A stretch of DNA of 45,091 nucleotides from an uncultured Acidobacteriota bacterium. GTDB taxonomy: Bacteria > Acidobacteriota > CAIWXX01. The translations under genes were made by a program, and so were the position numbers. The stretch's first letter is position 1, and every line of letters begins with the position of its first letter. Of the stretch, positions 1-45,091 are shown piece after piece. The stretch is from the NCBI GenBank assembly GCA_903916735.1, contig CAIWXX010000179.1, positions 1 to 45,091 of the forward strand. The letters are read 5' to 3'. The notes beneath the pieces are model-generated. The model was not told where the DNA came from and searched no databases. It saw nothing but the letters and a program-made list of their open reading frames with translations.

Positions 1-477
1 CAACAGCTTTCGATGGTGAGTGATGTACGGTTCCAACTTTTTGTAATGGCGTCCGTCGTGTATCCAGCACAGTCCCAGTTCCTCGGTCACCAGCTTGAAC
101 TGTTGCGCGTCGTCGCAGATCAGCAGGCGCACCACTGGATGCTCGACCTCGGCATGGTAGGCCGCCACCGCTGCCGCTTCCAGGATCCGGCTTCGCTGCT
201 GCTGTCCGAGAGCGGGAATGTGCTCGTCCAGCCAGAGATAAAATTCCGCTTCACCCAGGTTCTGATTGCGTGGCACATTCCCCAAGCCCTCGATCACCCG
301 TACAGGCAGCCCGAACTGGCGGAGAAAATTGAATGCCTCATCATTGATCCGGAATACCCGCGCACGCAGTACCAATGCGAGTAGCCGGCAGTGGGGGACG
401 CGTCGTCCAAGTCTCGACTCGGCTGCTACCGGAACGAGGGAGGAGGGCGGCTGGGGAGAAGTAATAACGCTCCTCTT
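1..477 (-). pseudogene. 5'-truncated DDE-type transposase remnant, cut by the window edge
   Basis: The minus strand is open from position 477 to the window edge. Its translation contains an LLICDDAQQFKLVTEELGLC segment followed by CWIHDGRHYKKL. I recognise this as the catalytic part of a transposase, probably of the IS66-like or a related DDE group. No ATG, GTG or TTG lies at a sensible N-terminal place: the reading frame begins after a TAA at 478-480 with a proline-rich stretch. The 5' part is therefore probably lost, and the 3' part lies outside the window. It faces away from the redox operon, whose promoter starts 15 bases further on. The family assignment is tentative; that it is a mobile-element protein is more certain. 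Confidence 0.6.
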
Positions 478-491
478 TTAATAACTATCGC

Positions 492-521
492 TTGACAGAC
501 ACGGGTGTCCGCATTTACAAT
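492..521 (+). promoter_or_regulatory. Sigma70-like promoter of the hdr/Mo operon with a palindrome in its spacer
   Basis: A perfect TTGACA (492-497) and TACAAT (516-521) are separated by 18 bases, about 40 bases before the first gene. Inside the spacer GACAC-GG-GTGTC (498-509) is a dyad with perfect 5-base arms, placed where a repressor would block polymerase. It is the only strong promoter I saw before this gene set. Confidence 0.6.
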
Positions 522-563
522 CTATAAACTCTATTGATTTGGTAGTGATTAAAAGAAGGACAA

Positions 564-1859
564 ATGAAGCCGACCAGTGAGGCAAAAGTAGCGAATCTTG
601 AATCTCGCATGGCAAAATCCAAGCCGGCTGTTTCAACAAGCGGCATACATGCCGACTACGGTTGGCGCCTTCATGGACGCACGGTGAGCGTCTTGAAGGA
701 TCGTTCATTCACCCTGATTGCCGAATCTCGACCGGCTGCCATGAAGATGCTGGCCGGCTGTCATGTCGACACCAGCACGCTCGTAGCGTGCCTTCAATGC
801 GGCATGTGCACGGCCAGCTGTAATCTGGCGGAAGAAGGCAGCCTCTTTCCGCGGCACGAGATGACCATGGTTCAGCTTGGCCAGAAAGATCGCCTCCTGG
901 CCGATTCAAATATCTGGCATTGCTTTAATTGCTCCGACTGCTCGTCCCGCTGCCCTTCGAAGGCACGACCCGGCCGGATCATGGCGGCCATTCGCCAAAT
1001 GGCCGTGGAACATTACGCCTTCCCGAATTTGATCGGGAGAGCCATCAATAGTCCAAGAGCTCTTGCCATGATCCTCGTTGTGCCGGCTCTCCTGATCCTG
1101 GCAGCCATTGCAATCGGGGGATCGTTCACGCCACAGACGAGTCCGGTGCTCTATGCCAGCATGTTTCCTCACCTCGCATTGAATCTCTTCTTCTCCGCCT
1201 TCACTGCCTTCGCTGCGATGAGCATGCTTATCAGTGCCGGACGAATCTGGCACGCCTTCATCGGAGAATCGCTATGGAAAGGCGATCTGCTGCTGCTCGT
1301 GCGATCGTTCATCACGGCGGTTCGCGAGATTCTTTCGCACAGGAAATTTTCAGAATGTGAAGAATTTCCTCTGAGCCGTTGGGCGCACATGGCCATCTTC
1401 TACGGATTCATGACGCTCTTTGTGCTCGCCGGAGTCGTCGCGCTATTGATTCTGTTCGGAGCTCCCTATCCCTTGCCCGCCCAGCATCCATTAAAAATTA
1501 TCGGCAACCTTGCCGGAATCCTCTTCCTCGCCGGGATCGGTTACTTCATAGTTCAACGATACCGGTCATCTCTCAATGATGATAAAAGTTCATGGTTCGA
1601 TTGGGCGGTTCTCTTCAATCTGCTCCTCGTCGGGGTCACGGGGATGCTGACCGAAATCTTCCGTTATGCCGATAGCGCCATCCTGGCTTATCCCATATAT
1701 TTTTTTCATCTCCTATTTGTTTTAATTCTGTTCATGAGCATCCCATACTCGAAGCTGGCGCATCTTGTGTATAGGACTGTCGCCATGGCGGCACGATCCT
1801 ACGAAACACTCGTGACAGAGGCCCTGACGCATACAACAGAGAGGAAGGCAGTCGCATGA
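564..1859 (+). CDS. QmoC/HdrE-like membrane Fe-S protein (HdrC-HdrE fusion)
   Basis: This 431-residue protein has an N-terminal HdrC-like ferredoxin domain with two [4Fe-4S] motifs, C76/C79/C82/C86 and C120/C123/C126/C130. About six membrane helices follow (roughly residues 165-415). The helices hold histidines in WHAF, AHMAIF, FHLLF and KLAHLV contexts, as expected for the b-haem ligands of the NarI/HdrE/DsrM/QmoC family. Such proteins pass electrons between the quinone pool and soluble HdrAB-type partners. The start at 564 has an AGAAGGA ribosome binding site. It is the first gene of the operon and overlaps the next by ATGA, suggesting translational coupling. In sulfate reducers QmoC sits with QmoAB; here an extra HdrC, an HdrB and a short HdrA follow, so it is Qmo-like in architecture only. 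Confidence 0.85.
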   Translation: MKPTSEAKVANLESRMAKSKPAVSTSGIHADYGWRLHGRTVSVLKDRSFTLIAESRPAAMKMLAGCHVDTSTLVACLQCGMCTASCNLAEEGSLFPRHEMTMVQLGQKDRLLADSNIWHCFNCSDCSSRCPSKARPGRIMAAIRQMAVEHYAFPNLIGRAINSPRALAMILVVPALLILAAIAIGGSFTPQTSPVLYASMFPHLALNLFFSAFTAFAAMSMLISAGRIWHAFIGESLWKGDLLLLVRSFITAVREILSHRKFSECEEFPLSRWAHMAIFYGFMTLFVLAGVVALLILFGAPYPLPAQHPLKIIGNLAGILFLAGIGYFIVQRYRSSLNDDKSSWFDWAVLFNLLLVGVTGMLTEIFRYADSAILAYPIYFFHLLFVLILFMSIPYSKLAHLVYRTVAMAARSYETLVTEALTHTTERKAVA

Positions 1860-2812
1860 GCCGGCAATTCCCACAGAAGGCCGATACCGGATCCAAAGCA
1901 TCGGACGATTTATTATCGGAAGGCCATGAGGGGTTAAGGAAGATTCCCGACAACGAGATGATCGCCTCCTATGAACGCGTCCGAGATCATCAGGTCCAAA
2001 CAGGTCAAGATCGAACCTATCCGAATATCCGTCGACTGCATGGCACTCCATTTGAAAGGGAGAAAGACCGGCGAGAAGTTCGCGCCTTACTCGAGAAGCC
2101 GAATGAGATGCAAGCCTGGTATCAGATGGCGCGCACGCAGCCGTGCACATGGTGGATAAAAAATCATCTCGTCGCCCGGCACGCCCTCAAAAGCTGTCTC
2201 GCCTGCGGCGTCTGCACATCCCAATGTCCGGCCGCGCAGTATTATGAAGAGTACAATCCACGAGCGATCGTGGATATCGCGCTGTCTGAAGACGAGGCGC
2301 GCCTGGTGGAACTGCTCAAGTCAGAGACCCTCTGGTATTGCGGCCAGTGTGGATCCTGCAAGCCGAAGTGTTCGCGTGAAAACAACCTGATGGGGTTGAT
2401 CTCGTCTTTGCGGTTCCTGGCGCAGTTGAAGGGATATCACCTCGCCAGTGTGCGCGGGCGGCAGCAGTATGCCGCTCGACATCTCTGGGGAGGCAATCTC
2501 TGGAACCGTGCCTGCAGTCTCTATTTTCGAAATGTGACATCGGCCGGCCATCCCGACTTCGGCCCGCGTTACGCCGATTATCACGCCGATATTGACCGGC
2601 AGATGACGCGGCTCGGGGCAAACCCCGATTCCAGCGGACAGCTCGGTGGGCGCAAGGTCCCACCGGAAACCCTGGCCGAACTCCGTCGGTGCGTCACCTG
2701 GGGTGGCACGCTTGTCCTCTGGCAAAGGCTGGAAGAACTGGCGCTCGAAGACGCTCGCGCCGTCGGCATCTCCATCGACGAGTATCATGATCAGGTCCGG
2801 TCGGAAGGATAG
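1856..2812 (+). CDS. HdrC-like soluble 4Fe-4S protein
   Basis: The 318-residue protein carries two CxxCxxCxxxC motifs, C114/C117/C120/C124 and C162/C165/C168/C172. They lie in an HdrC-type domain (about residues 100-200) between N- and C-terminal extensions of about 100 residues each that I do not recognise. No membrane helix or signal peptide is seen. It overlaps the preceding QmoC-like gene by four bases (ATGA) and is followed 13 bases later by hdrB, so it probably wires electrons between HdrB and the membrane protein. The locus thus holds two HdrC domains, one membrane-anchored and one soluble. It is longer than the roughly 190-residue archaeal HdrC. Confidence 0.82.
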   Translation: MSRQFPQKADTGSKASDDLLSEGHEGLRKIPDNEMIASYERVRDHQVQTGQDRTYPNIRRLHGTPFEREKDRREVRALLEKPNEMQAWYQMARTQPCTWWIKNHLVARHALKSCLACGVCTSQCPAAQYYEEYNPRAIVDIALSEDEARLVELLKSETLWYCGQCGSCKPKCSRENNLMGLISSLRFLAQLKGYHLASVRGRQQYAARHLWGGNLWNRACSLYFRNVTSAGHPDFGPRYADYHADIDRQMTRLGANPDSSGQLGGRKVPPETLAELRRCVTWGGTLVLWQRLEELALEDARAVGISIDEYHDQVRSEG

Positions 2813-2825
2813 CGAGGAGGTTCAC

Positions 2826-3866
2826 ATGACTGCATCCACTGCGACGACGAAGGTCATTCCAGAGAATGATTTTTTCATCCCGCCGAGTTGCATCCTCGGC
2901 GCGATCAACCCCTCGACCGAGGTCATCATCACGCGCATCTTCGATCTGCTTGGGCTGCGCTGGAAGGCGGCAGGCGTTGGGCCGGAATCACAATGCACCT
3001 GCTGCACCGGCATCCTGTCACACGGGGACATCATGTCCATTGAGAGCACGTTGCTGGTGGTCGCGAGACTCTGGTCTGTGGCAGCGGAGATGGGATTTGA
3101 AAATATCTCTCCGGCCTGCGTCACATCATTTGCGATCCACACCGAATGCTTCGAAATGTACGAGCACGAACCTGAGCTCACGGTGAAGGTGGATCGGTGG
3201 CTCCAGGAAGCCTGTGGGCGCCGGCTGGTGATCCCAAAGCACATTGTTCATGCGAGCGATGTCGTCTATCGATATCGTGAAACACTGGCTCAGAATTTCA
3301 TGAAACATCGCCTTGTCGACAAAACCGACGGCCGCCCATTGCGCGTGGTCGATCACGTCGGGTGCCATTATGCGAAGGTTTTTCCGGAAAAATCCATCGG
3401 AGGCGCCGACTGGTGCGATGTGCTCGCGGGGGCCATCCGCTCGTGGGGCGGCGAGAATGTCGATTATCCCGAGCGCCGTCATTGCTGCGGCATGGGGTTC
3501 CGCCAATGCATGATCCGGCCGAATCGCGGATATACGATGGCATGTGTGCTGAAGAAGCTGGAGAGCATGGAGCCATGGGCGCCCGAGGCGATCCTCACGA
3601 ATTGTCCCGGCTGCAACGTTATGTTGGATAAAGAACAGTGGGCAGTGAAAGAGCTCACGGGTAAAACATACGACATCCCAACTCTCTCATACACCGAACT
3701 GGCCGGCCTTCTTCTCGGGTGGGATCCTTACGGTGTTGTCGGCATTCAGGCGCATACCGTGCCGATCGAACCTCTGCTCGATAAAATCGGGATTCCATAT
3801 GATAGGTCAAAGGAGTGGCAGCCGGAGGCTCAACAGGACATTGAATTGGCTGGAGTTCGTGCATAA
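2826..3866 (+). CDS. HdrB-like CCG-domain subunit with one substituted cluster ligand
   Basis: From ATG 2826, preceded by a GAGGAGG site, this is a 346-residue protein with two CCG (cysteine-rich) domains. In HdrB each domain binds a non-cubane [4Fe-4S] cluster that cleaves or forms disulfides. The second motif is complete: C180, C220-C221, C260-P-G-C263. The first has C22, C59-C60 and C98, but the expected last cysteine is S101 (ACVTSF). A longer open frame begins at 2646 inside hdrC, but the ribosome binding site and family alignment favour 2826. It sits between hdrC and hdrA and is the presumed thiol/disulfide or persulfide chemistry site of the complex. A 203-base spacer separates it from hdrA. 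Confidence 0.85.
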   Translation: MTASTATTKVIPENDFFIPPSCILGAINPSTEVIITRIFDLLGLRWKAAGVGPESQCTCCTGILSHGDIMSIESTLLVVARLWSVAAEMGFENISPACVTSFAIHTECFEMYEHEPELTVKVDRWLQEACGRRLVIPKHIVHASDVVYRYRETLAQNFMKHRLVDKTDGRPLRVVDHVGCHYAKVFPEKSIGGADWCDVLAGAIRSWGGENVDYPERRHCCGMGFRQCMIRPNRGYTMACVLKKLESMEPWAPEAILTNCPGCNVMLDKEQWAVKELTGKTYDIPTLSYTELAGLLLGWDPYGVVGIQAHTVPIEPLLDKIGIPYDRSKEWQPEAQQDIELAGVRA

Positions 3867-4069
3867 AGGGGCTTCGAGGAGCGGGTATGAGAGAAGGTCG
3901 GCATGCGGCGTGGATGGAGTGTTGTTGGGTGGTGGGTTGAAGTGACGGGAAGAATATATGCGGCATTCCATCGACGTTGACATTAGCAGGTAAAAAATGC
4001 GGTCCAGGAATGGGAACAGAATTTCTTTAAAAGCACTGGGAACTGAGAACCGGATTGTTGGAGAAAATA

Positions 4070-5131
4070 ATGGCGAAAAAAGTATGTATCATCGGGGGCG
4101 GCGTGGCTGGAATGCAGGTTGCGAGCGTCCTCGGCACGCTGGGCGTGCCATCGGTGCTTGTCGAAAGATCTCCATTACTCGGGGGCCGCGTGTTGAAGCT
4201 TTCGCGGACTTTCCCATTTTTCAATGATGACGGTTTCAATGACGGGCAGGATTTCGCAGCCGCCCTGGAACGGGATCTGAGGGCCATCTCACTCGCCGAC
4301 ATTCATCTCAACACCACACTCACCGGCATGACAGGGGACTTCCCTCATTTCAGGGTGGCGCTCAGCGACGGCACTTCGACCGACGTCGGAGCGGTCGTCC
4401 TCGCGACAGGCTTTGAACCATTCGACCCGACGGGTCTCAATGAGTACGGCTACGGGATCTATCCAAATGTCATCACGGCAACAGAACTGGAATGGATGCT
4501 GAATCCACGAGGCCCGACGGGCGGCGAGCTGATCCGCCCGAATGACGGAAAAAAGGCCGGTCGCCTTGGCATCGTCTTCTGCGTCGGCTCGCGTAACCGG
4601 CGCATCAACGCTCCGTTCTGTTCCCGCATCTGCTGCTCCTACAGCACCAAACAGGCCAGCACGGTTATGGAGCGGAATCCAAGCGCATTCGTCGCCTGTT
4701 TCTACATGGATGTGCGCACCTATGATCGAGGGTTCGAAGAGATGTATTCGATGGCTCAGGATCGTGGCGTGAAATACATCCGCGGCCGCGTCTCCATGTG
4801 CAAGCAGCTTCCCGATGGATCGATCGCCGTTCGCGCCGAGAACACACTCATCAGCCAGCCATTCTGGGGCGAGTTCGATATCGTTTCGTTATCCACCGGC
4901 ATGAGGCCCTGCAGTGATGTCGAGAAGCTCGCGCAGATACTCGGCATCGGGCGCGGGCCGGATGGATTTTTCATGTGCCGTGAATGGTTCCGCCATCCTC
5001 ATGATGCCACTCGCGACGGCGTCTTCATCGCGGGGTGCGCGACGGGCATGAAGCCGATCCGTAATTGCATTATTGACGGCGCTTCAGTGGCCGCTCGCGT
5101 GACGGCCCTTTTGCGCCAGGTGTCGCCGTGA
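4070..5131 (+). CDS. Short HdrA/QmoA-like flavoprotein
   Basis: The 353-residue protein begins with a Rossmann FAD motif (IIGGGVAG, residues 7-14). It contains the HdrA cluster signature CVGSR at 171-175 followed by C184, C188 and C189. A late GCATG-MKPIRNCIIDGASVA segment matches the end of the HdrA fold. It lacks the extra ferredoxin domains of the roughly 650-residue methanogen HdrA, so it resembles QmoA and sulfur-type HdrA. I chose ATG 4070, with GGAG seven bases upstream, over a TTG at 4055. As the flavin subunit it would connect HdrB/HdrC to another electron partner, perhaps the Fe-S/NrfD or Mo enzyme encoded next. Whether it can bifurcate electrons cannot be read from the sequence. 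Confidence 0.85.
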   Translation: MAKKVCIIGGGVAGMQVASVLGTLGVPSVLVERSPLLGGRVLKLSRTFPFFNDDGFNDGQDFAAALERDLRAISLADIHLNTTLTGMTGDFPHFRVALSDGTSTDVGAVVLATGFEPFDPTGLNEYGYGIYPNVITATELEWMLNPRGPTGGELIRPNDGKKAGRLGIVFCVGSRNRRINAPFCSRICCSYSTKQASTVMERNPSAFVACFYMDVRTYDRGFEEMYSMAQDRGVKYIRGRVSMCKQLPDGSIAVRAENTLISQPFWGEFDIVSLSTGMRPCSDVEKLAQILGIGRGPDGFFMCREWFRHPHDATRDGVFIAGCATGMKPIRNCIIDGASVAARVTALLRQVSP

Positions 5132-5357
5132 ATCGTTATCAGGCTGCTTGGGAGCCGGCTTGTTTCTGCCATCTGAGAACAACTGCGTAGGAGTCGAGGA
5201 GCGGATGAGCCAAGGTGGACACGCCGGCTGGTTATGGAGACCGAATTCACCTCAGCTCCTCGGTTTCTTTGCGATTGATATCCGACAAGACTATCGATTT
5301 AGCCTGGTATTTGCGATAGAGTAACTCGCGTTTTATTTGTTCGGGAGGATCTCCTCA

Positions 5358-6887
5358 ATGAGATATGGGTTCATCATCGACAATCGCAAGTGTATCGGTT
5401 GCCATGCATGCACCGTTGTGTGCAAAACCGAGAACCACGTGCCACTCGGAGTCAATCGGACGTGGGTCAAGTATGTAGAAAAGGGAGCGTACCCCAACGT
5501 TCGGCGCTTCTTCCAGGTGACACGTTGCAATCATTGCGAAAACCCGCCATGTGTTGCCATCTGTCCCGTCAATGCCATGTACCAGTCTAAGGATGGGATC
5601 ATCGATTTCAATTCCAGTCGGTGTATCGGCTGCAAGGCATGCATGCAGGCCTGCCCATATGATGCGATTTATATCGACCCAGAGCGGAATACAGCGGCCA
5701 AATGCCATTATTGCGCGCATCGAACCGAAGTCGGGCTGGAACCTGCCTGTGCGGCCGTCTGTCCTGAGCACGCGATCGTGGCGGGAGACCTGGATGAGCC
5801 ATCCAGCGAAATCGCGCAACTGGTAGCACGCGAGACCGTTCGTGTACGGAAGCCCGAACAAGGGACGAAACCAAAAGTGTTTTATATCGAAGCCGAAGAA
5901 ACCGCCATCGTGCCGACAGCGGCACGGCATGCACCTTTTTATATGTGGTCACAGAGGAACGAGAAGGTTCATGGAGGCGGCGCCGTTTACATGCCGAACA
6001 GTCCCTTCCTTCATAAGAATGCACTGGCCGCCTACGATGTTTCCCACGAACGTCCATGGGGCTGGCAGGTGCCTGTCTATTTTTGGATGAAGTCAATCGG
6101 CTCGGGGCTCCTGGCTGTACCCGCCATCGCCATGGCGCTTGGCCGGCTTCCTGTTTATCAGATGCGGGACACAATGCTCGCCTTTCTCGCACTCGTCTTC
6201 ATCGCCGGTACCGTCGCAATGCTGATATCGGATCTGAGTCGCAAGGAACGATTCCTCAGCGTGATATTTTCGCCACAGGGCCGATCATGGCTCTCACGCG
6301 GCGCATATCTCCTGATAGCCTATAGCATCCTCTGCGGACTTTTCTGGATCTCAGGCATGATGGATTTGCCAGCACTTTCAGCAGTGCTTCTCTGGCCGAC
6401 GGTATTAGCCGGCTTCCTGGCCGCTGGTTACACGGCCTTTTTATTCGGGCAATGCGAAGGGTGCGATCTCTGGCAGACGTCGCTACTCCCATTGCATCTC
6501 ATTGTGCAGGCGCTTCTTGCGAGCGGCGCGTTCCTGGCTTTGCTCCCTGCCGGGCTTGGTGGCGGTTCACCGGAAACGCTGACGGTCTCCGTAGCGGCCA
6601 TCGGGATCAGCTTGCTCATTCATCTGCTGATCCTCCTCGGCGAATTCGGCGTCCCGCACGCAACAGATAACGCCGGCTATGCAGCGCGTTTGATAACGCA
6701 CGGCCCGTATCGCTATCATTTCTGGATTGGATCCGTAGCCATCGGTGGAATTTTGCCGGCACTGCTCCTGTTTGTCGGATCATCAAACGCTGGCCTCGTC
6801 AGCCTGTCCGGATTGCTGGCACTCGGCGGCCTCCTGGCTTTTGAATGGTGTTTTGTGATGGCAGGGCAGAGAGTGCCAAATAGCTAA
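5358..6887 (+). CDS. Fused four-cluster ferredoxin (PsrB/DmsB type) and NrfD membrane subunit
   Basis: This 509-residue protein fuses two normally separate subunits. Residues 1-150 hold sixteen cysteines in four ferredoxin-type groups: C12/15/18/22, C57/60/65/69, C89/92/95/99 and C116/119/131/135, as in PsrB, NrfC and DmsB. From about residue 230 there are about eight hydrophobic helices typical of NrfD/PsrC, a quinone-reactive membrane protein without haem. The fusion implies the ferredoxin domain faces the cytoplasm if helix one enters from that side. ATG 5358 follows GGGAGGAT and matches the usual N-terminus; the frame is also open from TTG 5337. It sits between hdrA and the Mo catalytic subunit, as expected for a three-part molybdoenzyme with B and C merged. 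Confidence 0.85.
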   Translation: MRYGFIIDNRKCIGCHACTVVCKTENHVPLGVNRTWVKYVEKGAYPNVRRFFQVTRCNHCENPPCVAICPVNAMYQSKDGIIDFNSSRCIGCKACMQACPYDAIYIDPERNTAAKCHYCAHRTEVGLEPACAAVCPEHAIVAGDLDEPSSEIAQLVARETVRVRKPEQGTKPKVFYIEAEETAIVPTAARHAPFYMWSQRNEKVHGGGAVYMPNSPFLHKNALAAYDVSHERPWGWQVPVYFWMKSIGSGLLAVPAIAMALGRLPVYQMRDTMLAFLALVFIAGTVAMLISDLSRKERFLSVIFSPQGRSWLSRGAYLLIAYSILCGLFWISGMMDLPALSAVLLWPTVLAGFLAAGYTAFLFGQCEGCDLWQTSLLPLHLIVQALLASGAFLALLPAGLGGGSPETLTVSVAAIGISLLIHLLILLGEFGVPHATDNAGYAARLITHGPYRYHFWIGSVAIGGILPALLLFVGSSNAGLVSLSGLLALGGLLAFEWCFVMAGQRVPNS

Positions 6888-7118
6888 GAGGGGGGAGAGA
6901 CGAGGGATAAGGGGCAAGGGGCGGAGGAAATGCAAAGGGCAAAAGGGAAGGCGATAACAGCATTTGAGCCCTCCTCCGGCATTTTTCATTTTGTCTTTTT
7001 GTCTTTTTCATTCGTTATAGAACGCTTCAGCAAGAAAATCCATTCCTTCATCTTTAATCAAATCACCGCCAGATCGTGGCTTTCTCCCGCCCCTAGCCCC
7101 TTCTCCCTAACCCCTCTG
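6887..7118. repeat. Long imperfect inverted repeat between the NrfD-fusion and Mo-subunit genes
   Basis: The spacer begins with a G-rich arm (6887-6932, with AAGGGGC-A-AGGGGCGG). It ends with a C-rich arm (7081-7118) whose complement reads AAGGGGC-T-AGGGGCGG. Between them a purine-rich block (about 6925-6950) faces a pyrimidine-rich block (about 6983-7010), so the interval could fold into one long hairpin. No coding sequence is evident. It may be a degenerate miniature element or a messenger-processing structure. Confidence 0.45.
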
Positions 7119-7153
7119 TTGCAAACCTCCAACGAACCATGGGAGTCATACAT

Positions 7154-10000
7154 ATGACCGATTTCAAGCGTCCCGGTAGTCACCTTTCTTCGTGCCCGCC
7201 TGTCGAAAAATGGGATGATTGGGTCGAATACGATCCAGATGCGTGGCCGCGTCGAGTGGCTCGGCATTACCAGCTCATCCCGACGATCTGCTTCAACTGC
7301 GAATCGGCTTGCGGGCTCCTGGCTTACGTCGACAAGGAATCTGGGAAAATCATCAAATTCGAAGGCAATCCGATGCATCCGGCGAGTCGCGGCCGTGTCT
7401 GCGCCAAAGGCCCGGCTGTGATTAACCAGATTCATGATACCGACAGAGTCCTGTATCCCATGAAACGCGTGGGGCCGCGTGGTAGCGGCAAATGGGAGAG
7501 GGTTTCATGGAGCGAGGTGCTGGAAACTTTCGGATCACGCATCCGAAAAGCGATTCAGGAGGGGCGCGGGGAAGAGGTCATGTACCATGTCGGCCGACCC
7601 GGGTACGACTTCATCATGGAACGTACTCTCCAAGCCTGGGGTATCGACGGGCACAATTCCCACACGAACATCTGTTCATCATCGGCCCGCACCGGATACG
7701 TCCTCTGGCATCATGCCGACCGACCGTCGCCGGATCATGCCAACGCTCGATTCATCCTGCTTCTTTCGGCGCATCTTGAATCGGGGCATTATTTCAATCC
7801 GCATGCCCAGCGGATCATCGAGGGGAAGATGGCCGGCGCTCGCATCGCCGTCATGGACCCGCGACTATCGAACACGGCCAGCATGGCTGACGACTGGATG
7901 CCGACCTATCCTGGGACAGAAGCCGCCGTTCTTTTGGCGATGGCCAAAATCATTCTCGACGAAAAAAGATACGACGCGTCATTCATGAAGAGCTGGACGA
8001 ACTGGGAAGATCTGGACATCGATGGATTGACGGCGAGAGGCCAGACATTCGATGCATTCATCGAGGCGCTCAAGCGGCATTATGCGCATTACACGCCCGA
8101 GTTCGCGGAAAAGGAAAGCGGAGTCAAAGCCGAAGTGATCGTGAAAGTCGCGCGCGAGATCGCCGATGCAGGCAGCCGTTTCGCATCGCATCTGTGGCGC
8201 GGCACCGCATCGGGCAATCTCGGCGGCTGGCAATCAACCCGGGCCATCATGCTGCTGCACGTGCTCACAGGATCAGTCGGAACCAAAGGCGGACACAACT
8301 TGAATGCATGGAACAAGTTCGTCCCGCGACCCTATTCGGTTCCGCCTCCGCAAAAACGGTGGAACGAACTGCTCTACCCGCCCGAGTGGCCATTGTGCCA
8401 TCACGAAATGTCATTCCTGCTCCCCCACTTGATCAAGGAAGGGCGTGGAAGGCTTGAGGCTTATTTTTCGCGCGTCTTCAACCCGGTCTGGACATACCCC
8501 GATGGGTTCTCATGGATCGAAGTCCTGCGCGACGAAAAGCTGATCGGCCTGCATGCGGCGCTGACGCCCACCTGGAATGAAACCGCCTGGTACGCGGACT
8601 TTGTGCTCCCGATGGGACACAGCGCTGAACGCCATGACCTGATGAGCCAGGAAACACACGCCAGTAAATGGATTGGGTTCCGGCAGCCCGTCCTTCGGAC
8701 CTTTATGGAAAAACAAGGTAAGAAGGTTGAATACACATATGAAGCCAATCCGGGCGAGGTGTGGGAAGAGGATGAATTTTGGATCAATCTATCATGGGCC
8801 ATCGATCCGGATGGATCAATGGGGATTCGCAAATGGTTTGAGTCGCCGTATCGGCCGGGGCAAAAAGTGACTGTCGATGAATACTACGGTTGGATTTTCG
8901 AGAACTCGGTGCCGGGTTTGCCGGAAGCCGCCCATAAGGAAGGCATGACGCCTCTGGGATACATGCGGAAATACGGCGCTTTCGAAGTGACAACCGATGT
9001 TTACAAACTCAATGAAAAGCCCCTCGCAGAGAAGGATCTGGCGGGGACCAAGGTTGAAACGAACGGGGTTATCACCAAAGATGGGAAGCCTGTCGGCGTC
9101 ATGTCCGATGGGAAGGCAGTCGCCGGCTACAACACGCCGTCGCGGAAGTTGGAAATTTTTTCCAGGACGATGGTGGATTGGAAGTGGCCTGAGTTTGCGC
9201 TTCCGGAATACTACAGAAGCCATATCGATCGTGCCGCGCATGCGGTGTCGATCGGGAAACGTGCCGAGGAGTTCAACCCGACCTACATGCCGACCGTCGA
9301 TTGGCCGAAGGAGGCTCATGGCAATGTCTATACATTGCTTCCCATCTTCCGGCTGCCCACGCTCATTCACACGCGGTCCGGCAACGCGAAACTGTTGTAT
9401 GAGATAGCGCATAAAAATCCACTATGGGTGAACCCTGTCGATGCGGAGAAAATCGGCGAGGTTCGAACCGGCGATCTGCTGAAGGTTCACACCGAGATCG
9501 GGTTCTTCGTGTTGCACGCATGGGTGACGGAAGGACTGACACCGGGCGTTGTCGCCTGCTCGCACCACCTCGGTCGCTGGCGCATGAACAAAGGCGACCA
9601 GATTGAACGATTCACAAGCGCATGGGTTGATCTCAAGGAGATCGGCAAGGGGCAATGGAAGATGCGGCAGATCACCGGAGTTGAACCTTACGACAGTCCC
9701 GATTCGGACACAAAGCGCGTCTGGTGGAATGATGCAGGAGTGCACCAGAATATTACGTTTCCGGTCCATCCGGATCCGATTAGCGGCATGCATTGCTGGC
9801 ATCAGATCGTGCGTGTTGAAAAAGGCGGGCCGGATGATCGATACGGCGATATCTTCGTCGACACGAATCTTGCTCATGCCGTCTACCGGAAATGGAAAGC
9901 CCTCACGCGGCCGGCGCCGGGCCCGAACGGCTTGCGGCGGCCACTCTGGCTTCCACGAGTCGCACGGCCTGTGGAAGAGGCGTTTTACATCAAAAAGTAA
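7154..10000 (+). CDS. Molybdopterin bis-PGD oxidoreductase (PsrA/PhsA/SoeA-like), no Tat signal
   Basis: From ATG 7154 the protein has 948 residues. GGGAG lies eight bases upstream, between this ATG and another at 7139. An N-terminal [4Fe-4S] motif is C46/C49/C53/C83. The segment NICSSSARTG places C174 where the molybdenum-ligating residue of the DMSO-reductase superfamily lies, so a Cys-ligated enzyme is inferred. The middle and C-terminal parts show the family pattern, including a dinucleotide-binding end. There is no twin-arginine signal or hydrophobic leader, so the enzyme should stay in the cytoplasm, unlike PsrA and PhsA and like sulfite-oxidising SoeA. The Fe-S/NrfD fusion next to it is the natural electron partner. 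The substrate is unknown; sulfur compounds are a guess from the Hdr neighbours. Formate or other oxyanions are not excluded. Confidence 0.82.
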   Translation: MTDFKRPGSHLSSCPPVEKWDDWVEYDPDAWPRRVARHYQLIPTICFNCESACGLLAYVDKESGKIIKFEGNPMHPASRGRVCAKGPAVINQIHDTDRVLYPMKRVGPRGSGKWERVSWSEVLETFGSRIRKAIQEGRGEEVMYHVGRPGYDFIMERTLQAWGIDGHNSHTNICSSSARTGYVLWHHADRPSPDHANARFILLLSAHLESGHYFNPHAQRIIEGKMAGARIAVMDPRLSNTASMADDWMPTYPGTEAAVLLAMAKIILDEKRYDASFMKSWTNWEDLDIDGLTARGQTFDAFIEALKRHYAHYTPEFAEKESGVKAEVIVKVAREIADAGSRFASHLWRGTASGNLGGWQSTRAIMLLHVLTGSVGTKGGHNLNAWNKFVPRPYSVPPPQKRWNELLYPPEWPLCHHEMSFLLPHLIKEGRGRLEAYFSRVFNPVWTYPDGFSWIEVLRDEKLIGLHAALTPTWNETAWYADFVLPMGHSAERHDLMSQETHASKWIGFRQPVLRTFMEKQGKKVEYTYEANPGEVWEEDEFWINLSWAIDPDGSMGIRKWFESPYRPGQKVTVDEYYGWIFENSVPGLPEAAHKEGMTPLGYMRKYGAFEVTTDVYKLNEKPLAEKDLAGTKVETNGVITKDGKPVGVMSDGKAVAGYNTPSRKLEIFSRTMVDWKWPEFALPEYYRSHIDRAAHAVSIGKRAEEFNPTYMPTVDWPKEAHGNVYTLLPIFRLPTLIHTRSGNAKLLYEIAHKNPLWVNPVDAEKIGEVRTGDLLKVHTEIGFFVLHAWVTEGLTPGVVACSHHLGRWRMNKGDQIERFTSAWVDLKEIGKGQWKMRQITGVEPYDSPDSDTKRVWWNDAGVHQNITFPVHPDPISGMHCWHQIVRVEKGGPDDRYGDIFVDTNLAHAVYRKWKALTRPAPGPNGLRRPLWLPRVARPVEEAFYIKK

Positions 10001-10088
10001 AGGCCGCTCGAAAACGGTTCACATAAAACAAAAACCAAAAGCCGCCTCGGCTGGAGGCAATCATGAAACAATCAACGAAGGAGAAGGC

Positions 10089-10523
10089 ATGAGCAAGAAA
10101 TTCTGGGTCGGGGTCATCCTGGTTTTCATTGCGTGGAATGTACTCAACATCGTCATCCACGGCATTCTTCTCACTCGCGCATACGAGTCCGACGCCATGA
10201 TGAAAGTCTTTCGCCCTGACATGCAGAGCAAGATGTGGATCTTCTATATCGTGGCGGCCGTGTGTTCATTTTTCCTGACCCTCATCTTCTCAAAATGGTA
10301 CAAGGGCAGGGGTCTTGTGGAAGGCGTGCAGTTCGGGGTCTATAGCGGCTTCCTCATGGCGACGCCGATGGCCTACAGCTCGTATGCCATGTATCCAATT
10401 CCATCTTCAGTTGTTTTTCAGTGGTTTGTCTATGGGATGATCCATTACCTGATAATCGGCGTTATCCTTGGGTTGATATTCGGGAAGAAAGAGATTCAAG
10501 CGGCTGCTCCCCCCGCTGCATGA
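10089..10523 (+). CDS. Four-helix integral membrane protein, last gene of the redox operon
   Basis: A 144-residue protein starts at ATG 10089 after AAGGAGAAGGC. It has about four membrane helices: residues 5-27, about 55-72, about 80-100 and about 110-133. A polar loop (MMKVFRPDMQSKMW) lies between the first two. It resembles small uncharacterised membrane proteins of the DUF1761-like sort, but I am not sure of the family. It lies 88 bases after the Mo subunit on the same strand with no terminator seen between, so it may be an assembly or anchoring factor for the complex. The function is not known. A longer open frame from 9603 is only the overlap with the Mo gene. Confidence 0.7.
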   Translation: MSKKFWVGVILVFIAWNVLNIVIHGILLTRAYESDAMMKVFRPDMQSKMWIFYIVAAVCSFFLTLIFSKWYKGRGLVEGVQFGVYSGFLMATPMAYSSYAMYPIPSSVVFQWFVYGMIHYLIIGVILGLIFGKKEIQAAAPPAA

Positions 10524-10537
10524 AAAAAGACCGGAGT

Positions 10538-10571
10538 GCCGCTGGCCGGAAAAGTGATGCGGGGCAGCGGC
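10538..10571. terminator. Possible stem-loop between convergent genes
   Basis: GCCGCTG (10538-10544) and CAGCGGC (10565-10571) form a perfect seven-pair stem with a 20-base loop, in the 56 bases between the converging redox operon and the FG-GAP gene. There is no T-run on either side, so an intrinsic terminator is only tentative. Confidence 0.3.
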
Positions 10572-10579
10572 GCATCCAA

Positions 10580-11581
10580 CTATCGGTCGCAGATCGGGTA
10601 GACTTCGCCGAAGTAGGGATTGCCGGTCCAGGCTTCATTAGCGAGGAAGCGGCTGCCATCTGAGCGCCGTCCCACAACGCCGCGATCGTTAACAACAATG
10701 GCGTCGGCTTTTCGATCGCCCGTCACATCCTCGAAATATATCCCAATCTCCCCAAAGTAAGGATTGTCCGTCCACGTCTCATTCGGCAGAAACCTGTGAC
10801 CGTCCGATCGGCGCACGGTTATTCCTCCCGTGTTGACGACAATTGCATCGGATCGTCCATCGCCAGTGACGTCGGCAATGAAACTGCCGATATTGCCGAA
10901 GTATGGGTTGGATGTCCAGAGCTCATTCGGGAGGAATCGATGGCCATCTGATCGGCGGACAGTGATGCCTCCTGAGTTCACCACGATCGCATCGGCCCGC
11001 CCGTCACCGGTCACATCGGCGAAACAGTTTTCAATGGCTCCATAATATGGATTCTCGGTCCACAGTTCATTCGGAAGGAACTTGTTGCCATCGGATCGAC
11101 GTACGGTGATCCCGCCGTTGTTCACAACAATCGCATCCGCTCGTCCATCGCCGGTGACATCCGCGAAGTAGGTCCCGATTGATCCATAGTAAGGATTCGT
11201 TGTCCAGATTTCATTCCGCAAAAATTCGCTGCCATTGGATCTTCGCACTGTCACTCCGCCGGGATTAACCGCAATCGCATCAGCCCTCCCGTCTCCCGTC
11301 ACATCCGCGAAAAGGGTTCCGATGTCGCCGTAGAAGGTGTTCCCAGTCCATCGCGCATTCTCCATAAATCTGGCGCCATCTGATCGCCGCACCGTGATTC
11401 CGCCGAAGTTCACGACGATCGCATCGGCCCGCCCGTCACCTGTCACATCGGCAAACTGAGTCCCCTTAGGCCCGGGGTTGCAATCCGGCGAGATTGCGGC
11501 TCGACCTGGGGAGACAATGTTTGTTGACCAGAGCAATGCGAATCCGATCAAGCACAACATTAAAAAGTTATTCAATCGCAT
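10580..11581 (-). CDS. Secreted FG-GAP/VCBS repeat protein, six 48-residue units
   Basis: The 333-residue protein has a signal peptide (about residues 1-29). It then has six consecutive units of exactly 48 residues starting at 43, 91, 139, 187, 235 and 283. Each opens with a version of FADVTGDGRADAIVVN, and the D-x-x-GDG-x-x-D core is a calcium-binding loop of FG-GAP beta-propellers. Each also holds GGITVRRSDG and a W-T-x-NP-Y segment. Six to seven such blades would close a propeller. At the DNA level the units form a 144-base tandem repeat. It is encoded convergently to the redox operon. Likely an exported binding or adhesion protein; no enzyme motif is seen. Confidence 0.75.
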   Translation of the reverse strand: MRLNNFLMLCLIGFALLWSTNIVSPGRAAISPDCNPGPKGTQFADVTGDGRADAIVVNFGGITVRRSDGARFMENARWTGNTFYGDIGTLFADVTGDGRADAIAVNPGGVTVRRSNGSEFLRNEIWTTNPYYGSIGTYFADVTGDGRADAIVVNNGGITVRRSDGNKFLPNELWTENPYYGAIENCFADVTGDGRADAIVVNSGGITVRRSDGHRFLPNELWTSNPYFGNIGSFIADVTGDGRSDAIVVNTGGITVRRSDGHRFLPNETWTDNPYFGEIGIYFEDVTGDRKADAIVVNDRGVVGRRSDGSRFLANEAWTGNPYFGEVYPICDR

Positions 11582-11707
11582 GGTGTAAGGCTAAGACATC
11601 TTCCATCGACTAGCAAGGTGAAATTTTCATGACGGCATCGCCTCCCAGCATGCCTGCAAACAACGATCGGCATGCAAATCCCAGCCTTTCAATATAAGGC
11701 CTCATCC

Positions 11708-11737
11708 TTGACAAAAAGTGCCTGCGAGCGCTATAAG
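11708..11737 (+). promoter_or_regulatory. Strong promoter of the S9 peptidase, apparently giving a leaderless mRNA
   Basis: TTGACA (11708-11713) and TATAAG (11732-11737) are separated by 18 bases. The first in-frame ATG is at 11745, only eight bases beyond the -10 box, so the transcript should begin at or next to the start codon. A dyad GCATGCC/GGCATGC lies upstream at 11648-11675 and could be an operator. Confidence 0.5.
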
Positions 11738-11744
11738 CCTGTTC

Positions 11745-13796
11745 ATGCTTATTCAAAGACCGACAATCAATAGACAGGTTTGTTTCTTTTTCGCGGCCGT
11801 CATCATCGCTCTTTGCTGCCAGCCGGCAATCGCCCAATCAGTCAAAAGGCCGATCACTCTGGACGACCTTTCCAGGATTCGGACTGTCGGCGATCCGCAA
11901 CGGTCGCCCGATGGAAAGTGGGTTGCCTATACTGTCACATCTACCGACACTGAGGAGGACAAGGATAACAGCGACATCTGGATGACGAGCTGGGATGGAG
12001 CACAGCATGTCCGGATGACATCCAGTCGGGAGGATGAAAGTTGCCCTCGCTGGAGCCCTGACGGCCGCTATCTGGCCTTTATCGCCTCCCGCGGGACCGA
12101 GGAGGAAAAGAAGCTTGGCGATCAAGTATGGCTTCTTGATCGGGCCGGCGGCGAAGCGCAGAAGCTTACTGAGATCAAAGGAGGCGTCGCCGAATATGCG
12201 TGGTCGCCCGATAGCAAACGTCTGGTGATCGTCGCCGGCGATCGCGACCCCGCTGATGATCCCGAGAAGATGGAAGGATGGAAGCGTAAGACGGAGCCGC
12301 CGATCGTCATCGATCGGTATTATTTCAAGCAGGATCGAGACGGCTATCTCAAGCGACTCTATTCGCACCTCTGGTTGTTCGACGTTGGAGCTCATAAGAC
12401 CGATGCGCTCACGTTTGGGATGTTCGATGACAAATCTCCCTCCTGGTCGCCTGATGGCCGGGAAATCGCATTCGTCAGCAAGCGAGGGCCCGACCCGGAC
12501 CGCACCGAAAACACCGATATTTACATCATCGAAGCCAAGCCTGGAGCCGAGCCACGGCAGCTGACGACCTTTCCCGGCTCTGATAGCGGCCACCCGGCAT
12601 GGAGCCCGGATGGGAAATGGATCGCCTATCTGCAGGGCGATGAGCCTCGATTCACCGCCTACAGCATAGATAAACTGGCTCTCATTCCTGCCGGCGGCGG
12701 CGCACCCAAAGTCCTGACGGAAGCGCTCGACCGCGATATCTCTGAACCAATCCTCTGGGCAGCGGATGGCAAAAGCCTGCTCTTTCTTGTCGCGGATGAT
12801 CGCGCCGTTTATGTAGGCCGAACGCCGGTTGTGGGAGGTCACGTGGAAAAGCTGACAACCGGCCGTCGCACAGTGTCGGAAATTTCGCTCGGTCACGATG
12901 GTGCCGTGACTCTACTCACCGGCACCCCCACGGAGATCGAGGAAGTCCACGCACTCGAAGGCAATCGACTGCGGCGGCTCACGCATCAGAACGATGACCT
13001 CTTCACTGAGCTGCAACTTGGAATCACAGAAGATTTCACGTCGAAGAGCGCCGACGGCACAATCATCAACGGGCTGATGGTCAAGCCGGCTTCGTTCACG
13101 CCGGGCAAACTCTATCCGACGTTGCTCGATATCCATGGCGGGCCGTACGGCCAGGACGACGACAGCTTCAGTTTCGACCGCGAGTTCTTTGCTGCGAACG
13201 GCTACGTGGTGCTGGCAATGAACTATCGCGGGAGCTCCGGCCGCGGAAGTGCTTTCGGAAAAGCCATCTATGCCGATTGGGGGCACAAAGAAGTGAAGGA
13301 TCTTCTCGGAGCGGTCGATCAAGCAGTGGCTGTCGGGGTCGCGGATCCCGAGCGGCTGGGCATTGGCGGGTGGAGCTACGGCGGGATTCTCACCGACTAC
13401 ACAATCGCCTCCGACACTCGGTTCAAAGTCGCTTTCAGCGGAGCCGGTAGCGCTCTGCAGCTATCCATGTACGGCAGCGATGAATATATCAATCAATACG
13501 AACGGGAAATCGGACTTCCATGGAAGGCGATGGATCTCTGGATCAAGGTTTCATACCCATTTTTCCATGCCGACAACATCAAGACGCCGACTCTGTTCAT
13601 GGGAGGCGACAAAGACTTCAACGTCCCGATCATTGGCGGCGAGCAGATGTATCAGGCACTGAAGAGTCTAGGCATCGAGACACAACTCGTGATCTACCCA
13701 GGTCAATGCCACATCCTGACGATTCCGAGTTACATCCGGGACCGACTTGAACGATCTCACGCCTGGTATGACAAGCATCTGAAAGGGACACATTAA
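11745..13796 (+). CDS. Secreted S9 (prolyl oligopeptidase/acylaminoacyl-peptidase type) serine peptidase
   Basis: The 683-residue protein has a signal peptide ending near AIAQ, an N-terminal beta-propeller and a C-terminal alpha/beta-hydrolase domain. The propeller is built from WSPDG-type repeats (five or so between residues 45 and 310). In the catalytic domain S544 (GWSYGG), D622 (GGDKD; D624 possible) and H656 (GQCHIL) form the predicted triad. The family removes short N- or C-terminal peptides or acyl-amino acids; here it would act in the periplasm. The frame is open from GTG 11718, but a -10 box overlaps that region and ATG 11745 starts the signal peptide. It stands alone between convergent neighbours. 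Confidence 0.88.
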   Translation: MLIQRPTINRQVCFFFAAVIIALCCQPAIAQSVKRPITLDDLSRIRTVGDPQRSPDGKWVAYTVTSTDTEEDKDNSDIWMTSWDGAQHVRMTSSREDESCPRWSPDGRYLAFIASRGTEEEKKLGDQVWLLDRAGGEAQKLTEIKGGVAEYAWSPDSKRLVIVAGDRDPADDPEKMEGWKRKTEPPIVIDRYYFKQDRDGYLKRLYSHLWLFDVGAHKTDALTFGMFDDKSPSWSPDGREIAFVSKRGPDPDRTENTDIYIIEAKPGAEPRQLTTFPGSDSGHPAWSPDGKWIAYLQGDEPRFTAYSIDKLALIPAGGGAPKVLTEALDRDISEPILWAADGKSLLFLVADDRAVYVGRTPVVGGHVEKLTTGRRTVSEISLGHDGAVTLLTGTPTEIEEVHALEGNRLRRLTHQNDDLFTELQLGITEDFTSKSADGTIINGLMVKPASFTPGKLYPTLLDIHGGPYGQDDDSFSFDREFFAANGYVVLAMNYRGSSGRGSAFGKAIYADWGHKEVKDLLGAVDQAVAVGVADPERLGIGGWSYGGILTDYTIASDTRFKVAFSGAGSALQLSMYGSDEYINQYEREIGLPWKAMDLWIKVSYPFFHADNIKTPTLFMGGDKDFNVPIIGGEQMYQALKSLGIETQLVIYPGQCHILTIPSYIRDRLERSHAWYDKHLKGTH

Positions 13797-13835
13797 TTTC
13801 CTGCGCCACAGACCCGATCCGACTCCGGTTGAATG

Positions 13836-14120
13836 TCATTCATATCTCAGTGACTGCACCGGATTGGCGGTCGCCGCTTTATGGACTCGCATGCCGATCG
13901 TGATGATGGCGATAATGGAGAGAGTGATTTGTCCGGCCAGGAGCACCCGCATCGTCATGCTGAACGCGCTTGTTTTGTACAATCCACTCAACAAGCTGAT
14001 CGGCTGCGGGGCACACTGATGACCAAGGCCGGATACAGTCTCCGGCGCTGATGCCTGTGAGGATCAGAACGGCCGCAAGAAAAGAATAGGATATTCCCAT
14101 CGTTGGGGCAGAGTCCCTGA
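13836..14120 (-). pseudogene. C-terminal remnant of a MacB/FtsX-type ABC transporter permease
   Basis: On the minus strand one frame reads ISYSFLAAVLILTGISAG (from about 14097 down), then loses the frame in the following region. A second frame continues with YKTSAFSMTMRVLLAGQITL, a hydrophobic helix, and ends HKAATANPVQSLRYE-stop at 13836. This is the typical end of FtsX-domain permeases, which finish with a helix and an A-x-NPV-x-SLRYE tail. The rest of the gene is absent because typA begins directly upstream, and the two pieces are out of frame. It is a decayed fragment. Confidence 0.65.
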
Positions 14121-14137
14121 AGGGATACGGTTCCTCT

Positions 14138-15949
14138 TTAGGCCCTGATTCTCGGCCTCTGGTTGGCGACCAAAACTTTTTTGCGCATGCGGATCGCCGC
14201 CGGCGTGGCTTCCACGAGCTCATCTTCCCGGATGAATTCCAGAGCCTGTTCCAGCGACAGTTCCCGGAAAGGGACCAGTCGAATCGCCTCGTCGGCCGTC
14301 GAAGCACGCATGTTTGTCAGTTTTTTCTCTTTGACGGCATTGACGTCCAGGTCGGCGTCCCGTGAGTTTTCTCCGATGATCATCCCTTCATAGACTTCAG
14401 TACCCGGTCGCACGAACAGTTCGCCGCGTTCCTGCAGATTGTACAACGCGTAGCTGGTGGCTCGACCAAGGCGATCTGCCACAAGCGCCCCCGTCAGCCG
14501 TTGTGGAATCGGGCCCTGCCAGTCATCCCAACAGTGAAAAAATGTGTTCACAAGTCCTGTGCCTTTGGTGTCCGTCAGGAACTCGCTGCGGAAACCGATC
14601 AGGCCTCGAGTCGAAACCCTAAACTCCATCCTGACCCGCCCGGCGCCATGATTGATCATTTTGATCATTTGTCCGCGGCGACGGCCGAGTGCTTCCGACA
14701 CGACTCCGATGAACGTATCAGGACAGTCTATCGTGGCAATCTCGATCGGCTCCAGCCGGCGGCTTCCTTCATCACGCGTAATCACCTCCGGACGCGACAC
14801 CTGCAGCTCATACCCTTCTCTTCGCATCATTTCAACGAGAATGGCCATTTGAAGTTCGCCTCGCCCGGAAACCGTGAACGCGTCGGGCATGCTGGTCGGT
14901 TCAATACGGATCGCCACATTGGCAAGTGATTCCTTTTCAAGCCGCTCTCTCAGCTTGCTCGATGTGACATACCGGCCTTCGAGACCCGCAAACGGGGATG
15001 TATTGACGCTGAAGATCATCGAGATTGTCGGTTCATCGATTATGATGGCGGCGAGCGGTTGCGGGTTTTCAGCCGAACACACGGTTTCACCAATCGAGAT
15101 ATTTTCGATGCCGGCAAGCGCAACAATCTCGCCGGCCTCGGCATCGCCAATGCTCGTCCGCTTCAAACCCTCGAATGCATACATCTGCGTGATCTTTGTT
15201 TTTTCGACGCTGCCATCAAGTTTGCAGATCGATACGAAGTCGCCGATCGCGAGCCGGCCGGAGGAAATGCGGCCGACCGCGAGCCGGCCGACGTAGTCGT
15301 TATAGTCGATATTGGCGACGAGCATCTGCAGGAATCCGCCATCCGATGTTGCGGGAGGCGGGATCGTGTGGAGGATTTCATCGAAGAGCGGACGCAGATC
15401 CTGACTGCCGTCGCCGAGCGTTCGATGGGCAACCCCATCCCGCGATATCGCGTAAATCACCGGAAAACTGGCCTGTTCGTCAGTGGCATCCAGATCGATA
15501 AAAAGGTCAAAAATCTCGTTAACCACCTCCACCGGTCGTGCATCCGAGCGATCAATCTTGTTGACGACGACGATGGCCGGCAGCTTTTGTGCGAGCGCGT
15601 TGGAGAGGACGTAGCGGGTCTGCGGGAGCGGCCCTTCGCTCGCGTCGACAAGCAGTACGACGCCGTCAACCATGGTCAGAACCCGCTGGACCTCACCTCC
15701 GAAATCAGCATGCCCCGGCGTGTCGACGATGTTGATTTTGACGTTGTGATATCTGACCGATGCATTCTTCGCCATGATGGTGATACCACGTTCGCGTTCC
15801 AGATCGAGTGTATCCATCATTCGTTCAACGACGGCTTCATTGGCTCGAAAGAGACCGGACTGCTTGAGCATGGCATCGACGAGTGTCGTCTTGCCATGAT
15901 CGACGTGGGCAATAATGGCGATATTTCTAATGTCTGTTCGTGTGGCCAC
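14138..15949 (-). CDS. typA: Translational GTPase TypA/BipA
   Basis: The 603-residue protein has the translational GTPase signatures: P-loop AHVDHGKT (residues 14-21), ERGITI switch, DTPGHADF and NKID. EF-G-like domains III and V and the TypA-specific C-terminal domain follow, and the full length matches the family. It binds ribosomes and supports growth under stress or cold. I chose GTG 15949, with GGAGG four bases upstream, because it yields the usual short N-terminus before [11 protein letters not shown]. An in-frame ATG at 15985 would add 12 atypical residues. It is transcribed alone on the minus strand. Confidence 0.93.
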
Positions 15950-16427
15950 ATTTCCTCCGGAAAAAACACCCCAATCGCTCATCATATCAGATTCATGGGA
16001 AGAGAGCTTGAACGTCCCCTATCCGCGAGTAAGCGCACGCCTATTGCGACAAAATGGCTTCGGAGCCTCTGCGGCACGGCCCTCGCGAGGATGCCGAGCC
16101 GTCATGCCGGGTCTATCGAGACTATCTGATGGCTTGCCGCCATTCCTTAACCGCGGATTTCGGAACGCGACATCTGTGGCCACGGACATATCCACGTTGG
16201 ACCGGTGCTCGATCGGGAAATAATGAAACTGGTGAAGTTGAAGTAAGAAAGTTAAGCAGCTACCTTCTCACGCAGCGATTGACGACTTAATGCGCCCCGG
16301 ACACATCTGCGCACAATCCAACAGGGGCGGCTGACGAACCGCCCCTGCGAAGGCGTTGAGTCAAATCAGCGAAGGCTTTGACCTACCGCCTGTCATGACA
16401 ACCGCGCGGGCGATCACCGGCAATTTT
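15950..16427. other. Intergenic stretch with one strong hairpin and a short direct repeat
   Basis: No credible gene is seen in these 478 bases. CAGGGGCGG (16322-16330) and CCGCCCCTG (16339-16347) form a perfect nine-pair stem with an eight-base loop. It could terminate transcription or stabilise mRNA, though no T-run follows. Just after it, GCGAAGGC-x-TTGA occurs twice (near 16347 and 16369). The remaining sequence shows nothing I can name. Confidence 0.5.
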
Positions 16428-17297
16428 TTACTTTTTCGGGGCTTTCCATTCCTGCAATAATTTCACGCCATCCTCAGTGTACGGTTTTTCATCTTCCTGA
16501 ACGTCCTTGATCAGCGAGACAGCCTTCTCAAGAACCGCCAGCGCCGCCTTATCCTCAGCCGGCGTCTTGGCCATCTTCTTGTAAATTTTGGCCTTCAAGA
16601 ACATGTTCCAATAGATTTCCTTTATCGACGTGGATACATCAATCCAATTCCCGGCTTTTTCGGGCATATCGTTGTTAAAGGCATACTGTGCAGCGCGATA
16701 GGGAGTGCTCCAGTAGTTATCCATCGACTTTTCGATGCTGCCCAGCACAGCCGCTTTCGTATCGACTTTCACAGTGAAGGCCACCATCAGTTTTTCCCAT
16801 TGGAGGATAACTTTCGCCGAATCGTCGGCCAGGTCGGTGAATAAGAACATCATCCATTCGCAGTGAGGCGCTGCTTCCGGCTTGGCCTTGATGCGGAAGA
16901 CATCCTGCTTCTCATCGTACGCAAAGCTGCCCCAAATCGTCGCCTGCTTGCTGAAGATGATGGTCCATTCCTCTTTTCCAGGAATGGTAAAGAGCCCGTA
17001 GGTCCCGGCAGCGAGCTTGTTGCCTTCAATTGCAACGTCTGTACTGAAAGCGATGGTTGTGGCTTCATTGGCACCCGTCCGCCACACCTGATCATATGGA
17101 ACAAGCCCTCCCCAGATGACACGCCCCTTGACGCCGGGCCGGCAAAAGGAAATCGTGACATTGGAAAGGCCGATTGATTGGGAGACCGTTGCCGAGGGAC
17201 TGACTCTCGGGAATTTTACTTCCTGAGCACACAGCACCCCGCTCGTCATCAGTATCAGACCGGCCACCACAATCCAACGATTAAACCCCCGTTTCAT
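16428..17297 (-). CDS. Exported DUF2911 protein
   Basis: The 289-residue protein has a signal peptide (about residues 1-24, ending near VLCAQE). A DUF2911 domain follows, recognised by VSQSIGLSNVTISFCRPGVK, GRVIWGGLVPYDQVWRTGAN and the GTYGLFTIPG segment. The C-terminal third is helical, tetratricopeptide-like. The family's biochemical role is not established. ATG 17297 has AGGAGG at a good distance; an alternative TTG at 17303 would be too close to it. It is divergent from the PIG-L deacetylase gene across a 230-base shared upstream region. Confidence 0.8.
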   Translation of the reverse strand: MKRGFNRWIVVAGLILMTSGVLCAQEVKFPRVSPSATVSQSIGLSNVTISFCRPGVKGRVIWGGLVPYDQVWRTGANEATTIAFSTDVAIEGNKLAAGTYGLFTIPGKEEWTIIFSKQATIWGSFAYDEKQDVFRIKAKPEAAPHCEWMMFLFTDLADDSAKVILQWEKLMVAFTVKVDTKAAVLGSIEKSMDNYWSTPYRAAQYAFNNDMPEKAGNWIDVSTSIKEIYWNMFLKAKIYKKMAKTPAEDKAALAVLEKAVSLIKDVQEDEKPYTEDGVKLLQEWKAPKK

Positions 17298-17527
17298 GTT
17301 CAATCCTCCTCAGAAAATTTAAGGAACATTTTCATCTTCATTCGGCATATTGTCGATCCTCTTTTTTCCTGGCTCGCGACAATACCAGAAGGCTACCTTT
17401 TTCCCGCCTCATTCCACAGCCCAAAGTCCGCATGTTCGATAAAAAATATATACTACGCCAATCCCCAAAAAGCAAACTTTCTGTGCCACTTGCCGTATAG
17501 TATTCTTAATATGAAGGCATAGGAAAA

Positions 17528-20071
17528 ATGATGATAAAAGAACAGATAGCTAATAAAAAATGGCTTCTCTTGATTGTCTGGAGCATGTTCATGGTCCAGC
17601 AGGTGTGCGCGCAGCAGCCTCGGATCATGAATACTGCCGAGATCAAAATCAATTTGGAAAAACTGCTTCACCTGGGCAGCGTTCTCTATATCGCCGGTCA
17701 TCCCGATGATGAAAACACGGCGATCCTGGCCTACATGGCGAAAGATCGGATGATGAGAACCGGTTATCTGTCCCTGACCCGTGGTGACGGCGGCCAAAAT
17801 CTCATCGGCTCCGAAAAGGGCCCTCTCATGGGATTGATTCGTACATATGAGCTGTTAGAGGCCCGCAAAATCGATGGAGCGGAGCAATTTTTCACACGAG
17901 CCATTGATTTTGGTTATTCAAAATCTGCAGATGAATCCATCGCGATCTGGGGTCGGGAAAATGTTCTCGAAGATATCGTCTATGTCATTCGCAAATTTCA
18001 ACCGGATATCATTCTCACGCGGTTCTCACCGATTCCCGAAGAAGGCAATCACGGCCATCATACAGCATCAGCCATTTTGGCTTTGGAGGCTTTTAACGCA
18101 GCCGGGGACTCAACTCGTTTCCCGGATCAACTGAAAGAGGTCGCCGTTTGGAAACCCACGCGTCTTCTTTGGAATACATGGAAGCCATATCTGCCGGATG
18201 CCAAGCCTGAAGAAACCGCCTCATTAACCGCAATCGATGTCGGGAAATTCAATCCGCTCCTCGGCAAATCCTATCAGGAGATTGCCTCGCTGAGCCGCAG
18301 CATGCATAAAAGCCAGGGATTTGGAGCGGTTCCTGTGCGTGGGGAACGTTTGGATTATTTCGAGGCGCTGGCTGGTGAAAAGGCCGACAAGGATCTGTTT
18401 GATGGAGTTGATACGTCATGGGATCGAGTGCCGGGTTCCGCCCAGATCAGGCTTTTGCTTGAAAAGGCCAATCAATCTTTCGATTGTAATCACCCAGAGC
18501 AAATCCTGCCGATCCTCATGGATGCTTTGAAAAAACTTGGTGAGTTGCCCGGATCATACTGGAAGACCCAGAAAACCGCCGAATTGAAGGAAATTATCCG
18601 TTCTTGCAGCGGAGTCTGGTTGGAAGCCATCTCTGATGCTCAAATCGTTCTCCCAGGTCAGGAGATCAAGGTGGCTTCCATGATCGTTAACAGGTCTGAT
18701 TTTCCATTCCGCCTTAAGCAAATTCTTGTTGCATCGGCGGATGGAGAAATGAAGATCATACCAGGCGGCCAGCAACTCCAGTACAATAAGCCTCTCCAGC
18801 AGAATTTCGCCATGACAATACCAACAGATGATGGCCTTATCACAAACCCCTATTGGCTCCTGGAAGCCCCGGGAAAAGGGATTTATTACGCCGCACCCGA
18901 TGGACTCAAAGGAATGCCCATAGCGCCCTATCCTTTCAATGTAACAATTGTTCTGGAAGAAGGAGGGAAAGAGATATCATTCGAAACGCCCGTGCTGTTT
19001 CGCCAGCGTGACCCGGTGGAAGGCGAAAAATTGCTGGCTTTAACAGTCACGGCACCGGTGACGGCGAACTTTATTGCGCCGATTTTCTATTTCCCGAGTC
19101 CAGCCCCGAGAAAGATCGAAATCATCCTTCGATGCGGGCCGGCCCCGATTTCCGGCACTCTGGCGCTGCAGTTGCCACCCTCATGGAAAGCGGATCCGCC
19201 CGCCATGCCGTTTTCCTTTTCCAATGCGTTCGAAGAAAAAAATGCGATGTTTACAGTCACACCACTTGATCAGAATAGCCTCTCCAGTGTCACTGCAGCT
19301 GTCACCGTGAATAATAGGACATACAAGCTGAGTTGGTTGACGATCGAATATCCGCACTTGCCATCCTTGGCCCTTCACCCCCCGGCTGTAGCTCAATTTG
19401 TACGGGCCGACATTCAACACACGGGAAAGCATATCGGATATATCATGGGCACAGGAGATGATATTCCTGCTTACCTAAGACAAATCGGCTTTCAAGTAGA
19501 GCTGCTGACAGATGAAGATCTGCGTCTTCAATCTTTGGATGAATTCGATGCGATCGTCATCGGTGTCCGGGCTTACAATACGCGGGACATATTGAAGAAT
19601 GGCCAAGGACGATTGTTGGATTATGTCCAGAATGGCGGTAGACTCATTGTTCAATATAGCGTCAGCCGCGGCCTGAAAGTCCAACAAATCGGGCCGTATC
19701 CATTCCAGATAAATTCCAACAGGGTCACAGAGGAAGATGCTCCAATGACTCTATTGAATCCACATCACCCTCTTTTTAATCACCCCAATAAGATCACCAC
19801 CGATGATTTTGGCGGGTGGGTACAAGAACGGGGTTTGTACTTTGCCGATAAATGGGATTCACATTATCTTCCTCTGCTTTCTTGCCATGATAAGGGAGAA
19901 CCACCTCAACAAGGCGGATTGCTTCTCGCTCAGTATGGGAAGGGCATCTTTATATACACTGGATATTCCTTTTTCCGTCAAATACCGGCAGGCATTCCAG
20001 GTGCACTGAAGCTCTTTGTCAATATGCTGTCCCTGACTCCAGAGAGCCAAGGGATAAAAAAAAATAGGTAG
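17528..20071 (+). CDS. Exported PIG-L/LmbE-family deacetylase with a C-terminal amidotransferase-like domain
   Basis: The 847-residue protein has a signal peptide (about residues 1-29). An N-terminal PIG-L domain shows zinc-binding AGHPDDE (H58, D60, D61) and a second site NHGHH (H175, H177, H178). The middle is beta-rich. Residues about 640-840 resemble a ThuA/class I glutamine-amidotransferase-like fold, without an obvious catalytic triad. PIG-L enzymes remove acetyl groups from GlcNAc-type sugars; here the action would be outside the cytoplasm. The next two genes, a 52-residue membrane peptide and a sodium-solute symporter, are close and on the same strand, suggesting that a deacetylated sugar product is imported. 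The substrate is inferred, not shown. Confidence 0.82.
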   Translation: MMIKEQIANKKWLLLIVWSMFMVQQVCAQQPRIMNTAEIKINLEKLLHLGSVLYIAGHPDDENTAILAYMAKDRMMRTGYLSLTRGDGGQNLIGSEKGPLMGLIRTYELLEARKIDGAEQFFTRAIDFGYSKSADESIAIWGRENVLEDIVYVIRKFQPDIILTRFSPIPEEGNHGHHTASAILALEAFNAAGDSTRFPDQLKEVAVWKPTRLLWNTWKPYLPDAKPEETASLTAIDVGKFNPLLGKSYQEIASLSRSMHKSQGFGAVPVRGERLDYFEALAGEKADKDLFDGVDTSWDRVPGSAQIRLLLEKANQSFDCNHPEQILPILMDALKKLGELPGSYWKTQKTAELKEIIRSCSGVWLEAISDAQIVLPGQEIKVASMIVNRSDFPFRLKQILVASADGEMKIIPGGQQLQYNKPLQQNFAMTIPTDDGLITNPYWLLEAPGKGIYYAAPDGLKGMPIAPYPFNVTIVLEEGGKEISFETPVLFRQRDPVEGEKLLALTVTAPVTANFIAPIFYFPSPAPRKIEIILRCGPAPISGTLALQLPPSWKADPPAMPFSFSNAFEEKNAMFTVTPLDQNSLSSVTAAVTVNNRTYKLSWLTIEYPHLPSLALHPPAVAQFVRADIQHTGKHIGYIMGTGDDIPAYLRQIGFQVELLTDEDLRLQSLDEFDAIVIGVRAYNTRDILKNGQGRLLDYVQNGGRLIVQYSVSRGLKVQQIGPYPFQINSNRVTEEDAPMTLLNPHHPLFNHPNKITTDDFGGWVQERGLYFADKWDSHYLPLLSCHDKGEPPQQGGLLLAQYGKGIFIYTGYSFFRQIPAGIPGALKLFVNMLSLTPESQGIKKNR

Positions 20072-20079
20072 AATTCTTT

Positions 20080-20238
20080 GTGAATATTCTTAAGAATTGG
20101 ACAAGGAAATTTCCTCCATTCCCTGACGACGAACCCCCTCCGGCACTCAAATCCTGGAACACTATCTATTGGATTGTTCTGGGAAATCTCGTCCTTTGGA
20201 TTGCGCTATTTACCTTTTTTACATTCCTCTTCAGATGA
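20080..20238 (+). CDS. 52-residue single-helix membrane protein, coupled to the symporter
   Basis: A GTG at 20080 opens a short frame ending at TGA 20236-20238. It has a basic, proline-rich N-terminus (TRKFPPFPDDEPPPALKSW) and one hydrophobic helix of about 24 residues (WIVLGNLVLWIALFTFFTF). Its stop overlaps the ATG of the symporter in ATGA, which argues for translation and coupling, and it begins eight bases after the deacetylase stop. It could be a small accessory subunit of the transporter. I know no family name for it. It is easily missed by automated gene calling because of its size and GTG start. Confidence 0.6.
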   Translation: MNILKNWTRKFPPFPDDEPPPALKSWNTIYWIVLGNLVLWIALFTFFTFLFR

Positions 20239-21926
20239 GACCGATTGACTGGTCGGTATTGCTCCTCTCTCTCGCCTATTTCGTACTTTATGGCGTATGG
20301 AAAGGGAGAGGCAACAAGGACATTACAGGGTACCTCATGGCCGATCGAGGAATTCGCTGGCACATTATTCTATTGTCCGTGATGGCCACTCAGGCCAGCG
20401 CCATCACTTTCTTGTCAACGCCGGGTCAGGCTTATAAGGACGGAATGAGGTTTGTCCAATTCTACTTTGGCCTGCCCATCGCCATGATCGTGCTCTCCAT
20501 TACGGCCATCCCCATCTATCATAAGCTCAAAGTATTTACCGCCTATGAATACCTCGAAAGACGCTTCGATCTGAAAACCCGATGCCTGGCGGCAATTCTC
20601 TTTCTCATCCAACGAGGATTGGCCGCGGGATTCACCATTTTCGCTCCAGCCATCATTTTGTCGACCCTTCTGGGGATGAATCTTAAAATAACCATTTTTC
20701 TGATCGGCGGCCTTGTGCTGATCTATACCGCTTCAGGCGGCAGCAAGGCCGTCAGCCGGACACAGACTCAACAAATCACCGTTGTCTTCATCGGCATTGT
20801 CAGCGCTTTTATCATGATTCTGTTTCTGCTCCCAAGAGACATTTCCTTTTTCGACGCGCTGTATGTGGCCGGCAAAATGGGAAAACTCAATGCGATCGAT
20901 TTTTCCTTTGATCTGAAAAATCGCTACAACCTCTGGTCCGGCCTCATTGGCGGCTTTTTCCTGGCCCTGTCCTATTTCGGGACAGACCAATCGCAAGTTC
21001 AACGCTACATCACAGGGAAATCCATCACCCACAGCCGGTTGGGATTGCTCGCAAACGGCATTGTCAAGGTGCCCATGCAATTTTTTATTCTGCTGTTGGG
21101 AGCCATGGTTTTTGCGTTTTATCAATTCACAACACCGCCTCTCTTTTTCAATACTGTTGAAAGCCAGGGTGTCAGGACCGGGCAGTGGGGAGCCGAATTT
21201 CGAAAAATGGAGAGCGACTACACCCTCGCCTATGAAAAACAAATCCAACTGACTCGCCAACTGGTCGTCAATCATAAATCAGGAAATGCACAGCTCACCC
21301 AGGAAACTCTCCTTCGACTCAATGCCGCCACAGGGGATACTTCAGAATTAAGAGGAAAAGGATTGGCCATCATCAAGAAGCAATCGACCAACGAAGATGT
21401 CAGCGATACCAATTACATCTTCCTTTCATTCGTGCTGACGTACATGCCTGCAGGATTGTTGGGACTTGTCATCTCCGCCATCGTGGCCGCTTCTATGTCA
21501 TCCACATCTTCGGAGCTTAACTCGCTTGCATCCACATCCGTCGTTGATATCTACAGACGGCTGATCTGTGCCTCCGGAAGTGACCGGCATTATCTGGTTG
21601 TCTCAAAAATGGTCACCGTGATGTGGGGGGCTTTTGCGATTCTTTTTGCGCAGTACGCCAATCACCTGGGCACGCTTGTCGAAGCCGTTAATATTCTCGG
21701 ATCGCTTTTTTACGGGACCATTCTCGGAATATTTATGATCGCTTTCTTTTTCAAATCCGTGACAGGGGGCGCGGCATTCTACGCGGGCCTTTTTGCTGAA
21801 ATCGGCGTTTTTCTCTGCTTTTCACTGACTAAAATTTCATTTCTCTGGTACAACGTGGTTGGTTGCCTCCTTGTCATCGGACTTTCCATTCCAATACACT
21901 ATTTCTTTAAGAAGTTTGCTCATTGA
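20235..21926 (+). CDS. Sodium:solute symporter (SSS family)
   Basis: The 563-residue protein has about 13-14 membrane helices. It carries the SSS-family hallmark segments: ATQASAITFLSTPGQAY, the YEYLERRFD motif after helix three, QRGLAAGFTIFAP, and a late SSTSSELNSLAST sodium-site loop. I placed the start at ATG 20235, which overlaps the stop of the small membrane protein; an in-frame start at 20169 would add a poor leader. A hydrophilic insertion of about 80 residues lies between helices 8 and 9 (around residues 310-400), common in the sialic-acid/sugar-type branch. With the exported PIG-L enzyme upstream it may import an amino-sugar or related product using the sodium gradient. Confidence 0.87.
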   Translation: MRPIDWSVLLLSLAYFVLYGVWKGRGNKDITGYLMADRGIRWHIILLSVMATQASAITFLSTPGQAYKDGMRFVQFYFGLPIAMIVLSITAIPIYHKLKVFTAYEYLERRFDLKTRCLAAILFLIQRGLAAGFTIFAPAIILSTLLGMNLKITIFLIGGLVLIYTASGGSKAVSRTQTQQITVVFIGIVSAFIMILFLLPRDISFFDALYVAGKMGKLNAIDFSFDLKNRYNLWSGLIGGFFLALSYFGTDQSQVQRYITGKSITHSRLGLLANGIVKVPMQFFILLLGAMVFAFYQFTTPPLFFNTVESQGVRTGQWGAEFRKMESDYTLAYEKQIQLTRQLVVNHKSGNAQLTQETLLRLNAATGDTSELRGKGLAIIKKQSTNEDVSDTNYIFLSFVLTYMPAGLLGLVISAIVAASMSSTSSELNSLASTSVVDIYRRLICASGSDRHYLVVSKMVTVMWGAFAILFAQYANHLGTLVEAVNILGSLFYGTILGIFMIAFFFKSVTGGAAFYAGLFAEIGVFLCFSLTKISFLWYNVVGCLLVIGLSIPIHYFFKKFAH

Positions 21927-22109
21927 TCCGGTGCTCACCGCCTTCATCCAATGCGTTCCACCGGCGCCAACCTGTGTCACTTCAATGGCATCCCGATGTC
22001 ACATGAGATCCTGGCCGTGAACGCAGTTGTCATTATTAAACATCCGCCAGGCCGGAATGAGCGATGGTTCGATTTCAAATTTCATTGCCATCAACGCTCG
22101 GCGCCTATT

Positions 22110-22612
22110 TCAAAAGCTCCAATGTCCGGGCTTTGACATGTTCACGGCAGTATCGAGTTGAGCCTGTGTGGCGACTGTGATCGTTCTCTTCGGCGCCGGC
22201 AGCGCATATTCCTTTTTTGTCCGAAAGGAGGAATAGAAAGGGTTGACACCTGTTGTTCCGTCAGGATCCGCCAGATTGATTTTCACTTCGTAGACACGGT
22301 CCATTTCGAGTCCAAACAGGCTCGTCGCCAGATAGTTCCCATCATATCGAATGCAATTGTGCCCGACTCGCCGGACTTCCGGTACTCGATTGTCACGGTC
22401 TCGTCAAAATCCATATTGAGGACCTTAACAATGATACCGGCAGTTTCAAAGCCGCCATACGTCTTCACCTCAGCGATGCCGGAATGAGCATCCTGTTGCG
22501 AAATTGCGGCCGGGAGCAACGGCAGTGGAAATGCAACAGCGAGGACCAGCGCCAGCATTTTATGCATAGGCGATACCATCGCGGCTCCCAATGTCGAGCC
22601 GGTGATTGACAA
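22110..22612 (-). pseudogene. Frameshifted and truncated exported beta-helix-type protein gene
   Basis: Two minus-strand frames belong to one gene. The first (22612-22283) has a signal peptide, then EVKTYGGFETAGIIVKVLNM and EYRKSGESGTIAFDMMG. At about 22325 the family sequence continues in another frame as LATSLFGLEMDRVYEVKINL, ADPDGTTG and then KKEYALPAPKRTITVATQAQ before a stop at 22110. Such a fibronectin-like N-terminus usually precedes a right-handed beta-helix, which is missing here. The frameshift plus early stop indicate a dead gene, unless the shift is a sequencing error. Confidence 0.65.
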
Positions 22613-22857
22613 TCGAATACGGCGAAGAAAGTTATTTAAAAACTACAATTTAAAAAATAAGGTCCCATTTGATGTCTGTCAAGATCTGCTGCTTCTCGAT
22701 ACAGGGTAACCTCAAAGTCAAACCGGTGCTTCATCAGGAAATTTTGAATAGGTGATGTCACATCAAAGGGCCAGACGGAAATCCCCAGTCAAAATGCTGG
22801 GCGAATGATTGCCGACTTTGACGCGGCCGCGCATCTCGATGGAAGGCAATGGTTGCT

Positions 22858-23865
22858 CTATTTCACGCCAGGATTGAGGAATTCATCGATGGTGCGGATA
22901 AAAAGCGCTGGTTGATCCACGAAAGTCATATGCCCGCTCTTGGGGAAGACGGTGAGTTTGGAGCCGGCAATCTTCTGATGCATTTCCTCGGACAATGACG
23001 GCGCGCACTCGTCATGATCCCCCACGGTAATGAGCGTCGGCACGTGGATCGTGCTCAGCCTCTCGGCATACTCCACCGATTTCAGATTTCCGTCGATGAG
23101 ATACTCTCCGCTTGATCCCCACATCTCCCGATACAGATCCCATGCCATGCCGCCCGAAGAAATGGGATCGTAATTCGGATCAGGCCTGTTCTGGTAAAGG
23201 TAGGGGAAATAGCCGTCGCCCCACGCGGCTGTCATGTAGTCGTTTGAATAGCGATTCTTCTCATAGTCTTTCCCCCGGCCATACAAGCCCGCTTGCTCCA
23301 TGTCATCGATTTTCTTCCTGAGTTCCGGCGCCATCTTCGTCTTGATCTGATTGAAGACTTCATTCATCTTCTGCGTGCTGTGGAAGGTACTGCAGAGGAT
23401 GATGTGGGAGAGATTCTGCTGGTACTTGAACGCATATGCCTGTGCGAGGACGCCGCCGTAGGAATGACCGAGGAGGCTGATCTTGCCGAGATGGAGTTCC
23501 TGACGCACGGCCTCGACATCTTCAACCATGTTTTCAACCGTGTACCCTGCCGGGTCATCAAGCTTTTCCGAACGACCCGATCCACGCTCATCGATGAAAA
23601 CCAGCCGATTGTGACGCATGAGAGGCAGCAAATATGGCAGGAAATAATCATGAGTCGCTCCCGGACCGCCATGCACGATGAACAACGGCGCTCCTCGCCC
23701 CATCGACTCGAAGTAGATCAAGACACCATTCGCATCGACAAAGCCTTCATCAAGCGGATAGACCGCCGCCTGTCCCGTCTTCAACGATGTTGCCGCATCG
23801 CCTATCGGGGATGAAAACGCCATCATGGCCAAGGCCATGATGCACATTGGAATTGGTTTCATCAT
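22858..23865 (-). CDS. Exported alpha/beta hydrolase, proline-iminopeptidase-like (S33)
   Basis: The 335-residue protein has a signal peptide (about residues 1-25). It shows the oxyanion motif HGGPG (65-69) and nucleophile elbow GHSYGG with S135, plus an acid in GDHDECAPS and a histidine in SGHMTF near the C-terminus. HGGPG together with GHSYGG is typical of proline iminopeptidases and related aminopeptidases, which cleave N-terminal residues of short peptides. I chose ATG 23865, preceded by AAGGAGGATCGCG; the longer open frame from 23913 lacks such a site. It lies between a dead gene and the C69 dipeptidase on the same strand, within a group of peptide-degrading enzymes. Confidence 0.82.
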   Translation of the reverse strand: MMKPIPMCIMALAMMAFSSPIGDAATSLKTGQAAVYPLDEGFVDANGVLIYFESMGRGAPLFIVHGGPGATHDYFLPYLLPLMRHNRLVFIDERGSGRSEKLDDPAGYTVENMVEDVEAVRQELHLGKISLLGHSYGGVLAQAYAFKYQQNLSHIILCSTFHSTQKMNEVFNQIKTKMAPELRKKIDDMEQAGLYGRGKDYEKNRYSNDYMTAAWGDGYFPYLYQNRPDPNYDPISSGGMAWDLYREMWGSSGEYLIDGNLKSVEYAERLSTIHVPTLITVGDHDECAPSLSEEMHQKIAGSKLTVFPKSGHMTFVDQPALFIRTIDEFLNPGVK

Positions 23866-23980
23866 CGCGATCCTCCTTGTCGCTTCATAATCAACCGGCA
23901 CGCCCATCATCATTCATTTTGTTAGAAAAGCAGCATCGGCCGCTCGTCACCGGGGCGTGCGTCAGCGAGCTGGGAATATT

Positions 23981-25624
23981 TTAACTCTCTGGTTCTTCAC
24001 CCGGGAAATGAATGACCTTTATGCTATCTCCCTTTTCCTTGACGATGGCGCGGTACCAGTCATCGCGGTATGGAGGATGCGTGACAGTCCTATCTTCCTT
24101 GCGAACATTTCCGTCCATGTATTTCCAAAGGAGGAATTCACCGAGTTTCTTCCAACGAGCCACAACCATTTCCCCTTGCTTGACGGAGTACTGAGTCAGG
24201 TAGTCCTTTGCAAGAACAGGTGATTGATCATAGAGTTTTAGAGCGGCCTTATCGATCTCAGGCGTTTCCGCAAAAAATTGTCCTTCCAATTCGTGTTGAA
24301 CCGTCTGAACATCCACAATCATGTCGCTGTAGCGAGTATAGGTCCAATTCGCGACGAAGTTGAAAACCCAATGGGCTCCCTCCCAGCTGAAGGCGTCGAA
24401 ATTGGCGGCACCGACCGCATATGGCTTCGGCACATCTTTAATGCCGCAATAGATCGGTATATAGACCGTGCTATAGGTGTCGTCCACTCCAAACCACTGG
24501 ATGCCGCCAATGGGATTCGGATACCAGGAGCGGGCTTGAGCGATGAAGGAAAAGCCGGTCTGCTGAGTGCTGACGGCCCGTTCGAAAACGTACTCCTGCC
24601 CATCAATCTTCCACTGCATGGGACGCCAGCGATAAGGACAATCGAAGGGACCGGCGCCGATGCCGCCGTGCAAGTCCAGCGGAGTGTTTTCAAAGTGATC
24701 GCGCATAAGATCGATGACGTCACGAGCCGTGACCTGCTGATCAGGCTTCACCCACATCGGAAGCGTCGGGGCTCCATACACGCCCTTCGCATAGTCGATA
24801 GGAATTTTCAGCGAAGGTGCGACTCGATCGAAAACCCGCCACACCCTCGCTTCACAAAAACGCTGAGCGCCAAAATTGGTCGGCGCATAGGCTTCACTGA
24901 AGTTAAAATCCTTATCCTCACCCTTGAACCAGCCCTTCTCTCGCGCGAAAGTGATGACATCTTTGCAGAACAGCCAATTCTTGGGATCATTAAAAACCAG
25001 CGTGCCAATGCGGCACTGGTTGGCGTGAGCGCTGATGTAGCCGTCGGGAATGCGCACTGCTGCCCATATGGCGCCTTTCTGGCCTTTGCCCTTGCCGATC
25101 ATCTCCATCATCCAAACTTCATTAGGATCTCCGATCGAGAAATTTTCTCCTTCGGATGCATAACCAAACTCAGTGGCCAGGTCTGCCATAACCTGGATGG
25201 CCTCACGTGCCGTTTTCGCTCGCTCCAGGGCGATATACATCAGCGAGCCGTAATCTATAAAACCGGACGGATCCGAGTTCAGTTCCTTTCGTCCGCCGAA
25301 AGTGGTTTCGCCGACAGAAACCTGATTCTCATTCATATTGCCGACACGCCAATAGGTTTCCGGGGCTTCCTTGATTCTGCCGAGGAATTTGCCGGTGTCC
25401 CATTCGATGATGTCACGCATTTCTCCCGGTTGATGTCGCCCTCCGGCTTTCAGATAAAGCTCGCCATACAAGTCGTGGCTGTCGGCCGCATAGCTGATCA
25501 TGGTTGAACCATCCTTGGTGGCTCCTTTGGTCACCAGAATGTTGGTACACGCATGTGCCGGTCGACCGGCAAACAGACTGGCCAGAGCGAAGGCCATCGC
25601 GAGTGATCCCTGAAGATGTTTCAT
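23981..25624 (-). CDS. Exported C69-family dipeptidase (PepD-like)
   Basis: The 547-residue protein has a signal peptide ending just before C26 in the context AHACTNILVTKGATKDGS. In the C69 family this cysteine becomes the N-terminal nucleophile after processing (an Ntn hydrolase). Family segments NENQVSVGETTFGG, YGSLMYIALERAKTAREAI and the later GVDDTYSTVYIPIYCG fit dipeptidase A. An SD-like AAGGGA precedes ATG 25624. Predicted to hydrolyse dipeptides in the periplasm. Its neighbours include an S33 hydrolase and, further off, S9 and M24 peptidases and a POT transporter. Confidence 0.9.
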   Translation of the reverse strand: MKHLQGSLAMAFALASLFAGRPAHACTNILVTKGATKDGSTMISYAADSHDLYGELYLKAGGRHQPGEMRDIIEWDTGKFLGRIKEAPETYWRVGNMNENQVSVGETTFGGRKELNSDPSGFIDYGSLMYIALERAKTAREAIQVMADLATEFGYASEGENFSIGDPNEVWMMEMIGKGKGQKGAIWAAVRIPDGYISAHANQCRIGTLVFNDPKNWLFCKDVITFAREKGWFKGEDKDFNFSEAYAPTNFGAQRFCEARVWRVFDRVAPSLKIPIDYAKGVYGAPTLPMWVKPDQQVTARDVIDLMRDHFENTPLDLHGGIGAGPFDCPYRWRPMQWKIDGQEYVFERAVSTQQTGFSFIAQARSWYPNPIGGIQWFGVDDTYSTVYIPIYCGIKDVPKPYAVGAANFDAFSWEGAHWVFNFVANWTYTRYSDMIVDVQTVQHELEGQFFAETPEIDKAALKLYDQSPVLAKDYLTQYSVKQGEMVVARWKKLGEFLLWKYMDGNVRKEDRTVTHPPYRDDWYRAIVKEKGDSIKVIHFPGEEPES

Positions 25625-25776
25625 CGATGAGTCCCTTTCTAACGTTTATGCATCGCCAAGCAAAGAAGCGATTTTACTCGCACCAGCCCCGCATGGCAAA
25701 GCCGTTTTCGCACACTGCTTCGAATCAATCGAGGTCCACTCTCGCTCCCCGGCTCCACAAAATATGGATGGGCGGA

Positions 25777-26346
25777 TTACAGACCGAGAAGTCCCTTCTT
25801 GAGTTCCTCGTTAGGAGGGCTGGAGCCCAGCCAGATCGAGAAAAGCGCCTCAGCGAATTCTTTCCCCTCGATGACTCCCGCCACAGCCCCTTTGATCTCA
25901 ACGCGCGTGCCAACCCCCGGCACGTAAGTCAGGACAGCGAGATCTCCAGCTCTCATGTCGGTCCAGAAGCTGTTGAATTTGTCGCGGCGCGATGCGAGGA
26001 GTTTCATCTTGTCGCCGGCATTCTTGCCAAAGCCCTCAATCCATGCGTCCACAAGCTTCTCGCGCGCCACCTCACTATGTACAAAATGCATGACCAATTG
26101 CCTGGGTTCATCGGTCGCTAGAATCCGGCTCGCGTCAGTGGAAGCAGCGGGCAGGTACAGTCCGGCCACATAGACTTTTACTTTGATGAAGGCAACCTTT
26201 TTGATTCGGACGCCCATTCCGTTGAGCGTCAAGACGGACTGGCCGACAGTAACCGTATCGGGCAGTTTGACCCCTTCCAACTCTCTGGCACTCAGGAACA
26301 CCGCGGGCACAAGCACCGCCAGTAGCAGAGCCATGATCCGATGCAT
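25777..26346 (-). CDS. Exported chalcone-isomerase-like protein
   Basis: The 189-residue protein has a signal peptide (about residues 1-20). A chalcone-isomerase-like fold follows, recognised by GVRIKKVAFIKVKVYVAGLY, a family core segment, and by WIEGF, LTYVPGVGTRVEIKG and a final SIWLG. Bacterial members are usually periplasmic or lipid-binding proteins and are not expected to be plant-type isomerases. ATG 26346, with GGGAGG upstream, is preferred to an open frame beginning at 26382. It is the third gene in a row on the minus strand after the two hydrolases, with 152 bases to the C69 gene. Confidence 0.8.
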   Translation of the reverse strand: MHRIMALLLAVLVPAVFLSARELEGVKLPDTVTVGQSVLTLNGMGVRIKKVAFIKVKVYVAGLYLPAASTDASRILATDEPRQLVMHFVHSEVAREKLVDAWIEGFGKNAGDKMKLLASRRDKFNSFWTDMRAGDLAVLTYVPGVGTRVEIKGAVAGVIEGKEFAEALFSIWLGSSPPNEELKKGLLGL

Positions 26347-26505
26347 CGCATTGACCTCCCGATCCACAATAATGACAAGCATACTACTGCTTCTCTCTCC
26401 TCGGACTCAATCGAAAAGTGATCGGTCATCATCTCCGGTCACGCAGTCAGGAGCACCGTTAAGTGGTCGGCGTTGGCTGTCGATGGGAATGACTCAATTC
26501 CGACG

Positions 26506-27744
26506 TCACAGGAGGTCGCTGATGGATGGCGTGCCGGAGATGTACTGTAAGGGATCGATGTCATACGGAAACGGTGATTCAGTGCCGACGATGCGTTCAG
26601 CGAACGTCTCAGGTTTGGAAAGATCCAGGCGCTGAGGTTCTAACCGCCCACCACGCTTTTTGTCATAGACCACGCAGAGGACGGGCCGAAGCAGCGTTCC
26701 TGATCCACGGTCGATGACGACCGCAAGCCGCCCGCTTTCCAGGCGCACGAGAGTCCCGACCGGATAAATACCGATCGACCGCACAAAATACTCGACCAGC
26801 TCCTCATTGAAATGATATTTGCTCCATTCATAAAGCTTCCTGAGCCCCATTGTCGGATCCATCGCTTTTCGGTACACCCGGTCCGATGTCATGGCATCGT
26901 AAACATCGACGATTGAGGCGATCTGCCCGTACAGGGATATCTTTTCGCCGCACAGGTGCCCCGGATAACCACTGCCGTCATAATGTTCATGATGCTGGTA
27001 CACCATCACCAACGCCGTCCTCGATATGCGCAGATTCTTCTCCAGCAGCTTCACACCCAACTCGACATGCATCTTCATCGTGTCGAATTCCGGGCCGGTC
27101 AGAGGCCCGGCTTTTAAGAGGATATATTCAGGAATCATCATCTTGCCGATGTCATGCAGGAGCCCGCCAATGCCGATTTCCCGGATCTTGTCCAGATCCG
27201 ATCCTTGCGAACGGAGAAATGAAATCAACAGCGCGCAAACACTGACCGAGTGGTGAAAGGTGTATGTATCTTTCCTCTTCACCTTGCTCATGATCAACAT
27301 TGCGTCCGGATTTCGAAAGATTGATTCAGTGATTTTCTGGACCAGCGGCTCGACTCTCTCGACCTCCACATGCTTGCCCATACGCGCGTTTTGCATGACG
27401 TTCAGCACTGTCTGAACGGCTTCAGTGTGGATCTCCTTGGCCTGTTCGATCTCCTCTCGCAACTCAACCGTGGGCGCAGGAGAAGTGGTGCGAAGGGCCG
27501 CTTCCTTCATCCGCCGCTGGAGATCGGATGCAACCTCCGCTTCGGTCGGAGCATCCGGCACATCGTCGCCCTTTTCAGAGTCGATGTAAAGTTCCTGGAC
27601 ACCCAGATCCATGACTTTGGTGATTGCTTCATCATGTGTGACAAGGAACCTGTTCCGCACAAAGGGATGCTGCATCCAGCCGCAATTCATGTCGTGGATA
27701 TACATCCCTTTTTCGAGCTGTTCGACGCGGATCTTCTTAATCAT
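26506..27744 (-). CDS. HD-GYP domain protein, predicted cyclic-di-GMP phosphodiesterase
   Basis: The 412-residue protein has a DUF3391-type N-terminal region (residues 1-150) and an HD-GYP domain. Visible in that domain are the second histidine region HHSV, LLHDIGKMMIP (near residue 197), the H-VELG turn and HHEHYDGSGYPG (near residue 251). A C-terminal small beta domain (VGTLVRLESGRLAVV) is typical of this subgroup. It would hydrolyse cyclic-di-GMP and affect motility, which fits the chemotaxis genes at the right end. No SD sequence is clear before ATG 27744; a promoter lies about 80 bases upstream. Confidence 0.9.
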   Translation of the reverse strand: MIKKIRVEQLEKGMYIHDMNCGWMQHPFVRNRFLVTHDEAITKVMDLGVQELYIDSEKGDDVPDAPTEAEVASDLQRRMKEAALRTTSPAPTVELREEIEQAKEIHTEAVQTVLNVMQNARMGKHVEVERVEPLVQKITESIFRNPDAMLIMSKVKRKDTYTFHHSVSVCALLISFLRSQGSDLDKIREIGIGGLLHDIGKMMIPEYILLKAGPLTGPEFDTMKMHVELGVKLLEKNLRISRTALVMVYQHHEHYDGSGYPGHLCGEKISLYGQIASIVDVYDAMTSDRVYRKAMDPTMGLRKLYEWSKYHFNEELVEYFVRSIGIYPVGTLVRLESGRLAVVIDRGSGTLLRPVLCVVYDKKRGGRLEPQRLDLSKPETFAERIVGTESPFPYDIDPLQYISGTPSISDLL

Positions 27745-27802
27745 CAGATATACGCAATGCCGGGCGAGGGCAACCCCAAAGAGAAATTATGCATGCAAGA
27801 GA

Positions 27803-27830
27803 ATTCTAGCCGTTCAGTGCGAAGGGTCAA
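27803..27830 (-). promoter_or_regulatory. Promoter of the HD-GYP gene
   Basis: On the minus strand TTGACC (27830-27825) and TAGAAT (27808-27803) lie 16 bases apart, giving a transcript start near 27796 and a leader of about 50 bases before ATG 27744. Confidence 0.45.
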
Positions 27831-27917
27831 GTACGGAATTGCGGTATCATCCAGCCGCATTGAACTTCCAACCGCTTTAATGGAGACACCCCATTTCAAG
27901 ACGAAGACGCCGGGAGG

Positions 27918-28084
27918 CCAAGGCTACGGCAAAGTTGATCACTGCACATGATGAGCAAAAAGGCTTCTGACTTGAAGCAAAGTAAAAAGGAAAACTAATA
28001 ATTTCAGGAGTGACAACTGTACGAAATATTTCACTTTTTACTTCGCCTTTTCAATCACTAACGCTGACTTTGCCGTAGCCTTGG
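27918..28084. mobile_element. MITE-like element, copy 1, with 18-base perfect terminal inverted repeats
   Basis: The 167-base element starts with CCAAGGCTACGGCAAAGT (27918-27935) and ends with its exact reverse complement (28067-28084). Inside is a second inverted pair: GCAAAGTAAAAAGG near 27979 faces CTTTTTACTTCGCC near 28034. It codes for nothing. A related copy in the opposite orientation lies at 42391-42575. It lies between the HD-GYP promoter and the RRM promoter. I could not see a target-site duplication. Confidence 0.7.
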
Positions 28085-28122
28085 GTTTTTGCCATGAGGG
28101 GATTCCCCTTTTTCAGTCCCTG

Positions 28123-28131
28123 TGGTACAAT
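28123..28131 (+). promoter_or_regulatory. Extended -10 promoter of the RRM gene
   Basis: TGG followed by TACAAT (28126-28131) forms an extended -10 box; the -35 region (TTCCCC at 28103-28108) is weak. The predicted start near 28138 gives a leader of about 68 bases. The box lies about 40 bases from the end of MITE copy 1. Confidence 0.4.
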
Positions 28132-28153
28132 ATTATGTCGCGGTAGAGTCTGC

Positions 28154-28205
28154 GGGCAATGGTGCCCATACCTCTTTAGCGGCTGCCAGCCTTAAGGAGG
28201 CTAGT
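28154..28205 (+). promoter_or_regulatory. RNA leader able to sequester the ribosome binding site of the RRM gene
   Basis: CCTCTTTA (28171-28178) pairs over its full eight bases (one G-U) with TAAGGAGG (28193-28200), the Shine-Dalgarno sequence. Inside that loop GGCT (28181-28184) pairs with AGCC (28188-28191), giving a stacked hairpin. Just upstream GGGCA/TGCCC (28154-28167) forms a separate stem-loop. A competing stem AGCCT/AGGCT around the SD is also possible. This suggests control of translation by temperature or by the RRM protein itself. Confidence 0.5.
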
Positions 28206-28517
28206 ATGGGCAAGAAGTTATTTGTCGGAAACCTTCCATTCTCCGCAACCGACCAGTTCCTTAGCGAAACGTTTTCTCAATGCGGCACCGTTGAATCCGC
28301 CAAAATCATCACCGACCGTGACACGGGCCGCAGCAAGGGCTTTGGCTTTGTTGAAATGTCGAATGATGAAGAAGCAGCCAATGCCATCAAGAAATTCAGC
28401 GGCTTCAGCTACGACGGACGCCCGCTGACGGTCAACGAAGCGCGACCAATGACTCCTCGCGACGGCGGCGGCAGCCGGGATCATGGAGGCCGTGGCGGCT
28501 ACGGCCGACGCTATTAA
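28206..28517 (+). CDS. Single-RRM glycine-rich RNA-binding protein
   Basis: The 103-residue protein is one RNA recognition motif with RNP2 LFVGNL (residues 5-10) and RNP1 KGFGFVEM (44-51), followed by a short Gly/Arg-rich tail ending GGYGRRY. Bacterial members are often cold-induced and bind single-stranded RNA. ATG 28206 is preceded by a very strong TAAGGAGG six bases away, and the frame upstream (open to 28122) lies in the untranslated leader. The structured leader suggests post-transcriptional control. It is transcribed alone. Confidence 0.9.
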   Translation: MGKKLFVGNLPFSATDQFLSETFSQCGTVESAKIITDRDTGRSKGFGFVEMSNDEEAANAIKKFSGFSYDGRPLTVNEARPMTPRDGGGSRDHGGRGGYGRRY

Positions 28518-29020
28518 TCGGCACCTCTTAAGTCGTCGACCATAAGCCCCATGGCAAGCGGAGCAGGGATATGTGTCTCTGCCTGTTCCCAAAAATCCTG
28601 AAATAGAAACCGCCGCATCATGACGCTGATGATCCGTGTCGGCGCCTGAAATTATCGAGACGGCATCCCGATTCGCTGGATGTGATCGAGATCTGCCGCC
28701 TCAGAAGGCCGTATCCAGCCTTTCAGCAGCAGATAGGCGCTCTCTATACCTCATAGATATTCTATTATTCGATCTGTGCTGATCAGTGTTCATCAGTGAA
28801 GCCACGTCGATTCCGTGCGCACACTTATCGAAACGAATTGCCCTCTCATCGTCCGCGCTTAATTCCATATCCACCTTCTGGTCGATGTGCCTTGCCTCAG
28901 GATCACAAAACGGCATGAATTATCGTGGGCTATTGGAATGCCGTGGTATCATGCTGCTGATATCTGAAGTATCTAAAGATTGGCATGAATTTAATACTGG
29001 AAAGGTAAGGCCACCAGCTC
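28518..29020. other. Intergenic stretch without a recognisable gene
   Basis: In these 503 bases I find no gene with a good start site or recognisable family. A minus-strand frame of 71 codons (28916-28701) has no known motif and no ribosome binding site. ACGGCAT and ATGCCGT form a seven-base dyad around 28911-28945, about 75 bases before the POT gene; its role is unknown. Confidence 0.4.
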
Positions 29021-30298
29021 ATGCTTCGAAATCATCCGGCTGGCCTCAAGACAATCTTCTTCACAGAGATGTGGGAGCGGTTCGGATTCTACACGCTCAT
29101 GGCCATCCTCGTCCTTTACATGGACAAGAATTTCGGCTGGACAGATGCTCACAAAGGGGATGTCTACGGAGGCTTTCTCGGCGCCGTCTATTTCATTCCC
29201 ATACTCGGCGGCTGGATCGGCGATCGGCTGCTCGGCCCGCGCAACACCATCAAGACAGGCGCCATCCTGATGGCGGCTGGCTACACGGCTCTCGCTGTCT
29301 CATCCATAGATCGCCTCGCCTATTTTTACATCGGCCTTTTCCTCGTGGCGTTCGGCACCGGGATCTTCAAGGTCAACATGTCCGTGCTCGTCGGCAACCT
29401 TTACGAGCACGGCGACCCGCGAAAGGATGCCGGGTTCAACATTTATTATATGGGTGTGAATGTTGGCGCCATGATCGCGCCGCTGGCGGCCACAATCATC
29501 AGTGTCGTTTACCATAGCTACAACCTCTCGTTTGTGGCCTCGGCGTGCGGGATGATTCTGTCAATCACTATTTTTACGATGGGTGGAAAAAGTCTGGTTC
29601 ATTCTGAGAACAGGATCAAGCAGGATCGGATTCAGGGATCTTCCGATGCCGTGGTGGCTGATCCGAAAGAAAACCGGCAACGCGTGGTGACACTCGCGAT
29701 TCTGTTCACCATCGTCATTTTCTTCTGGGTCGCTTTCTATCAGAACGGATTCGCACTCACTCTGTTTGCAGAACGCTCGACTCTTGTTTTAAGCTTTCTG
29801 AAGCCGGAAACCTATCAGTTCTTTCCGCCGTTTTTCATCATCGTCCTGACCCCGATTGTTATTCGGCTCTTCAGCTTCCTCAGAGAGAAAGGGAGAGAGC
29901 CGTCGAGCCCCGTCAAGATTTTCTGGGGGATGTTCATCTCAGGCTTTTCGATGATCGTCATGATCGTCGCCGGCTTATTGGGAGGCAACCTGGACCGGAA
30001 TATCATGTCACCGTACTGGCTGATCTCATCCTATTTCATTGTCGAGATTTCCGAGATACTCGTTTCGCCCATGGGGCAATCGTTTGTCTCGAAGGTGGCT
30101 CCTCGCCGCATCCAGGGCCTTATGATGGGGTTTTGGTTCAGTGCGACCGCAATCGGCAGCTATGGTTCAGGACTACTGGGAAGGTTTTACGGAAGATTCC
30201 CGCATCATCAGTATTTCTTTATTTTAACGGTCATGCTTTTTCTGTCTTCCGGGCTCGTTTTGGTTTTCCTCAAGAAGCTGAAACGATTTTCAACCTAG
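29021..30298 (+). CDS. POT-family proton-coupled oligopeptide transporter
   Basis: The 425-residue protein has about 12 membrane helices. It carries the POT signature E-x-x-ER in EMWERFGFYTLMAIL (residues 16-30), LGGWIGDRLLGPRNTIKTG after helix two, and FNIYYMGVNVGAMIAP in helix four to five. It imports di- and tripeptides with protons. It is somewhat shorter than the usual 450-500 residues but looks complete. The next gene, an M24 aminopeptidase on the same strand 73 bases later, would act on the imported peptides. Confidence 0.9.
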   Translation: MLRNHPAGLKTIFFTEMWERFGFYTLMAILVLYMDKNFGWTDAHKGDVYGGFLGAVYFIPILGGWIGDRLLGPRNTIKTGAILMAAGYTALAVSSIDRLAYFYIGLFLVAFGTGIFKVNMSVLVGNLYEHGDPRKDAGFNIYYMGVNVGAMIAPLAATIISVVYHSYNLSFVASACGMILSITIFTMGGKSLVHSENRIKQDRIQGSSDAVVADPKENRQRVVTLAILFTIVIFFWVAFYQNGFALTLFAERSTLVLSFLKPETYQFFPPFFIIVLTPIVIRLFSFLREKGREPSSPVKIFWGMFISGFSMIVMIVAGLLGGNLDRNIMSPYWLISSYFIVEISEILVSPMGQSFVSKVAPRRIQGLMMGFWFSATAIGSYGSGLLGRFYGRFPHHQYFFILTVMLFLSSGLVLVFLKKLKRFST

Positions 30299-30371
30299 CC
30301 GGTACTGCTGGTAGAATATGCAAGCATCGTCATTTGCGGATCATGCAGGCAGATGAAAGAGAGGGCATACA

Positions 30372-31556
30372 ATGCTGATTAAAGAAAAGGTGAACCAGGC
30401 CGTCGGACTTCTCAAAGAATTTGATATTGACTGCTGGATCACGTTCGTCCGTGAAAGCGCCTTGAACGGCGATCCGACACTGGCCTTTCTGCTCGGCTCG
30501 GACGTCACCTGGCATTCCTCTTTCATCATCACGTCGTCAGGGGACACGCTCGCCATCGTCGGCCAGTATGATAAGAAAATGGTCGAGGATACCGGGGCTT
30601 ATCGCGAGGTTATCGGGTTCGTCAAAGGATACAAAGAGCCCTTGCTGGACCACCTTCGAAAGATCAATCCAAAAAAGATCGCTGTGAATTACTCCAAGGG
30701 GAGTGAAATCGCCGATGGGATAACACATGGAATGTATCTGACTCTGCAGGAGCATCTGAGCGAGATAGGTTTCGAGAGGCGGCTCGTATCGGCCGAGACC
30801 ATTGTGTCGGCTCTCCGCGAAAGGAAAACGATCTTCGAACAAGACTGCATCCTAAGGGCGATCACAGCCACCGAAGAAATCTTCCAGGAGGTTTTCACAT
30901 ACATCCGCCCGGGCCGCACGGAAAAGGAAATCGCTGCCTTCATGAAGCAAGAAGTAATGCGGCGTGGGTTGCAGCTTGCGTGGGATCCGCCGACATGCCC
31001 TGCGGTTTTCACCGGCCCCGAAACGGCTGGAGCGCACTACACTCCGACGGATCGTCAGGCTGAGCCGGGGCACATTTTGAATATGGATTTCGGGGTGAAA
31101 TACGAAAATTATTGTTCGGATCTCCAGCGTACTTTTTACATCCTCGGCAAGGGTGAAAAGGCCGCTCCGCCGGCCGTCCAAAAAGGATTTGATACAATCA
31201 TCGATGCAATAGAATCGGCTCGACAGGCGATGAAGCCCGGCATTCAAGGGATCGAAATCGACACAATCGCCAGGAACATCATCACGGCTGCTGGCTATGA
31301 AGAGTTCCCTCACGGTCTGGGGCATCAGGTCGGGCGCTTCGCTCATGACGGCACGGCGATGCTGGGCCCAGCTTGGGAAAAATATGCGCAGAAGCCCTTC
31401 CTGCCGATCGAAAAGGGCATGGTCTTCACCATCGAACCACGCCTGACCGTGGCCGGCCATGGAATCGCGACCATCGAAGAAATGGTGGTGGTGACCGAGG
31501 ATGGAGCAGAATATCTCTCGACGCCACAGAAAGACCTGCTGCTTATACGAGCATGA
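30372..31556 (+). CDS. M24-family Xaa-Pro-type aminopeptidase
   Basis: The 394-residue protein has a creatinase-like N-terminal domain (about residues 1-155) and a pita-bread M24 domain. The two-metal ligands are visible in order: NMDFG, CSDLQRT, LGHQVG, FTIEPR and TIEEM. No signal peptide, so it is cytoplasmic. It removes N-terminal residues before proline from peptides, matching its likely supply by the POT transporter just upstream. GAGAGGG precedes ATG 30372. An unusual WDPPTCPAVFTGPETAGAHY segment before the metal site replaces the common SFxxIV pattern, so substrate preference may differ. Confidence 0.87.
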   Translation: MLIKEKVNQAVGLLKEFDIDCWITFVRESALNGDPTLAFLLGSDVTWHSSFIITSSGDTLAIVGQYDKKMVEDTGAYREVIGFVKGYKEPLLDHLRKINPKKIAVNYSKGSEIADGITHGMYLTLQEHLSEIGFERRLVSAETIVSALRERKTIFEQDCILRAITATEEIFQEVFTYIRPGRTEKEIAAFMKQEVMRRGLQLAWDPPTCPAVFTGPETAGAHYTPTDRQAEPGHILNMDFGVKYENYCSDLQRTFYILGKGEKAAPPAVQKGFDTIIDAIESARQAMKPGIQGIEIDTIARNIITAAGYEEFPHGLGHQVGRFAHDGTAMLGPAWEKYAQKPFLPIEKGMVFTIEPRLTVAGHGIATIEEMVVVTEDGAEYLSTPQKDLLLIRA

Positions 31557-31605
31557 CATCATCGGCGCGCGGCGTGTTTGCGCGGCACTCTGCTTGCTGT
31601 CGGAA

Positions 31606-34600
31606 TCAGGCTGAAACGGAGGCGATGAGGTTCAGCACCGCCTGTCCATGCTTCTTGATGAAAGCCGGGCCGACGCCGTGAATGGCGAGAAGTTGGTCTT
31701 CGGTTTGCGGGCGGCCGGCGGCGATGCCGAGCATCGTGCGGTCGCTCATGATTCGAAACGCGGGGATTCGCCGTCGGCGAGCCTCCTTGAGCCTCCATGC
31801 GCGGAGTGCGTCGACGAGCGCTGACGTGGCGCCGGCGGCGGCGATTTTCGGGGCCGGAACCACGACGATGGCCTTTCTCCGGGAAGGCGCGCGCTTGGGT
31901 TTCTCCGTCTGCCGAACCACTGAAATTGTTTTCGGCAGTGGCACCGCTGCGAGTGCTGTGGCGTGGATGTTCCTCCCCGCCGGCGCCAGCTTAATCCGCT
32001 GATATGTGATTCGCTTTCCGTCCTTCTCAAATTCTTCCAAGGAAATGGAGACGATGTCGGCTCGCGCGAGCCCCGAGAGGAGCACCTCGTACTCATGGCG
32101 ACCGACACTTCCATCGCCGAAGAGATCGCGATGGAGTCTGCCCGTGGTTGTGCCGCCGACATTTGCGAGGGCTTCGACAACGGCCGCCATCACGCGCTGT
32201 TCCGAGGCCGTCGGTGTCCGGAAGCTCTGTACAGCACAGGTCGTATATGCGCAGTTATCACAAAGCCCGCATACATGCCCTGGATCGTCTTCGTCGCCGA
32301 AATGACGAACTAGATGGAGCATCCGGCAGCCATGAACCCGTGTGAAGCCGGCCATCTCCTCTTCCTGCGTCTCACGATGTGTGCGCTGTGCAAGATAGGA
32401 TGTCATCCAGTGATCGTGGCCTCGCCGGACCGTATCTTCCGAATCCACCACTGCACCGCCGTGAATCCAGAGCTTCTCGAGAGCATTATCGAATGCGTTC
32501 TCGTCAAGATGTGCGTCGACTTTCAGATCATCTCTCGGTCGGCCCCTGTCAGACAGCAGCGAATAGACCTCCTCTAGAACAGCGGCCTCCGGATAGTCGC
32601 GCACACGAAAGAACTCGTTCATCTTCCGGTCCGCATACGAGTGCATCAGAACGGCACGTGACGGGTTTCCATCGCGGCCGGCACGTCCGATTTCCTGGTA
32701 GTAGCTTTCGAGGGTCTGGGGAAGCGCCAGATGAACAACCGTGCGAATATCCGCCTTGTCAACGCCCATCCCGAAGGCGATCGTTGCGACGATGACATCG
32801 AGTCCTCCATTGATGAAGCGGGATTGAACCGAGTCACGGCTCGCCGACGCCATTCCCGCATGATAAGCGGCTGCGGAGAAGCTGCGAGCAAGCATCCGCG
32901 CGATGTTTTCAGATTCCTTGCGTGTCGGGGCGTAGAGGATGGCCGGACGCCGAGAGGCATCCAGGAGCATTTCGAGCGCGAGCGCCGGCCGATCAGGCTT
33001 GGAGACTTCGACGACCTCGATCGCGATGTTGTCACGGCGAAACCCGTGGATGAATCTACGGGGAGATTGAAGTCCGAGCTGTTCGGCGATGTCGCTTTGT
33101 ACGAGCGGGGTGGCGGTGGCCGTGAGAGCCACGATCGGCGCCGGCCGGAGTTGCGGAAGGCGTTGCCCGAGCATCCGGTATTCCGGCCTGAAGTCATGCC
33201 CCCAATGGGAGATGCAGTGAGCTTCGTCGACTGCGATCAGCGAAGGCCGGCGGCGCTGGAGCGTCTCCAGGAAGCCGGGAACCGCCAGGCGCTCAGGCGC
33301 GATGAACAGCAAATCCAGCCGCCCCGCCAGATACTCATCGCACACTTCACGAAACGCGGCGCGAGGCCTCCCCGAGTGGATCCGTTCGGCTCTGACTCCG
33401 ATCTGTTTCATCTTGGACGTCTGGTCTTCCATGAGTGCGATCAACGGGCTGACGACAAGTGTCGTCCCTCCACGAACCAGCCCTGGAAGCTGGTAGCAGA
33501 GGGATTTGCCCGCGCCGGTCGGCATCACGAGCAGAATGTCGTCGCCGGCGACCGCCGCGGCGCAAACCGCTTCCTGATACGGGCGAAACCGCTCAAAGCC
33601 GAAAACCCTCGTCAGCACATCGCTCAATCCGCGCGCGCCGGCCACCGGATCCATCGATGCCTCCCGCATCTGCTGCACAACTGGAGATGGTTTCGTCGTC
33701 GAGTCCTGGATCTCTTCCAGTGGCAACGGTTGTGAAACCCCGGGCCGGTGAAAAGCCTGCCCCACAACATCACGCACATAATCCTCGATTCCTTGCATGA
33801 AGACCGGCAGCTCCCCTTGGCCCCTCTCGATTGACCGCAGCTTCGCTTCCCATTCGCCGGTCATCGACGGGTTCTTGACATCGGCGTGAACCACATCGAT
33901 CAGGTGAATTCCTTTTGGCGTCGGCTTCAATAGCTTCGCCTCGCGCACCAGATAGCCTCGTGCCAGCAGCGTCTCGATAATGCCGGCTCGCGTGGCGGGC
34001 GTTCCGAGGCCGCGATCCATCATTGCACGAGACAGCTCTTTGTCATCGAGCTTACGGCCGGCCATTTCCATCGCCGTGAGAAGTGCTGCTTCAGTAAGCC
34101 GGGGTGGAGGCCGTGTCTGCTTCTTCAGCGCAGCGACATCCCGCACATCCTGTGCCTGCCCTCGCACAAGACCAGCCGGAAGGCTGACTTCGTCGCCCAG
34201 AGTGCCACCACGGGCTCCAGTGCGCCTCGCCCCGTGCGTGCTTTCGGCAAGTGCAGGATCAAGCACCTTCCAGCCCTGTTGCACGATGGCCGTGCCGGTA
34301 GTGTAGAAACGATCCGAGATTCTGTCCTCGGCCTCGGCTGATTCAACCGCCGTCACGATGGTCGTGACCGCCCAGACATAGTCTTCGTGCCATGCCGACA
34401 AGAGCCGGCGGCAGACGAGGTCGTAGATTTTCTTCTCATCGTCCGCGAGTTGAGCGGCAGGGGCGGTCACCGTCGGAATGATGGCATGATGATCGGTGAC
34501 CTTCGAATCGTCGATGAAGCGCCGCGGGAGCGGTTTGGCGCCAATGTCTTTGGGTAAATGAGCGGCATATGGTTCTGCAATGGTGGCAACAACACGAGAC

Positions 34601-35649
34601 AGAGTGCCGGCAACGTCGGTGGAAAGATATCGGCTATCGGTTCGTGGATAACTTAGGAGCTTGTGCGTTTCGTAGAGCCGCTGAGCGGTATCGAGTGTCC
34701 TCTGCGCGGTGAATCCGTAGAGCCGGTTTGCATGCCGCTGTAATTCTGTCAAATCATAGAGAAGCGGCGGCGGCGATCTCTTGGTCTCCTCATGGATTGA
34801 TTCAATTGAACAACGACCGCTTTTGCGCACACGATCGATGATGCTTCGTGCCTCAACCCCATCCTTCTGCAGGCGGCGCCCATCACGGAATGCGTTCTGC
34901 TGTGACCCGCCTTTCTTCTGCCTGAACCATGTCCCCTGATATGTGCCCGGCTCATCAGGAAGTCCGGATTCAGCCGGTCGCACGGGAGCAAACGTCGCGA
35001 GAACCTCAAGGTAGTCCTCGACCACGAACGCCTGTATCTCCTTTTCGCGGGCAACAACCATGGCGAGCGTGGGCGTTTGAACACGACCCACAGAGAGAGT
35101 CTCTCCATGAACCAGCGTGTAGGCACGCGAAAGGTTCATGCCGACCAGCCAATCGGCCTGAGCGCGCCCGCGAGCGGCGTCGGCGAGGCGGTCGTACTCG
35201 CGTGACTCCTTCAACGCGACAAAGCCCGCTCTGATTGCATCCGAAGTCAGAGAGGAGATCCACAGCCGGCGCACAGTTTTCTTGCATCCGGCAACTTCGT
35301 AGATGTAGCGGAAGATGAGCTCTCCCTCCCGCCCCGCGTCCGTTGCGCAGACAATGGAGTCCACCTGGCGGTCATTCATCAGTTTCCGAATGATGTCGAA
35401 TTGAGCGTGTGTTTCATCGATGACAACCAGCGGCCACTTCTCCGGCAGGATGGGAAGTGTCTCGCGTCGCCACGTTTTCAACGCGGGATTGATCTGGTGA
35501 GGCTCGGCCAGAGTCACGAGATGCCCGACGGCCCATGTAACAATGTAACCACCGCCGTGCATGTAGCCTTCCGCGCGGCTTCGCGCGCCGAGCACGGCGG
35601 CGATGTCACGAGCCACCGAAGGCTTCTCAGCCACAACGACGATACTCAT
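31606..35649 (-). CDS. Fused DNA topoisomerase III - RecQ helicase - HRDC protein
   Basis: One open frame of 1347 codons joins two enzymes. Residues 1 to about 640 are type IA topoisomerase III: TOPRIM with E8 and DAGREGE (104-110), QADWLVGMNLSRAYT, and the active-site tyrosine Y334 in SYPRTDSRYL. Residues about 675-1130 are RecQ helicase: Walker A PTGAGKS (K715), DEAH (808-811), the arginine-rich QEIGRAGRDG motif VI, and a zinc-binding CRML...CGLCDNC group. A winged-helix region and an HRDC domain (about 1275-1347) complete it. RecQ and Top3 jointly dissolve double Holliday junctions and untangle late replication forks; here both are in one chain. No SD site is evident before ATG 35649. No stop or frame break lies at the junction, so the fusion is genuine in this sequence. 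Confidence 0.92.
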   Translation of the reverse strand: MSIVVVAEKPSVARDIAAVLGARSRAEGYMHGGGYIVTWAVGHLVTLAEPHQINPALKTWRRETLPILPEKWPLVVIDETHAQFDIIRKLMNDRQVDSIVCATDAGREGELIFRYIYEVAGCKKTVRRLWISSLTSDAIRAGFVALKESREYDRLADAARGRAQADWLVGMNLSRAYTLVHGETLSVGRVQTPTLAMVVAREKEIQAFVVEDYLEVLATFAPVRPAESGLPDEPGTYQGTWFRQKKGGSQQNAFRDGRRLQKDGVEARSIIDRVRKSGRCSIESIHEETKRSPPPLLYDLTELQRHANRLYGFTAQRTLDTAQRLYETHKLLSYPRTDSRYLSTDVAGTLSRVVATIAEPYAAHLPKDIGAKPLPRRFIDDSKVTDHHAIIPTVTAPAAQLADDEKKIYDLVCRRLLSAWHEDYVWAVTTIVTAVESAEAEDRISDRFYTTGTAIVQQGWKVLDPALAESTHGARRTGARGGTLGDEVSLPAGLVRGQAQDVRDVAALKKQTRPPPRLTEAALLTAMEMAGRKLDDKELSRAMMDRGLGTPATRAGIIETLLARGYLVREAKLLKPTPKGIHLIDVVHADVKNPSMTGEWEAKLRSIERGQGELPVFMQGIEDYVRDVVGQAFHRPGVSQPLPLEEIQDSTTKPSPVVQQMREASMDPVAGARGLSDVLTRVFGFERFRPYQEAVCAAAVAGDDILLVMPTGAGKSLCYQLPGLVRGGTTLVVSPLIALMEDQTSKMKQIGVRAERIHSGRPRAAFREVCDEYLAGRLDLLFIAPERLAVPGFLETLQRRRPSLIAVDEAHCISHWGHDFRPEYRMLGQRLPQLRPAPIVALTATATPLVQSDIAEQLGLQSPRRFIHGFRRDNIAIEVVEVSKPDRPALALEMLLDASRRPAILYAPTRKESENIARMLARSFSAAAYHAGMASASRDSVQSRFINGGLDVIVATIAFGMGVDKADIRTVVHLALPQTLESYYQEIGRAGRDGNPSRAVLMHSYADRKMNEFFRVRDYPEAAVLEEVYSLLSDRGRPRDDLKVDAHLDENAFDNALEKLWIHGGAVVDSEDTVRRGHDHWMTSYLAQRTHRETQEEEMAGFTRVHGCRMLHLVRHFGDEDDPGHVCGLCDNCAYTTCAVQSFRTPTASEQRVMAAVVEALANVGGTTTGRLHRDLFGDGSVGRHEYEVLLSGLARADIVSISLEEFEKDGKRITYQRIKLAPAGRNIHATALAAVPLPKTISVVRQTEKPKRAPSRRKAIVVVPAPKIAAAGATSALVDALRAWRLKEARRRRIPAFRIMSDRTMLGIAAGRPQTEDQLLAIHGVGPAFIKKHGQAVLNLIASVSA

Positions 35650-35722
35650 GGTTAATCCAATCAGGAGCCACCGGGACGCTTCATTTTGCGCCGGCTCGTT
35701 ATCCGCCGCCGGTATTCAGCAA

Positions 35723-36421
35723 TCAACTGGCCTTAGCGTTGCCTTCCCGGTACGGTTTATCGCGAAGTCGTTTCTGGGCGCCATATTTCCTGGCCGACAT
35801 TTTCATCCCGAGATCTCCCATGAAGGTGTATAGCCAACTCGGGAACATGCCCTTCGCCATCAGATCGACGGCTTTCTGAGGGGCCGGCTGCCCGTCGGCA
35901 AGGGCTGTCGCCGTCATATCGAGCGCCGTCATGACCCGCTTCACCATGCGGCCACGTGACTTCAACGGCTGCCCTCCGATGGCGCCGCCCCCGCCCAGAG
36001 CCAGGCCGCCGGCCCAGTCGAGCCCGGTTTCCCGAGCGAATTGGCGGCAAATGGCAAGGGCGGTTTCATTCTGGGAGGACTCGGGAAACCCCGAGTTGCA
36101 GATGGCGAGAAACATCTTCTTCTTTCGTTCGCCGGCAGCCTTCCAATGCCGGGCGACACATTCAAACGCCTTGATGACCGGCGCCGGTAGACAATCCACA
36201 TAAAGTGGGAATGTCAGAATCAGAATGTCGGCCGAATCGCACGCTGCAAAAAGCTTCTCCAGGCCCTCTTCCGATCTGACCGACGGATGAATACGGATTT
36301 TTTCAGTTTCAAGGCCCTTTGAGGCCATTTGCTCCATGAGATACGTCCCGAGAGAATCTGAGGAACTCTGGGAGGCTTTCGGGCTGCCGACCAGGAGGAG
36401 CACTTTCTGTTGCGACGTCAT
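35723..36421 (-). CDS. Flavodoxin-like NAD(P)H-dependent FMN reductase-type protein, second of a pair
   Basis: The 232-residue protein begins MTSQQKVLLLVGSPKASQSSS, a phosphate-binding loop of the flavodoxin-like family. It has FPLYVDCLPAPVIKAFE at residues 75-91, another typical flavin-contact segment. The C-terminus is longer and basic. It overlaps the upstream flavodoxin-like gene by ATGA (36421-36418), so the two are co-translated and may form a heterodimer. The electron donor and acceptor are unknown; such proteins reduce FMN, quinones or Fe-S partners. Confidence 0.72.
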   Translation of the reverse strand: MTSQQKVLLLVGSPKASQSSSDSLGTYLMEQMASKGLETEKIRIHPSVRSEEGLEKLFAACDSADILILTFPLYVDCLPAPVIKAFECVARHWKAAGERKKKMFLAICNSGFPESSQNETALAICRQFARETGLDWAGGLALGGGGAIGGQPLKSRGRMVKRVMTALDMTATALADGQPAPQKAVDLMAKGMFPSWLYTFMGDLGMKMSARKYGAQKRLRDKPYREGNAKAS

Positions 36422-36993
36422 TGACGCACTCCCACTTCTCCGAGGTAGCCCCGGATGCGCTGTCGCATTTCATCCGGCGACTGATGCTCATAAAGCACAC
36501 CCGCTTTGTATGCCGGGGTATACATGTTGATCGAGTTGCGATGGACGAGTGTTTGGAAAATTCGTTCACTTTCCTTATCCGACTGTGGGAGCACGCCGAC
36601 GGCCAGGTAGCGAGGATAGCGATCGTATCGAGGCTCGTGATGAACCTCGCCCTGAAATTTCCGGAAGAAAGGATTGATATTCTGAACCAGATGATCCAGA
36701 GCCTTCTTCAGGGTCGAAGAGTAGCATCCAAAGGTGATGTGCGTGAGGACCACATGAAGATCGGAGTTCACCATCGTTCTGGCAATTTTCCGGTTGTCAT
36801 CGTCGACGACACATGTTCCCGGCGTCTTCATCCAACACAGGAAATCACCGGCACAATCGGCGATTGTGAGGTCGCGGAGCCTAAACGATTCGATCTCACA
36901 CCCGCAGCTTTTCAACTCGTCCTCAACCGCTTTATAAACGGCCTGAGCCGTTCCGCCACCACTCTCAAATCCATCCATAACCATGGCTTTCAT
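36418..36993 (-). CDS. Flavodoxin-like NADPH-dependent FMN reductase-type protein, first of a pair
   Basis: The 191-residue protein shows the flavodoxin-fold order: N-terminal strand and loop (MVMDGFESGGGTAQAV), a CXXXW (CAGDFLCWMKTPG) segment at about 47-60, and ITFGCYSSTLKKALDHL at about 86-102. Those last two resemble iron-sulfur flavoproteins or NADPH:FMN reductases. It has GGAGGG before ATG 36993 and overlaps its partner at 36418. The three cysteines in the first half could bind a cluster in an Isf-type variant, but the spacing is not the canonical one. Confidence 0.72.
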   Translation of the reverse strand: MKAMVMDGFESGGGTAQAVYKAVEDELKSCGCEIESFRLRDLTIADCAGDFLCWMKTPGTCVVDDDNRKIARTMVNSDLHVVLTHITFGCYSSTLKKALDHLVQNINPFFRKFQGEVHHEPRYDRYPRYLAVGVLPQSDKESERIFQTLVHRNSINMYTPAYKAGVLYEHQSPDEMRQRIRGYLGEVGVRQ

Positions 36994-37170
36994 CTGATCC
37001 CTCCGTCTCTTCCGCTATACTTTCTACCATGTTTCTTTGGATCAGTCATTTCGTCAAAAAGCCACCATTCCACAATCAATACACTTCCAGAAATTCTTGA
37101 TTTTCACATCGTAAAATCGGCGCATTATTGCCGGTCAAGACAACGAACACGACTCGCCAGGCGGAATCGA

Positions 37171-38076
37171 TCAGCCGCGGCTCTTTCTTCTTCTCCACAG
37201 CTTCACGATCACCCACAGGATGAAGCCGATGATCACGAGGATCGGAATCAGGCCTCCACTGAGCGCGATGATTCCCGCCACAACATCGATGAAGTTTTCA
37301 GCGGCCTGGTGGAACGCGCGGAACAGCGTCCTGAAGAAGCCTCCTCCTCCGCCCGCCACGGCCGGTCGAGGCTCATGCATATTTACTACAATGGTAGAAA
37401 AAGCTGCCTGACTGTCCCAGAACCGGATGCGCCCTTCCATCCCGTCGATTTCGCCTCGAACTCGAGCCACCTCGCGCTCGATCTCCAGCAGATCCGACAG
37501 TTGGTTGGTCTGGCGGTTGAGCAGTTCGAGGAGGCTGGATTCGAGTTTCTTCTGGTTGTTGATCCGGACCTGGAGATCATAATACTGCTCGGTGATGTCC
37601 TCGGCGGAGATGGAAAGATCCTCTATAGTTCCCAGTCCTTTGATTCTGTCGATGAGGGCGTCGAGGTTTCCGGCAGGAACCCGGCATGTGATGCTGGCCA
37701 TCTTAGTTTGGTATTCGTTCTGACTCTGTGTCTCGTTTCCCGCATATCCGCCGGCGGCGGTCACCAACTGTTTGAGGATGACCACGGTCTTTTCGATCGA
37801 TGCGACTTCCAGGCTCATCGAACCGTTTCTGATGATTTTCCGCTGCTGAGGCACGGGAATGACCGGCGGCACCTGTGATGCAGTGGGGCTTGCCGGCGCT
37901 TTAGACGCCTCATCGGCAACCATCGCCGTACCTTGATCACCGCCTGATTTATCAGACCGAGAGAATTCCTGTGAGTGAGCCGCCGGCGCTGATGCCTCCG
38001 GTATCGCGCGATTTTGTTGACAGCCGGAGGCCGCCAGCAGGGCCAAGACCAATGAGGCGAGGGACAGCTTTTTCAT
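37171..38076 (-). CDS. DUF4349 lipoprotein
   Basis: The 301-residue protein has a lipoprotein signal with lipobox LAASGC (C19). A low-complexity Ala/Ser/Pro linker follows (20-75). A DUF4349 domain begins IIRNGSMSLEV and has a helical coiled-coil region (about 150-225) that includes LSDLLEIEREVARVRGEIDG. A C-terminal membrane helix before WRRRKSRG closes it. Lipid anchor and C-terminal helix together suggest attachment at both ends. The function of DUF4349 is not established. It stands alone between the flavodoxin pair and the OMP gene. Confidence 0.8.
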   Translation of the reverse strand: MKKLSLASLVLALLAASGCQQNRAIPEASAPAAHSQEFSRSDKSGGDQGTAMVADEASKAPASPTASQVPPVIPVPQQRKIIRNGSMSLEVASIEKTVVILKQLVTAAGGYAGNETQSQNEYQTKMASITCRVPAGNLDALIDRIKGLGTIEDLSISAEDITEQYYDLQVRINNQKKLESSLLELLNRQTNQLSDLLEIEREVARVRGEIDGMEGRIRFWDSQAAFSTIVVNMHEPRPAVAGGGGGFFRTLFRAFHQAAENFIDVVAGIIALSGGLIPILVIIGFILWVIVKLWRRRKSRG

Positions 38077-38134
38077 CCTCTGACTCCTTTATGAATCCGC
38101 CTTCTAAGAGAACGCCTGAGCGGCGCCAAAGATG

Positions 38135-38683
38135 TTAAAAATAGAACGTGACGCCGCCCGTCAGCATTCGGCCGGCGGCGTCGAACTTGAATCTCTGCAA
38201 TTCGAAATCAACGGATGTGTAGCGGTAATCGGCGTGGACAGCCAGCCGGGATGACGGCTTGATGATGACTCCGCCGCCGAGGTGCCAGCCGAACTTTGTC
38301 TGGTCATCATGAATATCGAAGAATTCCGTTTTCATGTCGATTTTCGTGAAATACCATCCGCCGCCCCCGAGGAAGTAAGGCGTGACAGGGCTGCGATGGA
38401 GCAGTTCGATGGTCGCCGAAAAGAGAAGCGGGACACTCTTGATCGTCGTTTGTTGGACGTCGGTGATGTATGTGTCCTCACGGTAGTCGATGGATGCTTC
38501 CAGTCCAAATCCACCGGCCAACCGGGCTCGAATGTGACCTCCGATGAATGTCTTCCCTTCCTGGGCATCAGAGGCTTTGAAATTCGAAATGTGGGCTCCG
38601 ATGCCGATAGAGTGTTCCATGGCGTGCATCCGTATCGGAATCATGATCATGACCGAAATAATGATGAATGCCCTCAGCTTCAT
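38135..38683 (-). CDS. Small outer-membrane beta-barrel protein
   Basis: The 182-residue protein has a signal peptide (about residues 1-21). Alternating beta strands follow (GFGLEASIDYRE, TPYFLGGGGWYF, GWHLGGGVIIKP, LAVHADYRY), and it ends with GGVTFYF, an aromatic final residue typical of outer-membrane barrels. It fits an eight-stranded OmpA/OmpW-like porin family. AAGGAG precedes ATG 38683. The biological role is unknown; it indicates that the organism has an outer membrane. Confidence 0.78.
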   Translation of the reverse strand: MKLRAFIIISVMIMIPIRMHAMEHSIGIGAHISNFKASDAQEGKTFIGGHIRARLAGGFGLEASIDYREDTYITDVQQTTIKSVPLLFSATIELLHRSPVTPYFLGGGGWYFTKIDMKTEFFDIHDDQTKFGWHLGGGVIIKPSSRLAVHADYRYTSVDFELQRFKFDAAGRMLTGGVTFYF

Positions 38684-38866
38684 GATGGACTCCTTCTCTT
38701 TCCGGCGTCTGCGTGTGAAACCTCGTCCATTCTTGTCTCACAGATTTCGATCGAATGCAATTCCCGGACAAGCCCCTCAATCTGCGAGCTGGACTCGCGG
38801 ATTTCGGAAGCCGCCGGCCATTCGGATGTGGCTGTTGAGAGAATCGGAAGAGTTTGAAGTTGGGCG

Positions 38867-39577
38867 TTATTTCTGAACAACGAAGATCCGGCGCAAGCCG
38901 ACTCTCGACATCCAGCCCCGGCCGATCATCTTTTCCAGCCGGCGGCCGAATGCGAGAAGGAATTCGGGGCCCGCGGGGATCAGAACGGATGTTTTTTCCT
39001 TCAGGATTTTGAAGCCGGCTTCCGTCAGCAGGTCCATGATCTCCCGTCGTGGAACAAAGCGGTGTGGGCCTTCCGAGTGATGGATGCCGGTGATGGCGAC
39101 GAACCAGTGAACGATGGCCCAGCTCGTGTTCGGCGTCGTGAAGACCGCGGTGCCGCCGGGCTTGAGCATTCGGTAGACATGCGAGATATAGGTGCGCGGG
39201 GATGGAGTGTGCTCCAGGACTTCAAACGACAAGGCAGCGTCGAAAAAATCGGAGTAGCCGGTCATCTCTTCGACATCGAGTTTCTGAACCTCGAAAGAGA
39301 GGCCGAGTTTTTTAAACTTGGCATCGGCCAGAGCCAGCATGGCTGAAGAGACATCGACTCCAATACCGGAAATCCGGCGGCGCTGAGCAAAATAGCAGAT
39401 GCCGTTGCCGGTGCCGCATCCGGCATCCAGAACGTAGGCGCCATCCGACAGCGGCAAGAGATTGAATCCCTCTTCGAATCGGCGCGAGTATGAATTTGTC
39501 TTGGCGTTGATGCCGTCATAATCGTCATTGGCCGTATGGTCCCAATGCCTTTCGATATCCTCGATCTTGAATGCCAC
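38867..39577 (-). CDS. Class I SAM-dependent methyltransferase
   Basis: The 236-residue protein has the SAM-binding motif VLDAGCGTGNG (residues 49-59), an acidic motif II region GIGVDVSS (about 71-78), FDAALSFEVLEH and a late LKPGGTAVFTTPN. It matches UbiE/COQ5-like Methyltransf_11 enzymes. GTG 39577 is the start, with GAGGTG seven bases upstream. The acceptor substrate is not evident. The short gap after its stop (38684-38866) holds no gene that I can support. Confidence 0.82.
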   Translation of the reverse strand: MAFKIEDIERHWDHTANDDYDGINAKTNSYSRRFEEGFNLLPLSDGAYVLDAGCGTGNGICYFAQRRRISGIGVDVSSAMLALADAKFKKLGLSFEVQKLDVEEMTGYSDFFDAALSFEVLEHTPSPRTYISHVYRMLKPGGTAVFTTPNTSWAIVHWFVAITGIHHSEGPHRFVPRREIMDLLTEAGFKILKEKTSVLIPAGPEFLLAFGRRLEKMIGRGWMSRVGLRRIFVVQK

Positions 39578-39677
39578 GATCCATCACCTCACAGAGAGCG
39601 CGGATGGTAGCACGAGGAGGGATAGCAGGCAACAAGCCGGGCGAGTGTCTCGGTGAGACAGGCCCCCTTCGGCATCC

Positions 39678-42257
39678 CTATGAGCTTCCCTTGAGCACCC
39701 GTAGCAGAATATTTCGCAGGCTTTGCATACTGTAGGGTTTCTGAATAAAGCCGGCGAGCCCATGCCCCGAATAGTGCTGTGTGGCTTCCTGCTCACAATA
39801 GCCGCTGCAGAGGATGGCCTTTACATCCGGCTTGATGAGGGACATTTTTTTTAAGGCGGCCAAGCCATCCAATTTGGGCATTGTCAGGTCGAGAATGATG
39901 CAGTCGATTTCATCAGCATGTTCACAAAAGATCGTAACAGCTTCTTCGCCATCTACTGCCACGAGCGTCCGGTAGCCGAATCGCGCTACCAACTTTGTAC
40001 AGATTGCGCGAACCCCCTCTTCATCATCCACCACCAGGATCGTGCCCGCGAAGGAGCTTGCCTCGTTTTCACGCCTCTCAACGGCAGTCATGGTATCGTC
40101 CTGGAGGTCCTCGGCCGGTTGAGCAGGCTCCGATGCGGGGAACAACACGCGAATGGTGGTTCCCTTGCCGACCTCGCTCTTCACCAAAAGCGCACCATGG
40201 TGTCCGCGGACGATCCCCTGCACCGCCGACATCCCTAAGCCGCGGCCTGTGAACTTGGTGGTGAAAAACGGATCAAAAAGCCTCTGCTGCGTCTCCTCAT
40301 CCATTCCGCAACCTGTATCGGTCACCTCCAGCCAGACAAACCGCCCCGGCGCAGGGTTTTCTTCTATGCAACTATGACTCAGAAAGGCTTCATCACAATT
40401 CTGAACGCCTGCCGAGAAAGTGACAGTCCCGGCGCTCTCTCCGATGGATTCCGATGCGTTGGTAATCAGGTTCATGACCACTTGCTGAATCTGCCCCGCA
40501 TCCGCCAGGATGCAGGGAATATTCCTGTCGAGCTGCAGGTTGAGGATGATGGTTTTATGGATAGTGGTTCTGAGTAAGTGAAGGTTTTCCTCCACCAATT
40601 CGACCAGGTTCAGCTCCTTGACGAAAAACCGACCTTTGCCCGAATAGGCCAGCATCTGGTGCGTGAGATCCGCTGCGCGCTTGCCCGCATTGAAGGCATC
40701 TTCAATGCATGGGTGAGCGCGCGAAAGGGGCGATATGTCATCCAGCGCGAGAGTCAGATTGCCCAAGACCCCTGTCAGCAGGTTATTGAAGTCGTGTGCG
40801 ATGCCGCCGGCCAATACACCCAGACTCTCCAGCCTCTGTGCGTGCAGCAGCCGCCGTTCCAGCTCCAGCTTCTCTTGCTCCGCCTGCTTGCGATCGGTGA
40901 TGTCGATAAAACTTTCCAGGTAGCACTTTTTCCCATTGAGCGTAATGGGATAAACAGACTTGAGGAGATCCTTGCACAATCCATCCGCGCAGAGAAGCAC
41001 GCGTTCAGAGTGGTCGACACTTTGCCCGAGATCTTTAACCGGGCATTTGCCTAATTGTGCCGGGCACACAAAAGAGTGACAGACTTGCCCTATTATCTTC
41101 TCCTTGGAACATCCGATCATTTCTGCAGCGGTCTGATTGACTTCGAGGATGGTCTGGGTTTCGCTGTCGATGACCAGGATCCCGGTTCCCACGGCATTGA
41201 AAATCGCTGTGAGCTGAGCTTCGTTCTCCTGCAGCGCCTCCTCCAATCGTTTGCGGGAAAGAGCAATGCCGATACTGAGGCCCAATCCTTCGAAAAAACA
41301 GATCATCTCAGGCGTGAATTGGTTTCGCCTGTGATCATTGAACTGCAAGAGCCCGATGATCTCTTTGCCCGACAGCAGAGGAATCAGCGCGACGGATTCA
41401 TAGCCCTCGCCGTTACACCGGTTGCGTGTCGGCGTCTGACGGTCCTTCTCAGTGGTCGATGCCAGCAGGTCCGTGGTGCTGTTGCTCCAGAAACTGCCGG
41501 CCTCTGTGAAGAAGGGGAACTGCGGGTTGGTCCGACCGCACAGGACATTTCCGCACATACACTCCAGCACGGGGTTCCCTTGCGTGTCGCACACAATCTC
41601 CCCGGTCTCGTCGCGCGCGCAGAGAGAGCGCTCCATTTGAACAAAATGATCAGGGAACCCACTGGTCTCGTAGTACGGAAAGTCGGCGCTTTCGCGCAGG
41701 CGCATACCCACGGCCTCAAAGCCCATGTTCTTCTTGATCTGCTGCAGGATGTTGCGAATCATCTCTGCGGCGCTATCGGAATGGTTCAGATGGTTCAACA
41801 CGTCTCGCACCAACCGTTCTCGTTCCTCCATCCGCTTGCGCTCGGTGCTGTCGGTGGCGATTTCCAAACGGACGAGACGTCCGTCAGTCCAGCGGATAGC
41901 CTGGTCGCGGCATTCATACCATCGGCCGTTTTTTGTGTTCTGAACCTCCCACTGGAACACGCCCGCGGGGATTCCGGTACCGGACAACAACTTCTTGTTT
42001 GTGCAGAATGCACAAGGACCCTGTTGGCCTTCCTGAATCGTTTCCCAGCATCTCCGCCCTTTTATTTCGCCCCATATTTCGCGTCCATACTTGTTCAAGA
42101 ACAAAATCTCGTAGGAATCCATGTCCGCCACATACACCAGAGCGTCAATGCTATCCAGCACTGTTGTCAGGCCCGCCTGATCGGCGTAAAACTTCTCCGC
42201 CGCAGGCCTCAGCGTATCGAAGTTGAGTCGCTGTTTCGATTTCTTTGGTTTGCTCAT
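39678..42257 (-). CDS. Hybrid sensor histidine kinase (PAS-GAF-PAS-HisKA-HATPase-REC)
   Basis: The 859-residue protein has a PAS domain (about 20-130, with a CAFC pair), a GAF domain (about 150-320), a second PAS (about 340-450) and a histidine kinase core with H488 in GGIAHDFNNLL. An ATPase domain (VMNLITNASES, DTGCGM, GLGMSAVQGI) and a receiver domain follow, with phospho-acceptor D about 789 (IILDLTMPKLDG). There is no membrane helix, so it is a cytosolic sensor. The GAF and PAS parts hold several cysteines, such as ECMCGNVLCGR and CHSFVCPAQLGKCPV. I chose ATG 42257 with GGGAG upstream; the frame is open to 42311. The output partner is not in the window. Confidence 0.9.
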   Translation of the reverse strand: MSKPKKSKQRLNFDTLRPAAEKFYADQAGLTTVLDSIDALVYVADMDSYEILFLNKYGREIWGEIKGRRCWETIQEGQQGPCAFCTNKKLLSGTGIPAGVFQWEVQNTKNGRWYECRDQAIRWTDGRLVRLEIATDSTERKRMEERERLVRDVLNHLNHSDSAAEMIRNILQQIKKNMGFEAVGMRLRESADFPYYETSGFPDHFVQMERSLCARDETGEIVCDTQGNPVLECMCGNVLCGRTNPQFPFFTEAGSFWSNSTTDLLASTTEKDRQTPTRNRCNGEGYESVALIPLLSGKEIIGLLQFNDHRRNQFTPEMICFFEGLGLSIGIALSRKRLEEALQENEAQLTAIFNAVGTGILVIDSETQTILEVNQTAAEMIGCSKEKIIGQVCHSFVCPAQLGKCPVKDLGQSVDHSERVLLCADGLCKDLLKSVYPITLNGKKCYLESFIDITDRKQAEQEKLELERRLLHAQRLESLGVLAGGIAHDFNNLLTGVLGNLTLALDDISPLSRAHPCIEDAFNAGKRAADLTHQMLAYSGKGRFFVKELNLVELVEENLHLLRTTIHKTIILNLQLDRNIPCILADAGQIQQVVMNLITNASESIGESAGTVTFSAGVQNCDEAFLSHSCIEENPAPGRFVWLEVTDTGCGMDEETQQRLFDPFFTTKFTGRGLGMSAVQGIVRGHHGALLVKSEVGKGTTIRVLFPASEPAQPAEDLQDDTMTAVERRENEASSFAGTILVVDDEEGVRAICTKLVARFGYRTLVAVDGEEAVTIFCEHADEIDCIILDLTMPKLDGLAALKKMSLIKPDVKAILCSGYCEQEATQHYSGHGLAGFIQKPYSMQSLRNILLRVLKGSS

Positions 42258-42390
42258 TTGACGCTCCCTTTTCCCCGTTCGCGCCAACCTCGCCGGCGAA
42301 CGACAGGCCAAGAGTACCCCTAATCACCGCCTCTGACTACATATATGAGGATATCTCGCGGACATAACAATTGGTAGGGGTTCACCCCCC

Positions 42391-42575
42391 GACTGCGGCA
42401 AAATCGACGTTAGTGATTGAAAAGGGGAAGCAAAAAGGCAAAAGTAAAAAGTAAAATATTTCGTACAGTTGTCGCTCCTGAAACTATTGGGTTTCCTTTT
42501 AACTTTTTACTTTGCTTCAGGTCAGAAGCTATTTTGCCCATCATGTGTGCAGTGATCGACTTTGCCGAAGCCTTG
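42391..42575. mobile_element. MITE-like element, copy 2 (opposite orientation)
   Basis: Read on the minus strand this segment follows copy 1 (27918-28084) closely: GGCTTCGGCAAAGT, GATCACTGCACA, TGATGGGCAAAA, AGCTTCTGACCTGAAGCAAA, a GACAACTGTACGAAATATTT block and TTTCAATCACTAAC. Its end repeats are degenerate, and a hairpin pair AAGTAAAAAGT/ACTTTTTACTT lies inside. It lies after the kinase promoter region. Confidence 0.7.
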
Positions 42576-42947
42576 CTCTATCGCCCCTCCGGGGCTGATG
42601 CCGCAATGAAATCAGAATATGTTATTGGATTTCCCGAAAAAGCCTCTGAGAATAGAAATATTATCAAGCATGAAACCGTCAACGAGGACGTAAACGAAAG
42701 GATGCTGATCGATCACGTCCACGTTTACGACTACGTGATCTGCGAGAATAGCGAAACCTGGACGATATATGTTGTCTGTAGAATTCCTCGAATCGATTGC
42801 ATCTTTACATGCGCAGGAGATCGATCTGGATATACGTAGGAACACTATATGTATATTTACGATCTTGTCGATCAATCCATTCACTCCTATTTTATGGGTA
42901 TCGGGGGCATGGTGGGCAAGAACGGCCTACACATTTAAGGAGGTCCT
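42576..42947. other. Intergenic stretch between MITE copy 2 and cheW
   Basis: The block is AT-richer than its surroundings. A plus-strand frame of 78 codons (42606-42839) encodes a protein without a recognisable family or ribosome binding site. The DNA is partly low-complexity (repeats of ACGT-N-ACG type around 42690-42740), so I regard coding as unlikely. CCCCTCCGGGG (42585-42595) is a small palindrome. Confidence 0.35.
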
Positions 42948-43472
42948 ATGGGGACTACGGAAACGTCGGCTGGAAAAGAATCTGTTAACCAGGTCGGTGC
43001 GAAACTCGCCGGGAAGTATCTAACCTTTAAACTTGGGGAAGAGGATTACGGGCTCGAAATCCTCAAAGTTCAAGAAATCATCCAGATGCAGGCCGTGACC
43101 AAGGTGCCTAGGACGCCCGGGTATGTGCGAGGAGTGATCAACCTGCGCGGCAAGGTGATCCCGGTGATCGAGTTGCGCCAGAAATTCAACATGGAATCGC
43201 GTAAGGACACGGACAAGACCTGCATCATTGTGGTTCAGATCGTGCACAGGGACATGAAGATCGTCATGGGCACGCTCATCGACGAGGTGAAAGAGGTTCT
43301 CGACATAAAGGCGGAGAACATCGAGGAAACGCCGTCGTTCGGGGCCAGCATCAACACCGAATTCATACTGGGCATGGGCAAAATCGGGCAGAGCTTGAAG
43401 ATTCTCCTTGACATCGACAAGGTCTTGTCCGTGAAGGAAGTGGAAACATTGAAAGAAATGGCCAAAGCATAG
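42948..43472 (+). CDS. cheW: Chemotaxis coupling protein CheW
   Basis: The 174-residue protein is a single CheW domain. It shows YLTFKLGEEDYGLEILKVQE, the conserved PGYVRGVINLRGKVIPVIEL and a final GMGKIGQSLKILLDIDKVL. It links chemoreceptors to the CheA kinase. AGGAGG lies just upstream of ATG 42948. A chemoreceptor gene follows on the same strand after 229 bases, so the two likely function together. No cheA is in the window. Confidence 0.93.
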   Translation: MGTTETSAGKESVNQVGAKLAGKYLTFKLGEEDYGLEILKVQEIIQMQAVTKVPRTPGYVRGVINLRGKVIPVIELRQKFNMESRKDTDKTCIIVVQIVHRDMKIVMGTLIDEVKEVLDIKAENIEETPSFGASINTEFILGMGKIGQSLKILLDIDKVLSVKEVETLKEMAKA

Positions 43473-43701
43473 CCGGCGAGGCGATCGCCCGTGGCGGCGC
43501 TGGTGGCATAAGGCAACATGTCGTTGATATTAAGAATCGAAAAAGCAAACAAGTTTGAGAAAAACGGATGTCAAACAATCATTCACATAGTGGATCGATG
43601 CCGCTCAACAAAGGTTGCGCATGCGATTCATTGTGATCGGGCAAAGCCGATCATAAAAGTCCCGGATACAGGCACAGAAAGCCACTGAAAGGGGCAAATA
43701 G

Positions 43702-45091
43702 ATGCTTAACAGGATCAAGATCGGGCCGAAATTAATCGGCGGGTTCATCATCGTGGCGATCATCGCAGCCGTGATCGGCGCAATCGGCATTTCAAATTTG
43801 AAGACTCTCGATAACGCGGATACGCTTCTTTATGAGAAAATGACCGTGCCATTGGTGGCCGTGAATATGTTTACAACTGAATTTCTATGGGAGTGGGCAG
43901 ATATTTCAGAAGCGATATTTGCAGGGAAAGACAGAGTTAAGGAAATTGAAAAAAATATTGTGGGTTATAGAAAAATCTTTGCGGAAAATGTCGAAATTTA
44001 CAAAAAGACTTTTATCAGCAAAGAGGATGAAGAAGCTTTTAATAAATACCATGAATCTGTAAAAAATTATTATGTGAAAGCTGACGACCTGATGGGTCTG
44101 ATAAAAGAAGAAAAAAAAGAAGCTGCTATAGCACTATATAGTTCAATGAATGGAAAGGAAGTTAAAATTGCTGATGATCTAAATACAGCCTTGGCTGACG
44201 AAAATGAAAAAGCAGCCAAAGAACAGTCCGATAATAACTCCAAAACGGCAAATACCGCGAACCTTATTATCACTGTTTCGCTCATCATTGGCGTTTTACT
44301 TGCCATTATCATCGGTATCCTGCTGACAGTCTCCATCACCAAACCTCTCGGCAAGGGCGTCACGATGATGCAGGAACTTGCCAAGGGGCATCTCGGCATG
44401 CGTCTTAATATGAACCGTCAGGACGAAATCGGCATACTGGCGGCATCCATGGACGGGTACTCAGATGACCTGCAAAAGGTCATTGTTGCGACATTGCAGA
44501 AGATTGCCGAGGGCGATGTGAGCACCGACGTGACAGCCAAGGATAACCAGGACGAAATAGTCCCGGCTCTCAAGCGCCTCACCGATTCGATCAGGAACAT
44601 GGGCGCTGAAGCCGCAATGCTGCGCAAGGCGGCCGTCGAAGGCAAACTGGCGACTCGAGGCAACGCCGCCAACTACAAGGGCGCGTACAAGGATATCGTG
44701 CAGGGCGTCAACGATACGCTCGACGCCGTGATCGGTCCGCTCAACGTCGCTGCGGAATTTGTAGATCGCATCAGCAAGGGCGATATCCCGAAGAAGATCA
44801 CCGACAGTTACAACGGCGACTTCAACGAGATCAAGAACAACCTCAACCAGTGCATCGATGCGGTGAATGGGCTGGTCAACGATGCCGGTGTATTGTCGAA
44901 GGCGGCCATTGAGGGCAAGCTGGCGACGCGCGCCGATGCAAGCAAACACCAGGGGGACTTCCGCAAGATCGTTCAGGGCGTTGATGACTGCCTTGACGCG
45001 GTGATCGGTCCGCTCAACGTCGCTGCGGAATTTGTAGATCGCATCAGCAAGGGCGACATCCCGAAGAAGATCACCGACAGTTACAACGGCG
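43702..45091 (+). CDS. Methyl-accepting chemotaxis protein, 3' end outside the window
   Basis: The frame is open from ATG 43702 to the edge (463 codons). Residues 8-30 are the first membrane helix, a periplasmic four-helix-bundle sensor follows (about 31-190), and a second helix lies at about 192-215. HAMP begins near 218, then tandem HAMP-like repeats start near 300 with the segments KAAVEGKLATR and GPLNVAAEFVDRISKGD. The methylation and tip region lies beyond the end. The sensor DNA (43981-44100) is about 33% GC, versus about 62% in 44701-44760, counted by hand, so the sensor looks foreign to the rest. Likely works with CheW upstream. The ligand is unknown. Confidence 0.9.
   Translation, partial: MLNRIKIGPKLIGGFIIVAIIAAVIGAIGISNLKTLDNADTLLYEKMTVPLVAVNMFTTEFLWEWADISEAIFAGKDRVKEIEKNIVGYRKIFAENVEIYKKTFISKEDEEAFNKYHESVKNYYVKADDLMGLIKEEKKEAAIALYSSMNGKEVKIADDLNTALADENEKAAKEQSDNNSKTANTANLIITVSLIIGVLLAIIIGILLTVSITKPLGKGVTMMQELAKGHLGMRLNMNRQDEIGILAASMDGYSDDLQKVIVATLQKIAEGDVSTDVTAKDNQDEIVPALKRLTDSIRNMGAEAAMLRKAAVEGKLATRGNAANYKGAYKDIVQGVNDTLDAVIGPLNVAAEFVDRISKGDIPKKITDSYNGDFNEIKNNLNQCIDAVNGLVNDAGVLSKAAIEGKLATRADASKHQGDFRKIVQGVDDCLDAVIGPLNVAAEFVDRISKGDIPKKITDSYNG
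44728..45091 (+). repeat. 273-base tandem HAMP-like repeat in the chemoreceptor
   Basis: The 91 bases at 44728-44818 recur at 45001-45091 with a single difference (GAT to GAC), a spacing of 273 bases (91 codons). The units between are more divergent, so one sub-block has been kept nearly identical. Confidence 0.75.

Follow-up and report, generated by a model that had tools for sequence, protein, structure and literature searches.

Topoisomerase III and a RecQ-family helicase in one polypeptide: a gene fusion of the Acidobacteriota and its proposed role as a dissolvase

In an uncultured member of the Acidobacteriota, topoisomerase III (TopB) and a RecQ-family helicase are encoded by one gene and joined in a single chain, and the same arrangement recurs in other genomes of the phylum. 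We consider it likely that the gene specifies a bifunctional TopB-RecQ enzyme acting as a single-chain dissolvase of recombination or replication intermediates, judging by the two families to which its halves belong. Whether bacterial RecQ and topoisomerase III work as a unit, in the manner of BLM/Sgs1 and Top3, is disputed. A review of 2021 treats the E. coli pair as a dissolvasome and documents the cooperation of topoisomerase III with RecQ-family helicases (PMC8191776), while an E. coli study of 2026 states that a physical interaction between RecQ and topoisomerase III has not been observed, found no functional link and named RecG instead (PMC13244152). A description of a TopB-RecQ fusion was not found in the full-text literature searched, which covers few subscription papers, and an entry for this domain order may exist in domain databases.

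Organization of the fusion gene

The gene is located on the minus strand of the window (the whole stretch of DNA that was analysed, 45,091 nucleotides), with an ATG start at 35649, a stop at 31608-31606 and no internal stops in its frame. The features discussed below are the following, all on the minus strand.

31606..35649, minus strand: TopB-RecQ fusion gene, 1347 aa (single open frame; Pfam and NCBIfam; single-frame homologues in 19 other genomes)
33742..35649, minus strand: topoisomerase III half, residues 1-636 (TIGR01056 over cutoff; AlphaFold model; PDB fold match)
35251..35640, minus strand: Toprim domain with E8 and DxGREGE, residues 4-133 (Pfam PF01751)
34852..34932, minus strand: basic loop, residues 240-266 (phmmer alignment to the decatenation-loop region of E. 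coli topoisomerase III)
34648..34650, minus strand: catalytic tyrosine Y334, in YPRTDSR (alignment of nine fusions)
33628..33741, minus strand: linker, residues 637-674 (length and sequence differ among relatives)
32626..33627, minus strand: RecQ helicase core, residues 675-1008, with K715 and DEAH 808-811 (Pfam, NCBIfam, phmmer, alignment)
32413..32592, minus strand: extra insert of about 60 residues, predicted to be winged-helix-like, residues 1020-1079, between helicase core and zinc module (spacing comparison and model)
32251..32388, minus strand: RecQ zinc-binding module, residues 1088-1133, with C1108, C1127, C1130 and C1133 (Pfam and alignment)
31987..32208, minus strand: probable RQC winged helix, residues 1148-1221 (H-H-H-E-E topology in the model)
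31624..31821, minus strand: HRDC domain, residues 1277-1342 (Pfam PF00570, E 6.5e-20)

A sequence-only reading had placed both enzymes in one polypeptide at 31606-35649 without giving a strand, and had regarded all catalytic motifs as intact. Both statements hold: the topoisomerase occupies residues 1-636 and is followed by a short linker and the helicase at 675-1342, E8, Y334, K715 and DEAH (808-811) lie where they had been assigned, and the zinc cysteines and HRDC are present. Pfam located Toprim (4-133), Topoisom_bac (151-614), DEAD (689-847), Helicase_C (892-994), RecQ_Zn_bind (1088-1133) and HRDC (1277-1342) along the chain. The catalytic residues of both halves are invariant in nine aligned fusions. 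As regards the surroundings, two FMN-reductase-like genes precede the fusion gene on the same strand (35723-36993), and on its 3' side it faces a convergent gene for an M24 peptidase. Further along the window, at 28122-28517, a small RNA-binding (RRM-like) protein was recognized by eye from its RNP motifs.

The two halves were modelled separately, not as the whole 1347-aa chain. The TopB half scored 563 bits with TIGR01056 topB (cutoff 515.75), its AlphaFold model reached a mean pLDDT of 84.9, and the best PDB matches of this model were structures of E. coli topoisomerase III (E 7.5e-54, 31% identity). Toprim residues E8, D104 and R107-E110, as well as Y334, are invariant across the nine fusions. 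Residues 240-266, where model confidence is moderate, contain seven K/R against three D/E; the alignment of this basic stretch with the E. coli decatenation-loop region, whose role has been described (PMC8191776), fits a decatenase.

The helicase half scored 390 bits with TIGR00614 recQ_fam (cutoff 219.8) and remained under the cutoff of the strict equivalog TIGR01389 recQ (475 bits vs 640.2), and we therefore call it a RecQ-family helicase and not a canonical RecQ equivalog. A fold search with its model returned BLM and bacterial RecQ cores. The four zinc cysteines are invariant in the nine fusions. Nearly all members of the RecQ clade to which the fusion belongs, fused or standalone, have 131-136 residues separating GRAGRDG from the zinc motif, compared to 64-72 residues in other acidobacterial RecQs; the insert of about 60 residues, which the sequence-only reading had not mentioned, marks this acidobacterial RecQ clade as a whole. 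In the RecQ model, which is of low confidence (mean pLDDT 65.7, four sequences), the insert is helix-helix-helix-strand-strand and is predicted to be winged-helix-like. Residues 1148-1221 show the same H-H-H-E-E order in this model, with no RQC match in Pfam.

The presence of two such enzymes in one chain recalls reverse gyrase, which likewise combines a superfamily 2 helicase domain with a type IA topoisomerase, and the T. maritima enzyme was among the fold matches. However, reverse gyrase begins with its helicase and introduces positive supercoils, whereas the fusion begins with the topoisomerase and continues with a complete RecQ, including zinc and HRDC modules. In the fold search, reverse gyrase was a weaker match (E 9.7e-27, 17% identity) than E. 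coli topoisomerase III, and the score with TIGR01054 rgy (104 bits) is far under the cutoff of 471.7. It is thus highly improbable that the helicase is used here for positive supercoiling.

Distribution of the fusion

The source genome is a draft assembly of 5.37 Mb (98.7% complete) in 183 contigs, a circumstance in which an assembly or sequencing artefact could have merged two adjacent genes, and the loss of a stop between them had been named as the observation that would overturn the sequence-only reading. We give this explanation practically no credence, because relatives carry both halves in one frame. The only relative of the same family among the genomes searched, deposited as a groundwater Acidobacteria bacterium, carries the same fusion with 65% identity across the full protein. 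In 396 genomes of the phylum, nine single-frame fusions of 1265-1523 aa were found, our own included, and two more are split at contig ends; a class-level search added eleven further fusions, one of which ends at a contig edge. Both halves therefore share one frame in at least 20 acidobacterial genomes of six families, i.e. in 19 genomes besides our own, and a contig-broken case adds a seventh family. Furthermore, eight fusions aligned to our protein are 48-64% identical to it, and the nine sequences are too diverged for a common error. The arrangement, which the sequence-only reading had called unusual, is therefore no isolated case.

The linker differs in length across fusions, from about 40 to more than 150 residues. 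An exact 8-residue pattern scan of the named genomes returned no fusion beyond the genome of the same family. Among the matches listed from plasmids, phages and viral contigs, TopB or RecQ occurred and a single TopB+RecQ chain was not found. The one plasmid locus covering 80% of the query was rejected as a fusion, as it consists of two adjacent Listeria genes. Similarly, the long N-terminal extensions of three RecQ frames (L089, L090 and L092) were discarded as TopB candidates; they gave no TopB match and seem to be frame without coding character.

The genome was also searched with the family models for separate topB and recQ genes, a check that the sequence-only reading had proposed. No second TopB or RecQ exceeded the cutoff, the next matches being TopA and other helicases, and the fusion is thus the sole copy of each. 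In each of ten further fusion-bearing genomes, TopB over the cutoff was confined to the fused copy, and nine of them had no RecQ over the cutoff besides the fused one. The exception, G367, has two more; one of these, a RecQ-family helicase at 239222-240340 of contig C53, lies within an open frame of 1827 aa. TopB over the cutoff was found in none of the eight genomes checked that carry close standalone RecQs. An unfused TopB of another genome (L091:4253-7384, G045) has a C-terminal extension of about 400 aa with several Cys4 zinc-ribbon-like repeats, as judged by eye.

Evolutionary history

In the TopB tree, all fused proteins group with two decayed ones in a single clade (SH-aLRT 99) that excludes free-standing TopBs. 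In the RecQ tree, standalone RecQs are nested among the fused ones, and a clade of fused RecQs was rejected (AU p = 0.0004). In the RpoB tree, fusion carriers occur to either side of a deep split, and several groups are the same as in the RecQ tree; distances of RecQ and RpoB are correlated (r 0.68), while the agreement of TopB with RpoB is weak (r 0.29, p 0.075). Distances of the TopB and RecQ halves show a correlation of 0.77, which indicates that the two halves have a common history. Since the TopB halves make up one clade and the fused RecQs are interspersed with standalone ones, the simplest reading is that the fusion probably arose once, before the deep split, and was inherited vertically, its TopB half being lost repeatedly, although the trees contain many open forks.

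The two decayed cases are found in family f7. In G280 (L080:5615-8224) and G240 (L081:5940-8555), TopB proteins of 869 and 871 aa, respectively, terminate with a degraded remnant of the first RecQ motor domain, where DEAH has become EEAE, and the second motor is gone; both genomes have an intact separate RecQ elsewhere. These proteins are apparently decayed fusions. The missing RecQ part was not found 3' of either gene, nor were TopB remnants found 5' of the standalone RecQ genes.

The rejection of a fused-RecQ clade could also mean that one TopB lineage was joined to RecQ several times independently, instead of once with subsequent losses. We regard this as improbable, given that the fused and decayed TopBs are monophyletic with no free-standing TopB among them, that no TopB over the cutoff occurs in those genomes checked whose standalone RecQs are the closest, and that RecQ distances track those of RpoB.

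Proposed function and comparison with known systems

The dissolvase reading is based on several observations taken together, i.e. intact catalytic residues, TopB and RecQ scores over the family cutoffs, the best fold match of the TopB half to E. coli topoisomerase III and its basic stretch aligned with the decatenation loop, the zinc module and HRDC, the absence of a second topB or recQ from the genome, single frames in 20 genomes, and halves of common history. It also draws on the adjacency of recQ and topB in Listeria and on the documented cooperation of topoisomerase III with RecQ-family helicases (PMC8191776). According to this proposal, the RecQ motor would unwind joint molecules such as converging forks, D-loops and double Holliday junctions, and would thereby supply the single strands needed by the tethered topoisomerase III gate. 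The latter would pass strands through the break made by Y334, and the partners would be separated without crossover. The flexible linker would substitute for the protein contacts, and for the RMI scaffold, that join BLM/Sgs1 to Top3 in eukaryotes. The chain must also perform any tasks that belong to RecQ only, since it is the sole RecQ of the genome.

E. coli RecQ and topoisomerase III belong to the same families as the two halves and share with them the catalytic residues, the zinc module, HRDC and, by alignment, a putative decatenation-loop region. However, they are separate proteins, while the halves of the fusion are covalently joined and its RecQ half has the extra insert. The eukaryotic BLM/Sgs1-Top3-Rmi dissolvasome also pairs a RecQ helicase with topoisomerase III, and the likeness in action on joint molecules would follow by analogy; it is assembled non-covalently and has an OB-fold RMI scaffold, in contrast to the single chain described here, in which Pfam reported no OB-fold domain. 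In Listeria, recQ and topB lie next to each other in the same orientation with 23 bases between them, but they encode two proteins and recQ comes first.

Alternatively, the fusion may be functionally incidental, fixing a one-to-one expression of two enzymes that would each act on substrates of their own, like unlinked TopB and RecQ. The fact that sister lineages have lost the TopB half, the high variability of the linkers in length and sequence, and the E. coli genetics that separates RecQ from topoisomerase III (PMC13244152) are in line with this possibility, to which we assign a modest share of the probability. Against it stand the common history of the two halves (distance correlation 0.77) and the fact that 20 genomes of six families preserve both of them intact in a single frame. 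We thus prefer the single-chain dissolvase, with the reservation that neither covalent link nor joint action is indispensable, as several sister lineages have lost TopB and kept RecQ.

Relation to RecG

Following the E. coli study that names RecG as the partner of topoisomerase III (PMC13244152), RecG was searched for in 41 genomes, comprising 18 with an intact fusion (our own included) and 23 others. In nine of the 18 (our own genome G000 and G001, G061, G245, G333, G367, G452, G469 and G489) full-length RecG was not found and only a Mfd-like match was obtained; the nine other carriers have RecG. It is present in all 23 genomes without an intact fusion, in two of them as contig-end fragments. 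The association of RecG absence with the intact fusion gave a Fisher p of 1.4e-4 across the 41 genomes. On a species tree of 27 genomes, three RecG changes suffice, amounting to about three independent losses, and an independent-pairs test of the association was not significant, there being too few independent losses. Because the comparison was made post hoc and genes may be missing from draft assemblies, we consider the association a lead and not a finding. It is conceivable, albeit rather unlikely, that in Acidobacteriota the TopB-RecQ chain replaced the partnership described for topoisomerase III and RecG in E. coli and made RecG dispensable, leading to several losses restricted to fusion lineages.

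Significance

For studies of dissolution by single-molecule or structural methods, the fusion offers an enzyme in which the one-to-one ratio of the two halves is fixed. With regard to the disputed partnership of RecQ and topoisomerase III in bacteria, an old, natural and repeatedly kept fusion constitutes evolutionary evidence which suggests that the two enzymes act jointly in at least one phylum.
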